From positions 1-64,000 of the forward strand of contig NZ_JADBGG010000016.1 of assembly GCF_014873765.1 (NCBI RefSeq): a DNA stretch of 64,000 nucleotides, written 5' to 3'. Each line of letters opens with the position of its first letter. Position 1 is the first letter of the stretch. Below are positions 1-64,000 of this stretch, in pieces. The notes under the pieces are model-generated. The model searched no databases. It worked only from the letters and a program-made list of their open reading frames with translations, and was not told where the DNA came from. This DNA comes from Desulfomicrobium macestii (lineage in GTDB: Bacteria; Desulfobacterota; Desulfovibrionia; Desulfovibrionales; Desulfomicrobiaceae). Both the position numbers and the translations under genes were made by a program.

Positions 1-238
1 GTCGCTTCACGGAACTTGGCGGCAGGGATGGAAAGAGCAGGTTTTCAAGCTCTGAGTCGGACAGGCTTGGCGGCAACGGCCAACTGAGGTTGGCAACCTG
101 AGCCCTGCGTAGGTACTCGGAGACGGTGTTGTGTGAGATCTTGAGACTGAGGCCGATCTGGCGTGCGGACAGGTCCCGGTCGAAATGCAGTCGTAAAACG
201 TCTTTGATCTTGCGCATGGATAACCTCGAATTGGGCAT
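1..238 (-). CDS. istA: IS21-family transposase IstA, N-terminal part
   Basis: The reading frame starts at an ATG at 238 (minus strand) after a good GGAGGT ribosome site and runs off the left edge, so only the first 79 residues are seen. The N-terminus (MRKIKDVLRLHF, then LSARQIGLSLKISHNTVSEYL) is the characteristic helix-turn-helix DNA-binding start of IS21 IstA transposases, which act with the IstB ATPase in cut-and-paste transposition. The catalytic DDE core and IstB would lie to the left of the window. The end repeats immediately upstream (340-441) support the family call. It points away from the prophage repressor. Confidence 0.88.
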   Translation of the reverse strand, partial: MPNSRLSMRKIKDVLRLHFDRDLSARQIGLSLKISHNTVSEYLRRAQVANLSWPLPPSLSDSELENLLFPSLPPSSVKR

Positions 239-320
239 GGGCACCTCCTGAAAAGGAGTATGCCCGAGTTATCCAGCGCCGCATCCGCTGCGAATTTTTC
301 CACCGAGTCTGACGCCGTTT

Positions 321-441
321 GGGCTGGTCAGTTTGTTCCGGAATCGGTGGTCAGTTTGCCGTGGAATCCGTGGTCAGTTTCCCGTGGAATCGGTGGTCAG
401 TTTCCGCCGGAATCCGTGGTCAGTTTGGACCGGAATACGCA
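321..441. repeat. IS21-type terminal repeats (23-bp period) and IS end
   Basis: The unit GGAATCSGTGGTCAGTTT is found at 340-357, 363-380, 386-403 and 409-426, exactly 23 bp apart, with a degenerate copy before (321-335) and a partial one after (432-441). Tandem repeats of this kind at the istA-proximal end are the transposase binding sites of IS21-family elements. The element probably ends at the CA dinucleotide at 440-441 (TG on the other strand), as family members end in TG...CA. The exact end and target duplication cannot be checked because the other end is outside the window. Confidence 0.85.
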
Positions 442-568
442 CCTTAAAGAAATTTTCCGATGAATGCATGATTTTCTCTGAATTGATTACGGCCAGGATG
501 ACGGCGATGTCAATTTTTGGCTCTGACGTCGGAAGGAATTTTTCAACATGCTGCTATGGTGATGCAGC
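442..568. other. gene-free spacer between IS end and repressor gene
   Basis: About 127 bp with no convincing ORF. In Mu-like prophages the left end with transposase binding sites lies just beyond the repressor gene. I could not find here the terminal sequence seen near 35,306, so the true left end is probably beyond or destroyed by the IS. Confidence 0.4.
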
Positions 569-1321
569 CTAACCCGTGTCCCGAATTGATGATGCAGCGC
601 GGGATTCTTCCAGGTCGTGCCGGAGCTGGGCGTTCTCGGACTGTAGGCCCTGAACGAGCTGGTTCGTCTTGTCGAGCTGATCCTGGAAGGACGAAAGGGC
701 CTGGTTCAGCTGCCCTTGCATTTCGTCGATCTTCTTTTCGGTGGTGATGGCCTTATGAAAGGCCTTGATATTGCTTACGATGGCCGTCGTGTAAACGGTC
801 TTTGATTTGAGGATGTCCAGGGTTTGAGCCAACACTTCGGCCAGATCGAAGTCCTCTCCCTCGCTATCATTATATATGGACGGCTGGGGCGCTGGCTCTT
901 CTTTGTGCCTTTGGTACAGGCCTGCCTTCCAAAGCGGGCCGTCTTCGCTGCCAGGGAGCGGGTCGTCCCACCTCTCGCCTGGTCGAATCTTGGCGAACTG
1001 CGCCCCGCCTCGCCTCATCTCTCCTTCACCTGTCCATAGCCAGTCGATCGAAGCGCCAAACTTTTCGGACAACAACATGGCCCACGCCGAAGGTATGCTT
1101 TGCCGCTCCTTGGCGGAAGACACGCTGGACTGGTTAATTCCAAGGACTCTCGCAAGGGCCGTGTCGCTTTTTACACCGGCGACTGCCTTCATCCTTTCGA
1201 GGATATCAGACCATCCGGTTGCTCTGGTTTCGACACCTTGAGCAACCGGTTGAGCAACCTGATGATTATGCCCTTTTTCTATGTCAACAGACTGATTTGA
1301 TTTGTCTTTCTGGCTTTTCAT
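569..1321 (-). CDS. Mu-like prophage repressor (CI-type HTH)
   Basis: 250 residues. Residues about 36-100 form a phage CI-repressor-type helix-turn-helix domain (DTALARVLGINQSSVSSAKE, then a WLWTGEG end typical of that family). The C-terminal 70 residues are a predicted coiled coil (KKIDEMQGQLNQALSSFQDQ) instead of an S24 self-cleaving domain, so oligomerisation rather than RecA-dependent cleavage is likely. It is divergent from the early genes, the position of the Mu c repressor. Operator-like GAGCAACCGG sites lie in the promoter and within the first 40 codons, so the true start could be downstream of the ATG at 1321. Confidence 0.8.
   Translation of the reverse strand: MKSQKDKSNQSVDIEKGHNHQVAQPVAQGVETRATGWSDILERMKAVAGVKSDTALARVLGINQSSVSSAKERQSIPSAWAMLLSEKFGASIDWLWTGEGEMRRGGAQFAKIRPGERWDDPLPGSEDGPLWKAGLYQRHKEEPAPQPSIYNDSEGEDFDLAEVLAQTLDILKSKTVYTTAIVSNIKAFHKAITTEKKIDEMQGQLNQALSSFQDQLDKTNQLVQGLQSENAQLRHDLEESRAASSIRDTG
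1215..1259. promoter_or_regulatory. operator-like repeats inside repressor 5' end
   Basis: GAGCAACCGG occurs on the minus strand at 1215-1224 and on the plus strand at 1240-1249, followed by a direct repeat TTGAGCAACC at 1250-1259 (first copy 1238-1247). A further copy lies in the promoter at 1345-1354. Repeated 10-mers around a repressor start are expected for repressor operators; binding itself is inferred. Confidence 0.5.
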
Positions 1322-1344
1322 TGGTTTTTTCCGGATAATACTAT

Positions 1345-1391
1345 GAGCAACCGGATTTAGGCTTGACTGCCATGCAATTAACCGGTTATTC
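1345..1391 (+). promoter_or_regulatory. divergent early promoter/operator region
   Basis: A sigma70-like rightward promoter can be read as TTGACT (1363-1368), 17 bp, TTATTC (1386-1391). The palindrome TTAACCGGTTA-like element at 1378-1388 sits between its boxes. The copy GAGCAACCGG at 1345-1354 sits upstream of a TATTAT (minus strand, about 1334-1339) that could be the -10 box of the repressor promoter. This arrangement fits a Mu-type lysis-lysogeny switch. Confidence 0.45.
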
Positions 1392-1458
1392 CTCTTCCCA
1401 TGAAGTTTACAAAAAAACTTAATTTAACAACCTCTAACAAGCAGCGTTGTTACGAGCA

Positions 1459-1908
1459 ATGACAAAAAAACGCACGACCTCGGACACTGCTCCAAGGCAG
1501 CTCCTCCTCCCCCTGCATTCCGGAGGTACAAACTCCATTCGTGCCGGTAGGTTATGCCGAAAGGAGGCCATTCGCGAGGCGCTGACACAGGCGCTGGCGG
1601 CTTGCCAACTCTCCAGAGAGGAGGTGGCGCAGGAACTGACCCGGCTGACCGGGGAGGCCGTTTCAGTGAATCACATTCACAACTGGTGTTCGGCAGCCAA
1701 GCGCGAGTGGCGTTTCCCGCTAGAACTGACCTCTGCATTTTGCATGATCACCCAGGACTTCGGCCTGATTTCGGCCGTCCTCGATGGAACGGGACATGCG
1801 CTCGCGGGCGAAGAGACCATGGTCCTGGCCGAATACGGACAGATCCTAATTGAAGAGCGTAAACGCTCCTCCAAGAAGCGCGCCCTATTAGAAAGGCTGG
1901 GAGCATGA
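1459..1908 (+). CDS. early phage protein, HTH-like, unknown function
   Basis: 149 residues from the ATG at 1459; a TTG at 1447 would add four residues and neither has a strong ribosome site. The middle (ALAACQLSREEVAQELTRLTG, then SVNHIHNWCS) looks like a helix-turn-helix that reads DNA. As the first gene of the rightward early operon, opposite the repressor, it occupies the place of Mu ner, but it is about twice the length of Ner. It overlaps the next gene by four bases. I do not recognise a named family. Confidence 0.6.
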   Translation: MTKKRTTSDTAPRQLLLPLHSGGTNSIRAGRLCRKEAIREALTQALAACQLSREEVAQELTRLTGEAVSVNHIHNWCSAAKREWRFPLELTSAFCMITQDFGLISAVLDGTGHALAGEETMVLAEYGQILIEERKRSSKKRALLERLGA

Positions 1909-2126
1909 TGATGAGCGAAAAAAATGCACGCCGGATCAAGGCGTGGATGACGCTGAACGGCGTCAGGCAAGCCGACATAGCCAAGGAAATGGGCCTGTCT
2001 AGGACGATGATTCAGCGCTTTATTACCGGTCACAGCACCAGCACCAGGGTGTACGAATATTTCATCAACCTTGGCTGCCCCAGGGAGTATTTTGTGGGTC
2101 GGACTGAAGCGCGGAGGGCTGCCTGA
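1905..2126 (+). CDS. small HTH (XRE/Ner-like) regulator
   Basis: 73 residues with a compact helix-turn-helix, VRQADIAKEMGLSRTMIQRFITG at about residues 20-42, of the XRE/Ner type. It overlaps the preceding stop (ATGATGATGA start) and its own stop overlaps the start of the transposase gene by one base, so it is translationally coupled to both. By size and place it is the best candidate for the Ner-like early regulator that shuts down repressor transcription in Mu; this role is inferred. Confidence 0.65.
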   Translation: MMMSEKNARRIKAWMTLNGVRQADIAKEMGLSRTMIQRFITGHSTSTRVYEYFINLGCPREYFVGRTEARRAA

Positions 2127-4204
2127 TGGCCAAAGTAGATCAGCCCATCAGTGAAAAAGAGGCACTCTCTGCCGCAGACATCGGGCAGATCCTGGGTTGC
2201 TCCAGGCAGGCTGTAGATAAGATGGCAAAAAAAGGAGGATGGCCGGCAATATGGGAAGGCAGGGCCAAGCTGTTTTCAGTCGCAGACCTCCCCGAGGACG
2301 TCCGCGTGGCCATCGCCACCAAGTCGTGCCCCTACACCCCGCCAGCCATCACCCCGGCCAAAGAAGCTGGCCTGGCCGATATTATGAAGCTGAAGGGCAA
2401 GAAAAAGATCAGGTTCACGACAAGGACTGCAATCATCTCCATTTACAAGGCGTTCTCGGCCAAGGCCAACCTTGCGGACACGCCATGCCGCGAGGCCTTC
2501 TGCGTCCGGTGGGCTGCTGGCGAGATTGAGGCGGAGGCCTGGCTGCGTGAGGAGCTCCCGAGTTTCAGTCCGAACTCTGTGAAGAACTGGCTGGAAACAG
2601 AGGAGAAAGAAGGTTCTGCTGCGCTTGGCGGGGACTTTGGCAAGCACCGCAAGGGCACGGGCATCATCGAAAGCACCCCCCTGATGCGCGAATCCATCCT
2701 GGGCATGATGGCCGAGCACCCCAACGCCTCGGCAGCGCTCATCCGCGAATGGCTTGAAGCAAAATTTCAGAAAGTCCCATCTTTGCGCCGCCTGCAGGCG
2801 TGGGTCAGCGCGTGGAAGAAGGCCAATCCGGGCAACTGGATGTACATCCAGGCCCCGGACAAGTGGCGGAGCCGCTTCATGGCCGCCTGTGGCGACAAAT
2901 ACGAGTTAATCGTGAGGCAAAATCAACTTTGGGAATATGACGGAACCCCAGCAGACATTATGCTCTCCGACGGTAAGCGGTATTCCATCATCGGCGTGAT
3001 CAACATCTTTGACCGCCGCCTGAAATTAGAAGTCGCTCCTTCTGAAAACTCGCGTGACGTGGGCGCGCTGAGCCGCCGCTGTATTTTGGACTGGGGCGTC
3101 CCAGAGGGAGTCACCACTGACAATGGCGGTTCATACGTTTCCGCATACCAGCAGCAAGTATTTGGTGCACTTGGCATTGTTCACACCATCCTGCCCCCGT
3201 TCCGGCCCGACTTAAAACCGGCCATCGAGCGCGCATTCCGCACCTTTTCACACCATCTTTTGACGATCTGCCCCGCATACGTGGGTCATAATGTGGCCAC
3301 ACGCCAGGAGATCCGCGAGCGCGAGACCTTCTCCAAGCGCCTCATGGACCGCAAGAACCCCCAGGAGTTGTCCATGGCCTTCTCGCCCCAGGAGCTGCAG
3401 GAATTCTGCAACGACTGGTGCCAAAACACCTATGCACATCGCCCCCATAGCGGCCTGAACGGGCGCACGCCCTGGGAGGTCGCCCAGGATTGGATCATGC
3501 CGGTCCGGCGGATCGAGAACGAACGCGCCCTGGACGTTCTGCTTGTGCCCCTGGCTAGCGGGGGCGGCTTCCGGGAAGTGGGCAAGAAAGGCCTGCGCTG
3601 CTCTTCTGGCGTCTATGTGGCTCCGGAGCTGGGCGGCCTGGTCGGCCACCGTGTTCAGGTCCGGATGGACCCTGCAAATCTGACCTGGGCGTATGTGTTC
3701 GACGATGACGGCAACTTTCTGTGTCGGGCAGAGCGGACCGATGACCTCAGTGCTGAACAGATGCGCGCAGAGGCCAAGGCCATGCGTCGGGTCAGCCAGG
3801 CAACGCCAAAGGCCATATCCAAGGAAATGCGCGCCATGGCCAAACTGACCGAGGCGGATCAGGCCATGCCCGTGATCCGCGAGCACCATCGCAAGCGGGC
3901 AGAGGCCATCCGCGCCAAGGGCGTCGACCAGCGCTCCACCGTCTACACCACCCCAGAACTCGAAGCCGCAGCCGATGCTGCGAACGCCCATATCCCCGCC
4001 GTCGCCGTCACCGAGCAGTCCCGGGAGATCGTCCCCGGCTTCACGCCCCCGGCGACTGCCCAGGAGCGCTACAAGCTGCTGCTGGCTCTCCAGGCGCGCG
4101 AGGATCTGACCGAAGCGGAGGCCAAGTGGGCCCGCATTTACGCGGCCTGCCTTGAGGCGGATGGTTTCCGTCGAATGTACCAGATCTGCGCGGCAACCGG
4201 TTAA
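2126..4204 (+). CDS. MuA-like DDE transposase
   Basis: 692 residues, close to Mu transposase A (663). The N-terminus (about 1-70) is a Mu-type winged-helix DNA-binding domain (ILGCSRQAVDKMAKKGGWPA). The RNase H-fold core has the catalytic triad D272 (WEYDGTP), D332 (TTDNGGSY) and E368 (KPAIERAF), spaced DD35E. A Mu beta-barrel-like domain and a charged C-terminal tail that would contact the MuB ATPase follow. It catalyses strand transfer for both integration and replication of the phage. All catalytic residues are present, so the gene looks intact. Confidence 0.95.
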   Translation: MAKVDQPISEKEALSAADIGQILGCSRQAVDKMAKKGGWPAIWEGRAKLFSVADLPEDVRVAIATKSCPYTPPAITPAKEAGLADIMKLKGKKKIRFTTRTAIISIYKAFSAKANLADTPCREAFCVRWAAGEIEAEAWLREELPSFSPNSVKNWLETEEKEGSAALGGDFGKHRKGTGIIESTPLMRESILGMMAEHPNASAALIREWLEAKFQKVPSLRRLQAWVSAWKKANPGNWMYIQAPDKWRSRFMAACGDKYELIVRQNQLWEYDGTPADIMLSDGKRYSIIGVINIFDRRLKLEVAPSENSRDVGALSRRCILDWGVPEGVTTDNGGSYVSAYQQQVFGALGIVHTILPPFRPDLKPAIERAFRTFSHHLLTICPAYVGHNVATRQEIRERETFSKRLMDRKNPQELSMAFSPQELQEFCNDWCQNTYAHRPHSGLNGRTPWEVAQDWIMPVRRIENERALDVLLVPLASGGGFREVGKKGLRCSSGVYVAPELGGLVGHRVQVRMDPANLTWAYVFDDDGNFLCRAERTDDLSAEQMRAEAKAMRRVSQATPKAISKEMRAMAKLTEADQAMPVIREHHRKRAEAIRAKGVDQRSTVYTTPELEAAADAANAHIPAVAVTEQSREIVPGFTPPATAQERYKLLLALQAREDLTEAEAKWARIYAACLEADGFRRMYQICAATG

Positions 4205-4223
4205 AATTTCAGAATTATCGACC

Positions 4224-4239
4224 AGGGCCGCAAGGCCCT
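4224..4239 (+). other. GNRA-loop hairpin between transposase and ATPase genes
   Basis: AGGGCC-GCAA-GGCCCT is a perfect 6-bp stem with a GCAA tetraloop in the 63-bp gap between the A-like and B-like genes. There is no following T run, so it is more likely an mRNA stability or processing element than a terminator. Confidence 0.45.
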
Positions 4240-4267
4240 TAACCACAACCTTCAAGGAGAACCTGTC

Positions 4268-5008
4268 ATGTCCCTAGTCCCCAACCCCGGCCCCGGGGTA
4301 GCACCGCTTGGAAACGTCGCTATGTGCCTGTCCACTCTGAGGCGAGCCATCACGCGCCCTGCGCACCTGCCTGGGATCGTCGTATTCTACGGCCCCAGCG
4401 GCTACGGCAAGTCCACGGCCGCCACGGTGGCCACGATCCACTGTGACGCCGTCTACGTGCAGGCCCGCAGCAGCTGGACCCGCAAGGCGGCCCACCAGGC
4501 CATTCTGAAGGGCCTGGGCGTTCTCCCGGCCAAGACCGTGGCCGAGATGTCGGACCAAATCGCGGAAGAGCTGGCCTTGAGCAAGCGCCCCTTGATCGTC
4601 GACGAAGTGGATTACTTGGCCGAAAGGGGCACCATTGAGCTCATCAGGGACATCTATGAGTCCAGCCAGGCCCCGGTGATGCTGATCGGGGAAGAGGGCC
4701 TGCCGGGCAAGCTGAAGCGCTGGGAGCGTTTCCACGGCCGCGTGCTGGATTGGGCACCTGCCCAGCCAGCAAGCCTTGAAGACTGCAAGACCTTGTCCGA
4801 ACTGCACTCCACAAAGGTACAGATTGCGGACGACCTGCTGGCCAAGGTTCATGACGTGGCCGGGGGCTCGGTGCGCAGAATTTGCGTGAACATCGCCCGG
4901 ATTGAAGAGCAGGCTCAGGTGGAAGGCCGGGACGTGATGGATTTGGCCGCCTGGGGCGCCCGCGAACTGTACACCGGGGAGGCCCCGAGCCGCCGGAGGA
5001 ACGCATGA
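4268..5008 (+). CDS. MuB-like AAA+ transposition ATPase
   Basis: 246 residues. Walker A is GPSGYGKST (residues 42-50) and Walker B is LIVDEVD (about 109-115), as in the MuB/TnsC-like AAA ATPases that select target DNA, activate the transposase and give target immunity. A ribosome site (AAGGAG) sits eight bases before the ATG. It follows the transposase gene and overlaps the next start by four bases. The C-terminal part (GGSVRRICVNIARI) resembles the helical AAA lid. Confidence 0.92.
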   Translation: MSLVPNPGPGVAPLGNVAMCLSTLRRAITRPAHLPGIVVFYGPSGYGKSTAATVATIHCDAVYVQARSSWTRKAAHQAILKGLGVLPAKTVAEMSDQIAEELALSKRPLIVDEVDYLAERGTIELIRDIYESSQAPVMLIGEEGLPGKLKRWERFHGRVLDWAPAQPASLEDCKTLSELHSTKVQIADDLLAKVHDVAGGSVRRICVNIARIEEQAQVEGRDVMDLAAWGARELYTGEAPSRRRNA

Positions 5009-5610
5009 GTCAGGCACCCGCAAGGCATTGCTCCCCGGCGGGAGTGCTGACCGACCGGGAGCGGTTGTGGGCGGCAATGCGCGAGCTGCGAGTGTTTACG
5101 ATCCGCGACCTATGCCGCGCCGTAAACACTGGCAAGGACCGCGACGCCGCCATTTCGGACAGCAAGGCCAAGGACTACCTGGTCGGCCTGGTCCGGGCCG
5201 GGATCGTGGGCAAGGGGCTGACTGTTCGGTTCGAGCCGATGCGATTCGAGCTGATTAGCGACACCGGCGTGCGCGCCCCGCGCGTCCGCAAGGACGGGAC
5301 CATGCTGCCCGAATCTGGCCGCAACCGGATGTGGAAGGCCATGCAGATCCTGGGCGAATTCTCCACCAGGGAGCTCATGCACGCGGCCAGCATCCCCGGC
5401 GCCCCCGTCGCCTATTCCGAGGCCAAGACTTATTGCGGCTGGCTGGCCCGTGGCGGCTACCTTTTGCAGTCCGGGGAGCGGTTCCGCTTCATCCGCGCCC
5501 GTTTCACCGGATCCAAAGCCCCGCAGATCCTGCGCGTGAAGCAGCTTTTCGACCCGAACTCGGACAAGGTTGTTTACTCCTCTGATCCGGAAGGCAGGGA
5601 CGACCTGTGA
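5005..5610 (+). CDS. tandem winged-helix phage protein
   Basis: 201 residues made of two repeats of a winged-helix-like unit: residues about 20-80 (RLWAAMRELRVFTIRDLCRA ... SKAKDYLVGLVRAGIV) and 110-165 (RMWKAMQILGEFSTRELMHA ... SEAKTYCGWLARGGYL). Each looks like a DNA-reading helix-turn-helix with a beta wing. Function is unknown; a DNA-binding role in the early transposition region is inferred. Two inverted copies of the dispersed GTTTACG motif lie within its own gene at 5094 and 5121. Overlaps both neighbours by four bases. Confidence 0.7.
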   Translation: MSQAPARHCSPAGVLTDRERLWAAMRELRVFTIRDLCRAVNTGKDRDAAISDSKAKDYLVGLVRAGIVGKGLTVRFEPMRFELISDTGVRAPRVRKDGTMLPESGRNRMWKAMQILGEFSTRELMHAASIPGAPVAYSEAKTYCGWLARGGYLLQSGERFRFIRARFTGSKAPQILRVKQLFDPNSDKVVYSSDPEGRDDL

Positions 5611-5978
5611 AACGGCCAAGCGCAATGAAATTGGCCCTTTCGGGCTGGGGCGAAGTCCTGCCCATGTACCTGCCGGAGTGGGTGGTGACGCTTGCCGAGG
5701 CCTGCGACAGGTCCAGCATGCGCACCGTAGCCGCCTCCCTGGGCGTCTCCCCGGCCCTGGTGTCGCTGGCAATTCGCAACGCCCACCACGCCCGCCTGGA
5801 CTTCATCCAGGCCCGCGTGGAGGCAGTCCTGGGCGGCGTTGAATGCCCCGTCCTTGGCCACATCAGCGCCGAGCGCTGTCGTCAAAATCAAGATCAACCT
5901 TTTTCATCTATCAACCCGCTCTCGGTCAGGCTGTTCCGGGCCTGCCGTGGCGAATGCCCCCACGGAGGGAAAAAATAA
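5607..5978 (+). CDS. small HTH-type phage regulator
   Basis: 123 residues. Residues about 35-60 (RTVAASLGVSPALVSLAIRN) form a helix-turn-helix. A conserved tail follows with CPVLG, HISAERCRQNQDQPF and a C-x-x-x-C-type end (RACRGECPHGG) that is common in early-region proteins of Mu-like and other prophages. The two cysteine pairs could bind a metal. It overlaps the preceding gene and its TAA shares one base with the next ATG. Confidence 0.65.
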   Translation: MKRPSAMKLALSGWGEVLPMYLPEWVVTLAEACDRSSMRTVAASLGVSPALVSLAIRNAHHARLDFIQARVEAVLGGVECPVLGHISAERCRQNQDQPFSSINPLSVRLFRACRGECPHGGKK

Positions 5979-6205
5979 TGGTCAGCAACGAAATCAGAAA
6001 CAACGCGGCGGCCCTGGGAGTTCTGATGCACCAGGTGGGAAACGAGCAGGCGGCGCTGATCCGCATTGTGCGCTCCAACTTGGCAGCAGCTGCGGACACG
6101 GCGGAAGAGATGGAGCGGAACCTTGTGGTGCCCCGCCCCGCAGCGCAGGCAACGGCAGAAGAACCCGAAGTGATCGAAGACAACGAGTTCAAGGAGGCAA
6201 TGTGA
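5978..6205 (+). CDS. small hypothetical phage protein
   Basis: 75 residues from the ATG at 5978, which follows a GGAGGG ribosome site and overlaps the preceding TAA. Mostly helical with an acidic C-terminus (EEPEVIEDNEFKEAM). No recognised family. It lies between the HTH regulator and the DUF3164 gene in the same transcription unit, with one base of overlap at its stop. Confidence 0.6.
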   Translation: MVSNEIRNNAAALGVLMHQVGNEQAALIRIVRSNLAAAADTAEEMERNLVVPRPAAQATAEEPEVIEDNEFKEAM

Positions 6206-6801
6206 TGGAAGGCTACAAGAAGAACGCTGCCGGGCACCTGGTACCCTTGGAGCAGATCCAGCCCATCGACCTGGCTCGGGATGAGCTGGTCGTAGAGAAG
6301 GCGGAGAAGATCAAAGCCGCACAGGAGATGATACGCAAGCTCAAGGCGGAGATCATGGGCGACATTGAGGCTTTCGTGTCCTTGGCTGCTCAAAAGTACG
6401 ACGCCCAGGTGGGCGGGCAGAAAGGCAATGTGACGCTGATGAGCTTTGACGGCCGCTACAAGCTCCGTCGCCAGATCAGCGAAAACCTGTCTTTTGACGA
6501 ACGGCTGCAGGCGGCCAAGGCCCTGATCGACGAATGCATCCGGGAGTGGACCAAGGGCAGCCGCACAGAGCTGCAGGCGCTCATAAATGACGCCTTCCAG
6601 GTCGACCGAGAAGGGAAGATCAATACGGGCCGTATCTTGGGATTGCGCCGCTTGAACATCGACGACGACCGCTGGCTGAGGGCCATGGAGGCCATCTCCG
6701 ACAGCCTCCAGGTGACGGGCACCACGGCCTACTTCAGGTTGTACGAGCGCGTCGCAGGGGACCGTTACACGGCCGTTCCACTGGATATGGCCGCGGTCTA
6801 G
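6205..6801 (+). CDS. DUF3164-family phage protein
   Basis: 198 residues starting at the ATG at 6205 after AAGGAGG. The sequence (GHLVPLEQIQPIDLARDELV near the start, then KGNVTLMSFDGRYKLRR and DECIREWTKGS, INTGRILGLRRLNID) matches the DUF3164 family found in early regions of Mu-like phages. Its role is not known; it is often placed near transposition and recombination functions. It ends the first early gene block before a structured 220-bp gap. Confidence 0.82.
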   Translation: MEGYKKNAAGHLVPLEQIQPIDLARDELVVEKAEKIKAAQEMIRKLKAEIMGDIEAFVSLAAQKYDAQVGGQKGNVTLMSFDGRYKLRRQISENLSFDERLQAAKALIDECIREWTKGSRTELQALINDAFQVDREGKINTGRILGLRRLNIDDDRWLRAMEAISDSLQVTGTTAYFRLYERVAGDRYTAVPLDMAAV

Positions 6802-6815
6802 CCTGTTGACCCCGA

Positions 6816-6995
6816 GTGGCGGCGAGGTCTCTCGCCGTCACGATCGGGCCAGCAGGCGGTGCCCCTGTCGGGACACATACACCTCGGCAACACCTGCAGC
6901 GCAGGCGGTCCCTCCTGGCCGTGACCGCGCCGTAGCACCCACGAGACGGGTGGCTGAATCAAGAGTGGCGGCGAACCATTGGGGTTCGTCGCCAC
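6816..6995 (+). ncRNA. multi-hairpin gene-free region, candidate phage RNA
   Basis: Between 6802 and 7020 there is no credible gene but several stems: GTGGCGGCGAG/CTCGCCGTCAC (6816-6826 with 6831-6841, loop GTCT), a CCTGC/GCAGG stem near 6894-6907, CACCC/GGGTG near 6937-6952, and GTGGCGGCGAACC/GGTTCGTCGCCAC (6965-6977 with 6983-6995). The first and last hairpins share the motif GAGTGGCGGCGA. No T run follows, so these are not ordinary terminators. An RNA or an mRNA-processing region is inferred. Confidence 0.35.
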
Positions 6996-7020
6996 CATCG
7001 AAACAGCGAGGAGGTTTTAA

Positions 7021-7257
7021 GTGGGCGGAACAGAAGCAATCACCAGGGCAAACACCCTAACGATCGACGAAGTGCCCCGCGCCTTCTGTAAGGAGTTCTG
7101 CGCTACGTGGATCGGGCGAAAGCTGCGAAACGGGCAGGATGAGAGCTGGTGCGGCAAGACAGTGTTCCCGCCCGCTGCGGACGGGAAGAGATACTGCGCA
7201 TGGGAATGGAAACGAATCAAGGAGAAGATGAGTCTATGTGCGAAGCTGAAGTCCTGA
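7021..7257 (+). CDS. small Cys-containing phage protein
   Basis: 78 residues from a GTG start at 7021, chosen because GAGGAGG lies nine bases upstream. Four cysteines are spread through the chain (FCKEFC, SWCGK, RYCAW), so a metal-binding fold is possible. It overlaps the next gene by 22 bases in another frame. No recognised family; position is in the accessory part of the Mu-like early region. Confidence 0.5.
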   Translation: MGGTEAITRANTLTIDEVPRAFCKEFCATWIGRKLRNGQDESWCGKTVFPPAADGKRYCAWEWKRIKEKMSLCAKLKS

Positions 7258-7481
7258 GCTGGCTACTCTCAGAAGTCGAACAGAAGTCAAAGGAGCATCT
7301 TGGCAACGTAAAGAGCGTTGTCCGCACCCTCCAACACCGCTGCAACTTCGAGGATCATTACGAGCAGGACCGCGCGGTGGATGCCGTTTTGGAGCTCGAA
7401 GGGTTCGGCGGTGATCTCATGGGTCTGGTTCGCGAAGCAAACCAGCGTTTAAAGGAAAGCAAAGGGCAGGTGGCTGCATGA
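7236..7481 (+). CDS. small hypothetical phage protein
   Basis: 81 residues from the ATG at 7236; an upstream in-frame ATG at 7206 would add ten residues. GGAG at 7221 is the only ribosome site in reach. The chain is predicted helical and acidic. The start lies inside the preceding gene and its stop overlaps the next start (ATGA). No family recognised. Confidence 0.5.
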   Translation: MCEAEVLSWLLSEVEQKSKEHLGNVKSVVRTLQHRCNFEDHYEQDRAVDAVLELEGFGGDLMGLVREANQRLKESKGQVAA

Positions 7482-7645
7482 CAACCGTACTGCTCAAAGT
7501 GTCAACGCTTGAAGCCGTTTCTGGAGACGAATTGACCAGGTACGTTCAGTATTTGGTCATGGGCGTCGAAGAGACCGAACACGACGAAGAGGCCTTTGCC
7601 CTTCTCGACGATGCGGCAATTCTCACGGTGGAGCGGGCAGAATGA
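7478..7645 (+). CDS. 55-residue hypothetical phage protein
   Basis: A short frame from the ATG at 7478, coupled to the preceding gene by an ATGA overlap and to the next gene in the same way at 7642. The product is acidic (EETEHDEEAFALLDDAA). Tight packing with overlapping starts and stops on both sides is the main support that it is translated. No family recognised. Confidence 0.5.
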   Translation: MTTVLLKVSTLEAVSGDELTRYVQYLVMGVEETEHDEEAFALLDDAAILTVERAE

Positions 7646-8049
7646 AGCGCGAAGATTGGAAGAAGATTGAAGACAGGCTGCGCTTTCCAGGTGCCAAGAT
7701 GTCCCTGCGTGTGGATGGCAGGGACGTGGACCTGGCAGTCCGTACTGACAAAATGAAGATGGTCATCCTGGTGTTTGTTGATGGCTGGGCGAAAGGTGCG
7801 TGGCTTGATGTCACGAAACCCTGCCCGGAACAGGCTTACATGAGGCGTCACGAACGCTATCTCTGGCCAAAAAAAGAGCGGGATGGCGCCGCGAAGTTCG
7901 CAAAGCGCTTCGGAAAGCGTGAAGCAAAGAAGTATCTCGGGGATATAGATAAAAAATTCGTGTGTTTTTATCCGTACTTCCCATCAGTTCGCGCCGTCCG
8001 CACTCACTACGAAAAGACCTTCAAGTCCATCGAGCTGGTGGAAGCATGA
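7642..8049 (+). CDS. hypothetical phage protein, basic
   Basis: 135 residues beginning MKREDWKKIEDRLRFPGAKM; beta-rich N-terminal half (VDGRDVDLAV, MKMVILVFVDGW) and a Lys/Arg-rich C-terminal half. It resembles hypothetical proteins seen in accessory early regions of many phages, but I cannot assign a function. Overlaps both neighbours by four bases. Confidence 0.55.
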   Translation: MKREDWKKIEDRLRFPGAKMSLRVDGRDVDLAVRTDKMKMVILVFVDGWAKGAWLDVTKPCPEQAYMRRHERYLWPKKERDGAAKFAKRFGKREAKKYLGDIDKKFVCFYPYFPSVRAVRTHYEKTFKSIELVEA

Positions 8050-8627
8050 AAGCCACCTGCCCAGTCTGCGGGGGTTACGGCCCCCTGGAATCCTTCCTGG
8101 TGGACGACGATGCCAAGCGGGCCGTGGTAGCCGTCGGCAAGCTGCCCGGCGACCTGCCGCGCCTTTGCTGGGCGTACCTCGGGATGTTCCGCAAGCCAGC
8201 GTCCACCAGGGTTCTGACATGGGAGCGCGTGGGCCGGATCGTGGCGGAGCTCGCCGACCTGGTGGCCGAAAAGGACATGAGCTGGAAGAGCCAGCGCGTG
8301 GTTCCGAGCCGCCCGGAGTTCTGGGCTCAGGGCATCCAGGCGATGCTGGACCGGGACGCTCAGGGCAAGCTGGAACGGCCGCTGGATGGCCACAACTATC
8401 TGCGCGCTGTTGTTTACGAGATCGCAGAGAAGGCTTGGCATCAGGGCAACGTGAAGAAGGAAAACGAAGCGAAATTCAGGCCCCAGGAGCCGCAACAGCG
8501 CCGCCGGGACCCGGAGCATGACGACAAGCCCATCGTGCCCTTGTCCGAAGGGATCAAGGGATGGCGGGAAAGGCTTGGCGTTAGCAAAAAAGAAGGAGGC
8601 GACAATGGCAGAGCTGATATTGACTGA
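8046..8627 (+). CDS. hypothetical phage protein with CxxC N-terminus
   Basis: 193 residues from the ATG at 8046 (ATGA coupling). The N-terminus KATCPVCGGYGP has a single CxxC knuckle. The middle contains WERVGRIVAELADLVAEKDM and RPLDGHNYLRAVVYEIAEKAW, mostly helical, and the C-terminus is charged. This arrangement is frequent in phage proteins of unknown role near replication genes. One dispersed GTTTACG motif lies at 8412. Confidence 0.6.
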   Translation: MKATCPVCGGYGPLESFLVDDDAKRAVVAVGKLPGDLPRLCWAYLGMFRKPASTRVLTWERVGRIVAELADLVAEKDMSWKSQRVVPSRPEFWAQGIQAMLDRDAQGKLERPLDGHNYLRAVVYEIAEKAWHQGNVKKENEAKFRPQEPQQRRRDPEHDDKPIVPLSEGIKGWRERLGVSKKEGGDNGRADID

Positions 8628-8895
8628 CGAAGAGAAGGCAGCTGCTCTGTGGAGCGATCTTGATGATGCGGCGATCGGCAAGTTGGTGAAAAAGAGTATT
8701 GCGACGATTAGCACAGCTGCAGAACAGGCGGATCGTATCGTGATACAGGCGGCTGCGCTGTTAATCTGCTGCTGGGCACATGAGTGCAACGCCACCGACG
8801 TGAAGTTTGAGCTGGGCGGCGTTACGCAGGCAGGCCGTGATTTTGGGGATTGGGCCGTCGTTGTCACCAAAACACGTCAAGGAGAACAGCGATGA
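8605..8895 (+). CDS. small hypothetical phage protein
   Basis: 96 residues starting at 8605, chosen because AAGGAGG ends six bases before the ATG; the frame is open further upstream but that part overlaps the preceding gene. Predicted helical, with ILICCWAHECN in the middle. No family recognised. Confidence 0.6.
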   Translation: MAELILTDEEKAAALWSDLDDAAIGKLVKKSIATISTAAEQADRIVIQAAALLICCWAHECNATDVKFELGGVTQAGRDFGDWAVVVTKTRQGEQR

Positions 8896-9329
8896 ACACA
8901 ACCGACATGATCAACCACATCCGCGCCAACAAGCAACCCCTTAGCCAGCGTGTGCTGCAAGCCATTGCAGACCGTCTTGAAGAGCAGGATGCCTATCTTC
9001 GGTCAGCTCTTGGCACCTTGTCGACTCAGGAAGAGCAGCTTCGTGGCCTCGGGTCCGAGTTGGCCGAAAGCGAGCGCCACCGGCAGATCCTCACGACGCA
9101 GAACAAGGAACTGCTGGATGCGCGCAAGAATCTGGAAGCATTGGAAGCGGCGCTGGCCCCACTCCTGGCATGGGATAATGCTGAGCGCCGGACTTCAATC
9201 ATCATGGGGCCTGCCGAGCCCATGCTTGAAAGCCTTGGCTGCACTGTCGTGGCGGAAGACTTTGACCGCATCAGGGAGATTCTTTCGCACTATCGTGACG
9301 CCCATGCCGTGGAGTGTCGGCAGGCATGA
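8892..9329 (+). CDS. coiled-coil phage protein
   Basis: 145 residues from the ATG at 8892, with GGAGAACAGCG upstream. Residues about 28-90 form a long predicted coiled coil (LEEQDAYLRSALGTLSTQEE, then ELAESERHRQILTTQNKELL). Function unknown. Coupled to both neighbours by ATGA overlaps. Confidence 0.55.
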   Translation: MNTTDMINHIRANKQPLSQRVLQAIADRLEEQDAYLRSALGTLSTQEEQLRGLGSELAESERHRQILTTQNKELLDARKNLEALEAALAPLLAWDNAERRTSIIMGPAEPMLESLGCTVVAEDFDRIREILSHYRDAHAVECRQA

Positions 9330-9430
9330 GGGCGGTCTGTGTAATTATCGCCTTCATCTTGGCTTTGGAGCACAATGCCGCTTCGATTCTTTTCGTGTTT
9401 CTCGCCTTGTTCATGGGCGACCGAGTTTAG
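9326..9430 (+). CDS. 34-residue membrane microprotein (candidate)
   Basis: Begins at the ATG at 9326 that overlaps the preceding stop. The product (MRAVCVIIAFILALEHNAAS, then ILFVFLALFMGDRV) is almost wholly hydrophobic and would span the inner membrane once. The next gene starts 12 bases after its stop with GAGGAG in between. Support is gene packing and composition only. Confidence 0.4.
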   Translation: MRAVCVIIAFILALEHNAASILFVFLALFMGDRV

Positions 9431-9441
9431 AGGAGCTTTGC

Positions 9442-9867
9442 ATGGATAATCGCATTTTCACAGGCGGCTTTAGTGTAAGGATGGGCACGAAACGGACCCG
9501 CTTTGAACTGTCCCCGGCGGAGATCCACGGCGGCCCTGAGGGCCTTTTCCGTGTCCGTGTCGACCGTCGCTGGCATGACGGCCCCGAGGGTGAAGCGCTC
9601 TTTTTGGACCGAGACGGGCTTGCCCACCTGGTCGCCTCGGCTGCGCTGGGAGCAGTGGGTGTTCCGGCACCACGCCCAAGCCTTCGAAGAGGGGCCAGGG
9701 TCAGCGTGCGAATCGAGGATGAAGGGCGCGCCCGGGTCGAGGGTGGATTTACGGTTGGGCCGTTCATCCTGGCCCATGACGGCCGCTGGATGGTGCCTGT
9801 GACGGTCTACGGTGGAACGCGGTACGTCGCCGCTGAGGATATCGTTGCGAAGGAGGAAAGGCTGTGA
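9442..9867 (+). CDS. hypothetical phage protein
   Basis: 141 residues from the ATG at 9442 with GAGGAG upstream. Beta-rich, with alternating charged segments (RFELSPAEIHGGPEGLFRVR, VRIEDEGRARVEGGF). No family recognised. Its last codons overlap the GTG start of the next gene. Confidence 0.55.
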   Translation: MDNRIFTGGFSVRMGTKRTRFELSPAEIHGGPEGLFRVRVDRRWHDGPEGEALFLDRDGLAHLVASAALGAVGVPAPRPSLRRGARVSVRIEDEGRARVEGGFTVGPFILAHDGRWMVPVTVYGGTRYVAAEDIVAKEERL

Positions 9868-10658
9868 ACTGGAGAATTGTACCCTGGAACCCCAAGTACA
9901 AGCTGAGCGACACGGGGCGGATGATGGGGCCAATGGGCCTGTGCAAGCCATGGATCGGATCCGGCCTGCCGAGGGCGGCCAAGTACACGCTGTCCGGCAC
10001 GGGCGCGATTACCGTGCAGAGGGCGATGCTCAAGGTGTGGGACATCTCCCTGGAGCCGACGCGGGAATGGATCGTTGCGGTTTGCGCTGACGTCCGGGCG
10101 GACAAGGAAGAGCGCCGCGCCGCCGCGCGCCGGGCCGAAAAAGAGCGCCGCCAGGCGGGCGCGCCCAAGCCCGCCCCTGTGGCTGTCCCGTCGGTCGAGG
10201 AGTGGCGCGCGCTCCCGCAGGACGCACGCTATGAGCTCTCGAATCACGGGCGGCTTCGTGGCCCCAGGGGGCTGCGCAAGCCGTGCATTCCCGGTGGAAA
10301 GAACCCGTATTCCGCCCTCTACCCGGTCAGGCTCAAGAACGAAAACAGGATTACGGCCCTGATCATCAGGGTGGCGATGCTGCAGGTCTGGGGCGTCGAG
10401 CTCGTGCCGACTGGCGAGCTTATCTCCAGGTTCCGGGCTGAGGCCGAGGCGGAGAAGAAACTCAAGTGCCGCCCGAAGCTGAGGCTGGTCGAGCCGAAGA
10501 AGAAGGACACGGCGGCGAACAGAAACGTCCGCCACTGCGCGGACTGTGGCCGGGCCCTTTCTCCCGGGTACTGGAGGCGCTGCCCCGAGTGCTGGACAGC
10601 GGTCCGCAAGGGCCTGGATACGCCCCTTGAGGAGTACGGGACGGCAAGTAGAAGATGA
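9864..10658 (+). CDS. tandem NUMOD4-like protein with zinc ribbon
   Basis: 264 residues from a GTG start at 9864 with AGGAGG upstream. Two copies of a NUMOD4-like motif are visible: residues 3-60 (WRIVPWNPKYKLSDTGRMMG) and about 113-175 (EEWRALPQDARYELSNHGRL), each followed by a conserved ALIIRVAMLQVW-type helix. NUMOD4 is a DNA-binding module of HNH homing endonucleases. A C-terminal zinc ribbon (CADCGRAL ... CPECW) follows. No HNH or GIY-YIG nuclease motif is present, so this looks like a DNA-binding protein, not an enzyme. The linker between the modules is Arg/Ala-rich. Confidence 0.6.
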   Translation: MNWRIVPWNPKYKLSDTGRMMGPMGLCKPWIGSGLPRAAKYTLSGTGAITVQRAMLKVWDISLEPTREWIVAVCADVRADKEERRAAARRAEKERRQAGAPKPAPVAVPSVEEWRALPQDARYELSNHGRLRGPRGLRKPCIPGGKNPYSALYPVRLKNENRITALIIRVAMLQVWGVELVPTGELISRFRAEAEAEKKLKCRPKLRLVEPKKKDTAANRNVRHCADCGRALSPGYWRRCPECWTAVRKGLDTPLEEYGTASRR

Positions 10659-10726
10659 GCGAAACCTCCTGCGGGAGGTCGTCCGGGCGTGGCGGCCCGG
10701 GCCTGATGAGCAGCCGAGGAGTCAAG

Positions 10727-11269
10727 ATGACCGTTCTATCGATTTTCACCGGAAAGCCCGTGGACCCGGCGACGCTGGCCAAGGCCCCGGCCCGTAAACA
10801 GGACCCGGCCAAGGTCGCGCCCCGTAAACGCGGCGGGCTACAGCGCGAGAACCAAAAGGCGATGCTGGCCAAGGTGCATATCGCCAAGCAGCGCCTGGGG
10901 CTGGATGATGAGATCTACAGGGGTATCCTGTCGGAGCGCTTCGGCGTGGATTCGAGCAAGGATCTGGAAATGACCGGCCTGAACGATCTGCTTCTGCACC
11001 TTCAGCGCCTGGGCTTCCAGCCTACGCCGCGCCGCAAAAGCGCAGATCCCTATGACGTTGATGCGCAGATCCGCAAGATCGAGGCGCTGCTGTCAGAGAA
11101 GGGCCGCGTCGAAGGCACGGACGTCCCCTGGGGCTACGCCATGGCCATCTTGAAGCGTCAGACCGGCGGCAAGGTGAAGAGCTTTGAGGATGCTTCTGCC
11201 CTGGAGCTGCGCGGCGTGATCGTGGCCCTGATCCGGGACGCCCACAAGCACGGGCGGAGGGTGCAGTAA
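10727..11269 (+). CDS. Mu Gp16/GemA-like regulatory protein
   Basis: 180 residues from the ATG at 10727, preferred because GAGGAG lies five bases upstream; an ATG at 10655 overlapping the previous stop would add 24 residues. The region RENQKAMLAKVHIAKQRLGL ... SKDLEMTGLNDLLLHLQRLGF matches the Mu Gp16/GemA (DUF1018) domain. In Mu, GemA alters host gene expression and DNA topology. It sits just before the Mor gene, as in Mu. Two GTTTACG motifs lie at 10793 and 10823 in the basic N-terminal part. Confidence 0.82.
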   Translation: MTVLSIFTGKPVDPATLAKAPARKQDPAKVAPRKRGGLQRENQKAMLAKVHIAKQRLGLDDEIYRGILSERFGVDSSKDLEMTGLNDLLLHLQRLGFQPTPRRKSADPYDVDAQIRKIEALLSEKGRVEGTDVPWGYAMAILKRQTGGKVKSFEDASALELRGVIVALIRDAHKHGRRVQ

Positions 11270-11661
11270 TGTGGGTCAGCTATCCCGAGCTCGTGAGTAT
11301 TCTCGGTGACGACATGGCCCTGGTGCTGACCAGGGGCAAGGGCGGCATCAAGTTTTATGTCCCTCGCCAGGCGAGCCCGGACCACTGGCTGGCCAAGCTG
11401 GTCGGCGTGGACGGGATGGAGGCGCTTTGCGTGTCCTATCCTGGGGAAGATATCGTGGTCCCGAACGGCCGCCGCGAACACTGCAAGGCCAAGGTGCTGC
11501 AGCTGCTTGCCGAAGGGCTGACAAAGGCCGAGATAGCGGAACAATGCGGCGTTACGGACCGGTACGTGTACATCGTTTCCAGTGCGACGGCGGGGGCAAG
11601 GCAGTTGCCCTTGCCGATCAGATCGAAGGACCCTCTTGTCGATCACCCTGAAACGAAGTAA
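11269..11661 (+). CDS. Mor-family transcription activator
   Basis: 130 residues. The GGIKFYVPR strand and the C-terminal helix-turn-helix (GLTKAEIAEQCGVTDRYVYI, about residues 83-103) match the Mor/C activator family of Mu-like phages. The family binds as a dimer upstream of middle or late promoters and recruits RNA polymerase. It is the last gene before a terminator and the lysis genes, the position expected for the activator of the late operon. Starts at an ATG overlapping the preceding stop by one base (TAATG). Confidence 0.85.
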   Translation: MWVSYPELVSILGDDMALVLTRGKGGIKFYVPRQASPDHWLAKLVGVDGMEALCVSYPGEDIVVPNGRREHCKAKVLQLLAEGLTKAEIAEQCGVTDRYVYIVSSATAGARQLPLPIRSKDPLVDHPETK

Positions 11662-11716
11662 GCGATATTCAGAACAAGATCCCTTCACCCCGAAACATTT
11701 CGCCTTATCCCACAAG

Positions 11717-11755
11717 GCCCTCCAAGAGTATCACCAGCTCTAGGAGGGCTTTTTT
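11717..11755 (+). terminator. early-operon terminator overlapping a ribosome site
   Basis: GCCCTCC (11717-11723) pairs with GGAGGGC (11743-11749), extended inward by AGAG/CTCT, and is followed by six T. This is a standard rho-independent terminator closing the early transcript after the Mor gene. The 3' arm GGAGGG is also the ribosome site of the ATG at 11756. Confidence 0.85.
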
Positions 11756-12229
11756 ATGTTCAAGAATGCATTGAATTTTTTCCGGGATCTTGTGGCCCAG
11801 GGCATCGGCAGGATCAGGGACAAGGCCCTGGGCATTGTCCAGGGCTCTCTATTGCCGCTTGTGACCAAGAGCCTGGATGGCCTTTTGAGCACAACCAGGT
11901 TCCAGATCGTGTACTGCCTGATCGCTATCGTGGCCCTGTGTGGCGTGGTGTGGCTGTATAGCCCGCAGCAGCTCCCGGTGGTGCTCTACAAGCTTTTGCT
12001 GGCCCCGCTTGGTGGCGTCGTCGGCGGGTGCGTCTGGCTGGCCCTGGTGCCCATTGCGAACCCCTCGCGCTACCTGGCGACGGACTGGCGCGAGGATCCG
12101 GACGCGGACGTCAAGGGCGGAGCGGACTTTGAGATTGCCGACGGCTATGAGCGGATTTTCAGCGTGTGCGTGGTCTGCCTGGCCCTGGCCTTCACTATCG
12201 GCATGCTGGCCGTGGGGCTTGGGCTATGA
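11756..12229 (+). CDS. putative holin
   Basis: 157 residues with three hydrophobic segments at about 49-67, 73-96 and 136-155, and a charged cytoplasmic loop (NPSRYLATDWREDPDADVKG). Position directly before a transglycosylase and spanin genes supports a holin that permeabilises the inner membrane at lysis. It opens the late region right after the terminator, and overlaps the lysin start by four bases. Confidence 0.72.
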   Translation: MFKNALNFFRDLVAQGIGRIRDKALGIVQGSLLPLVTKSLDGLLSTTRFQIVYCLIAIVALCGVVWLYSPQQLPVVLYKLLLAPLGGVVGGCVWLALVPIANPSRYLATDWREDPDADVKGGADFEIADGYERIFSVCVVCLALAFTIGMLAVGLGL

Positions 12230-12861
12230 GGCCGAATTGGGGCCTGATGGCCGTCTTGGCCTTTTGCGCGCTCTTCTGGTGGGGGGTCTGGGAGGCCGTG
12301 GCCTCCCCTCTCATTCCCGCCCAGGCCAAACAGCACCGCGCCCTCCTCATTCGCGAGGCGAGGGCTCAGTGGGGGCTTGACGCCCCGGTAGCCACGTTCG
12401 CGGGCCAAATCCACCAAGAGTCCAGATGGAACGAGCGGGCCGTGTCGCCAGTGGGCGCGCAGGGCCTGGCTCAATTCATGCCTACTACATCGCGCTGGCT
12501 GCCCGAGGTCGCGCCGCAGACAGGGCAGCCTATGCCGTTCTCTGCCTCGTGGTCCATCAGGGCCATGATTGTTTACGACAAGTGGATCTGGAACAGGGTC
12601 CTGGCCGCCTCGGACTGTGACCGATGGGCGTTTACGCTTTCGGCATACAACGGGGGGCTGGGGTGGGTGCAGCGGGACCAACGCCTGGCCGCGTCCAGGA
12701 GGGCGAATCCGCTAAGCTGGAACGATGTTACCCGGTTCAACTCCGGGCGTTCCGCCGCGAATTTCAAAGAAAACAGGGGCTACCCAGAGCGGATCCTGAA
12801 CCGCTGGGGGCCCCTTTACCAAGCCGCCGGTTGGGGGCGTGGGGGCTGTGATGCTCGGTAG
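12226..12861 (+). CDS. lytic transglycosylase endolysin (SLT domain)
   Basis: 211 residues from the ATG at 12226. An N-terminal hydrophobic segment (residues 5-27) is a signal anchor, compatible with a SAR-type or exported lysin. The SLT domain follows with catalytic E65 (QIHQESRWN), then GAQGLAQFMP and LSAYNGGLGW, all hallmark motifs. It cleaves the glycan strands of peptidoglycan for lysis. Coupled to the holin and followed by spanins. Confidence 0.9.
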   Translation: MRPNWGLMAVLAFCALFWWGVWEAVASPLIPAQAKQHRALLIREARAQWGLDAPVATFAGQIHQESRWNERAVSPVGAQGLAQFMPTTSRWLPEVAPQTGQPMPFSASWSIRAMIVYDKWIWNRVLAASDCDRWAFTLSAYNGGLGWVQRDQRLAASRRANPLSWNDVTRFNSGRSAANFKENRGYPERILNRWGPLYQAAGWGRGGCDAR

Positions 12862-13297
12862 CCTGCTCCCTCTGGCCGGACGGCTCCTTGGCTCCACGTG
12901 GCTCTGGGTTGCCGTCCTTCTGCTTGTCAGCTTGGGGGCCGGGGCAGCCCTCTACGTCCAGGACTTGCGCCACGAGGCGGAGGTTTCGGCCCTTGGCGGA
13001 GAGCTCGCAGCCCAGGAAGTCCAGCACGCCGCGACCAGGTCGGAGCTTGCCGAGTCCAAAAGAGAGACGGCCGGGCTTCGGGTTGCCCTGGATCAGGCGC
13101 GAAACGCCACCGAGGCCCTACAGGACAATGTCCGGGCGGCGCTTGTCAGGGAGGCACAGGCCCGCGCCGATGCCGAGGCCAGGAAAGCAATCATTTCGGC
13201 CATGCGGACGCGCGAGCGCACGGAAGCAGAGGCCAGGGAGGTGGTGGATGATGCGACGCGTCACAGTGCTGCTACTCGCCTTAACCGTCCTTGGTAG
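12851..13297 (+). CDS. Rz-like inner-membrane spanin
   Basis: 148 residues from the ATG at 12851 (GTG at 12839 is possible). One N-terminal transmembrane segment (about 12-34) is followed by a long coiled coil (EVQHAATRSELAESKRETAG onward), the type II architecture of i-spanins. The o-spanin gene starts within its last 50 bases in another frame, the classic Rz/Rz1 nesting, so the pair would fuse inner and outer membrane in the last step of lysis. Confidence 0.78.
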   Translation: MLGSLLPLAGRLLGSTWLWVAVLLLVSLGAGAALYVQDLRHEAEVSALGGELAAQEVQHAATRSELAESKRETAGLRVALDQARNATEALQDNVRAALVREAQARADAEARKAIISAMRTRERTEAEAREVVDDATRHSAATRLNRPW

Positions 13298-13538
13298 TGC
13301 CGGGTGCGGGGCGAAGGCCCCTGTCGCTCCCGTTGTCGTGGCCTTGCCCGTGGCAGAGTGCCCGGCTCCATCCCGCCCGGCCATTCCGGCCCTGGACCCG
13401 GCCCTGCCGTTCGACCACGCGCTGTCCGTGGAAATTTTCTTGGAGCGAGACGACGTTTTTCGGTCGTACGCCAAGGCCCTGGAAGACTGCGTGAAGTGCT
13501 ACGGGGCCCAGTCTGGAGGCGATAGTGGACGAAATTGA
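13248..13538 (+). CDS. Rz1-like outer-membrane spanin lipoprotein
   Basis: 96 residues from the ATG at 13248 with AGGGAGG upstream. A signal peptide ends in GSAGC (Cys at residue 20), a slightly atypical lipobox with Ser at -3. The mature part is proline-rich (APVAPVVVALPVAECPAPSR), as usual for Rz1. It overlaps the i-spanin gene by 50 bases. Confidence 0.75.
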   Translation: MMRRVTVLLLALTVLGSAGCGAKAPVAPVVVALPVAECPAPSRPAIPALDPALPFDHALSVEIFLERDDVFRSYAKALEDCVKCYGAQSGGDSGRN

Positions 13539-13737
13539 CGCGGCCCAAAAGGCCGAGCGCCTATTCCGGGAAGGGGCGCTCGCGAGCATGAGGCGGCCGA
13601 AGGCAGCCGCCCGGGAGAGCCTGACCCACTGCGTGGATTGCGGGGAAGAGATCCCGGAGAAGAGGCGCCTGGCTATCCAGGGGTGCCGCCGCTGCCGGGA
13701 ATGCCAGGAAGAATTTGATAAGGAGGCACCTTGGTGA
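13525..13737 (+). CDS. TraR/DksA-like C4 zinc finger protein
   Basis: 70 residues from a GTG at 13525 with TGGAGG upstream. The zinc finger CVDCGEEIPEKRRLAI ... CRRCRECQ is that of the TraR/DksA family. Small members encoded by phages and plasmids bind the RNA polymerase secondary channel and mimic DksA plus ppGpp. It is a common resident between lysis and head genes in Mu-like phages. Confidence 0.85.
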   Translation: MDEIDAAQKAERLFREGALASMRRPKAAARESLTHCVDCGEEIPEKRRLAIQGCRRCRECQEEFDKEAPW

Positions 13738-14090
13738 TCGATTCAATTTTAAGTTGGGCCCCGCTCGTTTTGTCGGTTGTGCAGCTGCTCCTGGCCTGGG
13801 TGCTCTGGAGTATGCGCCAAGAGTTTGTCCGGCGTGTCGACTGTGGAAGGGAGCGGGACGGTATGGCGAAATGCCACATAGACTTGGCGCACAGGGTTGC
13901 GGCAGCTGAGGCGGACATTGGGAATATGCCCAGGCCTGCAGCATGGTCAAAAATGCAAGTGGCCATGGAAGAGGTTCGGGGCTCGAATAAAGTGCTACTC
14001 GCAAAACTTGAAGGTCAGAGCGAGATACTAAAGCGCATTGAGCATCCTGTGCAATTATTGATGGAGCACCATCTGAAGGGGGACAAGTGA
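13734..14090 (+). CDS. DUF2730-type (Mu Gp25-like) membrane coiled-coil protein
   Basis: 118 residues; the GTG at 13734 overlaps the preceding TGA and has AAGGAGG seven bases upstream. One N-terminal transmembrane segment (SWAPLVLSVVQLLLAWVLWS) is followed by a helical region. This matches DUF2730, found between the DksA-like protein and Gp26-like protein in Mu-like phages. Function unknown. Confidence 0.7.
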   Translation: MIDSILSWAPLVLSVVQLLLAWVLWSMRQEFVRRVDCGRERDGMAKCHIDLAHRVAAAEADIGNMPRPAAWSKMQVAMEEVRGSNKVLLAKLEGQSEILKRIEHPVQLLMEHHLKGDK

Positions 14091-14383
14091 GCTTCAAGAA
14101 TTTGATCACAGAGGATCGCCGCCTGGTCATTCTCCGTTTTCTGTCTGAGGATCCAGCATACCGGCTGAACACTTCTGTTTTGCGGGCCGCGCTTGATGCC
14201 TACGGGCATAGTGTGAGTCGCGACCAAGTGGACACAGAGGTGTGGTGGCTTGTGGAACAAGGTTTGGTGGAAACCGAGTCTGTCGGGCCGGTTCTGGTGG
14301 TAACATTAACCGCGCGAGGGCTTGACGTGGCTCAGGGCCGCGTTGCTGTGCCCGGCGTCAAGCGTCCCGGACCGAGGTCTTGA
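14087..14383 (+). CDS. Mu Gp26-like winged-helix protein
   Basis: 98 residues from a GTG at 14087 (GTGA overlap). The sequence RLVILRFLSEDPAYRLNTSVLRAAL ... VDTEVWWLVEQGLVETE ... LTARGLDVAQGR is a winged-helix domain conserved just upstream of the small terminase in Mu-like phages. Its role is not established. Confidence 0.75.
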   Translation: MSFKNLITEDRRLVILRFLSEDPAYRLNTSVLRAALDAYGHSVSRDQVDTEVWWLVEQGLVETESVGPVLVVTLTARGLDVAQGRVAVPGVKRPGPRS

Positions 14384-14384
14384 T

Positions 14385-14963
14385 ATGCCAAGAGTATCAA
14401 CAGTGAAGAGGCTCCCTCCTGAGATCCGCGAAGAGATTCATCGCCTGCTGGAATCCGGGCAAACACTGGACTCGATTGTTGAGCACTTGCGCTCGATGGG
14501 CGTGAGCGAGGTCAGTAGAAGCGCGCTTGGCCGGTACAAACAGAACTTTGAGCGCATTGTGGAGCGGGTCCGGCGGTCCAGGGAAATCGCCGATGCGCTG
14601 GTCCGGCGCTTTGGCAACGCGGATGAGAGCAAGAGCATGCGGGCGAATATCGAGATGATGCACGGCATCGTCTCGGAAATGCTCATGCAGATCGGAGACG
14701 TGGAGGATGGACAGGACGGCGGGAAGGCGGTGCTCTTGGAGCCGAAGGCGGCCCATGACCTGGCCAAGGCCCTAGATCACTTGGCGCGGGCGCGGAAGTT
14801 TGACCAGGAAGCGATTATCAAGATCCGCGCGGAAGTCGCCAAGGAAGCCGAAGAGAAGCTGGATAAGGCCGTGACCAAGGCCGCCGGGCAGGCGCAGCGA
14901 GAAAGCCTGTCCCCGGCTCAAATACTTGAGCGGGTCAAGGCCATTTACAGAGGCGAGGCGTAA
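14385..14963 (+). CDS. DUF3486 small terminase-like protein (Mu Gp27)
   Basis: 192 residues from the ATG at 14385. N-terminal helix-turn-helix (LPPEIREEIHRLLESGQTLD ... VSRSALGRYKQ) and a helical C-terminus match DUF3486, the Mu Gp27 family, directly upstream of the large terminase. It would recognise the phage end for packaging. One-base overlap (TAATG) with the large subunit. Confidence 0.85.
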   Translation: MPRVSTVKRLPPEIREEIHRLLESGQTLDSIVEHLRSMGVSEVSRSALGRYKQNFERIVERVRRSREIADALVRRFGNADESKSMRANIEMMHGIVSEMLMQIGDVEDGQDGGKAVLLEPKAAHDLAKALDHLARARKFDQEAIIKIRAEVAKEAEEKLDKAVTKAAGQAQRESLSPAQILERVKAIYRGEA

Positions 14964-16252
14964 TGAGCTCGGGCGTCCTCTATCCCTTCCAGCGTCGGTG
15001 GGTTGACGACGATTCACGGTTCAAGATCGGCATGTTCGCCCGGCAGACTGGAAAGACGTTCTCCACCACCCTGGAAATAGCCGAAGACATCCTTGCGCAT
15101 GACGTGCTTGGCAAACGCACCAGGTGGGTGATTCTGTCCCGAGGCGAACGGCAGGCGAAAGAGGCCATGGACGAAGGCCTGAAGCTTCCTTTAAGGGCGA
15201 TGGGCTCTGTTTTTGAGAGCATCGAATGTGATTCGGGCTATCGCTATGAGGACGGATCGAGCATCAAAGCCCTGGAGGTGGCTCTGAAGCACGGGTCCAG
15301 GGTGACGGCATTGCCTGCCAACCCGGACACGGCGCGAGGGTTTTCGGCGAATGTGTTCCTTGACGAATTCGCGTTCCACAAAGACAGCCGGGCCATTTGG
15401 AAGGCCCTTTTTCCGGTGATCTCAAAGCCGGGGCTGAAGCTGAGGATAGTTTCAACGCCGAACGGGAAAGGGAACAAGTTTTTCGAGCTTATGACGGGGA
15501 AGACGGACCATTGGAGTCGGCACATTGTAGACATCCACCAGGCCGTGGCTGAGGGGCTTGATCGCAATATCCAGGAATTGCGCGATGGATGCGCCGATGA
15601 AGACACTTGGAGCCAAGAATTTGAATTGCAGTGGGTTGACGAGGCGAGCGCCTGGCTTCCGTATGAACTGATAACTTCCTGCGAGCATGAGCGCGCCGGG
15701 TCTCCAGATGCGTATTCCGGGGGCTCTTGTTTTGTGGGGGTGGACATCGGGGCGCGAAAAGACCGCTTCGTTATCTGGGTCCTGGAGCCTGTCGGGGACG
15801 TCCTGTGGACAAGGGAGGTCGTTGTTCGTCGCGGGATCACGTTCGCAGAGCAAGATCGTTTACTTGACGATGTTTTTTCTCGCTACAATGTGATTCGCTG
15901 TTGCATGGACCAGACGGGCATGGGCGAAAAGCCAGTTGAAGATGCGCAGGCTCGCCATGGACGTCTGCGAGTCGAGGGGGTTCTGTTTACGACCCCGAAC
16001 AAGCTGACCATGGCCACCCAGGGCAAAGAAGCTTTTGAAGATCGGCGCATTCGCATCCCTCTGGGGGACAAGGAGATCAGGGCCGACCTGCATAAGTTGA
16101 AGCGGGTCGTGTCGCCAACGGGGGCACCGCGCTTTGTTGCGGAATCCGACGCTGACGGTCACGCCGATAGAACATGGGCGTGCTTTTTGGCGGTAAACGC
16201 CGCCGGCAAAAAGACCGGCTTACAAGTGTGGGAGGCTTTGGCACATGGGTAG
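14963..16252 (+). CDS. terminase large subunit (Mu Gp28-like)
   Basis: 429 residues. ATPase motor: Walker A-like ARQTGKT (26-32), Walker B VFLDEF (131-136). The RNase H-like nuclease begins at GVDIGARKD (Asp261) with further acidic residues downstream (MDQTGMGE, DGHADRT). It packages DNA into the procapsid. Slightly shorter than Mu Gp28, but both active sites are present. Overlaps the portal gene by eight bases. Confidence 0.92.
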   Translation: MSSGVLYPFQRRWVDDDSRFKIGMFARQTGKTFSTTLEIAEDILAHDVLGKRTRWVILSRGERQAKEAMDEGLKLPLRAMGSVFESIECDSGYRYEDGSSIKALEVALKHGSRVTALPANPDTARGFSANVFLDEFAFHKDSRAIWKALFPVISKPGLKLRIVSTPNGKGNKFFELMTGKTDHWSRHIVDIHQAVAEGLDRNIQELRDGCADEDTWSQEFELQWVDEASAWLPYELITSCEHERAGSPDAYSGGSCFVGVDIGARKDRFVIWVLEPVGDVLWTREVVVRRGITFAEQDRLLDDVFSRYNVIRCCMDQTGMGEKPVEDAQARHGRLRVEGVLFTTPNKLTMATQGKEAFEDRRIRIPLGDKEIRADLHKLKRVVSPTGAPRFVAESDADGHADRTWACFLAVNAAGKKTGLQVWEALAHG

Positions 16253-17645
16253 ACGACGGGACCACAAGCCGGGCGGGAAGAAGTTCACCGCAGACGGTTT
16301 CGACAATTTCACGGGACGTCTGGGCATGGGGCAGGACAACCTGTTGGCCGCAAGCGGATACTCCCCAGGGCGCTATGCGACCAGGAGCCGGATCGAGCTT
16401 GACGACATGTACCGCAGCAGCTGGGTCGTGGGCCGCATGATCGACGTTGTGGCCGAGGACATGATCAGCGGCGGCGTGGAGATCCGCTCCCAGATGGACC
16501 CGGGAGACAAGGAAGAACTTCTGCGACAGATGCGCAGGACCGGGGTTCAGGCCAGGCTGACGGACGCCATCAAATGGGCCGGACTCTATGGCGGGGCCAT
16601 CGCCGTGATCTTGATCGATGGTGAAGATCTATCGACCCCCCTGGACGTCTCTGCGGTGGTCAAGGGGGCATTCCGTGGGCTTTACGTGCTGGACCGGCAC
16701 CAAGTCACGCCCCTGGACGAAGGAATTACCGAGCTGGGGCCGATGCTGGGGTATCCTGTCGGGTACCGGGTGCATGCTCAGGCGCTGCGTGGGCAGACGA
16801 TCCACCATAGCCGGGCCATTCGGTTCGTGGGCGTGGAGCTCCCGGACGAAGCGCGCCGCTCTGAGCAGTATTGGGGCGGAAGCATGGTCGACCGCGCCTA
16901 TGACCGGATCCTTGCCTTGGACAGCGCCACCCATGGGGCTGCGAATATGCTGTATCGCTCGTTTCTGCGAGTGATCGGCGTGGATGGATTGCGCGACATA
17001 CTAGCTGCGGGGGGGCAGGCCGAGGCTGCACTTCTCAAGATGTTTACGATGGTGCGCCAAATGCAGTCCAACGAGGGGATCACGCTGCTGGACAAGAACG
17101 ATACGTTTACGACCCACGGCTGGACGTTCGCGGGCATCTACGACGCCCTGCAGGCCTTTTCGGAGCAGATCTCCGGGGCCACGGGCATCCCCCTGGTGCG
17201 GCTCTTGGGGCAATCTTCCAAGGGATTCAGCACTGGTGAATCCGACCTTAGAACCTATTACGACACGATCAGCACCAAGCAGGAAGACGACCTGCACGCG
17301 CCGATGGAGGCGCTCTTTGCCATCTTGTCGCAATCGATATGGGGCAAGCCCCTGCCTGATGGCTTCGACTTTGTTTTCCGGTCCTTGTACCGCCCGACGG
17401 AAATGGAACGCTCGCAAATCGCCACGGCAGACGCGCAAGCTGTTTCGGCGCTCTACGCCGGCGGCGTCATCACCCGCGCCCATGCCTTGTCCGAGCTGCG
17501 GGATTCCAGCCGGACTTCCGGCAGATTCGAAGGCATCACGGACCAGGACATCGAAGAGGCCAAGAAAGAAGACTCAGTGCCGCCGCTGCCTGAAGGGCGG
17601 CTTCCTGAAGAGCTTGCCGGAGGGTGGCCTGGTGCCGGGCAGTAA
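16245..17645 (+). CDS. portal protein (DUF1073 type)
   Basis: 466 residues. The motifs YRSSWVVGRMIDVVAEDMI, WAGLYGGAIAVILIDGED and ATGIPLVRLLGQSSKGFSTG are those of DUF1073-type portal proteins, which form the dodecameric DNA entry ring of the capsid. This family differs from the Mu Gp29 portal, so the head module is of a different lineage from Mu. The last 14 bases overlap the GTG start of the MuF gene. Confidence 0.9.
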   Translation: MGRRRDHKPGGKKFTADGFDNFTGRLGMGQDNLLAASGYSPGRYATRSRIELDDMYRSSWVVGRMIDVVAEDMISGGVEIRSQMDPGDKEELLRQMRRTGVQARLTDAIKWAGLYGGAIAVILIDGEDLSTPLDVSAVVKGAFRGLYVLDRHQVTPLDEGITELGPMLGYPVGYRVHAQALRGQTIHHSRAIRFVGVELPDEARRSEQYWGGSMVDRAYDRILALDSATHGAANMLYRSFLRVIGVDGLRDILAAGGQAEAALLKMFTMVRQMQSNEGITLLDKNDTFTTHGWTFAGIYDALQAFSEQISGATGIPLVRLLGQSSKGFSTGESDLRTYYDTISTKQEDDLHAPMEALFAILSQSIWGKPLPDGFDFVFRSLYRPTEMERSQIATADAQAVSALYAGGVITRAHALSELRDSSRTSGRFEGITDQDIEEAKKEDSVPPLPEGRLPEELAGGWPGAGQ

Positions 17646-18888
17646 GTGGGATCGCCCGATCCAGGGGCGGTCATGGGGATGGGGCGACGCTGACAATTCG
17701 TCGTCTTTTGCGCCGTCCAAGGTGGCTACGAAGCGCTATGCCCGGCAGCTGACCGCTGTCGCGTCCAAGATTGCCGAGGTGGCCCGCCGGGATCCTCAGA
17801 AGGCTGAGCAGGCGCTGCGCGAATATGCCGAGGTGATCGACCCGTGGGCCAGGCAGGCGGCGGCCAGCATGGTGACGGGCGTGCGCCGCAAGAATGACCA
17901 GGCGTGGCGCTCCCTGGCTGGGCGTATGGGGCTGGATGTGCGCACCCTGCTGTCTTCGGGAGAGGTGGGTGATGCCGTCCGTGAGCGCATCGAGGAGAAC
18001 GCCAGCCTGATCCGCTCCATGGTCATCGGCGCGGCCGACCAGGTGGGCGGCATTGTGCGCGAGAACATGGCGGCCGGGTCCAGGGCTGAGGATCTGGCCA
18101 AGCGCATCGAGCGCGCGGGCGAAGTCAATCAGTCGCGAGCCTTGACCATCGCCAGGACGGAAGTCAGCAAGGCCGGAACCGCCTTGACCACGGCCCGCGC
18201 CCGGTCCGTTGGCTCGACAGGGTACATTTGGCGGACGACCAGGGACGGGGACACACGCGAGAGCCACCGGGCCATGGAAGGCAAGTTCGTGGAGTGGGAC
18301 AACCCGCCCACGATCGACAGGATGACGGGCCATGCGGGAGAGTTTCCGAATTGCCGGTGCTATCCTGAGCCGGTTATCCCGAGGGAAACGGGCGGCGTTT
18401 ACGCGTCGCCGATGCCCACACAGGAAACAGAGATGGAGACAGGGACAAAGTCCGCTCTGTCGCAATGGGAAAAGCAGTCCACAAGCCACGTCATCCCGCA
18501 CGTGCCAGAGGCCCCTCTGGTCAACGTGGAGCGGGCCAAGTTCGACCGGCGCAAGCTGGCGGCGTATTCCCTGGATCCTGAGGCGGCGGACCCGCGCGGA
18601 CGGGCCAAGGCTGTTTTGTTCAAGAAGCTGCTCGGGGCTGATCCGAGCCATGCGGATCTGATCGAGAGCCAGATCATGTCCTTGGCCCCGCACCTCCCGG
18701 CCAAGCGAGGGAAGGCCGATGAGCATGGGGAGCGCTTTGAAATACTGACGCCGGTTACGGGTCCAAACGGAACGACCGTTGACGTGCTCAGCGCCTGGAT
18801 TTACGACAGGGACAAATCGGGCCGGAACATTTCGACCGTCCCGCGCCTGACAAGCTGCTACATTCCGAAGAAGAGGAGCGCGACATGA
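17632..18888 (+). CDS. MuF-like head protein with C-terminal DUF6883-like (toxin-type) domain
   Basis: 418 residues from a GTG at 17632 with GGAGGG upstream. Residues about 30-250 are a phage Mu F-like head morphogenesis domain ending in the conserved SRALTIARTEVSKAGTALTT ... RESHRAMEGKFV ... NCRCYPEPV. A linker of about 45 residues leads to a separate domain (about 297-418: KFDRRKLAAYSLDP ... RGRAKAVLFKKLLGA ... TGPNGTTVDVLSAWI ... VPRLTSCYI) that fits DUF6883, a domain known at the C-termini of polymorphic-toxin-like proteins. MuF proteins enter the capsid, so an injected effector is plausible. The ATG of a small SH3-like gene overlaps its stop. Confidence 0.8.
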   Translation: MPGSKWDRPIQGRSWGWGDADNSSSFAPSKVATKRYARQLTAVASKIAEVARRDPQKAEQALREYAEVIDPWARQAAASMVTGVRRKNDQAWRSLAGRMGLDVRTLLSSGEVGDAVRERIEENASLIRSMVIGAADQVGGIVRENMAAGSRAEDLAKRIERAGEVNQSRALTIARTEVSKAGTALTTARARSVGSTGYIWRTTRDGDTRESHRAMEGKFVEWDNPPTIDRMTGHAGEFPNCRCYPEPVIPRETGGVYASPMPTQETEMETGTKSALSQWEKQSTSHVIPHVPEAPLVNVERAKFDRRKLAAYSLDPEAADPRGRAKAVLFKKLLGADPSHADLIESQIMSLAPHLPAKRGKADEHGERFEILTPVTGPNGTTVDVLSAWIYDRDKSGRNISTVPRLTSCYIPKKRSAT

Positions 18889-19121
18889 TCCGCGAAGGGG
18901 GCGCCATCCGCCTGACCACGCCGCTGGACGTCGAAGACGTTTTTGACCATTCGGTCGTTCATCGGCTTCCGATCGGTACGACGGGCCGGGTAATCGACCT
19001 GCTTGGCGGCCGCGCCTATGAAACCGAGTTCCTGATCGGCGACGTTGATGGGGAGCACACGTGGGCATCCGGAGCGGTGAAATTCGACCAGTGCGAGCCT
19101 GCCTTGGAGCCCACGGCGTGA
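18885..19121 (+). CDS. DUF4926/SH3-like small protein, probable immunity
   Basis: 78 residues, overlapping the MuF stop by four bases. The core (HRLPIGTTGRVIDLLGGRAY, ETEFLIGDVDGE) is a small beta-barrel pattern with G-x-x-G-x-V-x-D and Y-x-x-E-F, like DUF4926, a family I know as a neighbour of DUF6883 genes. A role as the cognate immunity protein protecting the lysogen is inferred from pairing and overlap. It could alternatively be a small head protein. Confidence 0.6.
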   Translation: MIREGGAIRLTTPLDVEDVFDHSVVHRLPIGTTGRVIDLLGGRAYETEFLIGDVDGEHTWASGAVKFDQCEPALEPTA

Positions 19122-19323
19122 AAACGTCCATATTTGCCATGAGAGGCGTTCAAGCCTCAGAGCCGAACAACGCCCCGGTTTTTCCCATCCGATCGATTCT
19201 AGCCCGTTTACGGGCCGTTTACAGAGCGTCCTGCTAGGCTCGCTCGTTCTTACAATCCCACCTTCCTCACGCTGAATTCATTCCGACTGACCCCAAGAGG
19301 CCGGCGCGCATAGCGTTGGCCTC
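19122..19323 (+). promoter_or_regulatory. intergenic gap with paired GTTTAC motifs and a hairpin at the next start
   Basis: This 202-bp gap is unusual in an otherwise packed late operon. It holds a GAGGC/GCCTC hairpin (19143-19158), two direct GTTTAC copies 11 bp apart (19206 and 19217), and GAGGCC (19297-19302) facing GGCCTC (19318-19323) immediately before the ATG at 19324, which has no other ribosome site. A promoter or translational control is possible; none is proven. Confidence 0.4.
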
Positions 19324-20610
19324 ATGCGTTACCATACTACCAGCGCCCTTTCCGAGAATATCCGGATCACGCCGGAAGGCTATCTTCTGTGCCTGGACGT
19401 GCCCGTCGCCCGGACCGGGGTCATGCACTACCTGCCTGAAGAGCTCCCGGAAGAGATTGCCGCGCATGCGACCGAAGAAACGGTGCTGGTGTATCGGCTG
19501 CCCGAAGATGTCTTTGCCCCCGAGACCGTAGCGTCGTTCGAGGGCAAGCCCGTGACCGTCGGCCACCCCGAAGGCTTTGTGACTCCCGACAACTGGAAAG
19601 AGCTGGCCTGTGGCCATGCTCAGAATGTCCGGCAGGGGGAGGGAGAGGCTTCGGATCTGCTGCTCGCGGATCTGCTGATCACGGACCAGGAGGCTATTTT
19701 CCTGATCGCGCCCAAACAAGGCGGGAAGACCGAAGACAAGCCCTTACGGGAAGTGTCGTGTGGCTATGACGCCGAATACGAAGAGATGGCGCCGGGCGTT
19801 GGGCGGCAGTTCGCCATTGTTGGCAATCATATCGCGTTGGTGCCGCACGGACGGTGCGGCATCCGCTGCGCAATTCAAGACAAGGAGTCTCACATGCCGA
19901 AGAAAAAGAAGTCGGGCTTCCTGGACCGTCTGCTCAAGAACCCTAAGGCGAAGGCCGTTCTCGACGAAGCAGCTGAAGAAGCGGCCAAGGACGAAGAAGG
20001 TGCCTCCGAAGAGCAGCAGCAGACCGCCACGGACAGTGACAACGAGCTGCTCATAGAGCTGAACGAAAATGTGAAGGAGGTGCTGGTCATTGGGCGCTCT
20101 TTGATGGAGCTCCTCCAGCCCAAGAACGAGGATGAAGATCCCGAGCCTGGCGAGGACGAAGACCCCCAGGGTGATGAAGAAGCCGAGGACGAAGATCCGG
20201 CCGCCGATGAAGACGACCCGGCCAAGGCCAAGGACAGCGCCGCGAAGCGCAAGACCGCAGACGCCGCTATTGTGCGCCGTGCTGGGCTCCTGGCTCCGGG
20301 TCTGCGCTTTAATACGAGCGATTCGGCCTGCACGGTCAAGCGCATGTCCTTGCGCAGCGCCATGAAGGACGAAGCTGTCGCCAGGGTCGTGGACGGGTGC
20401 CTGCGAGGAACCGCCATCGGGAAGGCCGATTGCCTGACCCTCGACGCCGCATTCATGGCCGCGTCCGAGGTCGTCGCCGCTCGCAATAACGCCCGCACTG
20501 CGGACGCCCTTGCCGGTAAGCGCAAGACGGAAGACGCCAAAAAGGCCGTCACCCCGGCGGACATCAACGCCCTTAACCGCAAATTCCGTGATTCCCTGTC
20601 TGGGAAATAG
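19324..20610 (+). CDS. DUF2213 prohead protease/scaffold fusion
   Basis: 428 residues. Residues 1-185 match DUF2213 (GKPVTVGHPEGFVTPDNWKE, REVSCGYDAEYEE, NHIALVPHGRCG), a prohead protease-like domain. Residues 191-428 are low-complexity and acidic (DEDPEPGEDEDPQGDEEAED), typical of scaffolding domains, then a helical end. An in-frame ATG at 19894 with AAGGAG six bases upstream would make a separate scaffold of 238 residues. Role: capsid assembly and maturation. Confidence 0.82.
   Translation: MRYHTTSALSENIRITPEGYLLCLDVPVARTGVMHYLPEELPEEIAAHATEETVLVYRLPEDVFAPETVASFEGKPVTVGHPEGFVTPDNWKELACGHAQNVRQGEGEASDLLLADLLITDQEAIFLIAPKQGGKTEDKPLREVSCGYDAEYEEMAPGVGRQFAIVGNHIALVPHGRCGIRCAIQDKESHMPKKKKSGFLDRLLKNPKAKAVLDEAAEEAAKDEEGASEEQQQTATDSDNELLIELNENVKEVLVIGRSLMELLQPKNEDEDPEPGEDEDPQGDEEAEDEDPAADEDDPAKAKDSAAKRKTADAAIVRRAGLLAPGLRFNTSDSACTVKRMSLRSAMKDEAVARVVDGCLRGTAIGKADCLTLDAAFMAASEVVAARNNARTADALAGKRKTEDAKKAVTPADINALNRKFRDSLSGK
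19894..20610 (+). CDS. nested in-frame scaffold start
   Basis: The ATG at 19894 is preceded by AAGGAG at 19882-19887 and begins MPKKKKSGFLDRLLKNPKAK, a typical basic protein start. It is in the same frame as the DUF2213 gene. Nested scaffold genes inside protease genes are known from lambda (C/Nu3) and Mu (I/Z). The product would be 238 residues of acidic and helical sequence. Confidence 0.6.
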   Translation: MPKKKKSGFLDRLLKNPKAKAVLDEAAEEAAKDEEGASEEQQQTATDSDNELLIELNENVKEVLVIGRSLMELLQPKNEDEDPEPGEDEDPQGDEEAEDEDPAADEDDPAKAKDSAAKRKTADAAIVRRAGLLAPGLRFNTSDSACTVKRMSLRSAMKDEAVARVVDGCLRGTAIGKADCLTLDAAFMAASEVVAARNNARTADALAGKRKTEDAKKAVTPADINALNRKFRDSLSGK

Positions 20611-20618
20611 GAGGCCAC

Positions 20619-21095
20619 ATGCCTGTATTTACTGAACGTATGCCTGCCGGATTCCCCGGCAACATCTCCCGCCAGGCGGACGCCCAGGTCGAACCGACTG
20701 TGGCCGCTTCCGCCATTGCTTTCGGCGGCCCTGTCCAGCTGGACGCGGCCGGAAAGATCGTGGCGGCCACTGTCGAGGCCAAAGGCGTTTACGGCTTCTT
20801 AGCCCGCCCGTTCCCTTTTCAGGCTCGTGCGCTTGCCGACAACGCCCTGGGTGGCGGCGGCATCGAGGCCGGACAGATCGGAGACGTGATGCGCTCCGGC
20901 TACATGTCGGTGAAGATGTCCGCTGCCGAGACTTCGACGCCGGTCAAGGGCACGCCCGTCAAGGTCGTGTTTACGGCTACGGGAAGCTTCGTCGTCGGGG
21001 ATATCGCCATGTCCCAGGGCGTGGCCGTGCCCGGGTGCATCTTCATGGGCGCGCCCGATGCTTCGGGTAATGTCGAAATCGCCTTCAACATCTAA
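20619..21095 (+). CDS. head decoration/cement protein (Gp24-like)
   Basis: 158 residues, eight bases after the scaffold gene, with AGGAGG upstream. Beta-rich sequence with PAGFPGNISRQADAQVEP, IAFGGPVQLDAAGKI and GRSGYMSVK-type segments resembles structural cement proteins that decorate phage capsids between protease/scaffold and major capsid genes. Assignment rests on position plus this pattern. Confidence 0.72.
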   Translation: MPVFTERMPAGFPGNISRQADAQVEPTVAASAIAFGGPVQLDAAGKIVAATVEAKGVYGFLARPFPFQARALADNALGGGGIEAGQIGDVMRSGYMSVKMSAAETSTPVKGTPVKVVFTATGSFVVGDIAMSQGVAVPGCIFMGAPDASGNVEIAFNI

Positions 21096-21104
21096 GGAGC
21101 GAAA

Positions 21105-22046
21105 ATGTTTACCTATGACAGACGCACTGTAGATGCAGCCGGGGCCTTCCTGGTCGGAGAGCTTGAACGCCTCGACCAGACGCTGCACCTCCCCCTGCAT
21201 TCGGTCACGTGGCCCCGCGACATCGATTTGCGCGAAGACGTGACCATGGCTGATGAATCCTCTTCCTTCACCGTGACCACATTCGCGGCCGCCGGTGGTA
21301 TTTCCCCGAACGGCAAGAACTGGGTCGGACAGAAGACCACGGCCATTCCTGGTATCGCGGTCGATATCGGCAAGACGCCCTCTCCTTTGCACCTGTGGGC
21401 CATGGAGCTCGGGTGGAGCCTGGTGGAGCTGGAAGCAGCCCAGAAGGTCGGCCGCCCTCTCGATACCCAGAAGTACGAGGGCATGAAGATCAAGTACAAC
21501 ATGGACGTGGATGAACAGATCTACATCGGTGACGACCAGGTCGGTGCCGTGGGCCTGTGCACTAACCCTGCGGTCCATGCTGAAAACTCTACCCTGGACT
21601 GGAACGCTCCCACGACCACTTCCAAGATGATCCTTGATGACATCAACGACCTGATCAACACGGCATGGGAGCGCAGCGGGTACGCGGTCGTCCCGGACCA
21701 GCTTCGGCTTTCGCCGCGCAAGTTCACCAGGCTCCTCCAGCCCGCGACTGAAGCAGGGAGCCAGAGCCTTCTGCGGTACATTGCGGAACAGTGCATTTCC
21801 AACACCCAGAACGGACGGCCCCTGGAAATCCACCCACTCAAGTGGCTGACCGGCCGAGGCGCTGCTGGCAAAGATCGCACCGTGGTCTACAGCCGCCGCC
21901 CCGAATACGTCCGCTTCCCCCTGGTGCCCCTGCAGAAGACCCCGCTTGAGCATCGCGGCATCAGCCAGTTGACCGTCTACTTCGGCAAGATCGGCCATGT
22001 GGAATTCGTCTACCCTGAAACCTTGGCCTACCAGGACGGGGATTAA
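21105..22046 (+). CDS. major capsid protein (DUF2184 family)
   Basis: 313 residues with AAGGAG upstream. The N-terminal FLVGELERLDQTLHLPLHSV and the central WAMELGWSLVELEAAQKVGR, NMDVDEQIYIGD fit the DUF2184 family of HK97-fold major capsid proteins. It follows the decoration protein, as usual. Expected to be the most abundant virion protein. Confidence 0.85.
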   Translation: MFTYDRRTVDAAGAFLVGELERLDQTLHLPLHSVTWPRDIDLREDVTMADESSSFTVTTFAAAGGISPNGKNWVGQKTTAIPGIAVDIGKTPSPLHLWAMELGWSLVELEAAQKVGRPLDTQKYEGMKIKYNMDVDEQIYIGDDQVGAVGLCTNPAVHAENSTLDWNAPTTTSKMILDDINDLINTAWERSGYAVVPDQLRLSPRKFTRLLQPATEAGSQSLLRYIAEQCISNTQNGRPLEIHPLKWLTGRGAAGKDRTVVYSRRPEYVRFPLVPLQKTPLEHRGISQLTVYFGKIGHVEFVYPETLAYQDGD

Positions 22047-22049
22047 ACC

Positions 22050-22469
22050 ATGAAAAAGATCTCTGTTTCGTCCACGTTCTCGGTTCGCTTTGCCTCGGGG
22101 GAGAAGATGCGGGTGTTTACGCCCGGTGTGCATGAACTCTCTGAAGAAGAGCTCGGGAACTGGTTTGTCCAGGGATGCATTCGGGAGGGCCGCGCTGCGG
22201 TCCTCCCGGATGATGCCGATGAAACCGGGCTTTCGGAAGACAAGCTGCGTTCGATGACCGTTTCCAGCCTGAAGAAGATGGCTGCCGAAATGGGCATCGA
22301 GGTACAGGGCTCCCCGAAAAAAGACGCGCTGGTCGCCATGATCCTTGAAGCGGATCAGGCAAAAGAAAGCGGCCAGGATCCGGATGGCGACAAGGGTAAA
22401 GATCCCGACGCGCCCGCCGGTAACGTCGACCCTGATGCCGAAGCCAAGACCGAACCCGAGGAGAATTAA
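22050..22469 (+). CDS. small head protein with HeH/LEM-like C-terminal motif
   Basis: 139 residues. The N-terminal half is a short beta domain (VRFASGEKMRVFTPGVHELS, FVQGCIREGRAA); residues about 70-95 (RSMTVSSLKKMAAEMGIEVQ, SPKKDALVAMI) form a HeH/LEM-like helix-extended-loop-helix motif; the tail is acidic and proline-rich. Proteins of this layout lie just after capsid genes in many phages; function unknown. Confidence 0.6.
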   Translation: MKKISVSSTFSVRFASGEKMRVFTPGVHELSEEELGNWFVQGCIREGRAAVLPDDADETGLSEDKLRSMTVSSLKKMAAEMGIEVQGSPKKDALVAMILEADQAKESGQDPDGDKGKDPDAPAGNVDPDAEAKTEPEEN

Positions 22470-22471
22470 CC

Positions 22472-22870
22472 GTGCCGACCGTACAGGAATTCAGAGAATC
22501 GTTTCCCCAGTTCACCGTGGAGCTGTTCCCGGATGGCCGCGTGCTGTTTGCCTTGGCCTTGGCTGAGAAGCAGCTTTCTGCGGAGCGCTGGGGGGATTGG
22601 TGGGCTGACGGGTGCTGTCTGCATGCGGCCCATCATCTGACCCTGGAGCGGGCGGCGATAAAGTCACAGGACGGGACCGGCGGCATGGACGCGGCCGCCG
22701 GCCCTGTTGTCTCGGTCAGCAAGTCCGTGGGCGGCGTGTCCAAGAGCGAGTCCCGGGCCGGGGCTGCGGCCACTGGCAACATCGGGGCGGGTCACTGGAA
22801 CGATACCATCTACGGGAAGCAGTATTGGCAAATGGCGCAGCTCGTAGGCGCTGGGGGAATGGTCGTATGA
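22472..22870 (+). CDS. DUF4054 head-tail connector protein
   Basis: 132 residues from a GTG at 22472 with GAGGAG upstream. FRESFPQFTVELFPDGRVLFAL, WADGCCLHAAHHLTLERAA and the YGKQYWQMAQLVGAGGMVV end are the conserved segments of DUF4054, a connector/adaptor family between capsid and neck proteins. Overlaps the next start by four bases. Confidence 0.85.
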   Translation: MPTVQEFRESFPQFTVELFPDGRVLFALALAEKQLSAERWGDWWADGCCLHAAHHLTLERAAIKSQDGTGGMDAAAGPVVSVSKSVGGVSKSESRAGAAATGNIGAGHWNDTIYGKQYWQMAQLVGAGGMVV

Positions 22871-23445
22871 ATCCGGAGCTCAGTGTCAGGCAGGTCAGCA
22901 TGGACTTGTCTGCCGTCCGGCAGGCGCTCGCGGCCTTGACTTCCCAGGACGTCTTCATCGGCGTCCCCGAAGACAAGACCTCCCGCGAGGCGGCCGGAGA
23001 CTCCGGAGCTTCGAATGCGCTCCTGGCCTACGTGCATGAGTTTGGAGTTCCTGAGCGGGGGCTCCCCCCGCGCCCTTCTCTTTTGCCTGGCATCGACGAC
23101 ATCCAAAAGGATGCGGTCGAGATCCTGAAGGACGCTGCCAGGCAGGCATTGATAGGCAATGCGGCCGCCGTAAACACGGCGCTGAACAAGATCGGAATCC
23201 TCGGGCAGAACGCTGTCCGCGCTCGTTTTGTGAGCAACGAGTGGCCACCCTTGGCGGACTCTACCCTGGACGCCCGTAAGAAGATCGGGGAGCGCACGAG
23301 CAAGTCCGGCCGGACCGTGGCCACCTATGGCAAGAGCCGCCGCGAACGCGGCGCGGTCAATCCGCTGATCGACACGGGCCAGCTTCGCAAGGCCTACACT
23401 TACGTGGTTCGCAAGAAGGGCAATTCTGCCCTGGTGGTGAGATGA
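22867..23445 (+). CDS. HK97 Gp10-like neck/tail completion protein
   Basis: 192 residues from the ATG at 22867. The layout QDVFIGVPEDK ... ALLAYVHEFGVPERGLPPRPSLLPGI ... PLIDTGQLRKAYTYVVRKK is that of phage virion morphogenesis / HK97 Gp10-like proteins that complete the head-tail joint. Overlaps both neighbours by four bases. Confidence 0.8.
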   Translation: MNPELSVRQVSMDLSAVRQALAALTSQDVFIGVPEDKTSREAAGDSGASNALLAYVHEFGVPERGLPPRPSLLPGIDDIQKDAVEILKDAARQALIGNAAAVNTALNKIGILGQNAVRARFVSNEWPPLADSTLDARKKIGERTSKSGRTVATYGKSRRERGAVNPLIDTGQLRKAYTYVVRKKGNSALVVR

Positions 23446-23807
23446 TGGGCATGGATCTTCTCGATATCCTGATGGACCCGGACATGGGCGGAGCTGCCTT
23501 TGTTTACGAGCGCGTCACGGAAACCGTGAGTGCCAAAGGCAGAGCGGAGACTTCTTCGGCCCTGGTCTCTGCCGCCGGGAACATCCAGCCCGCGCCGGGA
23601 AAGGAGCGCGAGCTTCTGCCCGAAGGCGACCGGGCCAAGGAATCCATTCTCATCTTCACGCCTGCCGAACTTTCCGCCGGTGGTGGGTCCATCCAGGCCG
23701 ACCTGGTGCACTATCGTGGCGGCAAGTACCGCGTCGCAACGGCTGAGGCCTGGAGGGAGCACGCGGGCTTCACCAAGGCCGTGGCGGTCCTGGAGGTGCA
23801 GCCGTGA
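23442..23807 (+). CDS. head closure/tail attachment protein (by position)
   Basis: 121 residues. A small beta domain (AELSAGGGSIQADLVHYRGG, YRVATAEAWREHAGFTKAV) in the slot between the Gp10-like and Gp12-like neck genes is typical of head-closure proteins. The family assignment is by context rather than a strong motif. Confidence 0.6.
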   Translation: MMGMDLLDILMDPDMGGAAFVYERVTETVSAKGRAETSSALVSAAGNIQPAPGKERELLPEGDRAKESILIFTPAELSAGGGSIQADLVHYRGGKYRVATAEAWREHAGFTKAVAVLEVQP

Positions 23808-24412
23808 ACACGAGCGCAACCGGCGGTTTTCTCACGGTCAGCCCGGGGCTTGGCCGGTCCAGCCTTGAAGACATCCTGCATGACTTCATCGCCGGAGTGG
23901 CGGGCCTGCCCGGGGACCTGGTGAGGCCGAGGTGGCAAGCCGCGGTTCCTCGCGTTCCAGCGCCTGGGGTTGGCTGGTGTGCCTTCGGCATCGTCGGCAA
24001 TAGGCGGATCGGCCTGCCCGTCATCAAGCACGCTGCAGTTGGTGACGGCCAAGATGAGATTGTCTCGACCAGGGAGCTTTCGGTTCTCGCGTCCTTCTAC
24101 GGCCCCGAATCCATGGACCTGGCCGAGACCCTGCGGGACGGATCGCACCTGGAGCAGAACAGGGCTTTTTTGCGGCCCCACGGGCTGGCACTGACCAGGG
24201 CGAGCGACATCACAGAGGTTCCCGAGGTGGTTCGTGCCCAGTGGCTGGCTCGCTCCGATCTGCTCATGGTCCTGCAGTATGAGACCAGGCGGACATGCCC
24301 CACGCTCAACATCGTACAAGTTTCAGGGCGTGTTTACGCGCCGGGAATCAGCGTGCCTACGGGATGCGACTCCTGCCCCAGGGCCTGCTGGCTAGATAAC
24401 ACGGGCGAATAG
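23804..24412 (+). CDS. neck terminator-like protein (LIC_12616 type)
   Basis: 202 residues from a GTG at 23804. LPGDLVRPRWQAAVPRVPAP, WCAFGIVGN and STRELSVLASFYGPESMDLA match the phage neck terminator family (often annotated LIC_12616) found directly before sheath genes. It would cap the tail tube at the neck. Followed after 16 bases by the sheath gene. Confidence 0.78.
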   Translation: MNTSATGGFLTVSPGLGRSSLEDILHDFIAGVAGLPGDLVRPRWQAAVPRVPAPGVGWCAFGIVGNRRIGLPVIKHAAVGDGQDEIVSTRELSVLASFYGPESMDLAETLRDGSHLEQNRAFLRPHGLALTRASDITEVPEVVRAQWLARSDLLMVLQYETRRTCPTLNIVQVSGRVYAPGISVPTGCDSCPRACWLDNTGE

Positions 24413-24428
24413 CGCCCAGGAGAAAATC

Positions 24429-25907
24429 ATGGCTCAAAACGCATTATCCGTGGACCGCGTCGTCAAGGTGACGGTCAACCTGCAGCCGCTTGCGGCGGCC
24501 CGCCGTAACTTCGGCGTCTTGTGTATTGTGGGGGCAAGCGACGTCATTGACCACGTCGAGAGAATCCGCCTCTACACCGGCATCTCCGGCATTGCCGACG
24601 ACTTCGGGGTACAGTCTCCCGAATATGCGGCTGCCGAACTGTTCTTTTCGCAGAGCCCCAAGCCTTCGATCCTGGCCATCGGCAAATGGGTCAAGACTCC
24701 GAGCCCGGCGTACCTCAAGGGCGGCCTGGTTGCGGACGCGGATCTGGACGCCAGCGCATGGAACACGATCCTCAACGGCAGCCTGGGGCTTGTGATCAAT
24801 GGCGCCGGGGCGACGGTGACGGGCCTGGACTTCACCGGACAGACCAACATGAACGGCATTGCATCCGTTATTTCCGCAGCCTTGGCGGTGGAGGGCGCGG
24901 CCTGCGAATGGACGGGAGCCAGCTTCGTCATCTCCTCGGTCACGGCTGGTGACGGGCAGACGATAGGGTTCGCCCAGGCCACCGGGACCGGAACAGACCT
25001 GTCCGCGCGCATGGCCCTGACTGAAGAGCTCGCCTTGCCCCTGGTGGCCGGGATGGACGCGGAAACCCCGCTGGAATGCGCGGCCGCCCTGGCTGATGCT
25101 TCTGGCGACTGGTACGGCCTGACCTTTGCGGAAACCCTCGCCGATGACGAGCATATAGCTGTGGCCGGGTTTGTGGAAGCCAGCTCCAAGAGCCGGATCT
25201 ACATGACGACCATCACGAACAGCCGGGTGCTTTCGTCCACGGTAACAGATGACCTTGCCTCCCGCCTGAAGGCGCTGTCCCGCCTGCGCACCTTTGTTCA
25301 GTATAGCCGCAACAAGTACGCCGCCTGCTCTGCCGCTGGCCGGGCCTTCACTGTCAACTTCAACGCCAACAGGTCGACCATCACTCTCAAGTTCAAGCAA
25401 GAGCCCGGCGTGGTGGCCGAGGGGCTGACCGAGACCCAGGCTCAGGCGCTGGCCTCCAAGCGCTGCAACGTCTTTGTCCGCTACGACAACGACACGGCCA
25501 TCCTGCAGGAAGGCGTCATGGCAAACGGCGCGTTCTTCGACGAAGTGCACGGCCTGGACTGGTTGCAGAACGCGATTCAGACCGAATGCTACAACCTCTT
25601 GTACCAGAGCAAGACGAAGATCCCGCAGACCGACGCCGGTGTGAACCAGATCGTGACCACAATTTCCAAGGTATTGGCCGAAGCCGTAAACAATGGCCTG
25701 GTGGCCCCGGGCACCTGGAACGCGGATGGCTTTGGCCAGCTGCAGCGCGGGGATTACTTGCCCTCCGGGTGGTACATCTACGCCCAGCCTATCGATGAGC
25801 AGCCTCAGTCCGAGCGTGAACAGCGCAAGGCCCCGCCCATTCAGGTTGCGGTCAAGCTGGCCGGTGCGGTGCACTTTGTCGACGTCCAGGTGGACGTGAA
25901 CCGTTAA
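24429..25907 (+). CDS. contractile tail sheath (DUF3383)
   Basis: 492 residues. NFGVLCIVGASDVI at the start, PSILAIGKWVKT, and the C-terminal SGWYIYAQPIDEQPQSEREQ with a final PIQVAVKLAGAVHFVDVQVD are hallmarks of DUF3383 sheath proteins. With the tube protein next, this shows a myovirus-type contractile tail. Confidence 0.9.
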   Translation: MAQNALSVDRVVKVTVNLQPLAAARRNFGVLCIVGASDVIDHVERIRLYTGISGIADDFGVQSPEYAAAELFFSQSPKPSILAIGKWVKTPSPAYLKGGLVADADLDASAWNTILNGSLGLVINGAGATVTGLDFTGQTNMNGIASVISAALAVEGAACEWTGASFVISSVTAGDGQTIGFAQATGTGTDLSARMALTEELALPLVAGMDAETPLECAAALADASGDWYGLTFAETLADDEHIAVAGFVEASSKSRIYMTTITNSRVLSSTVTDDLASRLKALSRLRTFVQYSRNKYAACSAAGRAFTVNFNANRSTITLKFKQEPGVVAEGLTETQAQALASKRCNVFVRYDNDTAILQEGVMANGAFFDEVHGLDWLQNAIQTECYNLLYQSKTKIPQTDAGVNQIVTTISKVLAEAVNNGLVAPGTWNADGFGQLQRGDYLPSGWYIYAQPIDEQPQSEREQRKAPPIQVAVKLAGAVHFVDVQVDVNR

Positions 25908-25919
25908 GGAGTAAGAAGC

Positions 25920-26375
25920 ATGGGAGCGTACAGCTTTTTGGATGTCCAGGCAGCCCTGGAAGGCCCTGGAGGATCGTTTCAACTTGGCAGCGGGTCCGGC
26001 AATGCCGAGGAAGGCATCGTCATCGAGCCCGCAGGCGACAAGAACATTATGACCGTGGGTGCGGATGGCTCGGTGATGCATAGCCTTCGCGGGGACAAGT
26101 CGGGCACTGTGACGGTTACGCTTTTGCGGACCAGCCCGGTCAATGCCCAGCTGCAGAACCTCTACAACTACCAGACCGGATCCAGCCAGAACCACGGGCG
26201 GAACACGATTGCAATCCGCAATGCCCAGTCCGGAGATGCCGTCACCTGCACACAGGTGGCCTTCGCTAAGATGCCCTCGAACCCGTACGCGGTCGACGGC
26301 GGGAAGCTGGCCTGGACATTCCACGCGGGCCAGATCTCCACGGTCCTTGGCTCTGGAACGCCGGAAATCATCTAG
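25920..26375 (+). CDS. tail tube protein (DUF3277)
   Basis: 151 residues, 12 bases after the sheath gene, with AAGGAG upstream. YSFLDVQAALEGPGGSFQLG, GTVTVTLLRTSPVNAQL and WTFHAGQISTVLGSGTPEI are the conserved segments of DUF3277 tail tube proteins, which form the inner tube of contractile tails. Confidence 0.9.
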   Translation: MGAYSFLDVQAALEGPGGSFQLGSGSGNAEEGIVIEPAGDKNIMTVGADGSVMHSLRGDKSGTVTVTLLRTSPVNAQLQNLYNYQTGSSQNHGRNTIAIRNAQSGDAVTCTQVAFAKMPSNPYAVDGGKLAWTFHAGQISTVLGSGTPEII

Positions 26376-26384
26376 GAGTGAGCA

Positions 26385-26840
26385 ATGGAATTTAGCGTTA
26401 AGGATAGGGTTTTTCGGGCCGGAAAGATGGATGCCTTTCAGCAGCTGCACGTGGTGCGCAGGCTGGCCCCTTGCCTCGGCAAGCTGGCCGGCCTGGCTGG
26501 AAGTGATCTTGAGCTCAAGAAGGATGATGCCGGGAACGTCGTGGACGTGGCCGGAGACATCGGGCCGGTTGTCTCCTCGCTTGCCGAGGCCGTGGCCGCA
26601 TTGTCCGACGCGGACGCGGAGTACGTGATCAACGCGTGCCTTGAGGCGGCTGAATGCAAGAACCCGGGTGGCGGCTGGGCTCCTGTCCGAAAAGGCGGGA
26701 CGACGATGTACAGCCTGTCTTTGCCCGCAATGCTGACCATCTCGGCCAAGGTCATGGCGGTGAATCTGTCTGATTTTTTCGCCGACCTGCCCTCCCTTTC
26801 CGGCCTGGGGGGGATGCTCCGGAAGATGTCACATGGGTGA
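26385..26840 (+). CDS. tail assembly chaperone, upstream frame (G-like)
   Basis: 151 residues. KMDAFQQLHVVRRLAPCLGKL and DADAEYVINACLEAAE match the short tail assembly chaperone family that precedes tape measure genes. A run of seven G (26807-26813) near the 3' end lies in the right phase for -1 slippage into the next frame, so it likely makes both a short form and a fusion. Confidence 0.85.
   Translation: MEFSVKDRVFRAGKMDAFQQLHVVRRLAPCLGKLAGLAGSDLELKKDDAGNVVDVAGDIGPVVSSLAEAVAALSDADAEYVINACLEAAECKNPGGGWAPVRKGGTTMYSLSLPAMLTISAKVMAVNLSDFFADLPSLSGLGGMLRKMSHG
26807..26813 (+). promoter_or_regulatory. putative -1 ribosomal frameshift site (G7)
   Basis: G-GGG-GGG lies in the X-XXY-YYZ phase of the upstream chaperone frame. 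Shifting by -1 gives an open path (GAT GCT CCG GAA GAT GTC ACA TGG) straight into the GTG at 26837, so the two frames join as a G-GT type fusion of tail chaperones. Confidence 0.7.
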
Positions 26841-27019
26841 GCCTGCCCGGGGGAGAGGATTGGATAATGAGGCCGGTGCTTGAAGGCATGTGTAGATACG
26901 AGAGTTTGAAGGACGGGACGGTGTCCCTGGGGGACATCGCCCTGATGAATGACGCCCTGGCCGTACGGCATGAGAACGAGCGCCGCTACATGGCCTCCAA
27001 AAAAGGACAAGCGCAATGA
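26837..27019 (+). CDS. tail chaperone downstream frame (DUF6889-like)
   Basis: 60 residues if started at the GTG at 26837; more likely read as the T part of a frameshift fusion. LPGGEDWIMRPVLEGMCRYE and DIALMNDALAVRHENERRYM match DUF6889, a short family found between tail tube and tape measure genes. Overlaps the tape measure start by four bases. Confidence 0.8.
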   Translation: MSLPGGEDWIMRPVLEGMCRYESLKDGTVSLGDIALMNDALAVRHENERRYMASKKGQAQ

Positions 27020-28668
27020 GCACAGGCGGAGTCATCGCCGAATTCCTAGCCTCCGTGGGCTTCAGAGCTGACGAGCAGTCGCTGAAATCGTCGCTGACGA
27101 GGGTCGCGGCTTTCGGTGTGGCTGTGAAGCTCGCGGCGGCCGGGATCTTTGCCGGGATGGTGAAGGTGGCCACGGCAGAGTCTGAGATGGCCCTGCAGGC
27201 GGAAAAGCTCGGTACCACGACGGATAGGCTGGAAGAGCTGGGCTATGTGGCCGAGCAATCCGGGTCCAGCCTGGACGCCGTGACCAGGAGCATGGAGGCC
27301 TTGGTTTCTCGCAATCCTCGAATCAGGGACGCGGCCAAGGCGCTGGAGGTTGTCGGGAATCGCATGCGCGGCATGTCCGAAGTGCAGCGCAAGCTTTTTG
27401 CCGACCGGATGGGTATCGACCGGACCCTGATCCCCATGTTGACGTCGGATGTCTCGGAGCTCCGGGAGGAATTCCGGAAGATGTACGCCGTGGCCGGGAC
27501 GGACGCCAAGCAGGCTGCGGAAGCCTCTAAGGGCTTTCTGGCTGAGCTGGCCAAGCTGAAAACGGTGGCCACCATGCTGACCAAGGCCGTGGCTGTGACG
27601 TTTATCGGGCGCATGCGTCGCGACCTGGTGGACCTGCGCAAGGTCGTGGTCGAGAACTTCGGGCGGATCCGTCGGGTGATGGAGTTCTTGATCAGCATCG
27701 TCCTTCGCGTGTCGTCGGTGATCAGCGCCTTTGTTTACCGCGCCGTCAAGGTAATCTCCGGCCTGGTCGATTGGTTCGACCGCCTGGACGATGGCCAGCA
27801 GCGCCTGGTGCTTGGGCTGGTGGGCCTGGTTGCGGCCTGGAAGCTCCTGAATCTTGGCTTTCTGGCCACGCCTATGGGCATGATCATCACCGGGCTCCTA
27901 GGGATCATCGCCCTGGTGGACGACTACCTGACCTTCATGGAGGGCGGGGAAAGCTATTTCGATTGGTCTCCCTGGGCTGCGACCATTGACCAGGTCGTTC
28001 AAATTTTGAAGCCGCTGGCGGGCTTGCTGCTCGAACTCGGCAAGGGTGCCATTGCGGCCATCGCTTCCGCCTTGGAGACGATGCGCGAGACCTTGGGGCG
28101 CGTGATCCGGTCCGCCCAGCTTCTGGCGGACATCCTGATCGCCTTGTTCCACGGCGACCTGGCGGCGGCCATAGAGGCCGGAAAAGCGCTCTTCTTGAAC
28201 CTGGCTGACACGGCCCTTGGCGCGTTCCAAGGTTTGGCCGGTGCGGTTCTCGCCATCTTTGAAGGCATGTGGTCCGGAGTCGAACAGAACTTCCCCGACT
28301 TCGCCGGGTGGGCAAGCGCTGCTGCGCAGTCCATCACGGGCATCTTGGGGCAGGCTGTCGACTGGGTGCGAAGCAAGATTGCGGGGCTCATGGAGTGGAT
28401 GCCCGACTGGGTCAAGGACAAGGCCGGCCTTTCGGCCATGGCCGAAGCGTCCCTTTCGGTGCAGGCCACCAGCGCCCCGGCCCTTGCCCCGGCCCCGTCC
28501 CAGGCGGCGGTCATGGAGGGGGCAGCGGCCCGGAACATGGAGCTGCACGCCAAGACGGACATTCACATTACGACCTCCGACCCGGTTGTGGCCGGAGAGC
28601 GCGCGGCGGCAAAGCAGGGTCAGGTCAACGCTGACATGGTGCGCCACATGAGAGGGGCGGCAAGATGA
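27016..28668 (+). CDS. tape measure protein
   Basis: 550 residues. Helical N-terminus (AEFLASVGFRADEQSLKSSL), phage tail-length region with DRLEELGYVAEQSGSSLDAV, central hydrophobic stretches (RLVLGLVGLVAAWKLLNLGF, MGMIITGLLGIIALVDDYLT) and a helical C-terminus. It sets tail length by spanning the tube and may form part of the DNA channel. Position after the chaperones and before the baseplate is diagnostic. Confidence 0.9.
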   Translation: MSTGGVIAEFLASVGFRADEQSLKSSLTRVAAFGVAVKLAAAGIFAGMVKVATAESEMALQAEKLGTTTDRLEELGYVAEQSGSSLDAVTRSMEALVSRNPRIRDAAKALEVVGNRMRGMSEVQRKLFADRMGIDRTLIPMLTSDVSELREEFRKMYAVAGTDAKQAAEASKGFLAELAKLKTVATMLTKAVAVTFIGRMRRDLVDLRKVVVENFGRIRRVMEFLISIVLRVSSVISAFVYRAVKVISGLVDWFDRLDDGQQRLVLGLVGLVAAWKLLNLGFLATPMGMIITGLLGIIALVDDYLTFMEGGESYFDWSPWAATIDQVVQILKPLAGLLLELGKGAIAAIASALETMRETLGRVIRSAQLLADILIALFHGDLAAAIEAGKALFLNLADTALGAFQGLAGAVLAIFEGMWSGVEQNFPDFAGWASAAAQSITGILGQAVDWVRSKIAGLMEWMPDWVKDKAGLSAMAEASLSVQATSAPALAPAPSQAAVMEGAAARNMELHAKTDIHITTSDPVVAGERAAAKQGQVNADMVRHMRGAAR

Positions 28669-29198
28669 GCATGTCGCAGAGCCAGGAGCCCGTTCTGATC
28701 CGCCCCCGCCGATCCCTGGGGGAGCTGTTCCCCGACGTGGTCGTCGAGGAGTCCCACGAGGACAGCCTGCAGATCACGGAGCACCCGGTGGAACAGGGCG
28801 CAAGCATCAATGACCACGCGTTCCGGATGGCTGAAAAGGTGACGATTCGGGGCGGCGTCTCCGATGCTCGGGAGTCCGACAGCGGCGGCCGTCCAAGCGT
28901 CGAGTTTTATGAACAGCTCCTGGAGCTGCAGCGCAGCCGCGAGCCCTTCGATATCATCACCGGCAAGCGGGCGTACAAGAACATGCTCCTGGAGCGCCTG
29001 AGCGTGATCACGGACCCAGATTCCGAGGCGGTTCTGGCGTTCGTGGCCGAGTGCCGGGAAGTGATCATCGTCAAGACAAGGGTGGCCACTGTCCCGAGGA
29101 GCCGCCAACGCTCTGCCTCCAAGACGGGTGGCACCGAGGATAAGGGTCAGAAGCAGCCCCAGAAGCGGCAAAGCATGCTCAAGGGAGGGCTGGGCTGA
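28665..29198 (+). CDS. baseplate protein, Dit-like N-terminal domain
   Basis: 177 residues. ELFPDVVVEESHEDSLQITE, HPVEQGASINDHAFRMAEKV and SREPFDIITGKRAYKNMLLE match the Dit-like N-terminal domain of myophage baseplate proteins. The C-terminus is a basic, Gln-rich tail (KGQKQPQKRQSMLKGG). Overlaps both neighbours. Confidence 0.85.
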   Translation: MSMSQSQEPVLIRPRRSLGELFPDVVVEESHEDSLQITEHPVEQGASINDHAFRMAEKVTIRGGVSDARESDSGGRPSVEFYEQLLELQRSREPFDIITGKRAYKNMLLERLSVITDPDSEAVLAFVAECREVIIVKTRVATVPRSRQRSASKTGGTEDKGQKQPQKRQSMLKGGLG

Positions 29199-29512
29199 TG
29201 GCAAGATCCTATTACACGATCCCCTTGGCTCCGGAGCCGCAAAGCTTCGGCATCACGCTGGCCGGGACGGAATACCGCCTGCGGGTGCGATGGTTCGAGG
29301 CAGAGGAAGGCGGCTGGCACCTGGATATTTTGAGCCAAGACGGGGCCTCTGCCATTCTGGCCGGGGTCCCTCTTACGACCGGCTGCGACCTGCTCGAACA
29401 GCACGCCTATTTGGGGCTTGGCGGCGAACTCTGGGTGGATTCATCGCTCCCACCTACGCTTGAAAACCTTGGCGACGGCGCGGACCTGGTCTTTGTTGTG
29501 GAGGAAGCGTGA
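29198..29512 (+). CDS. baseplate plug protein (DUF6983-like)
   Basis: 104 residues. YYTIPLAPEPQSFGITLAGT, GWHLDILSQDG, GVPLTTGCDLLEQHAYLGLG fit the small plug protein of simple contractile-tail baseplates (DUF6983 type, as in cyanophage Pam3). It links hub and Dit-like protein. Overlaps the next gene's GTG by four bases. Confidence 0.82.
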   Translation: MARSYYTIPLAPEPQSFGITLAGTEYRLRVRWFEAEEGGWHLDILSQDGASAILAGVPLTTGCDLLEQHAYLGLGGELWVDSSLPPTLENLGDGADLVFVVEEA

Positions 29513-30438
29513 CCGAACAGAAGGCCCCAGAAGCTGGACGCCAGTGGCTGCGCGAATGCTCCCTGGTTGTAGCCGGGAGTAATGGGCAAGGCCTTGAACT
29601 TGGCGAGTTGCGCGTGGTTTTTAAGGTGTCGAAGGGGGCTGTCGAGACCCCGAACAGCGCAGAGATCCGCGTCTACAATCCGTCCGAGGCCACGGCCAAC
29701 TCCATCCGCAGAGAGTTTTCCCAAGTGGTGCTTCAAGCCGGGTACCAGGGCGGCTTCGGCATCATCTTTTCCGGAAACATCAGGCAGGTCCGCCGGGGCC
29801 GCGAAAACGGCACGGACACCTGGCTTGAAATCATCGCGGCGGACGGGGACTGGGCTTACAACTACGCCGTGGTCAATACCACTTTGGCGGCCGGGAGCAC
29901 GCCGGCAGATCGTATGAAAGTCTGCCAGGGCGCATTCTCCGAGAAAGGCGTCCAGGAAGGTCACATGACAGACCCAGGGGGCAACGGGTTGCCGCGCGGG
30001 AAGGTCATGTACGGGATGGCCCGTAAACATATGAGGGATGCCGCCAGTGGCTCCGGGTGCGAATGGTCCTTCCAGGACGGCAAGGTTCAGGTCGTGAAGG
30101 CGTCCGGATATCTCCCCGGAGAGGCCGTAGTCTTGACGCACGAGACCGGCCTGATCGGGACACCTGAGCAGACCAACGAGGGAATCAAAGTCCGCTGCCT
30201 GCTCAACCCTTCGCTGCGCATCGGCGGACGGATCAAGCTCGACAACAAGAGCGTGCAGCAGGTCAAGACTGACCTGAAGATGCGCGCCCTTTATCCGCCG
30301 CGCCTGGATCATGATGGACTGTACCGGATCCTGCGCTTGGACTTTGTCGGGGATACGCGCGGAAACGATTGGTACGCCGACGCCCTGTGTATCGGCCTGG
30401 ATGACACCTCTTACCTCCCTTTGGATATGGTGCGCTGA
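29509..30438 (+). CDS. baseplate hub protein (Gp44/Gp27-like)
   Basis: 309 residues from a GTG at 29509. LGELRVVFKVSKGAVETPNS, EIRVYNPSEATANSI and VLQAGYQGGFGIIFSGNIRQ are the typical N-terminal strands of hub proteins, then a central insert and IKVRCLLNPSLRIGGRIKLD. The trimeric hub connects the tail tube with the spike encoded next. Confidence 0.85.
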   Translation: MTEQKAPEAGRQWLRECSLVVAGSNGQGLELGELRVVFKVSKGAVETPNSAEIRVYNPSEATANSIRREFSQVVLQAGYQGGFGIIFSGNIRQVRRGRENGTDTWLEIIAADGDWAYNYAVVNTTLAAGSTPADRMKVCQGAFSEKGVQEGHMTDPGGNGLPRGKVMYGMARKHMRDAASGSGCEWSFQDGKVQVVKASGYLPGEAVVLTHETGLIGTPEQTNEGIKVRCLLNPSLRIGGRIKLDNKSVQQVKTDLKMRALYPPRLDHDGLYRILRLDFVGDTRGNDWYADALCIGLDDTSYLPLDMVR

Positions 30439-31205
30439 TGGACCGCAGAGAACGAATCGAGGATCCGGTTGAAGGCCTGAGGGCCGCCCTTGATGGCAAG
30501 CAGGCAGAAATGTGGACGGCGCTGCCCGGGCTGGTGGAGTCGTTCGACCCCCAGGCCATGACTGTGGCCGTGCAGCCAGCTATCCAGGGCATGCAGGAAA
30601 ACGAGGCTGGCAAAGCCTTGGCTGTCAATCTCCCGCTCTTGGTCGATGTCCCGGTGGTGTTTCCTTCCGGGGGCGGGTTCACGCTGACGCACCCGATCAA
30701 GCCCGGGGACGCCTGCCTGGTCGTCTTCGCGAGTCGATGCATTGACGGGTGGTGGCAAAGCGGCGGTGTCGCTCAGACTCCGGACAGCCGCATGCACGAT
30801 CTTTCTGATGGATTCGCCCTGGTCGGCCCCAGGGCCAGGGCCAAGACTCTTTCTCCCGCCGTGGACACGCAGCGCGTTCAGTTGCGGACCGATGACGGCC
30901 AGGCGCACGTCACCATGGCCCCAGACTACACTATCCTTGCCCAGAACCCGGCCGCGAAGGTCGAGCTCTCCCCCGGCGGCGACGTGACCATGGAGGCGTC
31001 CACAAGCATCAATTTGACGGCTCCCGTCGTCAACATTCAGGCGAACAGCCTGTCCATGTCCGGGCTTGGTGGCGGGGATTCACAGGCGAGCTTTACGGGC
31101 AGCATTTCGAGCACCGGCGACCAGGTGGCCGGCGGGATCAGCCAGATGGGACACCGACACGGCGACACGCAGCCGGGTAGCGGAACGACGGGGGTGCCGC
31201 AATGA
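30438..31205 (+). CDS. baseplate spike (Gp138-like) with HxH tip
   Basis: 255 residues. Residues about 25-130 are an OB-fold Gp138-type domain (GLVESFDPQAMTVAVQPAI, PVVFPSGGGFTLTHPIKPGD), followed by a beta-helix of short repeats and the end MGHRHGDTQPGSGTTGVPQ. The HRHGD tip is the usual metal-binding apex of puncturing spikes. It pierces the outer membrane on tail contraction. Confidence 0.9.
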   Translation: MDRRERIEDPVEGLRAALDGKQAEMWTALPGLVESFDPQAMTVAVQPAIQGMQENEAGKALAVNLPLLVDVPVVFPSGGGFTLTHPIKPGDACLVVFASRCIDGWWQSGGVAQTPDSRMHDLSDGFALVGPRARAKTLSPAVDTQRVQLRTDDGQAHVTMAPDYTILAQNPAAKVELSPGGDVTMEASTSINLTAPVVNIQANSLSMSGLGGGDSQASFTGSISSTGDQVAGGISQMGHRHGDTQPGSGTTGVPQ

Positions 31206-31555
31206 TGTATCGCCGCCTCGACGACAAGGGGGACATGATCATGGGGCATGGAGATGCCGACTACCTGCGGGACACTCCCTTGGCGGTGGCTCAGGCCGTC
31301 GTGACCCGCCTGCGCTTGCTTCGCGGGGAATGGTTCCTCGATTTGGCCGAGGGCACGCCGTACGCCCCGGCCGTCCTTGGGAAGCACACCAAGGAGAGCT
31401 ATGACATCGTGATCCGGGAGCGGGTTCGTGAAACCGAAGGCGTGGCCGCCATCACGAGCTACGAGAGCTTTCTTGATGGCGAAACGCGGCGCCTGACCGT
31501 CAACCTGACCATCGATACCGTTTACGGCCCGACAACAGTTCAGGAGGTGATGTAG
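31202..31555 (+). CDS. baseplate wedge Gp25-like protein
   Basis: 117 residues. RLRLLRGEWFLDLAEGTPYA and IRERVRETEGVAAITSYESF match the Gp25/lysozyme-like wedge family that initiates sheath polymerisation. It sits between spike and J-protein genes, as in other contractile tails. The gene carries one GTTTACG motif at 31520. Confidence 0.88.
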   Translation: MMYRRLDDKGDMIMGHGDADYLRDTPLAVAQAVVTRLRLLRGEWFLDLAEGTPYAPAVLGKHTKESYDIVIRERVRETEGVAAITSYESFLDGETRRLTVNLTIDTVYGPTTVQEVM

Positions 31556-32724
31556 TGGCAACCGCATATATCAACGAGCATGGCGTCCACATCCCGGACT
31601 ACTCCGAGATCCTGGAGGATCTGAAAGAGGAGTTCCGGGGAATTTTCGGCCCGGACGTCTACCTGGAGCCGGACTCCCAGGAAGGCCAGCTTTTGTCCAT
31701 CTTCGCCCTGCGGATCCATGATTGCCACACCTTGGCGGCCAGCGTGTACAACGCGTTTTCGCCCCAAACTGCCCAGGGTGCCGGGTTGTCCAGTGTGGTG
31801 AAGGTGAATGGCCTGCGTCGTCGCGGCGCATCCCACAGCCAGGTGGACTTGAGGGTAATTGGCCGCCCGGGAACGGCCGTCACCGGCGGCGTTGTCACGG
31901 ACTCGGCGGACCAGCGCTGGCTTCTGCCAGCCCTGACCATTCCTGTCGGTGGAGAGATCACCGTCACGGCCCTGGCCGAGGACCCGGGAGAGATCCGCGC
32001 CGCCGCCGGAGAGATCACGAATATCGCGACCCCGGTCTATGGCTGGCAAGCGGTGACGAATGCAGAAGCGGCCGTGCCCGGATCTGCCGTAGAGACGGAT
32101 GCGGACCTTAGGGGGCGGCAGCGCATCAGCACCGCCATTCCGTCCCAGACCGTTTTTGACGGGATTGTAGGCGGCGTCTCTTCGGTCCCTGGTGTGACCA
32201 GGTGCCGGGGCTATGAAAACGACTCCTCGGTGGAGGATGGCAACGGCCTCCCGCCCCATAGCGTGTCCCTGGTTGTCGAAGGCGGTGACGCCCAGGCTGT
32301 CGCCACGGCCATAGCCCTAAAGAAGACGCCTGGCTGCGGGACGCATGGCGATGTCGAGGTGGGTCTCAGGGATGTTTACGGATCCGCAAGCGTAATCAAG
32401 TTTTTCCGGCCGACCCCGGTCGCCGTGGCCGTTCGCGTGTCTATCCGCCCCCTCTCCGGCTATGTCTCGGCTACGGGCGAGACGATCCGCAAAAACCTGT
32501 CTGCCCACATCAGCGCCCTCGAAATCGGCGAAGATGTGATGCTGTCCAAGCTGTACACCCCTATCAACGCCGCTGAGCCCGTGCCCGGCCGAAGATCGTT
32601 CGATGTGCTCTCTCTGCAGATCGGGGCCAGTGAAATCCTCTCGGCTGAAAACCTATCCATCGCATTCAACGCGGCCGCGTCTTGCGCCCTTGATGATGTC
32701 GAACTGGAGGTGGTGAGTGCCTGA
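31555..32724 (+). CDS. baseplate J protein (Gp47-like)
   Basis: 389 residues from a GTG at 31555. IPDYSEILEDLKEEFRGIFG, LEPDSQEGQLLSIFALRIHD and the ETDADLRGRQRISTAIPSQT motif identify the baseplate J/Gp47 wedge family. Mid-length for the family and apparently intact. Its last bases overlap the GTG of the DUF2612 gene. Confidence 0.92.
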   Translation: MATAYINEHGVHIPDYSEILEDLKEEFRGIFGPDVYLEPDSQEGQLLSIFALRIHDCHTLAASVYNAFSPQTAQGAGLSSVVKVNGLRRRGASHSQVDLRVIGRPGTAVTGGVVTDSADQRWLLPALTIPVGGEITVTALAEDPGEIRAAAGEITNIATPVYGWQAVTNAEAAVPGSAVETDADLRGRQRISTAIPSQTVFDGIVGGVSSVPGVTRCRGYENDSSVEDGNGLPPHSVSLVVEGGDAQAVATAIALKKTPGCGTHGDVEVGLRDVYGSASVIKFFRPTPVAVAVRVSIRPLSGYVSATGETIRKNLSAHISALEIGEDVMLSKLYTPINAAEPVPGRRSFDVLSLQIGASEILSAENLSIAFNAAASCALDDVELEVVSA

Positions 32725-33403
32725 GAGATATCTTGATCTGATCACCTCGCAGCATCGCCAGCGTCCGCGCTTTGCTGCTGCCGTGGAGGCCTTGGTCAAG
32801 CCGCTTTGTGACTTGGAGGCCATGCTGCAGGACATGCGCCACGCTTTTGATGTGGACACGGCTGTCGGCGTGCAGCTCGATGCGGTAGGCGTGCGTGTTG
32901 GCCGCTCCCGTAATGTCAGGGCTCCGCTCGATGACGTGTATTTCAGCTGGAACGTGGACGGCCTGGGGTGGGGTCAAGGGATTTGGCGGGGGAGATACGA
33001 CCCGGAAACGGGCGTCGTGAGCCTCCCGGACGATGTTTACAGGACCCTACTCAAGGCCAAAATCGCGGCGAACTCGTGGGACGGGACCATCCCGTCCGCT
33101 TACGAGATTTGGGCGGCTGCGTTTTCGGTGGAAGGGTCCGTGGTTTTTATCGAGGATTCCGGGGACATGAGTATGATCGTCGGCATTTCTGCAATGCCTA
33201 TGAGCGCGATTATGCAGCAGCTGCTTTTGCAGCAATACATCCCCCTCAAGCCTGCCGGTGTGGAAGTGGAATTTTTTGCGGTCGCCGTATCGCCGGGGCC
33301 GCTCTTTGCCTGGAATTGCGAGTCCGAGGCGCTTGCCGGGTGGGGCTCGGGATCGTGGGCCAAGAAACTCATACCTATAGAAGGAGGCGACTATGCCACT
33401 TAA
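32717..33403 (+). CDS. DUF2612 baseplate wedge protein
   Basis: 228 residues from a GTG at 32717. LQDMRHAFDVDTAVGVQLDA, VGVRVGRSRNVRAPL and the LLKAKIAANSWDGTIPSAYE motif fit DUF2612 (tail protein I-like), the wedge protein to which fibres attach. The end is longer than usual and includes WNCESEALAGWGSGSW, possibly a fibre docking segment. Confidence 0.85.
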   Translation: MPERYLDLITSQHRQRPRFAAAVEALVKPLCDLEAMLQDMRHAFDVDTAVGVQLDAVGVRVGRSRNVRAPLDDVYFSWNVDGLGWGQGIWRGRYDPETGVVSLPDDVYRTLLKAKIAANSWDGTIPSAYEIWAAAFSVEGSVVFIEDSGDMSMIVGISAMPMSAIMQQLLLQQYIPLKPAGVEVEFFAVAVSPGPLFAWNCESEALAGWGSGSWAKKLIPIEGGDYAT

Positions 33404-33737
33404 CGAAGGCGCTGTGAGCGAGATCCTGCCGTTCGCTCCGGACGCGACAGAGGCAGCCGGAGAGCTGGAGCCGTTGGCGAGTTACGCCGCCCACACGCTT
33501 CGGCTTCGTGGGCATCAGCCCGGGCTTGCCCGCCTGGAGATCCAGAACAGGGCCAACAGGCAGGCCGCCCATATTGCGGCCGGCGTTGCTCAATTCATCG
33601 CGAACAGGCACGCGCCCGGCGTGCTGGACGATGGGGACCTGGACGCGCTGGAAGCTGGTCTTGTGGCTGCCGTCAGGGCGGCCTCTTTTATCAACCTGTC
33701 TACGATCGATGGCTGTCTGGCCATCCAGGAGGGATAG
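33393..33737 (+). CDS. tail fibre-region protein, unknown
   Basis: 114 residues, ATG at 33393 after GGAGG and overlapping the DUF2612 gene by 11 bases. Helical, with IQNRANRQAAHIAAGVAQFI and LDDGDLDALEAGLVAAV. Likely a short fibre or fibre-adaptor component judged by place between wedge and receptor-binding protein. No family recognised. Confidence 0.5.
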   Translation: MPLNEGAVSEILPFAPDATEAAGELEPLASYAAHTLRLRGHQPGLARLEIQNRANRQAAHIAAGVAQFIANRHAPGVLDDGDLDALEAGLVAAVRAASFINLSTIDGCLAIQEG

Positions 33738-33738
33738 C

Positions 33739-34062
33739 ATGCACGGAGTTCCTGCGCGCCTGCAGACGCGCGAAGACTATGAGCGGATCCACGCCGCGGC
33801 CCTGCGGGGCGAGGTGGATAGGCGGGTCGTTATTCGCCACCTGGAAGGGCTCTTGTCGGGCCGGTGGGACTACCAGTTCGACAGGTATCTTGATGAGGGG
33901 GAGACCCCCGATGGGGAGGCCCCGGAGTATATCGTTCTGGAACAGGAAGACGGGCGCCGAAGACAGGAGCGCCGCGCCTTCGCACAGGGCGCAACCATTG
34001 AGATTTTAGGGTATTCGGAAGGCGATGTGCTCGCCAAAATTACAGAGCTTCAGGAGGCATAA
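33739..34062 (+). CDS. hypothetical tail-region protein
   Basis: 107 residues from the ATG at 33739, with AGGAGG eight bases upstream. Charged and helical (REDYERIHAAALRGEVDRRV, VIRHLEGLLSGRWDYQFDRY). It lies one base from the receptor-binding protein start; an assembly chaperone or accessory fibre protein is possible but not shown. Confidence 0.5.
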   Translation: MHGVPARLQTREDYERIHAAALRGEVDRRVVIRHLEGLLSGRWDYQFDRYLDEGETPDGEAPEYIVLEQEDGRRRQERRAFAQGATIEILGYSEGDVLAKITELQEA

Positions 34063-35109
34063 ATGGCAGCGGGAGATTTGTTCATCATCCCGGCCCAGGC
34101 GGCCGGTTTTTTTAGCTTGCTGGGGTCTATTTCCAAGGAGCCAGGCGGCGAAGTGCTTTCGCTCCCCGAGGGGATGGTCAATATCGGCGGCAACGGCAAA
34201 GGGTATCTCTTGCGTCAGGCTCTGGGGTGGGATCCGCTTGCCGAGGGCAACAACGACGGGTCCTTTTCGAGCCTCACGCTTGGAGACGACATCTATATAT
34301 ATGCCGTTCCAGATCCAAGCGGCGTTGCGGCGTGGCTGGCGTCCAAGAATTCAACGTATCCGGTCGGGCAGTCTGCTGAGACTAGCCGCAAGGTCGGCGG
34401 GTTCCACGTCGGCCGGGTGCGCGGCATCGCCTACAGGTACAATACGACATACGTCCCGCCTGTCGGCATCGTACCGAATTCGTGCTGGGACTTACACCAT
34501 CGTCCGTCCTGCGACCCGTCGGGCATGGTGGAAGTTGTCCCTGGCCGCCTCTGGGTGGATATCTATTTGAACTCGGAAGGGCCTGGGACCTGGCCGGAGA
34601 ATATTCCCGTGAGCAGATATGGGGCCGCGCTGATCCGTGACAACATTTACAGCCGGTCCGACTTCCACCAGCTGATCAGCAACGCGGGCAAGCGCCTCCC
34701 GACGGTGGAAGAGTTTCTGCGCTACGCAGAGGGAGCGCCTCAGGGCTCGAATTCGAGCAATGACACGGCCTGGGGGCATCCGAGTAACACGGGCCCGGCG
34801 CTCGCTGGGGCGGTGGCCAAGGCTGTTAGCCAGTATAATGTCGTGGACGCTGCGGGGAATCTCTGGGAATGGCTCGATGATCACTATGATATTGGCGGAA
34901 CATGGGCATGGAGCGCTGCGGTCGTAAACGTCGGCCAGGACGCCGCTATTCCGCGCGGTAGCGTGAACCACGCTTCCTGGCGTGCGTTCGCTGGCGGGGG
35001 CCATTGGAGCATCGGCGTGTACTGCGGCGCGCGTTGTCTCGACACGTATGCGTATCCGTGGGCTGCGGGTGGCGTTGTCGGCCTGCGCGGCGTCTGTGAC
35101 TCCCTGTGA
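34063..35109 (+). CDS. receptor-binding protein, C-type-lectin/FGE fold, DGR-target-like
   Basis: 348 residues. The C-terminal half has the formylglycine-generating-enzyme/C-type-lectin fold signature: RLPTVEEFLRYAEGAPQG, VVDAAGNLWEWLDDH, then SWRAFAGGGHW ... YCGARCLDTYAYPW ... GLRGVCDSL. This is the layout of Mtd-like variable tail proteins diversified by DGRs, with the variable region at the extreme C-terminus. The end (about residues 303-348) is rich in residues that can derive from mutated AAY codons (Y, H, D, G, A, V). It would be the tip adhesin of the prophage. Confidence 0.8.
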   Translation: MAAGDLFIIPAQAAGFFSLLGSISKEPGGEVLSLPEGMVNIGGNGKGYLLRQALGWDPLAEGNNDGSFSSLTLGDDIYIYAVPDPSGVAAWLASKNSTYPVGQSAETSRKVGGFHVGRVRGIAYRYNTTYVPPVGIVPNSCWDLHHRPSCDPSGMVEVVPGRLWVDIYLNSEGPGTWPENIPVSRYGAALIRDNIYSRSDFHQLISNAGKRLPTVEEFLRYAEGAPQGSNSSNDTAWGHPSNTGPALAGAVAKAVSQYNVVDAAGNLWEWLDDHYDIGGTWAWSAAVVNVGQDAAIPRGSVNHASWRAFAGGGHWSIGVYCGARCLDTYAYPWAAGGVVGLRGVCDSL

Positions 35110-35126
35110 TCCAGAACCCTGATCTT

Positions 35127-35144
35127 GCCCCGCGACAGCGGGGC
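35127..35144 (+). promoter_or_regulatory. GC-rich hairpin after variable gene, DGR-like
   Basis: GCCCCGC-GACA-GCGGGGC is a perfect 7-bp stem with a GACA loop, 17 bases after the stop codon. Hairpins of 7-10 GC pairs with a GRNA loop just after the variable region are needed for retrohoming in known phage DGRs. There is no T run, so it is a poor terminator. Confidence 0.5.
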
Positions 35145-35224
35145 TTGTTAACGCGGGTACAATCAGGAGAATTTTGCTCCAAAATGGGGTGTTTACGAGA
35201 CGAGGAATTGATGGTGTCGGGCAG

Positions 35225-35306
35225 AGCCTCGGTTAACAAAATGAGGCCAGTTTTAAAATTCAAAACTAAGCGTCACTTGGACCAAAACTAAATGGCGCGT
35301 TACACA
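35225..35306. other. probable right end of the Mu-like prophage
   Basis: Read inward on the minus strand from 35306, the sequence starts TGTGTAACGCGCC and contains three loosely repeated blocks (CCATTTAGTTTTGG, GCTTAGTTTTGAA, CCTCATTTTGTTAA), as expected for transposase binding sites behind a TG terminus. Phage genes stop at 35109 and the last GTTTACG is at 35191, so the end must be close. Exact end uncertain by some bases. Confidence 0.45.
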
Positions 35307-35609
35307 GGATTGACGCCTTTCGTTGGCCAATCCTCGATCATTTGTCTCCAAACGCCAAAGCACAGCGTATTCCCTGGCTGAATCCCCCCCCCGATCATTT
35401 GCATATGCATGCAAAATGAGAATTTGCCACTGGCCTCAACACACGCCTTCAATACGGAAAGTGGCAAGCCGATCCCGTTCCCTGATTTTCAGCGCACCAA
35501 ATGCTGGTCCTCCGGCAAAGATAACCGGCAACAAGGCCGCGCGGACAAGGCGAACATAATCAGCCAAAGTTGATAACAACCCGACGAGGCCCGGTGCCTG
35601 ACGCCCCTT
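35307..35609. other. gene-free host DNA between prophage and higBA
   Basis: About 300 bp with no convincing gene on either strand. It contains a run of nine C near 35384-35392 and the AT-rich near-palindrome ATTTGCATATGCATGCAAAA at about 35397-35416. Base composition differs from the GC-rich surroundings. Confidence 0.4.
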
Positions 35610-35664
35610 AAAGTTCCCATTAAGGGAACAATTTCTTGACAAGAAAAATGGGAACTTTTAGATA
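35610..35664 (+). promoter_or_regulatory. higBA promoter with operator palindrome
   Basis: TTGACA (35636-35641), 17 bp, TAGATA (35659-35664) is a strong sigma70 promoter. AAAGTTCCCAT (35610-35620) and ATGGGAACTTT (35648-35658) are perfect inverted repeats flanking the -35 box, and an extra GGGAAC (35624-35629) lies between. This is where the HigA-type repressor would bind for autoregulation. Confidence 0.75.
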
Positions 35665-35670
35665 ACAGGC

Positions 35671-35985
35671 ATGAACATACTCAGTCGGAAAACTCTAAAT
35701 TGCTACTGCGAGAAATATGCAGGAGCGAGAGGAAGCCTTCTGGCTTGGTATGATCTGGTTTCGAAGAAACGGTACGCGAATCACGCAAAGTTGAAGGAAG
35801 ATTTCCCCAGCGCCGACCATATCGGTGGAAGCAGGTATATTTTCAACATTAAAGGAAACAATTTCAGGCTTATAGCCTGGATTCGATTTGAAGCTGGCCA
35901 AGTGTATGTAAAATGGTTTGGAACCCACGCCGAATACGACAAAATAAAGGCAGCAGAGGTGACGTATGATGATCCGTGCCATTAA
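35671..35985 (+). CDS. higB: HigB-type mRNA interferase toxin
   Basis: 104 residues. The sequence (LAWYDLVSKKRYANHAKLKE, SRYIFNIKGNNFRLIAWIRF, YVKWFGTHAEYDKI) matches the HigB_toxin family of RelE-like mRNA interferases. The ATG lies only seven bases after the -10 box and has no ribosome site, so the message is probably leaderless. The antitoxin gene overlaps its 3' end by 20 bases, giving the toxin-first order typical of hig modules. Confidence 0.9.
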   Translation: MNILSRKTLNCYCEKYAGARGSLLAWYDLVSKKRYANHAKLKEDFPSADHIGGSRYIFNIKGNNFRLIAWIRFEAGQVYVKWFGTHAEYDKIKAAEVTYDDPCH

Positions 35986-37159
35986 GACAGATGCCGACTA
36001 CGAAGCGGCGCTGGCTCGGGTCGAAAAAATTTTCGACTCGGAGCAAGGCAGCCCTGAGTTTGATGAACTGGAGGTTTGGGGGACTCTCATAGGCGCATAT
36101 GAAGATGAGAATCATCCTGTACCGCCGCCTACTCCGCTTGAAGCTATCGAATTTGTCATGGACCAGAAAGGGCTTAAGCAGAAAGATCTTATCCCCTTTA
36201 TTGGATCGAAAAGCAAAGTATCCGAAGTGCTTGCCGGCAAAAGAAAGCTGACTCTAAAAATGATCCGCTCGCTTCACAAAGGCTTAGGCATCCCAGCAGA
36301 CACCCTCCTGAAGGAGCCTGGCAAAAAGTTGCCCGAGGGTTTGGCAGATGTTGACTGGAGTCAGTTTCCTATCAAGGAGATGACCAATCGCGGCTGGATT
36401 GAAGATACCAAAGACTTCACGGATAGAGCCGAGGAAGTTGTCCGCAATCTCATGGTACAGGTGGGTCAACCCGATTGCCTGCCTACGGCGTGTTATCGAT
36501 GCGGAATTTCCAGAACTGCAAAGGATATCGACATGTACGCTGTCCAGGCCTGGCTATTGGGTGTCCAACTCAAGGCGCAGCGCATCGAAACAACGGGTAC
36601 TTACGATCGCAATCTAGATGAGACATTTCTAAGTCGTCTGGCAAGGCTGAGTATATTTAGCGATGGACCTATGAAGGCCGTTGAGTACCTCAGCTCAAAA
36701 GGGATCAAACTGGTTATTGAACCACACTTCTCCCATACCAAGCTGGACGGCGCTGCCATTCTTCAATCCGGCATACCGATTGTCGCACTGACGTTGCGGT
36801 ACGACAGGATTGATTATTATTGGTTCACATTGCTCCATGAATGTGCCCATGTCATCAAGCATCTTTCAGAAGATAACAGCCTCATTCTCGATGATCTTGA
36901 ATCTCAAACAGTTGATATAAGAGAACATGAAGCTAATATTCTTGCAAGAGATGCCGTTGTTCCAATTGAAATATGGAAAAGTTCCAAAATCACAAATGTA
37001 CAACACCCCAACAAGGAGCACGTCACTGACTTGGCAAGCAAAATGGAAGTTCATCCTGCGTTGATCGCAGGGCGTGTTCGATATGAAAGAAATCGATACG
37101 ATATTCTTTCAGGGCTTGTTGGACACCGAGAGGTACGGAAATTTTTTCTCGAAAAATGA
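35966..37159 (+). CDS. higA: HigA antitoxin fused to ImmA/IrrE-type metallopeptidase
   Basis: 397 residues. Residues about 1-120 are a HigA-like antitoxin with an XRE helix-turn-helix (LKQKDLIPFIGSKSKVSEVL). The rest is an ImmA/IrrE-like zinc peptidase with the HECAH motif (H291-E292 ... H295) inside YYWFTLLHECAHVIKHL and a downstream EHEANILARD acid motif. Such peptidases cleave cognate repressors, so toxin neutraliser and potential self-cleaving switch are in one chain. Start at 35966 or the next ATG at 35969. Confidence 0.88.
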   Translation: MMIRAIKTDADYEAALARVEKIFDSEQGSPEFDELEVWGTLIGAYEDENHPVPPPTPLEAIEFVMDQKGLKQKDLIPFIGSKSKVSEVLAGKRKLTLKMIRSLHKGLGIPADTLLKEPGKKLPEGLADVDWSQFPIKEMTNRGWIEDTKDFTDRAEEVVRNLMVQVGQPDCLPTACYRCGISRTAKDIDMYAVQAWLLGVQLKAQRIETTGTYDRNLDETFLSRLARLSIFSDGPMKAVEYLSSKGIKLVIEPHFSHTKLDGAAILQSGIPIVALTLRYDRIDYYWFTLLHECAHVIKHLSEDNSLILDDLESQTVDIREHEANILARDAVVPIEIWKSSKITNVQHPNKEHVTDLASKMEVHPALIAGRVRYERNRYDILSGLVGHREVRKFFLEK

Positions 37160-37312
37160 GTTGAAAATCGGGGCTTGTTATAGACGGTAATGGATATTTT
37201 TTGAAAAATTACCGCAGCCTTGAACATCCCACAAAAAAACGACCTCCTGTCTCTGGACGGCATGCGAGAATAACCTCGAATATCCTGTGAACCAACAAGA
37301 CCCGCCGGCCTC
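37160..37312. other. convergent gap with inverted repeat
   Basis: Between the convergent higA and kinase genes. CGGTAAT (37185-37191) and ATTACCG (37208-37214) enclose an A/T-rich core (ATTTTTTGAAAAAT), a likely bidirectional transcription end although it lacks a clean T tail after the stem. Confidence 0.4.
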
Positions 37313-40300
37313 CTAAGCCCCCTGCCCTGCCATCGCGTCGGACATTCCTTGCAGGAGGGAATCGATCTCGACCGGTTTGGCCACATATCCGTTCATTCCG
37401 GCGGCCAGGAACTTCTCCCTGTCTCCCTCCATGGCATAGGCCGTCAGGGCGATGATGGGGATGTTCTTTTTTGGGCCAAGGGCCACGGATTCCCGGATGA
37501 TGCGCGCCGCTTCGATTCCATCCATGACGGGCATCTGGATGTCCATGAGGACGCAATCGAAGTCGTTTTCGGCCAGCAGTTCAAGGGCCTGCCTACCGTT
37601 TTCGGCCAGGGTGACCTCGTGTCCGGCCTTTTCCAGCAGCTTTTGGGTTGGAATCCGGTTGGATGGATCGTCCTCGACCAGAAGCACGCGGAATCCAGCG
37701 CCGGTTTTGATGACGGCGGGTTCAACGGTTTTTGACGGGTTTTCGCGGTCCATCTTGAAAGGCAGGACGACATGCACGCTCGTGCCTTCGCCGGGGGAAC
37801 TCTCGATGGTGATCTCCCCGTGCATGAGCCCGACCAGCCGTTGCACGATGGACAGGCCAAGCCCCGCGCCCTGATAACTGCGAGTGAACGAGTTTTCGAC
37901 CTGCCGGAACGGCTCGAAGATGTCACCAAGCCTGTCCTGGGCGATGCCTATGCCTGTATCCTTGACGCAAAAATGCACGCGATACTCATCTTTGTCCTTG
38001 ACCGGCAGGGCCTCGATGTCCACGACGACCCTGCCGCGCTCCGTGAACTTGAGGGCGTTGCCCACCAGATTGAAAAGCACCTGGCGCACCCGCATTTCAT
38101 CTCCGACCAGGACGTCGGGCAGGCCAGGGGCAAGGCTGCATTCCAGAGCCACACCCTTGTTTCTGGCCGTGACGGCGAAAAGTCCGGACACGGAATCAAT
38201 GATGTCCTGAATCTGGAAGGGTCCCTCTCGGATCTCCATCTTGCCCGCCTCGACCCGGGAGAGGTCCAGAATGTCCGAGAGGAGTCTGGTCAGGCGGTTG
38301 GCGGCCTCTGTGGCCATGTGGATATAAGTAGTCTGTTCGGCATCAAGAGGCGTGGTTTCCATGAGCTGGAGCATGCCCATGACCCCGTTGATCGGAGTAC
38401 GAATCTCGTGGCTCATGTTGGCCAAAAATTCGCTTTTTGCCTGGCTGGCGGACTCTGCCTGCTCCTTTGCCTGGAGCAGAGCTTCCTCGGCCCGTTTTTG
38501 TTCCGTGATGTCCCGAAACTCCGTGACCCGTACATTCGCCTGTTTATATGGAATGTTCCGCGCTTCGAGACGAACGGGAAATACTTCCCCGTTTTTGCGA
38601 ATGCCTAACGCCTCATAGGGGCTTTCGTGCCCGGACAGGATGTTGCGCATAACCATGTCGCGGGATTTTTCGGATATGAGCATAAGGCAGCTCATCCCGA
38701 TCAGTTCGTCTGTGGAATAGCCCGTTATTTCGGAGAGGCCCTGATTGCAGTCCAGGATGATGCCCTTGTCGTGGATGGTAATGCCGCCAAAGGAAGCATT
38801 GTGAAGGGCTTTGAAACGTTCCTCGCTTTCCCGGAGTTCCCGTGTCCTCATTTTCACCTGCCTACGCAGCGCCCATGACCAAAGAAAAAATCCGAGCAGG
38901 AGGAGAAGCAGCGGCACCAGAATCATGGCGATCTTGCGCAGGATGGAAACAAATGTCAGGATTGGCTGTTCGTACACGCCCATCCATTTTTCGTGAAGGC
39001 GGCGGTATTCGCCGGAATCCTTGATCACCTGGAGTCCCTCGCTGAACTGCGCCAGAAGCGCCGCATGGCCATTGGGCACGGCATAGCAATAATCCAGGGA
39101 AAAAAAGGAATTTTGACTCAGGGCCAGATTTGTCAGTCCAAGCGCCTTGATGATGTGCAGGGCGATAATGCGGGGGCCCAGTGCGCAGTCATATTTCCCC
39201 TCGGACAATGCCCTCAGCATGTCCTCCTGGGTCTCCACCGTGGAAATTTGAGATTCCAGGCCTCGCTCCGACAGATAGTCGTGAATGATGTCTCCTTTCT
39301 GGACGACGATGCTCTTGCCTTTAAGATCGCTTATCGAACCCGGATCGAAATTTTCTCCGCGTCGCCCCACAACTACGTAATTGTTCACCGAATGGGCTTG
39401 AGTGAAGTCGAATTTACGGTCCCGCTCCACAGAATAGAATATTCCCTGAACAGCATCGATCTCGCCTCGCTCCAGGTCGTGCAGCACATCAGTCCAGGGC
39501 CCGAGACGGATTTCGACATCAAGCCCCATCTCCCTGGCAATCATCCGGGTAAGCTCGACATTGAAGCCGGCCGGGCTTCCCTTTTCATCCAGGTACTCGA
39601 ACGGAGGATACTGATGATCACCACCCACGATGATGCGGCGGTCTTTCGGCAGTTCAAGGGCGGCGAACCAGCGTGAATGCAGGCGACGGTAGGTCCCGTC
39701 GGCGATGACTATGGCGAGCCCTTCGTTCAGCAGGGCCAACATGCGACTATCGCCTTTTTTGACGGCGAAACAGAAATCCTGCCGGAAGTCCTCGATGGGA
39801 TTATCGACAATCTTCAGATTCCCAAGTCCGGTTTGAGGGATGAGGCGCAAGGCCACAAGTCGTTGCACGACCACGGCGTCATGATGTCCCTGTGACAGTT
39901 CGTACAGGGCCTGTTCAAAGGAGGGCGTGGTTTGGATCTGCATGCCACGCTCTTCTCGCCGCAGGAATTCCTCGGCGTTGTCACCCCGCATGACAGCCAC
40001 ACGCCGCCCCTTCAGATCGGCCAAATCCTGGATATCATCCGTCCCGGAACGCACCACGATGGCCCCATGCAGAGTCATGTAGGGCACGGTGAAATCAAAG
40101 AGTTCTTCGCGCTCGGGCGTGCGGCCAACCAATGGCAGGACCTGCACATCCCCCTTTTCCAGCCAGCCTTTGACTTCATTCCAAGGGCCCGTGCGAAAGG
40201 TGACGTCGCGGCCCATGACCGCAAGGGCGGCCCGCATGAGTTCCACGGAAAAGCCGTCTGCACGGCCCAAGCCGTCCACAACGGAAAAAGGCGGATAATC

Positions 40301-40480
40301 GATCTCGGCTGCCGACACGACGGGCGCCGATGGCTCGGACCCCTCGGCGGTTCGCGGGACTTGCAGGATGAGTGCGAGCAGCATGAACGCGAGCAGTGCA
40401 GCGATGTGCCGCCCCGGTCTGGTCGCATGCATGCCCGAATGTTTCGAGTCGTCGGATGCAAATATGATTTGTACGCTCAT
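37313..40480 (-). CDS. BvgS-like hybrid histidine kinase (two solute-binding domains)
   Basis: 1055 residues. Signal/anchor at about 26-46; two tandem periplasmic solute-binding (SBP_bac_3) domains (about 52-280 and 283-505); transmembrane segment about 523-545; PAS (about 555-670); HisKA with H691 ([12 protein letters not shown]); HATPase; receiver with D980 ([12 protein letters not shown]). This is BvgS/EvgS architecture, sensing small ligands such as amino acids. Its kinase and receiver half is nearly identical to that of the divergent gene on the right. An alternative start is the ATG at 40432. Confidence 0.9.
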
Positions 40481-40858
40481 GTTTTTTTCGGAACACCTTG
40501 GGATATCAGTATTCAGTGTCTGACGCCCTTGTGGACTACATCCATGAAAATCTCAAGGCATGCTAAAAAAAATTGGCTCGCGTTTGCCTCTATTTGATGC
40601 AGAAATCCGTGACAGAGAGTGAATCATTCATTTTGCACGATGAAAATATGCTCTCATTTCCACCGGCAACCACTCCTCGGGCGACCCAGTTTCAAATTTT
40701 CCCTTTCGCGAGTGGAAAAGGTAGGTTACATATTTCAGCATGCCACAGAGCCGCCAGGACAGCTGGCTCAAGGCACGGCCCTTGATGCAGGGTACTCTTT
40801 TCCAATCGGCATGCATCACAAACCCCGTCATGCGTCGCCGCACGTATCCGGAGGCCCC
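40481..40858. promoter_or_regulatory. divergent kinase promoter region
   Basis: 378 bp between two divergently read kinase genes. The frame to the right is open back to 40619 but the sequence there does not look like protein and the ATG at 40859 has GGAGG; I therefore treat this as non-coding. A/T-rich tracts (for example at 40565-40575) may belong to promoters; I could not fix the boxes. Confidence 0.4.
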
Positions 40859-43800
40859 ATGTTCGCTCGCCTGTTGCATGGCTCGATCAAAAAAAAGCTC
40901 GCCATCCTCTTTCTGACGGCGGCGCTTCCCGCCATAGTCATCATCGTCATTGCCGGGCTGGACAACCATCGGCGGGCGGTATCCGACGCCGAGCAGCAGT
41001 TGCAGACTTTTTCCCGCCATATGGCGGACACGCAGACCCAGCTCACCCAGGCCACCCAGGCCCTCCTTGAAGGCCTGGCCATGCTGCCCGAAGTGCGCCA
41101 AGGCGACGTCGATGCATGCAATAGCCTCTTCGCCAACCTGCTCAAAATAAACCCGGACTACGCGGCCCTCCATCTGGTCGATCCAAACGGAAATCTTGTC
41201 GCGTCCGGCAACGCTCGCAAGCCCGCGAACTTCGCCCACACGAGGCATTTCAGGGAATCCGTCGCCACCAAGGCCTTCGCCACCGGCGAATATCTCCTGG
41301 GTGTGACCCTGCATGTTCCCGTCTTCACCTTCGGATATCCAGTCCTGAACGACCAGGGAGACATCGCGGGTGCTCTGCTGACCGCTATCCGCCTCGACAG
41401 ATACGGAGAATTGTTCAGCCACTCCACCTTTCCGGACAGTTCTTTCGTCGGCGTCTGTGACAGGAACGGGCTGCGCCTCTTCCGCTACCCTGAAAACTCC
41501 GCCACGATCCTCGGGGAACCGATCAAGCAAACGGTCTTTGAACGTGCCGTGTCCGGGCCTTCCGAGGGGTTTCTCCTGGAAGAAAGCACGGACGGAGTGG
41601 AACGTATCGTCGCATTCCAGAAGCTGAGCCTGACCGAAGGCAGCCCGCCCTACATGTACTTCTTTGTCGGATCGCCGAGCGCCATGTTCTACGCCGACGC
41701 AAAGAGCGGAATGCTGCGCGATTTCGTGGTCCTCTTTTTGACCATCGGCCTGACCATGCTGAGCGGCTGGTTTCTGGGAGGCAGGACGGTTGGAATGCGG
41801 CTTGAGGAACTGGCTGGGGCAGCGAAACGGATCGGCGAGGGAGATCTCACCGTCAGGGTAGCCCCCGCGCCCGAAATCACCGAGGTGGATGTCCTGGCCC
41901 AGGCGTTCAACAACATGGCCGAATCCCTTGAACAGGACATGATCAACCGCGCCAGAGCGGAAGATGCGCTGCGCAAGAGCGAACACCGCTACAAAATCAT
42001 CTTCCAGAATTCTCCACTGGGCATAATCCTGTTCGACCCCGAGGGTTTCATTGTCGACTGCAACGAACCGTTCATTCGAACCATGGGCTCCTCCCGGGAA
42101 AAACTGATCGGATTCAACACGGCCCGCCAAAGTTCCCCCAAAATGCGCGAAACGATCAAAAAAACCCTGGCGGGGGAGGTTGCGGTCTTTGAGGACGAGT
42201 ACACCTCCATCACTGGCGGAATCACGAAAAGCCTGCGAGTCGTGTTCAATCCTATAACGCCGGAACGGACGCCAACAGGCGTCATCGCCACCCTTGAAGA
42301 CATTTCCGATCGCAAGCGGACAGAGACTGCGCTGCTGGAAAGCGAGGCTCGTTTCCGCAAACTCTTCGAACAGATCCCCTCCATCGCAGTTCAAGGTTAC
42401 GGGATGGACGGCCGGACGCGCTACTGGAACCAGGCCTCGCAAAATCTTTACGGATACAGCGCAAGCGAAGCGATAGGCGCAAAGCTGACCGACCTGATCA
42501 TCCCGCCCGAAATACGCGAGTACGTCGAGGCCGACATGCGCTCCATGGCGAAAACAAAAATCCCCATCCCCGCCAGCGAACTGACCCTCATGCGCAAGGA
42601 CGGCTCCCGGGTGCTGGTCTTTTCAAGCCATGCCATCGTCACGAATGCGGCAGGCGAAGCCGAACTTTTCTGTGTGGACATCGATCTGACCAACAGACAA
42701 GAGGCTGAAGAGAACCTGCGCAAGCTTAAAGAAGCTGCAGAAGCCGCCAATCAGTCCAAAAGCGAGTTTCTGGCCAACATGAGTCACGAAATCCGCACCC
42801 CCATCAACGGGGTCATGGGCATGCTCCAGCTTCTGGAAACGACCCCGCTCGACGACGAGCAAACCCGCTACGTAGAAATGGCCGCCGAAGCCGCGAACCG
42901 ACTGACCAGACTCCTCTCGGACATTCTGGATCTCTCCCGGGTCGAGGCGGGCAAGATGGAGATCCGCAAGGCTCCCTTCCAGATCCGGGACATCGCCGAT
43001 TCCGTGGCCGGGCTTTTCAACGTCACGGCCAGAAACAAGGGCGTGACCCTGGAATGCAGTCTGGACCCAACCATGCCCGCCACCCTGGTCGGGGACGAAA
43101 CGCGGGTGCGCCAGGTTCTTTTCAACCTGGTGGGCAACGCCCTCAAATTCACCGACAGGGGCACGGTAAGCATGGAGATCACGACCCTGCCGCCACGCAC
43201 GGATGACGACATCCGCGTTCGTTTCCAAGTCGCGGATACGGGCATCGGCATCCCCGAAGACAGACTTTCCGTCATCTTCGAGCCGTTCCGGCAGGTCGAG
43301 AACTCGTTCACTCGCAACTATCAGGGCGCGGGACTTGGCCTGTCCATCGTGCATCGGCTGGTCGGTCTCATGGACGGAGAGATCGGCATCGAGAGCACGC
43401 CGGGTAAGGGCACGGCGGTGCATGTCGTCCTGCCCTTCAAGATGAACCGCGAAAACCCGTCAAAAACCGTTGAGCCCGCCGCCATCAGTACCGGCGCAGG
43501 ATTCCGAGTGCTTCTGGTCGAGGACGATTCATCCAACCGGATTCCCACCCAAAAGCTGCTGGAAAAGGCCGGACACGTGGTCACCCTGGCCGAAAACGGC
43601 AGGCAGGCCCTTGAACTGCTGGCCGAATACGACTTCGGCTGCATCCTCATGGACATCCAGATGCCCGTCATGGATGGAATCGAAGCGACGCGCATCATCC
43701 GGGAATCCGAGGCCCTTGGCCCAAAAAGGAACATCCCCATCATCGCGCTGACGGCCTATGCCATGGAGGGAGACAGGGAGAAGTTCCTGGCCGCCGGAAT

Positions 43801-43927
43801 GAACGCATATGTCGCCAAACCGGCAACCCTCGAAGAAATGACCAGGGCCATGCAGGAAGCCCTGGGCGTGGAGCCCGGCGACAAGCCATATGCGCAAGAT
43901 CCGCGCACCACTTTTGGTTTGCCCTAA
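40859..43927 (+). CDS. Cache/HAMP/PAS hybrid histidine kinase
   Basis: 1022 residues from the ATG at 40859, chosen for GGAGG at 40850-40854. Transmembrane segment about 15-35, extracytoplasmic Cache-type sensor (about 40-280), second transmembrane (about 290-310), HAMP, two PAS domains, HisKA with H643 ([12 protein letters not shown]), HATPase, and a receiver with D932 ([11 protein letters not shown]). The last 400 residues closely match the divergent kinase to the left. Followed after 15 bases by the GGDEF/EAL gene, probably one operon. Confidence 0.9.
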   Translation: MFARLLHGSIKKKLAILFLTAALPAIVIIVIAGLDNHRRAVSDAEQQLQTFSRHMADTQTQLTQATQALLEGLAMLPEVRQGDVDACNSLFANLLKINPDYAALHLVDPNGNLVASGNARKPANFAHTRHFRESVATKAFATGEYLLGVTLHVPVFTFGYPVLNDQGDIAGALLTAIRLDRYGELFSHSTFPDSSFVGVCDRNGLRLFRYPENSATILGEPIKQTVFERAVSGPSEGFLLEESTDGVERIVAFQKLSLTEGSPPYMYFFVGSPSAMFYADAKSGMLRDFVVLFLTIGLTMLSGWFLGGRTVGMRLEELAGAAKRIGEGDLTVRVAPAPEITEVDVLAQAFNNMAESLEQDMINRARAEDALRKSEHRYKIIFQNSPLGIILFDPEGFIVDCNEPFIRTMGSSREKLIGFNTARQSSPKMRETIKKTLAGEVAVFEDEYTSITGGITKSLRVVFNPITPERTPTGVIATLEDISDRKRTETALLESEARFRKLFEQIPSIAVQGYGMDGRTRYWNQASQNLYGYSASEAIGAKLTDLIIPPEIREYVEADMRSMAKTKIPIPASELTLMRKDGSRVLVFSSHAIVTNAAGEAELFCVDIDLTNRQEAEENLRKLKEAAEAANQSKSEFLANMSHEIRTPINGVMGMLQLLETTPLDDEQTRYVEMAAEAANRLTRLLSDILDLSRVEAGKMEIRKAPFQIRDIADSVAGLFNVTARNKGVTLECSLDPTMPATLVGDETRVRQVLFNLVGNALKFTDRGTVSMEITTLPPRTDDDIRVRFQVADTGIGIPEDRLSVIFEPFRQVENSFTRNYQGAGLGLSIVHRLVGLMDGEIGIESTPGKGTAVHVVLPFKMNRENPSKTVEPAAISTGAGFRVLLVEDDSSNRIPTQKLLEKAGHVVTLAENGRQALELLAEYDFGCILMDIQMPVMDGIEATRIIRESEALGPKRNIPIIALTAYAMEGDREKFLAAGMNAYVAKPATLEEMTRAMQEALGVEPGDKPYAQDPRTTFGLP

Positions 43928-43942
43928 CCGGGCTTCAATCCT

Positions 43943-46900
43943 ATGAAACGCCCCATGGCAAAAAAACTCTTCACCACCCTGCGCTCGCGGGCCATCGTCG
44001 CGCTCACCGCGATCTTCCTGGTCATGAGCCTTGGTTGCGTGCTCATGGTCGGACTGATCATCACCGATCGCCTGGACTCCTTCGAACGCGACCTGGCCGC
44101 GGCCAATGTGCGCCGTGCGCGCAACGCGCTGCAACAGGACATGCAACGCATCGACAACCTGCTCAAAGACTGGGCGTGGTGGGATGACACCTACGAATTC
44201 ATGTTCTCGGTCTCGGACGACTATACGCAGAGCAACATCACGCCGGACGTGTTCATCAACCAGGGCCTGAGCGCCATGGTGTTCGTGACCGACAAAGGCG
44301 AGATCCTGAGCGCCTCGCGGATGTCCGGCGATGAAAAGACGCTCGGCGTGCCCAGCGAAGGCCTGCTCAATTATGTCAGAAGAACGGGCCTGTCCTATCC
44401 CCCCGAAGAACTCTTCAGCGGCAGCCCCGCGCTGGTGAACATCGACGGATCATTGTGGATCGCGGCAAGCCGCGCGGTGCTGACATCCCAGCAGACCGGA
44501 CCGGCGCGCGGGCGACTGTGGATGATCCAGCAGATCGACGAGACCTACGTCGAGAGACTCACCGAGCGCACGGAACTGGCACTGCAGATTCACGTCGCCG
44601 AGCAGGAAAAGCTGCCTCGGGCCATGCTTGCGCTGCACACCGCTCCTCCGGCGACGGGCGAGACCCTCGTCGTTCCCGAGCGCGACCTCATCTGGAGCGC
44701 CCTGCTTCTTTCCGATGCAGCGGGCGGCCCGCCCATAGCCATCATCGCCAATGCTCCGCGACAACTCACGATCCTGGCCCGCTCAACAATGAAAACCAGC
44801 CTCGCGGTGGTCATCGTGTTCGCTGTCGTCGGTTTTTTCAGCGGTTTCGCCTTTCTCGAACAAAGCATCCTGTCCAGGCTGTCGCTCCTTAGCGGGCGCG
44901 TCAGAAAGGATGCGCCGGACGCACAGTTTTGCAGACTGGATCAGCACTGCGACGAAATCGACCAACTCTCCAACCTGGTGGACACCGCCTTTGAATCCAT
45001 CCGTGAGAACGAGCGATTTCTCAAGGAAATCCTGGGCGCGATCAAGGTCGGCGTCATGCTCATCCGCAAGGAAGACAGGGTCATCGTCAGCGCGAACCCG
45101 TATGCGAGCGCCCTGGCCGGCCGCCCCGAAAAGGACCTTGTGGGCAAGGTCTGCCACCAGTTCACCTGCGGCGCCGAAATCGGGCAATGCCCAGTCTGCG
45201 ATCTCGGGCAGAACCTCAACAATTACAAGTGCGAGTTTCTCGGCAGAGACGGCGAACGGATCGACATCCTCAAATCCGTGACCATCATCACGCGAAACGA
45301 GCAGGAATATCTGCTCGAAACATTCTGGGACATCCGCGAAATCGAACGCACACGGCGCCTCCTGGAAGAATCCGAGGAACGTTACCGGGCGATGTTCTTG
45401 AACACCGGCACACCGGGAATCCTCATCAACGAGGACACGTCCATCGCCGTCGCCAACACGGAATTTCTCCATCTTGCAGGGCTCACGCAGGATGACATGC
45501 GCCAAAGCCCGCCCTGGACACGCTTCTTCCACCCCGAGGATGCGCAAAGGATGCTCCGCTATCACACGCTGCGGCGCCAGGACGACAATGCCGCCCCGCG
45601 AACCTACGAGGCGCGCCTGATGGATTCCTCGGGAGCGCAACATCACGTCAAGCTCACCGTGGCCATGATCCCACGCTCACAGCAGTCCTTCGCCTTCCTG
45701 CTCGACATAACCGACATCAAGAGAGCCGAAGGAAAACTGCATGAACTCGCCTACACCGACGCCCTGACCGGCCTGCCCAACCGCCTCTCCGCCCTGGACA
45801 GGCTGACCCGGACCCTGACGCGCCTCGACCCGGACAGCTCCAACCTGGCCGTCTACCTGCTCGACCTTGATGATTTCAAGATCATCAACGACTCCTGGGG
45901 CCACGCCGCCGGGGATATCGTTCTCATGGAAGTGGGACAACGCCTGCTCAGTGTCCTTGATTCCTCGCAAATGCTGGCCCGCCTCGGCGGTGACGAATTC
46001 ATCGTCGTGTCCGGCATCGGGGCCGACGACAGTGAATATTCGGGGCTGGCGCAAAAGCTCATCGACACGTTCAGCAGCCCCTTTGAACTCGAAGGCTCCG
46101 AAACCTTTCTCGGGGTCAGCGTGGGCGTGGCCGTCTTTCCCAAGGACGGCGACACGGCAGGACAATTGGTGCGCTGCGCGGACCTGGCCATGTATCAGTC
46201 CAAATCCTTGGGCAAGAACATGTTCCACTTCCATTCGCCGGAATTGACCCTGCAGGCTCAGCGTCGCGTGGAGGTCGAACGGGAGCTGCGCCTGGCCCTC
46301 GACGCGGGAGAGATCGAGGCTTTCTTCCAGCCGGTCATCGACCTCGACACCCAAAAAATCGTCGGAGCCGAAGCCCTGGCGCGGTGGCGCAAATCGGACG
46401 GCACTCTCGTCTCTCCGATGGATTTCATACCCGTGGCGGAACAGACAAACCTCATCACCGACATCGATTTCAGCATCCTCTCCCAGGCCTGCCATCAGGC
46501 CAAAAGCTGGGATGAAGACGGATGGGGCAGGCTGCGCATCTCCTGCAACATCTCTGCGCGGCATTTCCAACGCGGCAACCTGCCAAGGGAAGTGCAGCGG
46601 GTCCTCGAAGCCAGCAAGCTGTCCCCGGAACAGCTGACCCTCGAAGTCACCGAGACGGTGTACATGGAAAACATCGATCAGGTGCGCGGCATCCTCGAAT
46701 CCATCGACGAAATGGGCGTCTCAAGCGCTCTTGACGACTTTGGAACCGGCTATTCGTCCCTGTCGTACGTGCGCTCCCTCTCCTTTGACGTCCTCAAGAT
46801 CGACAAGTCCTTCGTGAAGAACCTGCCCGAAGCGTCGGCGCTGGCGCTCATTCGCGCCATGCTCGGCATCGCCATCAGCCTGGAGATAACCCCCCTGGCC

Positions 46901-47035
46901 GAAGGCATCGAAACCCCTGAACAGCTCTTGCTGCTCAGATCTCTTGGATGCCGGCTTGGACAGGGGTATCTGTTTTCGCCTCCGGTGACCGCGGCGCAGT
47001 TCGTAGAGTTGCTCAAAAAACAGAACGCAGAGTGA
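43943..47035 (+). CDS. CHASE4-PAS-GGDEF-EAL c-di-GMP enzyme
   Basis: 1030 residues. N-terminal membrane segment (about 17-40), CHASE4-like periplasmic sensor (DWAWWDDTYEFM), second membrane segment (about 288-308), a PAS with a Cys cluster (CHQFTCGAEIGQCPVCDLG), another PAS, GGDEF (682-686, in ARLGGDEFIVV) and EAL (810-812, GAEALARWR) with DFGTGYSSL. Both active motifs are kept, so it may make and degrade cyclic di-GMP. Probably co-transcribed with the kinase upstream. Confidence 0.92.
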   Translation: MKRPMAKKLFTTLRSRAIVALTAIFLVMSLGCVLMVGLIITDRLDSFERDLAAANVRRARNALQQDMQRIDNLLKDWAWWDDTYEFMFSVSDDYTQSNITPDVFINQGLSAMVFVTDKGEILSASRMSGDEKTLGVPSEGLLNYVRRTGLSYPPEELFSGSPALVNIDGSLWIAASRAVLTSQQTGPARGRLWMIQQIDETYVERLTERTELALQIHVAEQEKLPRAMLALHTAPPATGETLVVPERDLIWSALLLSDAAGGPPIAIIANAPRQLTILARSTMKTSLAVVIVFAVVGFFSGFAFLEQSILSRLSLLSGRVRKDAPDAQFCRLDQHCDEIDQLSNLVDTAFESIRENERFLKEILGAIKVGVMLIRKEDRVIVSANPYASALAGRPEKDLVGKVCHQFTCGAEIGQCPVCDLGQNLNNYKCEFLGRDGERIDILKSVTIITRNEQEYLLETFWDIREIERTRRLLEESEERYRAMFLNTGTPGILINEDTSIAVANTEFLHLAGLTQDDMRQSPPWTRFFHPEDAQRMLRYHTLRRQDDNAAPRTYEARLMDSSGAQHHVKLTVAMIPRSQQSFAFLLDITDIKRAEGKLHELAYTDALTGLPNRLSALDRLTRTLTRLDPDSSNLAVYLLDLDDFKIINDSWGHAAGDIVLMEVGQRLLSVLDSSQMLARLGGDEFIVVSGIGADDSEYSGLAQKLIDTFSSPFELEGSETFLGVSVGVAVFPKDGDTAGQLVRCADLAMYQSKSLGKNMFHFHSPELTLQAQRRVEVERELRLALDAGEIEAFFQPVIDLDTQKIVGAEALARWRKSDGTLVSPMDFIPVAEQTNLITDIDFSILSQACHQAKSWDEDGWGRLRISCNISARHFQRGNLPREVQRVLEASKLSPEQLTLEVTETVYMENIDQVRGILESIDEMGVSSALDDFGTGYSSLSYVRSLSFDVLKIDKSFVKNLPEASALALIRAMLGIAISLEITPLAEGIETPEQLLLLRSLGCRLGQGYLFSPPVTAAQFVELLKKQNAE

Positions 47036-47094
47036 TCGTTGCAATGCGTGGAATCCTTTTTCCAAGGACCGGCCTGAAATAATGTGTGCAACTT

Positions 47095-47123
47095 TTGACG
47101 CCAAAGGCTGAATCGGATAGGTA
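47095..47123 (+). promoter_or_regulatory. sigma70-like promoter of the CydA-like operon
   Basis: TTGACG (47095-47100), 17 bp, TAGGTA (47118-47123), about 58 bases before the ATG at 47182, which has GGAG at 47172. Spacing and placement in the 146-bp gap are good; sequence match is moderate. Confidence 0.5.
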
Positions 47124-47181
47124 AAATTTCCGCGAAAATACGTTTTCCGGCAAGCAGCACACCCAAAAAACGGAGAAATTC

Positions 47182-48249
47182 ATGGACCCCACCAATTTCA
47201 TCCCCCAAGCCCTGCCCATTCCGGTGGAATGGGGCTGGTTCTACTTCTTCCAGATGCTCACGTTCATCCTGCACATCCTGGTCATGAATGTCATGCTCGG
47301 CGCGTCCATCATCGCCCTGGTCCATCATCTGCGCGGCAAGGCCGAAACCGAGCCCCTGACCAAGTCCATTTCCGTCAAGCTGCCCTTCACCATCGCCTTC
47401 GCCGTCAATTTCGGCGTGGCACCCCTGCTCTTCATACAGGTGCTTTACGGACAGTTCATCTACACCAGCAGCGTGCTCATGGCCGTTTACTGGCTGTCGG
47501 TCGTAGGACTGGTCATCATCGCCTACTCCAGCGCCTACATCTACGATTTCAGCTACGTATCACTTGGCAGACTGCGCACGGTCTTCATCGCCGTGACCAC
47601 AGTGTGCCTGCTGACCACGGCCTTCATATACACCAACAACATGACCCTCATGCTCAGTCCCGCAAACTGGGCGGCATACTTCGAGAATCCGTGGGGCACG
47701 CTGCTCAACACCATGGACCCGGCCGTGCTGCCGCGCTACCTGCACTTCGTCGCGTCATCGGTGGCGGTGGCGGGTCTGGCGCTGGCCCTTTTCTACCGGT
47801 TCAAGGTCAAGAACGATCCCGGAGCCCAGCGCTGGGTCCGGCACGGCATGAACTGGTACGCCTACACGACCATGCTGCAGATGGCGCTTGGCCTGTGGTT
47901 CCTCGCCGCCCTGCCCGAACACGTCATGAATCTCCTGCTGGGGGGCTCCCTGGCACACACCCTGATTTTCGTCACGGGCGCGACCATTGGCATCTTCAGC
48001 ATCAGCAATGCCTTGAGCTACAACGTCGGCACGTCGGCGATCCTGTCGCTGACCACCATAATCCTCATGCTCTTCCTGCGGGACCTGGTCAGGGACGCCT
48101 ATCTGGCCCCGTATTTTCAGGTCAGCGACCGCGTCGTCACCGGTGAATATCTCCCGCTTGTCCTTTTCATCCTGACCCTGGCGGCCGGGCTGTGCGTCGT
48201 TGCCTGGATGCTCCGCACCGCCGCCACGGACTCGGAGGTGCGTTCATGA
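47182..48249 (+). CDS. CydA-like integral membrane subunit
   Basis: 355 residues, about eight to nine membrane spans. The start (VEWGWFYFFQMLTFILHILV) and MNVMLGASIIALVHHLRG resemble the first helices of cytochrome bd subunit I, including histidines that could bind haem or quinone. It has no c-haem motif. The next gene encodes a second CydA-like protein with haems and overlaps by four bases, so the two likely form a heterodimeric quinol-linked redox complex in the inner membrane. Confidence 0.7.
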   Translation: MDPTNFIPQALPIPVEWGWFYFFQMLTFILHILVMNVMLGASIIALVHHLRGKAETEPLTKSISVKLPFTIAFAVNFGVAPLLFIQVLYGQFIYTSSVLMAVYWLSVVGLVIIAYSSAYIYDFSYVSLGRLRTVFIAVTTVCLLTTAFIYTNNMTLMLSPANWAAYFENPWGTLLNTMDPAVLPRYLHFVASSVAVAGLALALFYRFKVKNDPGAQRWVRHGMNWYAYTTMLQMALGLWFLAALPEHVMNLLLGGSLAHTLIFVTGATIGIFSISNALSYNVGTSAILSLTTIILMLFLRDLVRDAYLAPYFQVSDRVVTGEYLPLVLFILTLAAGLCVVAWMLRTAATDSEVRS

Positions 48250-50891
48250 ATTTTCCAATCTGGGAACTCCAGTGGGCCGGCGGCGGACTGCTCATCGCGC
48301 TGATCGCCGTCTTTCATGTCTATATCGCCCATTTCGCCGTGGGCGGCGGACTCTTTCTGGTCCTCACCGAACATCTGGGCTATCGCCGAAACTCCCCGGC
48401 AATTCTTGATTACACCAAACGTCACACCAAGTTCTTCCTGCTCGTGACCATGGTCCTGGGCGGAATCACAGGGGTAGGCATCTGGTTCATCATCTCCCTG
48501 GTCGCGCCCGCCGCCACGTCGCAGCTCATCCACATCTTCGTCTTTGCCTGGGCCATCGAGTGGGTCTTTTTCCTGGGCGAGATCGTGGCCCTCTTCATCT
48601 ACTTCTACACCTTCGGAAAAATGGGGGCGCGCAACCATCTCACCATCGGCTGGATCTATTTCTTCTTCGGGTGGATGTCGCTCTTCATGATCAACGGCAT
48701 CATCGGCTTCATGCTCACTCCCGGAGACTGGCTGACCACCAGGGATTTCTGGGACGGATTCCTGAACCCGTCATTCTGGCCGTCCCTGGCGTTTCGAACT
48801 TTCATCGCCTTCATCCTGGCCGGACTCTACGGCTTCGTCACCGCCACCTGGGAAAAGGATCCCCAGACCCGCGAGACCCTGGTCCGCTACTGCGCGGCCT
48901 GGCTGCTGGCGCCCTTCGCCTTTCTGCTCCTTTCGGGGTGGTGGTACGTAAGCGTGCTGCCAGAAGGCGCGCAGGCCATGGTCCTCGGCGCGAACCCGGA
49001 AATCGCCCCGTACATGCAGGGCTTCCTGTGGATATCGGCGGTGCTTTTCGCCGGAGGACTGCTCATGGCCGTACGCATGCCGGCCGCGATCAAGCGCCCC
49101 ATGGCCCTGGTTCTGCTCGTCATCGGCCTTTTGTACATGGGCTGCTTTGAAACCGTGCGCGAAGCCGGACGCAGGCCCTACCTGATCAACGGCTACATGT
49201 ATTCCAACGCCATCCTGGCCGGCACCGAAGACGCCATCAGCGCCGAGGGCTATCTGCAGACCTCGGGCTGGCACCGGAACAGGGAGATCACCCCCGAAAA
49301 CGCAAGGGACGCGGGCCGGGAGATCTTTCGAGGCCAATGCGCCGCCTGCCACTCCATCGGCGGCCCCCTGCACGACATAAAGCGTCTGAGCGCGAAGTTC
49401 GGAACCGTCGGTCTGGAAGCCCAGATCGCGGGCATGGGCAAGGTATACTCCTACATGCCGCGCTTTGCCGGCACGGTGCAGGAGCGCAAGGCCCTGGCCG
49501 CATACATCGTGCATGACCTCATCGGCGACCCCGAAGTGACGCAGCAGACCCGGCCCCGCCCCGAGCTCGATCTTGAAATCCCGGCCTTCGATGCCGAGGG
49601 CGACGAATACGTGCTCCTGGCCTGGTGCACACTGGGCGAAAAATGCATCTCGGACAGCGACAGCCGCTTCTCCATGTTGCCCCCGGGCAGCACGCTCATG
49701 GCCCAGCTCATCCGGCGCGGCCCCCTGCCCGAGCTCGTGACCGAGGACGTGGAAATCACCTTCACGGCCCCGGCGGGCTTCGAGAATCCGAGTAACCATG
49801 TGGAATTCTGGGACTACGCGCCCTCCCTGGTGGGCAAGGAGCTGGCGCCGAACGTCAGCGCCAAGGGCCTGGGCATGTCGGGAACGATGAAACCAAGCGA
49901 CCAGAACCTGACCTTCCTGGCGGACGGCATCCCCGTGCTGCCCTACATGGACGACGGCACCGTCAACCCCTATCCCGTCTTCACCATCGAAGCCAAGGAC
50001 AAGGCCAGCGGAGAGATTCTGGCTACCACCAAGGTCGTGGCTCCGGTCTCGACCGAGATCGGCTGCAGGAACTGTCATGACGGCACCTGGCGACACGACG
50101 GCGCCATGGGCATCTCGGTGACCACAGCCTCGGACGTGCTGGCCAGACACGATCGGCGTCACAAGACTGAGCTGCTGCCCCAGGCCGAAGCGGGCAAGCC
50201 CGTACTCTGCCAGAGCTGCCATCCCGATCCGCTGCTCAAGGCTGAAGGCGATCCGGCGCTCCTCAACCTCCCGACCGCCATTCACGGCTTCCACGCCAAC
50301 TACCTGTCCGAGGCTCCCGACGCCGAGCCCTGCCACACCTGCCACCCCACCGGGCCGGACAGCTACACCTATTGCGCCCGCGGCACGCACGCGAGCAAGG
50401 GACTGACCTGCGTCAACTGCCACGGTACCATGGAAGACCACGCCTTGAGCCTGCTCAAGGCCGAAAAGGAAGCAGGCAAGCCCAAGGCCGACCTGCTCAT
50501 GCGCCACATCAAGCCCAGGCTGGTCGCATCCGTTGAAGAAATCGAACCGCGCAAACCGTGGAACGATCAGCCCGACTGCCTGAACTGCCACGTGGACTTC
50601 GAGCCGCCCCAGGACGCCACGCCTTCGGCCTTCAACCAATGGGTACGCGGATCGGAAGGGCTTTATCGCATGCGCACCGATGACGCGGGGCTCATGTGCG
50701 AATCCTGCCACGGCTCGACCCACGCCGAATATCCGGCCGTCAACGCGTTTCATCCCGATCTCGACGCCATCCAGCCCTTGCAGTACCAGGGCCATCCGGG
50801 CCCCATCGGGAGCAAGGACAACTGTGCGGTGTGCCATACCGAGGACAAGTACGACGAGTTCCATCACCCCAACATTCTCGGTCAACTCTAA
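48246..50891 (+). CDS. CydA-like membrane protein fused to octahaem cytochrome c
   Basis: 881 residues from the ATG at 48246 (ATGA overlap). Residues 1-300 are CydA-like with about eight spans (HVYIAHFAVGGGLFLVLTEH, HIFVFAWAIEWVFFLGEIVA) and a loop EAGRRPYLING resembling the quinone loop of bd oxidases. The periplasmic remainder has eight CxxCH haem motifs: CAACH (365), CRNCH, CQSCH, CHTCH, CVNCH, CLNCH, CESCH and CAVCH (860). This suggests electron flow between menaquinol and periplasmic haems. Confidence 0.8.
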   Translation: MNFPIWELQWAGGGLLIALIAVFHVYIAHFAVGGGLFLVLTEHLGYRRNSPAILDYTKRHTKFFLLVTMVLGGITGVGIWFIISLVAPAATSQLIHIFVFAWAIEWVFFLGEIVALFIYFYTFGKMGARNHLTIGWIYFFFGWMSLFMINGIIGFMLTPGDWLTTRDFWDGFLNPSFWPSLAFRTFIAFILAGLYGFVTATWEKDPQTRETLVRYCAAWLLAPFAFLLLSGWWYVSVLPEGAQAMVLGANPEIAPYMQGFLWISAVLFAGGLLMAVRMPAAIKRPMALVLLVIGLLYMGCFETVREAGRRPYLINGYMYSNAILAGTEDAISAEGYLQTSGWHRNREITPENARDAGREIFRGQCAACHSIGGPLHDIKRLSAKFGTVGLEAQIAGMGKVYSYMPRFAGTVQERKALAAYIVHDLIGDPEVTQQTRPRPELDLEIPAFDAEGDEYVLLAWCTLGEKCISDSDSRFSMLPPGSTLMAQLIRRGPLPELVTEDVEITFTAPAGFENPSNHVEFWDYAPSLVGKELAPNVSAKGLGMSGTMKPSDQNLTFLADGIPVLPYMDDGTVNPYPVFTIEAKDKASGEILATTKVVAPVSTEIGCRNCHDGTWRHDGAMGISVTTASDVLARHDRRHKTELLPQAEAGKPVLCQSCHPDPLLKAEGDPALLNLPTAIHGFHANYLSEAPDAEPCHTCHPTGPDSYTYCARGTHASKGLTCVNCHGTMEDHALSLLKAEKEAGKPKADLLMRHIKPRLVASVEEIEPRKPWNDQPDCLNCHVDFEPPQDATPSAFNQWVRGSEGLYRMRTDDAGLMCESCHGSTHAEYPAVNAFHPDLDAIQPLQYQGHPGPIGSKDNCAVCHTEDKYDEFHHPNILGQL

Positions 50892-50898
50892 TTCCAGC

Positions 50899-50933
50899 CG
50901 CACGGACCGGGGAGTCTGACCCCGGTCCGTGCG
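50899..50933 (+). terminator. strong hairpin after cytochrome operon
   Basis: CGCACGGACCGGGG pairs with CCCCGGTCCGTGCG over a 7-base loop (14 perfect pairs), eight bases after the stop codon. No T run follows, so it acts as an mRNA end or a factor-assisted terminator rather than a canonical intrinsic one. Confidence 0.6.
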
Positions 50934-51146
50934 ATCAGCGGACAGCCGCCCCGGGTTGCCTGCAAGACGTCCCGCCACCGCGACCATGCGCGAATCCCCG
51001 CAAACGTTTTGTGCGACCAAAACGTGACGGAAACTCCCAATTCCCAGAATTCACTTTACCATCACATGCCCTTGAGCTAGCCTCCTCAAAAGGCTTGCAT
51101 TACAAGCCCCATGTTCCGACACCGCCCCCAACACACGGAGAATCGC
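50934..51146. other. intergenic, nothing further recognised
   Basis: About 210 bp between the hairpin and the Cys-rich gene. No ORF with a start and ribosome site; the upstream extension of the next gene (from 51111) is not supported. Confidence 0.4.
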
Positions 51147-51398
51147 ATGTCGTATCTGCCCTGCGTTGGATGTGGCTGGTGCTGTCTGCATGACCAGTGC
51201 ACCGATTCCATGCGTCGCCACGGCTACCTGCCCCGCTGCCCCGAACTTTTCTGGAGCGATGAAGCCGGGCGCTACCTGTGTCTGACCATGCTCGAAGGCG
51301 AATCCGGGGACGGAATCCGCCGTGATCAACACACCGGCGGGGGCTGTTGCGCACCCCTCAACTCCTGGCGACAGGACATTCGAAACCGGGACAAGTGA
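51147..51398 (+). CDS. Cys-rich YkgJ-like metal-binding protein
   Basis: 83 residues from the ATG at 51147 with GGAG six bases upstream. Ten cysteines, with PCVGCGWCCLHDQC at the N-terminus and GGGCCAPLNSW near the end, the pattern of YkgJ-family zinc/iron-chelating proteins. Small and soluble. Followed after 21 bases by a histidine kinase gene; a link is not obvious. Confidence 0.7.
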   Translation: MSYLPCVGCGWCCLHDQCTDSMRRHGYLPRCPELFWSDEAGRYLCLTMLEGESGDGIRRDQHTGGGCCAPLNSWRQDIRNRDK

Positions 51399-51419
51399 CC
51401 CGCATCTTTCGGACGGACC

Positions 51420-53120
51420 ATGACCCAACCCTCTCCTGCAAAAGACAACACGCCCCGGACATACAAAGACAAAACGTCTCCCCGCCTCATGAGCGGACAA
51501 TTGACCGTCCTCTCCATTCTGGTGGCCATGGTGCCGCTCCTGTGCGTCGCGACCCTGGGCTATGTTTTTTACGATGCGGCGTACCGGGAAAAAACCCATG
51601 CGCTCCTGGCTGAAAAAGCGATGAACTCGGTCCAGAGCCTGGACGGCTTTCTCGAAGAGAAGATCGCCAATCTGAGGCAGGAGACCGACTCGGCGGCCAT
51701 TGCGGAACTGTCGGACTCCGGCCATCTGCGCGCCCGGCTGCATTCTTTGCAAAATGCCTATCAAGGCGTCTTCCTCGGCCTTGACCTTGTCGATGCAAGC
51801 GGCACGATCATCGCCCGCACCGGGGACGAAAGCCTCCTGCCCACACCGGCCGGAGAGTCCTGGTTCGCGCAGGCCATAAGCCGCCCCCAGTTCGTCAGCA
51901 ATCTGGCGCTGTGCGACACGTACTGCTTCCTTGCCGTGCGCATCACCACCGAACAGAGCGCCTGGCTGCTTCGGGCCCACCTCGATCCGGATCTGATTCA
52001 GGAAAAGATCCGCCTCTTCCACCCCGGAGGAACCGGGGGCGCGTTCTTTCTGGACCGTCAGGGCGCCTACAGCGCCGCCAGCGGCACCGAACCGGACAGC
52101 CCGGAGACCGCGTTACTGCTGGCCCAGCAATTCTTTCCCGAAGGCAGGCCCGTGGTGCTGGAGGCCAAGGACGCCAAAGGCCAGACCAATCTTTACGGCT
52201 GCGCCCCGCTGCGCTCCACGGGCAACATCCTGGCCATCCATCAGCCCAGGGCCCAGCTCCTGCGGCCGCTGTTCAAGGCCCGCCTTGTAGCCCTGGCCAT
52301 CATCCTCGCCGGTTGTGGAGGCATCATCATCACCGCGCTGGCCCTGGCCAAGCGGACGGAACAGCGCCTGTTCAAGGCTGAACTGGAATTGCAGCACATG
52401 CAAAAACACGTCATGGACGCAGGCAAGCTGGCCGCCATCGGCGAACTGGCGGCCGGCGTAGCCCACGAGATCAACAACCCCCTGGCGATCATGATGGAGA
52501 ACGCGGGCTGGATTCAGGACCTGCTCAAATCCGACGATCCGCACAGCGAGGAGAACACCGAGGAGATCTTCTCGTCCCTGCAGACCATCACCACCCAGGG
52601 CCATCGCTGCCGGGAGATCACGCACAAGCTGCTCAGTTTCGCGCGCAAGGCCGACACCACGACCAACGTGGTGCACATCAACTCGCTGCTGGAGGACATT
52701 GCCGGATTCGCGCGGCAAAAAGCCAAATACCGGGGCGTGGAAATCAGGCTGGCCCTTGATCCCAAGGCGGGGGAAGTCGAAAGTTCGCCCACGGAAATTC
52801 AGCAGATCATCCTGAACCTCGTCAATAACGCCATCGACGCCATCGAAAAGGACAACGGGCTGGTGCAGTTGCGCTCCAGCCGCGAGGATGGCTTCGTGCG
52901 CATCGATGTCGAGGACAATGGCCAGGGCATCCCCGAAGACATCCTGCCCAGCATTTTCGAGCCGTTTTTCACCACCAAGGCCGCCGGCAAGGGCACCGGT
53001 CTTGGCCTGTCCATTTGCAGGGACCTGCTGTCAAAAATGGGCGGTTCCATCAGCGTGAAGTCCACTTCGGGCCAAGGCTCCATTTTTCATGTTCGCCTGC
53101 CTGCAAGCTCCCCGAAATGA
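51420..53120 (+). CDS. membrane histidine kinase (NtrB/DctB-like)
   Basis: 566 residues. Membrane segments about 29-49 and 289-311 enclose a Cache-like sensor domain. A HAMP-less linker leads to HisKA with H349 (GVAHEINNPLAIM) and a HATPase with N box (LNLVNNAIDAIEK) and G boxes (DNGQGIPED, GKGTGLGLSICRDL). The AHEINNPLA box is that of kinases that pair with sigma54 response regulators. No regulator gene is adjacent in the window. Confidence 0.88.
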   Translation: MTQPSPAKDNTPRTYKDKTSPRLMSGQLTVLSILVAMVPLLCVATLGYVFYDAAYREKTHALLAEKAMNSVQSLDGFLEEKIANLRQETDSAAIAELSDSGHLRARLHSLQNAYQGVFLGLDLVDASGTIIARTGDESLLPTPAGESWFAQAISRPQFVSNLALCDTYCFLAVRITTEQSAWLLRAHLDPDLIQEKIRLFHPGGTGGAFFLDRQGAYSAASGTEPDSPETALLLAQQFFPEGRPVVLEAKDAKGQTNLYGCAPLRSTGNILAIHQPRAQLLRPLFKARLVALAIILAGCGGIIITALALAKRTEQRLFKAELELQHMQKHVMDAGKLAAIGELAAGVAHEINNPLAIMMENAGWIQDLLKSDDPHSEENTEEIFSSLQTITTQGHRCREITHKLLSFARKADTTTNVVHINSLLEDIAGFARQKAKYRGVEIRLALDPKAGEVESSPTEIQQIILNLVNNAIDAIEKDNGLVQLRSSREDGFVRIDVEDNGQGIPEDILPSIFEPFFTTKAAGKGTGLGLSICRDLLSKMGGSISVKSTSGQGSIFHVRLPASSPK

Positions 53121-53156
53121 TGCCCGTGTCTGACAAAAAGGAGCCATCCGCTCAAT

Positions 53157-53185
53157 TTGACTCCATAATTTTCTCTCTGTAAGAC
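53157..53185 (+). promoter_or_regulatory. sigma70-like promoter of pilB-like operon
   Basis: TTGACT (53157-53162), 17 bp, TAAGAC (53180-53185), 38 bases before the ATG at 53223 that has GGAG upstream. Plausible, not proven. Confidence 0.4.
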
Positions 53186-53222
53186 CTCGTAGCTACTGAT
53201 CAACTCTCACTGTGGAGCCCCC

Positions 53223-55103
53223 ATGCCGAAGGATACCCCCAAGACCAGCGAACCAACCACCCACGGCGAACTCATCGACATCCTCATCAAGGAAGGGCTC
53301 CTCTCGGAAAAGCAGGCGCTTCACGCCTCCCGGCTGCGCACAAAGCTCGTTCGTCCCAAGCCCTCGCTCGAAATCGTCAAGGAACTCGGCTACGTGACCG
53401 CCGATCAGGTCACCGCCGCCATTCGCAAGAACAAGCTGTCCATGCGCATCGGCAGCCTGCTCCTGGAACTCGGGCTGATCAGCGAGGCCGATCTTGAGGC
53501 CGCCTTTCAGATCCAGCGCACCAGCAAGACCCCGCAAAAATTGGGTGAAGTCCTGGTCAACAACAATTTTATCAAGGAATTCAAGCTCCTGGAAGCGCTG
53601 TCCATGCAGCTTGGCTACCCTTTTATCGATCCCAGATTCACCAACCTCGACGCCTCCCTGCTGCATCAGATTCCGCTCACATACAGAAACAAGGCGAACT
53701 ACGTACCCATTGAGCGGCAGGAGCATCAGGTCGTCGTGGCTTTTGCCAATGTCCTGGACCTGGACGATCAGCAAGAGGCGCGCACCATCTTTCCCGAAGG
53801 CATCCTGCCGGCCATCGCCACGCGCGAATCCATCGTCGAGACCTACCAACGCTTCGAGCGCGGCGCCCAGTCCAAGGAATCCGTCGATGACGATTCGGCC
53901 TCGGGCATCGTGGAGCGCATCATCCTCGACGCCATCGAACTCGACGTCAGCGACATCCACATGGAGCCGCTCCCGGACCGACTGCGCATCCGCTTCCGCC
54001 GGGACGGGGTGCTTGAGCCCTACAAGGACTTCCCGCGCGAGATAATTCCCAACATCTCAAGCCGCATCAAGATCATGTGCAAGGCGGACATCGCCGAGAA
54101 GCGGCGCCACCAGGGCGGCCGCATCCTGTTCGAATATCCGGGTGGCGAACTGGACATGCGCGCCTCCTTCTATGTGACCATCCACGGCGAGGCCATCGTG
54201 CTGCGCCTTCTGAACCGCCAGGGCAACCTGATCGACATCACGGGCATCGGGATGTATCCGAAGATACTCAAGCGCTTCATCGACGGGGCGCTGTCCCGGC
54301 CCAGCGGCGTCGTGATCATCACCGGCCCCACGGGATCGGGCAAGACGACCACGGTCTACAGTTGCATCCACCACCTGAATACGCCGCTCCTCTCCATCAT
54401 CACCGCCGAGGAACCGGTCGAATACGTCATCCCAGGCATCTCCCAGTGTTCCATCGACCCCAAGATCAACCTGACCTTCGAAGAAACCCTGCGTCACATC
54501 GTGCGCCAGGACCCCGACGTCATCCTCATTGGCGAAATCCGCGACAACTATTCGGCCGAGGTGGCCGTGCAGGCGGCGCTGACCGGACACAAGGTCCTGA
54601 CCACCTTTCACACGGAAGATTCCATCGGTGGCCTGATCCGACTCATGAACATGGACATCGAGGCTTTCCTCATCTCCTCCACCGTGGTCAGCGTGGTCGC
54701 CCAGCGGCTTCTGCGGCGCATCTGCCCGGAGTGCTCCCAGCCGTACAAGCCAAGCCCCGGCGAACTGCAGCTTTTCGGCTACACGCAGGCCACGATCCAG
54801 GGCTCCAATTTTCGCAAGGGCACGGGCTGTTCCCACTGCCGCTACACCGGATATCGAGGACGCATCGCGGTGTTCGAACTGCTCATCCTCGATGAAATGG
54901 TCCGCGCCGCCATCCTTGAACGGCGGACCAGCTTCGACATCCGCAAGATCGCCCTGGAGAGCGCAGGGCTTGTGACCCTGTTCGAGGAAGGTCTGGTCAA
55001 GGCCGCCGAAGGCCAGACCACTCTGGAAGAGGTCATGCGCTGCCTGCCTCTAGTTCTGAAACCACGCCCTCTGGAAGAAACCCGCCGCATGCTCGGAGTC
55101 TAG
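53223..55103 (+). CDS. PilB/GspE-type secretion ATPase
   Basis: 626 residues. Two N-terminal MshEN-like modules (LLLELGLISEADLEAAF, LGEVLVNNNFIKEFKLLEAL), then the ATPase with Walker A GPTGSGKT (368-375), Walker B VILIGEIRD, the His box HKVLTTFHTEDS, and a four-Cys zinc site (CPECSQ ... CSHC). It powers type IV pilus or type II secretion assembly. No other pilus genes are nearby; the downstream HDOD gene suggests a regulated system. Confidence 0.9.
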   Translation: MPKDTPKTSEPTTHGELIDILIKEGLLSEKQALHASRLRTKLVRPKPSLEIVKELGYVTADQVTAAIRKNKLSMRIGSLLLELGLISEADLEAAFQIQRTSKTPQKLGEVLVNNNFIKEFKLLEALSMQLGYPFIDPRFTNLDASLLHQIPLTYRNKANYVPIERQEHQVVVAFANVLDLDDQQEARTIFPEGILPAIATRESIVETYQRFERGAQSKESVDDDSASGIVERIILDAIELDVSDIHMEPLPDRLRIRFRRDGVLEPYKDFPREIIPNISSRIKIMCKADIAEKRRHQGGRILFEYPGGELDMRASFYVTIHGEAIVLRLLNRQGNLIDITGIGMYPKILKRFIDGALSRPSGVVIITGPTGSGKTTTVYSCIHHLNTPLLSIITAEEPVEYVIPGISQCSIDPKINLTFEETLRHIVRQDPDVILIGEIRDNYSAEVAVQAALTGHKVLTTFHTEDSIGGLIRLMNMDIEAFLISSTVVSVVAQRLLRRICPECSQPYKPSPGELQLFGYTQATIQGSNFRKGTGCSHCRYTGYRGRIAVFELLILDEMVRAAILERRTSFDIRKIALESAGLVTLFEEGLVKAAEGQTTLEEVMRCLPLVLKPRPLEETRRMLGV

Positions 55104-55105
55104 CA

Positions 55106-55957
55106 ATGAACGAGGCCAAGTCTTTTATCGAAATCCTCATGGAGCATGTGAACTCGGACAAGGCGCAGCTCCCGCCATTCAATCGGACCGGCCTTGCCAT
55201 TCAGCAGGAAATGGCCAAACCGGATCCGGACATGCAGGTCATAGAAAAGCAGATCCTGCGCGACCCGGCCGTCGCCGGTCAGCTGCTCAAAGTGGCCAAC
55301 TCGTCCTTCTACCGGGGCATGATCGAAGTGACCACGGTCAGAAACGCCATGGTCCGCCTCGGCCTGGCTGAAGTCTCCAATCTGGTCACCCTTTTGACCC
55401 AAAAACAATCCTTCAGCACCCAGGATTCCTTCATCCGCGAATACATGGACCAGCTCTGGATTCACTCCGTGGCCTGCGCCCTTGGCGCGAAATGGATCGC
55501 CAAGGAATGCCGACTGCCGAGCAAGATGAACGAAGCCTTTTTCGCTGGCCTCCTGCACGACATCGGCAAGGCCTTCCTGCTCATGGCCATCTCCGACCTC
55601 AAAAAAAACGGACAGATGGGCGATACCATCCCGCAGTCCTTCATTGAGGAAGTCCTCGAAACGCAACACCAAAGCATCGGAGCACAGCTGCTCAAGACCT
55701 GGAACCTGCCGGAGATCTATTGCACGGTGGCCGAACACCACCACGACGAGAACATGGACGGCCAGGACATCGTGCTGATCATGGTCAGTCTGGCCAACAA
55801 GGTCCTGGCCAAGGCCGGCATCGGAATCATGCACACGCCGGACATCGATCTGGCGACCAGCCCCGAGGCGATCCAGCTGGACCTCTCCGAGATCAAGGTC
55901 GCCGAACTGGAGCTGACCATGGAAGATTACGTGGACTTTGTGGGAGAAGTCGGCTGA
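55106..55957 (+). CDS. HDOD-domain signalling protein
   Basis: 283 residues, two bases after the PilB-like gene. The HDOD domain covers about 20-220 (LPPFNRTGLAIQQEM, ILRDPAVAGQLLKVANSSFY) with a retained HD (AGLLHDIGK) and the EHHHDE motif. HDOD proteins act in signalling, often with c-di-GMP and motility or pili. The same operon with the ATPase suggests control of pilus function. Confidence 0.88.
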   Translation: MNEAKSFIEILMEHVNSDKAQLPPFNRTGLAIQQEMAKPDPDMQVIEKQILRDPAVAGQLLKVANSSFYRGMIEVTTVRNAMVRLGLAEVSNLVTLLTQKQSFSTQDSFIREYMDQLWIHSVACALGAKWIAKECRLPSKMNEAFFAGLLHDIGKAFLLMAISDLKKNGQMGDTIPQSFIEEVLETQHQSIGAQLLKTWNLPEIYCTVAEHHHDENMDGQDIVLIMVSLANKVLAKAGIGIMHTPDIDLATSPEAIQLDLSEIKVAELELTMEDYVDFVGEVG

Positions 55958-55991
55958 TTCACCCGGCGCTGTCGCGCTTTCCTTCCGACTG

Positions 55992-56037
55992 AAAACGCAG
56001 ACGGGCCGGTTCCCTTGAACCGGCCCGTCTGCGTTTT
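55992..56037. terminator. bidirectional rho-independent terminator
   Basis: A 21-bp perfect stem (AAAACGCAGACGGGCCGGTTC paired with its complement, loop CCTT) with A4 on one side and T5 on the other lies between the convergent HDOD and DUF2207 genes, so it ends transcription from both directions. Confidence 0.95.
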
Positions 56038-56050
56038 TCATGCCCGGCGA

Positions 56051-57931
56051 TCACCATCCGCCCCCGCCGCCTCCGCCGCCGCCTCCGCCGGACGAGCCGC
56101 CCCCGCCCATGCCCGAGGAACTGCCCGGAGCGGATGAAGCCGAGGATACGGCGGACTCCATGCCCCGTCCCAGGCTTGAAGCGAACAGGCCCGGATGCAT
56201 GCGATTCCAGTGACGGCCTTCGTACCAGTCCGGATCGTATCCGGCCCGGTCCAGCAAGCGCGCAAAACGTTCCCCCCACTGATTTTCAACACCCAGCGCC
56301 ATGGCGTAGGGCAGAAACTTCTCGAACAGCTCGGGAGTTTCGTCGGGAGGATGAATGAAGTTCAGCCGGTCCTCCTCGGCCACCGACAGGTAAAGCTTGA
56401 AGCCCTCGATCTCGTCCAGGGTCTGGCGGCCGATGCGCGTCGGTGCCTTCAAAAGTTCATAGAAGAGCGCATTCATGAAAATCATGGCCCCAAACCCCAG
56501 CACCGCCGCAACCCCCAGCTGACTGGAGAGGAGCCACAATCCAACCGCCTCGCCGCCCAGAAAAGGTATCGTGAAGACGGACAGAAACAGGGCCGAGCCT
56601 TTGCCGCGAATGCCCCCGCCCTGCCACGCGGCGACGACCTGGCGCACCAGCATGAAGCAGCCGAAAGTCCAGAAAGTCAGCCACACGCAGATGAAAAGCG
56701 TCCCGGGCGGAACGGATGCACTCCAGACCATGCCCGCCACCGAGGCCAGGGTGATGCCAAGCCCCGGCGCCAGCCAGCCCGTGTTGGTCAAAAAATAGTT
56801 GGAGGACAGCTCTTTCATGAGCTTGTTCTTCATGGCCCGCCGGGCGCCGCCGATGACCTTGTGGTTCACGTTCTTGAGTTCGACGACCGTCCCTGCCTTG
56901 CCCAATTCGTCCCAGGCCGCCCGTTCGCCGAGGGACAGAGTCTCCGGGGGCTGGTCGGCCAAGGTCAGGCGCATCTTCGCATTGTCCCCGATTTTCAGCG
57001 CTCCCTTGATCGCCATGTTGACCACGCCCGCGCTGAAAGCCGTGTTGTCGAACTTCATGCGCGTCAGCATGCGCACCATGGCCGGAGAAAATCCGCGCGG
57101 CGGCGCAAAGCGGGGAATGATCACGCCCTTGGCCGGATCACGACCGACCTTCATCCAGGCCAGCACGTAATAGATGCCGAGCAGAACGGTCCCAAGGCCC
57201 GCGAAAAGCACTCCGCCGCTCCTGTCCAGGACCTGCGCCGCCTGCTCCGTGGCCGAAGGCGGGGTCACAAAGCCCTTGGGCCAGGACACGGCGATGGTCA
57301 GGCCCTCGCCGGGGGCATAGGGCCGCGAGGACGTGAAGGTCACCTCCCGCTGCCCGCTTGCCGGAATCGCGCGGTTGTCCCTGCTGCCCATGGGCCCTTC
57401 GTAGGCCACGGCCTCAAGAGCCGTGGCGCCGTCCGGCAGGTGCACCGTGCAGCTGACCCGGTCCAGGGGCAGGCGCCAGCCGTTGCCGTTGACGTTCCAG
57501 TAGAGCTCGTCATGCTCCTCGAAAAAACCCAGCTGTCTGGTGGTGCGGTACGTGAGGGTGTAGGAATAACGCCCCGGCTGCAGAAAGACATCCTTGCTGC
57601 CGGCATAGATGGCCACTCCGTTGGATCTGTTCTCGACGTGGTGGGGCTCCGCCACGCCGTCGCGGGTAACCTCAAGAAGCGTGAATCCGACGCGCACCCT
57701 GTTCCCGCCCCGCCCGGTGTAGAGCGTTGGAAATTCACGCACGATCCCGCGTCGGATCTGATCCCCGGTGGCCTGGACCGTGATGGTCTCCGTGACCACC
57801 ATGGAGCCGTCGGGATCTATGAGGACCAGGGAGGAAAAATCGAGAACCCGCTCGGTCTCGGCAAGCAAGGGCGCGCAAGAAAGCAGCCAGATCAGCGCGG
57901 CGAGAAATATCCGGCCCCGGACCCCCGCCAT
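56051..57931 (-). CDS. DUF2207 membrane protein with Gly-rich tail
   Basis: 626 residues from the ATG at 57931, one base after the LemA stop. Signal peptide (FLAALIWLLSCAPLLA), extracytoplasmic DUF2207 domain (SMVVTETITVQATGDQIRRG, IVREFPT), three to four membrane segments, and an extreme C-terminus SSGGGGGGGGGGGW. DUF2207 proteins commonly pair with LemA as an envelope module of unknown role. Confidence 0.88.
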   Translation of the reverse strand: MAGVRGRIFLAALIWLLSCAPLLAETERVLDFSSLVLIDPDGSMVVTETITVQATGDQIRRGIVREFPTLYTGRGGNRVRVGFTLLEVTRDGVAEPHHVENRSNGVAIYAGSKDVFLQPGRYSYTLTYRTTRQLGFFEEHDELYWNVNGNGWRLPLDRVSCTVHLPDGATALEAVAYEGPMGSRDNRAIPASGQREVTFTSSRPYAPGEGLTIAVSWPKGFVTPPSATEQAAQVLDRSGGVLFAGLGTVLLGIYYVLAWMKVGRDPAKGVIIPRFAPPRGFSPAMVRMLTRMKFDNTAFSAGVVNMAIKGALKIGDNAKMRLTLADQPPETLSLGERAAWDELGKAGTVVELKNVNHKVIGGARRAMKNKLMKELSSNYFLTNTGWLAPGLGITLASVAGMVWSASVPPGTLFICVWLTFWTFGCFMLVRQVVAAWQGGGIRGKGSALFLSVFTIPFLGGEAVGLWLLSSQLGVAAVLGFGAMIFMNALFYELLKAPTRIGRQTLDEIEGFKLYLSVAEEDRLNFIHPPDETPELFEKFLPYAMALGVENQWGERFARLLDRAGYDPDWYEGRHWNRMHPGLFASSLGRGMESAVSSASSAPGSSSGMGGGGSSGGGGGGGGGGGW

Positions 57932-57932
57932 T

Positions 57933-58487
57933 CTAGAACTCCACCTTGGGCACAGCCCGCTCCGATGGACTTTCCAGCTCGAAGAATTCCGCCTTCTCAA
58001 AGCCGAAGCGCCCGGCGATCAGATTGGACGGGAAGGACTCCACCGCGATGTTCAGATTGCGCACCGCCCCGTTGTAATAGCGCCGGGAGAGCTGCACTTC
58101 GTCCTCGATCTCGCCGAGGGAAGCCTGCAACTGGGCGAAATTGGCGTTGGCCTTGAGGTCCGGATAGTTTTCGGCCAGCGCGAAAAGCCTGCCCAGCGCC
58201 GCCCCCAGAAGACCCTGCGCCTGGGCCGTCTCGCCCACGCCCTGCGCGTTCTGGGCCACCCCGCGCAAGCGGATGACCTCTTCCAGAGTGCCCTTTTCGT
58301 GCGCGGCGTATCCCTTGACCGTGGACACGAGGTTGGGGATCAGATCCGTGCGCCGCTTGAGCTGCACATCGATCCCGCTCCAGGCCTCCTGCACCATGTT
58401 ACGCATGCGCACCAGACCGTTGTAGATGAGGATGCCCCACAGCAGAACGGCGGCAACCAGGACAAGCACGACAAGAAAAGCGATCAT
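57933..58487 (-). CDS. lemA: LemA family protein
   Basis: 184 residues from the ATG at 58487 with GGAGGA upstream (the open frame beyond is not used). One N-terminal membrane segment (LVVLVLVAAVLLWGILIYNG) is followed by the LemA core (VQEAWSGIDVQLKRRTDLIP, NLVSTVKGYAAHEKGTLEEV, YYNGAVRNLNIAVESFPSNL). Located in the inner membrane; role in the envelope not established. Operon with DUF2207. Confidence 0.93.
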   Translation of the reverse strand: MIAFLVVLVLVAAVLLWGILIYNGLVRMRNMVQEAWSGIDVQLKRRTDLIPNLVSTVKGYAAHEKGTLEEVIRLRGVAQNAQGVGETAQAQGLLGAALGRLFALAENYPDLKANANFAQLQASLGEIEDEVQLSRRYYNGAVRNLNIAVESFPSNLIAGRFGFEKAEFFELESPSERAVPKVEF

Positions 58488-58623
58488 GATTCCTCCATGA
58501 CGGAATGTTTGTGCCCATGATGTAGAGCAAAGCCCGCCCGTTGAAAAGACGGCCCTTGCTTTTTGAGCCGGTCCTTGCCAGATCATGAGTTCCGCAACAC
58601 TCAATCACGCGCGTGAGGTTCCC

Positions 58624-61600
58624 ATGTCCAATCCCAAGAACTGGATCATCGCCCTGCTCCTTCTGGTCATCGCAGGCCAAGCCTGGCTGCTCCTGGACAA
58701 GGACTCAAGCGACGAACCCAAGACCCTGTCCGTGATCGGCGTCAGCCTCGACAGCGCCATGCGCACCACCCTGGCCGTGGAATTCGACCAGCCCGTTCCG
58801 GAGTCCATGCGCGCGCAGACGGCGCCGGCCGGTATCGAGCCCAAGGCCGAAGGGCAATGGGTGTGGACCAATCCCTACACCCTGAAATTCCTGGCCCAGA
58901 CGCCCCTGCCCCTCGACATGCAATACTCCCTGACCTTGAGCCCCGAGGTCTTTCCGGATGAAATCCTGAACGCGGAACGCACCCGGCTCATCCGCACCGG
59001 AAGCTTTGCCGTGCAGGAGATGACCGTGAACGAACTGGCCTCGGAAGCCGGGCCGGACATGGTCGAACTGGAGGGCCGGATCGTCTTCAACGCGCCCGTG
59101 GACCCGGCGAATCTCTTGGCCGCCATGAGCCTTGGCGAAAAAGACGGCGACCCTGTCGAGCTTTCGCTTTTGACCCAGTGGCGCACGACCAGCTTCGGCT
59201 TTCGCAGCGCGCCAGTGCGCAAGGATACGGCCGGGCGCACCCTGACCCTGCGTCTGGCTCCGGAGCTGACCGTGGCCGAAAAGAGCCTGGCCCTCGGGCA
59301 GGAATTCCGCCGGGACATCGAGCTGCGCCTGGACCCGGTGCTGCGGGTCGTCAGCGCCAGCCCACAGGCCGACAAGGACCAGTCGCGCATCGACCTTGAA
59401 TTTTCCGCGCCCGTCAGCGCGGCATCCCTGCGCGAACTGGTGCGCATCGAGCCCGAGACCCGGATCTCGGTCTCGGCCCACGGCAAGACCGCCTCCCTGA
59501 GCGGCAAGCTCGAACCCGGCAGCACCTGCACGGTCCGCATCGCCAAGGGCCTTGTGGCCGAGGACGGAGCCGTGCTTGAAGCTCCTTTCAGGCAGGACCT
59601 GCGCATGCCGGACCTGCCCCCGAGCGTGGACTTCTCTTCTGCCGGCATGTTCCTGCCGCGACAGGGGCAAGGGCTCCTGGGGGTCGAATACGTCAACGCC
59701 GACACGGTGGAACTGACCGTGAGCCGGGTCTTCCCCAACAACCTGAGCACCCTCTTCCAGGACTACGGCTATTCCATCTTCGACAGCTCCGCCGCCCGGG
59801 ACTCCGTGCCGTATCATCTGGGCAGCGAAATCCACCGCGAAACGTTCAGCGTAAGCTCCGCCACCAACAAGGTGCAGGAGCGGACCCTGTCCATGTCCGA
59901 GCTCATCCCCGACAAGCGTCCGGGCCTCTACAAGCTTGGCCTCAGCCTGCCCGCGGACTATCGCGGCGCCACGCGCTGGGTTCTGCGCACGGACATCGGC
60001 CTGGTGGCCAAGGAGGACGGCGCGGGCTTTCTGGTCTGGGCCAGTTCCATCGGAGATCTGCGCGCCCTGGACGGCGTGGAACTGACGCTGCTGAGCTTCA
60101 GGAACCAGGTCCTCGGCACCACCCGCACCAACGCCGCCGGCCTGGCGCGCATCCCCTATGCGGGGCATGACGACGAACTCGGCTCACCGGCCATGATCCT
60201 GGCACGACACGGCGAGGACTTCAGCTTCATCGTTCTGGACCGCTTCCGCATCGACACCACGGGCCTCGATGTCAGCGGCGCATCAATCAGCCAGGCCGGA
60301 TTGCAGGCCTATATCTACGGCAAGCGCGACATCTACCGTCCCGGCGAAACCCTGGACGCCGCCGTGCTGGTCCGTGACGGACGCATCGGCACCCCGCCCG
60401 ATCTGCCCGTGACCCTGGAGCAGCGCGACCCCGAGGGGCGCCTGCTGCGCACCCTGAACCTGGTCCTGGACCGGGGCATGGCCGGGCTGAGCCTGGACAT
60501 CCCGGACTGGTCCCTGACCGGGCACTATCTTCTGCAGGCCCTGAGCGGCGGGCAAGTCATCGGCTCCTACGCCTATCAAGTGGAGGAGTTCATCCCCGAC
60601 CGCCTGAGCGTGGAGATCGCCTCGCCCCAGACCCGGGGCGAACCGGGCCAGCTTCTGCCCTTCGAGGTCGTCTCGCGCTATCTCTTCGGACCTGCGGCAT
60701 CGAAACTGGCCGTCTCGGTCAAGGCGCGGCTGCTGGCCGCCGACTTCGCGCCCAAGGGTTTTGAGGCCTACAGCTTCGGCGATCCGGGCAAGAGCTTCGA
60801 GCCCCTGCCGCTCCTTGCCACCGAAGCCCGCCTCGACGCCGACGGGCGGGCCGCCTTCGACGTGAGCATCCCGAAGGATCTGACCCCGCCGCTGGCGCTC
60901 TGGGCCGAGTTCACCGGCCGCGTGCGCGAACAGGGCGGACGCGGCGTGACCGCCAGAAAACGCATCCCCGTGCACGCCTACGCCCTCTACCCCGGCATCA
61001 AGCGGCCAGGGTCCATGGAGCTTGAGCCGCGCAAACGGGCCGTGTTCGAGTTCGTGACGGTGAGCCCGGACGGCGAGAAGACCGCACATCCGGAGCTGGT
61101 CGCGACCCTCTTTCAGGACCAGTGGCAGACGGTCATGCGCAGGACACAGTCCGGTTTCAGCTACGAATCCGTACGCAACCCCGTGGAAATCTCGACCCAG
61201 CGCGTCGCGCCGGGCGACGGCGCGGGCTCTTTCGCGGTCACGCCCCCGGATTACGGCTCCTATAGGGTGCGCCTGACCGACCCGGCGAGCGGGGCGTCCT
61301 CGGAGCTGGAATTCTACTGCGGCGGCTGGGGCTACTCGCCCTGGGCGGTCAAGAACCCGGCCAGACTGGAGCTTATTCCGGACAAGGAAGGGTACCTGGC
61401 CGGAGAGACGGCCTCCATCCAGATCCGCTCGCCGTTCGCGGGCAAGGCGCTGGTCACCGTCGAAGGCCGGAACGTGGAACATCTTGAAATCGTGGAACTG
61501 AACGGAAACACCGGCCAGCTGCGCATCCCGGTGCGCGAGGACTGGCAGCCCAACGTGCATCTCACGGCCACCCTGGTCCGCCGGGCCACGGACATCACGC

Positions 61601-63981
61601 CCGGCAGCGCGGGACGGGCCTTCGGGGCCACGGCCCTGTTCGTGGACAGCCTCTCGAACCGCATGGACCTGCGCGTCGACGCCCCGGACGAGGTCCGGCC
61701 GCTGACGGATCTTGAAATCCGGGTCCAGGCCAGCCCCCGCTCGCGGCTGACCGTGGCCGTGGTCGACGAGGGCATCATGCAACTGGCCGGGGGCAAAAAC
61801 CCGGACCCCTTCGCCCATTTTTACGCCCAGCGCGCCCTGGACGTGATCAGCTACGACAACTTCGCCTTCATGTTCCCGCACGTGAGCGCGGCAAGGCCTC
61901 TGGCCGGCGGCGGCGACGATCTGGGCGGAGCCTCCTCCTTCATGCGCACCGAAGGCATCCGCCGGGTCAAGCCCGTGACCTTCTGGTCCGGAGTGCTCGA
62001 CGCCGACCACACCGGGATCGTCACGCACCGCGTTCGCCTGCCCGATTTCCAGGGGGCGCTGCGCATCGTCGCCGTCGGCAACCAGGGCAAGAGCTTCGGC
62101 ACGGGCACGGCCATGACCCGCGTGCGCACGCCGCTGGTCCTGACCCCGACCCTGCCCCGCTTTCTGTCCCTCGGGGACGAGATCGAGATTCCCCTGACCC
62201 TGCGCAACGACACGCCCTCCGGCGGTTCCTTCCGCATCGGAGCGAGCGTGACCGGACCGGCCACGCTTGGAGCCATGCCCGCCCCCCTGACCCTTGAACC
62301 CGGGCAGGAAGACACGGTCTATCTGCCCCTGCACTGCGGCGCGGAGGAGGGCAAGGTCACCCTGAGCTTCACCGCCACGGGAGGCGGCGAGACCGCCACG
62401 GCCGGGGAAGAGCTCGATCAGCGCTCGCCCCTGCCCGTGACCCGAACCATGGAGACCACGACCCTTGAGACGGAAGCGGGCGAAATCGGCGCGCCTGTGC
62501 CGGACAGCTTCCTGCCGGGCTCGGTCAAGCGCACGGTACACCTCTCCACCCGGCCGCTCATGCGCTACTCCGGGCATCTTGAGAACCTGCTCGGCTATCC
62601 TTACGGCTGCGCCGAGCAGACCGTGTCCAAAGCCTTCCCGCTGCTCCACTTCGGGGCCCTGGCCCGAGAACTGGCGCCGGGACACTTCAATGCCGGCGGT
62701 CCGGCCGGGCTGGTTCAGGCGGCCATCCGTCGCCTGCAGACCATGCAGACCCCGTCCGGCGGCTACGCCTTCTGGCCGGGAGACAGCGATCCCGACCCGT
62801 GGGTCTCGGCCTATGTCTGCCACTTCCTGCTGGAAGCCCGACTGGCCGGACACACGATCCCCGAACGCATGCTCGAAAGTGCGTTCTACCATCTTGAATC
62901 ACTGGCCAATCCCGAACCGGGAAGCACGCCGCAAAAAATCGAACAGGCCGCCTACGCGCTCTATGTCCTGGCGCTGGGCAAGAAGCCCAATCTTGGCAGC
63001 CAGGACTATCTGCGGACGACCTTTGACAAGTCCCTGAGCGGCGTGGCCAGGACCCTGCTGGCCGGAGCCTATCTGCAGACAAGCAACCACGGCGCGGGCT
63101 TTGCGCTCCTGCACGCGGCTCCGGCCGTCGACGACGATCGCCGGGAGAGCGGCGGCAACCTGGGCTCGGGCCTGCGTGACCGGGCGCTCATCGCGCTCAT
63201 CCTCCTTGAGAGCGTCCCCGATGATCCCATGCTGCCGGAACTCATGACCCGGCTTTCAGGAGAACTTGGCCGGGGCGAATGGCATTCGACCCAGGAGACG
63301 AGCCTGGCCTTCATGGCCCTGGGCAAATACCTGTCCGCCCTGGACGACGGGCGTCCCTTCGCGGGTACCCTGGCCTGGCCGGACGGCGCGCAGACCTTCG
63401 GGGACACGAAGCTCTTCATGCGGGAAAACATCCCAACCGCAGGGGCGCTGACCCTTGAAAAAACGCCTGCCGACCGGACCGTCTTCGCCACCGTGCTGAC
63501 CTCGGCCACGCCAAGGGCCGCGTCCCATGCCGCCTTCAGCCGGGGGATCGAGGTGGAGCAGACGCTGCTGCGCGAAGACGGGCAGGCGCTGGTGGACAAC
63601 GGCGTGCGCCAGGGCGATCTGATCGTCATGCGCACCAGGGTGCGCAGCACCTCCGGACGCATCGACAACGTGGTCGTGCAAAGTCTCCTGCCCGCAGGAC
63701 TGGAAGTGGAAAATCCGCGCCTGGCGACCACGGAGCGGCTGGACTGGATGGCGGAAGAGACCCTCATGGAAGGCCATCAGGATCTGCGCGACGACCGCAT
63801 CCTCGTCTTCACCAATCTCGACGGAAACGGCTGGAAGACGCGCTACAGCGTGCTGAGGGCGGTGACTCCGGGCCGGTTCGCCCTGCCCCCAGTGCAGGCC
63901 GAGGCCATGTACCATCCCGGCCTGCGCGGCGGTGGCGCGCTTGAGGCCATTACCGTCCACAGGGAAGCGCCGGCCCCATGA
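58624..63981 (+). CDS. bacterial alpha-2-macroglobulin with thioester
   Basis: 1785 residues from the ATG at 58624. An N-terminal membrane anchor (WIIALLLLVIAGQAWLLL) replaces the lipobox of E. coli YfhM. MG domains follow, with PGETLDAAVLVRDG and a thioester motif GYPYGCAEQ (C1329), then a helical TED domain (GGYAFWPGDSDPDPWVSAYV). Such proteins trap host or rival proteases in the periplasm to guard the cell wall, usually with PBP1C. Its stop overlaps the next start by four bases. Confidence 0.92.
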   Translation: MSNPKNWIIALLLLVIAGQAWLLLDKDSSDEPKTLSVIGVSLDSAMRTTLAVEFDQPVPESMRAQTAPAGIEPKAEGQWVWTNPYTLKFLAQTPLPLDMQYSLTLSPEVFPDEILNAERTRLIRTGSFAVQEMTVNELASEAGPDMVELEGRIVFNAPVDPANLLAAMSLGEKDGDPVELSLLTQWRTTSFGFRSAPVRKDTAGRTLTLRLAPELTVAEKSLALGQEFRRDIELRLDPVLRVVSASPQADKDQSRIDLEFSAPVSAASLRELVRIEPETRISVSAHGKTASLSGKLEPGSTCTVRIAKGLVAEDGAVLEAPFRQDLRMPDLPPSVDFSSAGMFLPRQGQGLLGVEYVNADTVELTVSRVFPNNLSTLFQDYGYSIFDSSAARDSVPYHLGSEIHRETFSVSSATNKVQERTLSMSELIPDKRPGLYKLGLSLPADYRGATRWVLRTDIGLVAKEDGAGFLVWASSIGDLRALDGVELTLLSFRNQVLGTTRTNAAGLARIPYAGHDDELGSPAMILARHGEDFSFIVLDRFRIDTTGLDVSGASISQAGLQAYIYGKRDIYRPGETLDAAVLVRDGRIGTPPDLPVTLEQRDPEGRLLRTLNLVLDRGMAGLSLDIPDWSLTGHYLLQALSGGQVIGSYAYQVEEFIPDRLSVEIASPQTRGEPGQLLPFEVVSRYLFGPAASKLAVSVKARLLAADFAPKGFEAYSFGDPGKSFEPLPLLATEARLDADGRAAFDVSIPKDLTPPLALWAEFTGRVREQGGRGVTARKRIPVHAYALYPGIKRPGSMELEPRKRAVFEFVTVSPDGEKTAHPELVATLFQDQWQTVMRRTQSGFSYESVRNPVEISTQRVAPGDGAGSFAVTPPDYGSYRVRLTDPASGASSELEFYCGGWGYSPWAVKNPARLELIPDKEGYLAGETASIQIRSPFAGKALVTVEGRNVEHLEIVELNGNTGQLRIPVREDWQPNVHLTATLVRRATDITPGSAGRAFGATALFVDSLSNRMDLRVDAPDEVRPLTDLEIRVQASPRSRLTVAVVDEGIMQLAGGKNPDPFAHFYAQRALDVISYDNFAFMFPHVSAARPLAGGGDDLGGASSFMRTEGIRRVKPVTFWSGVLDADHTGIVTHRVRLPDFQGALRIVAVGNQGKSFGTGTAMTRVRTPLVLTPTLPRFLSLGDEIEIPLTLRNDTPSGGSFRIGASVTGPATLGAMPAPLTLEPGQEDTVYLPLHCGAEEGKVTLSFTATGGGETATAGEELDQRSPLPVTRTMETTTLETEAGEIGAPVPDSFLPGSVKRTVHLSTRPLMRYSGHLENLLGYPYGCAEQTVSKAFPLLHFGALARELAPGHFNAGGPAGLVQAAIRRLQTMQTPSGGYAFWPGDSDPDPWVSAYVCHFLLEARLAGHTIPERMLESAFYHLESLANPEPGSTPQKIEQAAYALYVLALGKKPNLGSQDYLRTTFDKSLSGVARTLLAGAYLQTSNHGAGFALLHAAPAVDDDRRESGGNLGSGLRDRALIALILLESVPDDPMLPELMTRLSGELGRGEWHSTQETSLAFMALGKYLSALDDGRPFAGTLAWPDGAQTFGDTKLFMRENIPTAGALTLEKTPADRTVFATVLTSATPRAASHAAFSRGIEVEQTLLREDGQALVDNGVRQGDLIVMRTRVRSTSGRIDNVVVQSLLPAGLEVENPRLATTERLDWMAEETLMEGHQDLRDDRILVFTNLDGNGWKTRYSVLRAVTPGRFALPPVQAEAMYHPGLRGGGALEAITVHREAPAP

Positions 63982-64000
63982 GCAGACTCAGGTGGATCGC
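63978..64000 (+). CDS. pbpC: start of next gene, probable PBP1C
   Basis: ATG at 63978 overlaps the macroglobulin stop (ATGA) and gives MSRLRWI before the window ends. Bacterial alpha-2-macroglobulin genes are usually followed by pbpC; the few residues seen (basic then hydrophobic) fit a membrane-anchored penicillin-binding protein, but identity is inferred from context only. Confidence 0.45.

Follow-up and report, generated by a model that had tools for sequence, protein, structure and literature searches.

Hairpins processed by RNase III lie between the early genes of phage T7, and in translational regulators of the 5' leader a structured RNA is found adjacent to the Shine-Dalgarno sequence, together with complementary stretches. 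A third system is the hammerhead ribozyme of Mu-like phages, whose presence in early operons has, to our knowledge, no settled reason. PMC3088659 describes hammerheads that flank prophage genes and proposes a role for them in the processing of long phage transcripts. According to PMC10085705, looking in the vicinity of known ribozymes is an established route to new RNAs, and the hammerhead blocks come in six orders.

The locus analysed here lies in a Mu-like prophage within a stretch of 64,000 nucleotides (the window), which encodes a Mu-type transposase, an AAA ATPase at the MuB position, DUF3164 and GemA. Residues 6802-7020 form a gap in the early operon that extends from the DUF3164 gene to a small ORF. 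The chief new fact is one of synteny: a two-hairpin element stands at the position where relatives with the same small ORF carry a hammerhead. Among open-licence PMC papers, searches brought up none on this element, judged by titles and abstract openings. The features of the locus are as follows.

6205-6801, plus strand: DUF3164 gene (PF11363), the upstream neighbour; Pfam E 1.8e-82
6801-6857, plus strand: hairpin H1, 24 pairs in three blocks, by folding; found in all four distinct copies
6814-6825, plus strand: GAGTGGCGGCGA, copy 1, 5' arm of H1; exact match
6858-6952, plus strand: conserved spacer that folds no better than chance, with a small hairpin at 6936-6952; by folding
6953-7007, plus strand: hairpin H5, 13-pair stem 6965-6977/6983-6995 and lower stem 6953-6960/7000-7007; by folding
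6963-6974, plus strand: GAGTGGCGGCGA, copy 2, 5' arm of H5; exact match
7008-7014, plus strand: Shine-Dalgarno sequence GAGGAGG of the small ORF; by reading of the sequence
7021-7257, plus strand: small ORF, the downstream neighbour, 78 aa, GTG start, VPRAFC motif; homologues lie 3' of a hammerhead in loci L041-L045
10657-10719, plus strand: type II hammerhead directly upstream of GemA, 70.3 bits; context, outside the element

Two hairpins in the gap after DUF3164

Folding supports two stems only, H1 and H5. H1 starts at the stop codon of the DUF3164 gene and is built from the blocks 6801-6808/6850-6857, 6811-6815/6844-6848 and 6816-6826/6831-6841. H5 contains 19 pairs with internal loops, just 13 of them continuous. 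The folding energies are -42.1 kcal/mol for H1 (z -6.85) and -30.3 kcal/mol for H5 (z -6.15), and none of the 300 shuffles made for each hairpin was as good. The four or more stems of the initial annotation are not upheld, and the 95 bases of the spacer fold like their shuffled versions (z about 0.2, 167 of 300 as good). The motif that it placed in the stems at both ends of the region is indeed present, with one copy of GAGTGGCGGCGA in the 5' arm of each long hairpin and no third copy free of mismatches in the window. An outer helix (6786-6798/6923-6934) had a high probability in one fold and was dropped because its 5' part is coding and changes in L039, L040 and L088 break its pairs; the structure model retains 6794-6798/6923-6927 alone from it.

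The whole of 6802-7020 has a fold z of -5.6 on the plus strand and -4.8 on the minus strand (40 shuffles), and the 241-nt stretch around the region gives -4.4 and -5.0, respectively. Among 213 tiles of the window the mean z is -0.34 (sd 1.02, lowest -4.29), and none reach -5.6. H1 ranks second among the local folds of up to 60 nt in the window, both strands included. The strongest is a palindrome at about 55986-56044, present on both strands, with 22 continuous plus-strand pairs and a T-rich end, which is likely a bidirectional terminator.

A preference for RNA folding over DNA sites had been proposed from paired changes. GGCGGCGAACC/GGTTCGTCGCC does contain the G-T pair, but a G-T pair in one sequence is no paired change. 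The strand energies are divided: H1 favours the plus strand (-42.1 vs -36.4), whereas H5 is slightly stabler as the minus strand (-30.3 vs -32.1). The description of the region as gene-free holds insofar as nothing points to coding, although mechanical ORFs of 66 aa (minus strand) and 84 aa (plus strand) cross it. The 66-aa frame is open in all four copies of the element, and its eight variable sites fall at codon position 2 (four), position 1 (one) and position 3 (three). A conserved protein would not be expected to vary in this way, and a protein is unlikely. A CRISPR-repeat mimic was also considered; no cluster of similar repeats appeared in the host genome.

Copies and conservation of the element

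Through DUF3164, 48 viral loci and 29 genome loci (L095-L123) were gathered. Four distinct versions of the element were found, namely that of the window (identical in L038), L039, L040 and L088/L091, with identities to 6802-7008 of 98.6% for L039 and 97.6% for both L040 and L088/L091. None of the 70 pairs is changed on both sides among these near-identical homologues, so that the compensatory changes called for by the earlier folding proposal were not found, in sequences too alike for this to count. Three one-sided changes keep the pairing (two from C-G to U-G, one from U-A to U-G), and one pair is broken, in L040. At the H5 position 6957/7003, which was spotted post hoc, the window has A/A, L040 has A/U, and L039 and L088 both have G/U. 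With four homologues this alike, covariation neither favours nor counts against RNA folding.

Compared with the flanking genes, the element is somewhat more conserved in L040 and L091. Differences number 5/206 in the element and 37/597 in the neighbour for L040 (Fisher p 0.04, uncorrected), and 5/207 and 15/223 for L091 (p 0.04, uncorrected); the uncorrected p values for the flanking genes in these two copies are 0.04, 0.04 and 0.009. In L039, by contrast, DUF3164 (98.5%) and the element (98.6%) are equally conserved.

Searches for further homologues returned little. By blastn, two chance matches were obtained in phages, and a DNA search of 199 genomes recovered the genome's own copy and otherwise short chance matches. 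A covariance model (R1) added no element in 79 sources; in 348 genomes of the order it listed ten with E of 1 or less, including the own genome, the rest being weak (best 0.07), and the class-level search again covered 348 genomes with the same top matches. Three DNA patterns run against the viral contigs identified no element-bearing contig besides the four known, and the eight matches of one DNA pattern in the genome contigs were all unrelated.

Element and hammerhead at the same junction

In other phages a type II hammerhead often lies directly after the DUF3164 stop. The Rfam scan covered 34 of the 48 viral loci, and 18 of these 34 have a hammerhead downstream of DUF3164, at a distance of up to 600 nt in 12 and up to 10 nt in 7. 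Hammerheads were likewise found in 26 of the 29 genome loci (about 1.5 kb each), within 600 nt in 18 and within 14 nt in 8; several viral and genome loci in these counts are near-duplicates. Fewer loci encode the small ORF, which tblastn across L038-L123 located in two sets, the four copies with the element and L041-L045. Each of the five loci L041-L045 carries an Rfam-level Hammerhead_II 3-4 nt past the DUF3164 stop, whereas the two-hairpin element takes its place in all four copies of the other set. Element and hammerhead thus substitute for one another at this junction. The small ORF is the next gene after the hammerhead in L041 and L044, and lies about 250-300 nt further in L042, L043 and L045, behind another short reading frame (read from the sequence). 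The L041 protein shares 39% identity over 61 residues with that of 7021-7257, and the following gene of L041 matches 7642-8049 at 65%.

In L088/L091 Gam takes the place of DUF3164 as the upstream gene, with element and ORF retained, which indicates that the element travels with the downstream ORF. The gene in L091 is Mu Gam-like (PF07352, E 1e-43), and the sequence shared by L088/L091 starts inside the last codons of the upstream gene. A tblastn search of the loci with Gam gave no output rows.

The GemA-side hammerhead is the sole one in the host genome, and its retention further down the prophage shows that the substitution is confined to one junction. In L091 it is identical at 62 of 62 aligned bases, compared with 79% for the upstream coding sequence. 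L039 lacks a GemA-side hammerhead at about 9780-9860 and has three CGTACGA-type repeats instead, perhaps an operator.

The element sits where the type II hammerhead of Mu-like operons (RF02276) does, a few bases past the DUF3164 stop and ahead of the small ORF, but differs from it in sequence. Neither strand of any of the four copies contains the CUGANGA block, the nearest stretch being a CTGTTGA that is paired in H1, and a GAAA block occurs in the window copy only; consequently, all six block orders given in PMC10085705 are excluded. Rfam detected no hammerhead in 6700-7100 at E up to 10, and the other Rfam 15 families gave chance matches only (E 7.6 and 9.2). A degenerate hammerhead, with H1 as stems II and I and GTGGCGG as loop motif, was tried and rejected. 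The hammerhead profile is silent in the element, the alignment is no better than to shuffles (83 of 400 as good for H1, 203 of 400 for H5), and the H1 score is unexceptional, with 70 of 1308 other windows as good. The GTGGCGG common to the hammerhead loop and the element is a weak argument, with 17 plus-strand occurrences in the window. As far as alignment can tell, the element is not a decayed hammerhead.

Possible functions of the element

We tentatively read the region as an intercistronic mRNA-processing or stabilising element, probably a double hairpin of the RNase III type, which would replace the ribozyme. By its position the element should act at the hammerhead's junction, and two long hairpins suit RNase III. 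The element would divide the early polycistronic mRNA into a DUF3164 part and a downstream part, as the ribozyme would, and the cut would leave a hairpin-protected 5' end beside the Shine-Dalgarno sequence. The likeliest agent would be the host RNase III, the gene of which is present, acting on H1 and/or H5. With 24 and 19 pairs these are long double-stranded hairpins between genes whose order points to a shared mRNA. The T7 hairpins, too, are long and separate the genes of a polycistronic early phage mRNA; the element differs from them in comprising two hairpins, a common 12-mer and a conserved spacer, and its cleavage by RNase III is putative. Counting against processing hairpins are the spacer, whose conservation two such hairpins do not explain, the internal loops of H5, the mixed strand preference and the lack of compensatory changes. 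The hammerhead that the prophage keeps upstream of GemA and the equal conservation of DUF3164 and element in L039 weigh on the same side. Among the functions offered by the initial annotation, a processing element fared best because relatives carry a hammerhead at the same junction. Nothing speaks positively for a small RNA transcribed on its own, since the plus strand of 6600-7300 yielded neither a sigma-70-like promoter nor an intrinsic terminator (a G+C-rich stem and a T run), and nothing besides the presence of hairpins favours an antitermination site.

The element might instead control translation of the small ORF in cis, with ACCUC (6881-6885) or CCUCCU (6911-6916) pairing to GAGGAGG and the hairpins setting an alternative fold. 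This is unlikely, even though the fold of 6799-7020 pairs 6881-6885 with 7011-7015 (p 0.72), the spacer contains one CCTCCT and one CACCTC against expectations of 0.03 and 0.02, and the element goes with the small ORF. The spacer stretches complementary to the Shine-Dalgarno sequence (ACCTC and CCTCCT in the DNA) were chosen post hoc, and the mean unpaired probability of the start site, 0.40, falls within the 0.06-0.70 of 22 other positions (five of them off the exact start codon). As in the leader regulators, a structured RNA abuts the Shine-Dalgarno sequence and complementary stretches are present; in contrast to them, the element comes without a ligand, without covariation and with ordinary start-site accessibility, and no switching ligand or protein is known. 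An action at the DNA level, either through palindromes that bind a protein of phage or host or as a module-boundary sequence for recombination between phages, is improbable. It would fit the 12-mer GAGTGGCGGCGA common to both palindromes, the joining of a different gene right before the element in L088, at GGCCGCGGTCTAG, and minus-strand folds of about equal strength. Against it, the G-T mismatches in H1 and H5 pair as plus-strand RNA only, the window holds no further motif copies with fewer than 2 mismatches, and the relatives have an RNA element, the ribozyme, at the same junction.

It is quite improbable that the early transcript releases a phage small RNA that acts in trans on host or phage mRNAs. 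The conserved unstructured spacer between the two hairpins would suit such an RNA, and bases 6881-6900 form a perfect complement to 20 nt of a host mRNA (L002 1501-1520) from a gene that we take to be mnmE-like from reading its protein. The match has an E of 0.005 and may be due to chance, as 6 of 199 genomes gave E of 0.004 or less elsewhere, and the missing plus-strand promoter and terminator count against this reading as well. A new class of self-cleaving ribozyme, standing in for the hammerhead at the DUF3164 junction in this phage group, is highly improbable. The junction is the hammerhead's own, and the proximity-based search route supports looking there; however, the significant structure is two simple hairpins, with no multi-stem junction or pseudoknot supported, and the Rfam ribozymes gave no match at E up to 10. 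Moreover, ten non-hammerhead candidates found by association did not cleave, according to PMC10085705.

The same gene order with a different structured element at one junction provides a direct natural comparison among phages. If the two-hairpin element is also cut, the shared need would be segmentation of the transcript; if it is not cut, the need would be another, such as 5' end protection or translation.

Other structured RNAs were observed among the loci. The 7085-7200 region of L066 holds a hammerhead and, immediately behind it, a very strong hairpin, GTAGGGTGCGC... (-51 kcal/mol), and the isrK and C4 antisense RNA families are adjacent in two Mu-like contigs (L056, 8721-8900, and L057, 9303-9490).

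Follow-up and report, generated by a model that had tools for sequence, protein, structure and literature searches.

The closest described systems to the locus analysed here are the Mtd/avd/TR/brt DGR of the Bordetella phage BPP-1 and a group of Mu-like phages that includes Chromohalobacter phage YPCBV-1 (OP380511) and relatives from Halomonas and Halothiobacillus. In phage DGR targets the variable repeat (VR) is followed, 4–34 bp downstream, by a hairpin with a GC-rich stem of 7–10 bp and a 4-nt GRNA loop (Guo et al. 2011, PMC3240598). Targets that have outlived their machinery are also on record: leftover targets with an adenine imprint and no reverse transcriptase (RT) or template repeat (TR) in Treponema denticola (PMC4891356) and nanoarchaea (PMC4372165), and incomplete cassettes in crAss-like phages (PMC11054128), where they are common (in one genus, 66 of 91 genomes have them; PMC7290462).

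The 64,000-nucleotide stretch of Desulfomicrobium macestii DNA studied here (the window) holds a Mu-like prophage that shares with BPP-1 an Mtd fold, a C-terminal VR with RGVCD, an IMH, a GRNA hairpin shortly downstream and avd as the next gene (Table 1). Unlike in BPP-1, avd is truncated, TR and RT are absent and the phage is Mu-like; the two adhesins are 32% identical over 80% of the protein, and a 7-bp stem with a GACA loop replaces the 8-bp stem and GAAA loop of BPP-1. With YPCBV-1 and the Halomonas/Halothiobacillus phages the locus has in common the baseplate genes, mtd as the last gene before avd, an avd beginning M..NPD.APRQRGL and the right-end sequence GCGCGC/TTACA, whereas those phages retain an intact avd–TR–RT between mtd and the right end. 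The adhesin is, very probably, a frozen former DGR target: an internal deletion of ~1.6 kb took out the TR and RT and all but the first codons of avd.

Table 1 Features of the prophage and its former DGR target region
Feature	Position in window	Strand	Description
Mu-type transposase A	2126–4204	+	rve + Mu-transpos_C
mtd-family tail adhesin gene, very probably a former DGR target	34063–35109	+	348 aa + stop
VR, as aligned to relatives' TRs	34977–35100	+	true 5′ limit needs own TR
Adenine-derived VR codons	35002, 35041, 35047, 35053, 35062, 35068, 35074	+	AAY in most TRs
IMH-like 3′ end of VR	35080–35100	+	GGCCTGCGCGGCGTCTGTGAC; common to relatives' VR and TR
avd stub, first ~15 codons	35106–35150	+	MIQNPDLAPRQRGL..., in frame; overlaps mtd stop
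Hairpin, perfect 7-bp stem with GACA (GRNA) loop	35127–35144	+	GCCCCGC-GACA-GCGGGGC
Deletion scar, ~100 bp	35151–35249	+	between avd stub and phage terminus
Right terminus of Mu-like phage	35250–35304	+	...CCAAAACTAAATGGCGCGTTACA; presumed transposase-binding end

An Mtd-type adhesin in a Mu-like prophage

The final tail gene of the prophage, whose stop codon occupies 35107–35109, matches Pfam mtd_2nd (the second Mtd domain; E 8.6e-20), with a sub-threshold FGE-sulfatase (C-type-lectin-like) stretch in the same search, and PHROG 11262 'tail protein' (E 2.2e-52). A 27-member profile of the adhesin retrieves solved Mtd structures from the PDB (E 9e-30) and nothing else but one weak EgtB match. 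The AlphaFold model (mean pLDDT 84, pTM 0.85; much of the VR part at ~58–73) has variants of BPP-1 Mtd as its top five Foldseek matches in the PDB (1yu0-4, TM ~0.7). Domain architecture and predicted fold, with a C-type-lectin C-terminus, are those of Mtd, and these Pfam, PHROG, profile and Foldseek matches uphold the lectin-fold tail protein suggested in an earlier note on this DNA. Judged from sequence and model, the product is a receptor-binding, Mtd-type tail protein of C-type-lectin fold. No second Mtd was found in the 4.5-Mb draft genome, and no related adhesin in the other genomes of the genus among those searched.

The prophage encodes a MuA-type transposase, an AAA ATPase partner and GemA, which together with a conserved right end identify a Mu-like transposable phage. 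The right terminus of the phage group is fixed by two contigs of one phage (L016 and L036), since these are identical from mtd to ...GCGGCGCGCTACA (...GCGCGCTACA) and diverge from the next base. The window's counterpart, ATGGCGCGTTACA, lies in a context similar to that of the relatives and ends at 35304, 160 bp past the hairpin, matching the roughly 160 bp that had been proposed to remain before the prophage end; it is presumably bound by the transposase. The window lacks the left terminus, since its contig starts within an IS21-like element, and pattern searches placed the left phage end nowhere. Positions 1–443, beside the left side of the prophage, read as an IS21-family istA end with TGGTCAGTTT repeats, a family assignment made from the sequence and without a database match. 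A type II hammerhead ribozyme (Rfam RF02276, 70 bits) lies at 10657–10719, at the start of gemA; YPCBV-1 too has a hammerhead ribozyme, upstream of gemA (L077, 7490–7554). Just beyond the phage end, at 35671–37159, a HigB-type toxin gene is followed by an HTH/M78-peptidase antitoxin-like gene.

Templates of relatives reveal an adenine imprint

Among public genomes and viral contigs, 49 loci with an adhesin relative were retrieved, a count that includes the prophage of the window itself; a search of a phage collection yielded YPCBV-1 and BPP-1. T7 records matching Mtd were rejected as natural relatives, being an engineered T7–BPP-1 chimera. The order mtd–VR–hairpin–avd–TR–RT is found in ~21 distinct Mu-like phages or contigs, some of these contigs being near-copies of one another. 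The relatives are 60–70% identical to the window adhesin, and their TR and VR agree at 81–92% of positions, with mismatches mainly at TR adenines.

One of these relatives carries a different published annotation: ORF53 of YPCBV-1 (L063, 3004–4053) has been described as an auxiliary metabolic gene for a SUMF1/EgtB non-heme iron enzyme (PMC9769972). Because it is an Mtd adhesin relative whose VR/TR mismatches are concentrated at adenine (15 of 17), its sequence makes it most likely a DGR target, not a metabolic gene.

With its own TR lost, the window VR was measured against the TRs of relatives. Relative to a consensus of 17 TRs over 124 aligned positions, it is mismatched at 14 of the 19 adenines and at 21 of the remaining 105 bases (p = 9e-6); comparison with each single TR gives p of 6e-4 or less, these tests being non-independent because the TRs are related. 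The gene upstream of the VR serves as control and displays no adenine bias (odds ratios 0.8–1.45; codon alignment with 11 relatives). Most TRs have an AAY codon at seven positions, and the window has a different codon at every one of them (CAT, GAC, TAT, TAT, GCT, GGT and GTT, in the order of Table 1), and each keeps a pyrimidine third base, the frequency of which across the adhesin gene is 0.58. An adenine imprint confined in this way, without bias in the upstream control, argues that a DGR once wrote the VR; with the TRs of relatives as substitutes for the lost template, the adhesin gene can be recognized as a former target. By analogy with BPP-1 (PMC3240598), the 3′ end of the VR would serve as the IMH.

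The hairpin lies inside an avd stub

The hairpin starts 17 nt past the adhesin stop and 26 nt past GTGAC, the last VR/IMH-like bases, and no other perfect 7-bp stem closed by a GRNA loop occurs on the two strands of the 64 kb. It has the perfect GC stem, GACA loop and 17-base spacing that had been read from the sequence at the outset, and an IMH-like VR end followed by a GRNA hairpin at this distance agrees with the published anatomy of phage DGR targets (PMC3240598). In the window, as in the nearer relatives, the hairpin is also the part of avd that codes for APRQRG; in this Mu-like phage family the homing hairpin and the 5′ coding end of avd are thus one stretch of DNA. A GC hairpin past a gene can also be a terminator, and one could suppose that no DGR ever acted on the lectin gene, its lectin segment and hairpin being chance or a plain terminator. 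This has hardly any chance of being right: the stem is followed by no T-run, the site is the only one of its kind in the window, the VR bears the adenine imprint, and the hairpin's position inside an avd stub, just where relatives have theirs, refutes the idea. A terminator was rejected on the same two grounds, the missing T-run and the position inside avd.

Nearly all DGR-bearing relatives have a GRNA hairpin past mtd, as do the window and, with 5 bp, Zobellella; the remaining DGR-less relatives lack one. Because the window has kept a hairpin that most DGR-less relatives lack, its sequence fits a comparatively recent loss of the DGR.

A probable internal deletion that spared the phage end

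The avd stub reads MIQNPDLAPRQRGL in the window against MSMNPDGAPRQRGL in YPCBV-1 and sits exactly at the position of the relatives' avd–TR–RT. Only ~15 codons of the full avd gene remain, and nucleotide homology to relatives stops at about 35141–35153. From mtd to the right end there are 198 bp in the window against 1,778–1,827 bp in seven relatives; since this distance is shortened with the end intact, the loss was internal, spared the terminus and amounts to a net ~1.6 kb. The scar (35151–35249) resembles nothing in the avd–TR–RT region of relatives and recurs nowhere else in the genome. GTTAAC occurs near both of its sides, at 35147 and about 35232. This stretch of ~100 bp tempers the case for a simple two-point deletion; a single deletion event may account for the loss. 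We reconstruct the event from relatives of 60–70% identity, as the searches turned up no sister strain that still has the whole cassette.

In the proposed course of events, the adhesin would once have been diversified by a phage-encoded DGR in the order mtd(VR)–avd–TR–RT, the cassette ending a few tens of bases before the phage right end. A deletion of ~1.6 kb, from about codon 15 of avd to just inside that end, would then have taken avd, TR and RT together, leaving an intact adhesin with the last VR to be written, the IMH, the GRNA hairpin and the phage terminus.

No resident machinery found to act in trans

The draft genome (4.5 Mb, 99 contigs, completeness 99.99%) yields the same two RT genes, of 462 and 471 aa, in an RVT_1 search and with a profile of 11 DGR RTs; both read from their sequence as group II intron type. 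No DGR RT and no TR were found in the window, as the earlier note had stated, or in the draft genome, which elsewhere matches the VR region over 23 bp at best. A single-sequence search, run without a positive control, found no other copy of Avd in the draft genome, and the 23S_rRNA_IVP family, a possible Avd-like model, gave two sub-threshold matches on other contigs.

These searches bear on whether a DGR located elsewhere in this genome continues to diversify the VR in trans, which the earlier note had offered as its alternative to cassette loss. The intact VR, IMH and hairpin would permit this, and remote DGR targets are known (PMC4891356); with nothing but intron-type RTs returned by the DGR profile, and no Avd or TR near-copy in the draft genome, action by a resident DGR is without support and very improbable. 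A DGR in an unassembled piece keeps a slight chance, given the 99-contig draft and a contig that starts inside an IS21-like element. The note had counted the absence of a near-copy of the VR against its reading; no near-copy was found, but the TRs of relatives reveal the former target. The note's orphan target holds up, and of its two alternatives the lost cassette is the supported one, through the avd stub, the imprint and the empty genome search.

A DGR-bearing phage related to this one could instead share the cell and occasionally rewrite the target, the hairpin and IMH being kept for that purpose. The target-site anatomy equals that of DGR-bearing relatives, a plasmid-borne avd–TR–brt donor from BPP-1 acts on a separate target (PMC3240598), and a reconstituted DGR does so in E. 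coli (PMC12875486). We nevertheless consider such a helper improbable: none was found in this genome, the genus genomes searched hold no related adhesin, the hairpin may persist merely through recent loss, and its absence from most other DGR-less relatives does not suggest general upkeep. That a DGR-less landing site is a working strategy, with an adhesin that is mostly stable and rewritten in trans when a DGR-bearing relative is co-resident, is likewise unlikely.

Missing or broken DGRs in related phages

Returning to the former-target reading, other relatives likewise lack a DGR or carry a broken one. In Marinobacter X15-166B (L017; a 3.48-Mb scaffold), no DGR RT was found in the genome searched. 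Zobellella denitrificans (L015) has an avd stub ending in a stop, and its genome contains no DGR RT and one 487-aa RT with an intron-type-like score. A tandem target duplication considered for this locus was not found, an unrelated ORF lying past the stub. A 43-kb viral contig (L020) carries two tandem mtd copies (6890–9068) and no RT; both VRs bear the adenine imprint, and compared with the TR of its neighbour or relative L021, these copies differ at 15 and 17 of 27 adenines and at 15 and 13 of 117 other positions. Within the host family of the window, a further genome (G018; L090, 5784–6300) has mtd followed by the C-terminal part of a DGR RT only, avd and TR being gone, and represents a second, different DGR deletion.

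An adhesin tree computed without the VR implies about six changes between DGR-bearing and DGR-less states, three or four of them required by well supported branches; the count is rough, several DGR-less rows being fragments. The window is not firmly placed in the mtd tree. DGR-bearing and DGR-less lineages are interleaved within this Mu-like phage family.

Like the leftover loci of T. denticola, nanoarchaea and crAss-like phages, the window retains a target and VR without RT and/or TR. Those cases involve other hosts and other target families, and the window differs from them in that the loss lies beside the end of a transposable phage and has left an avd stub that holds the hairpin. Because leftover DGR targets were already reported, the window adds one more, well-resolved instance to a phenomenon already known; the mechanism too is known, and what is added is a Mu-like case with stub, target site and terminus together. 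With target, hairpin, first avd codons and terminus all in place, the deletion can be sized, at ~1.6 kb, against seven relatives, and DGR loss can be read here with unusual clarity. The adhesin would now be changeable by ordinary mutation or recombination alone, and its remaining target site would still accept cDNA given a matching DGR. Since DGR-bearing and DGR-less lineages are interleaved in this family, the question of when a tropism mutator is worth keeping becomes open to comparison.
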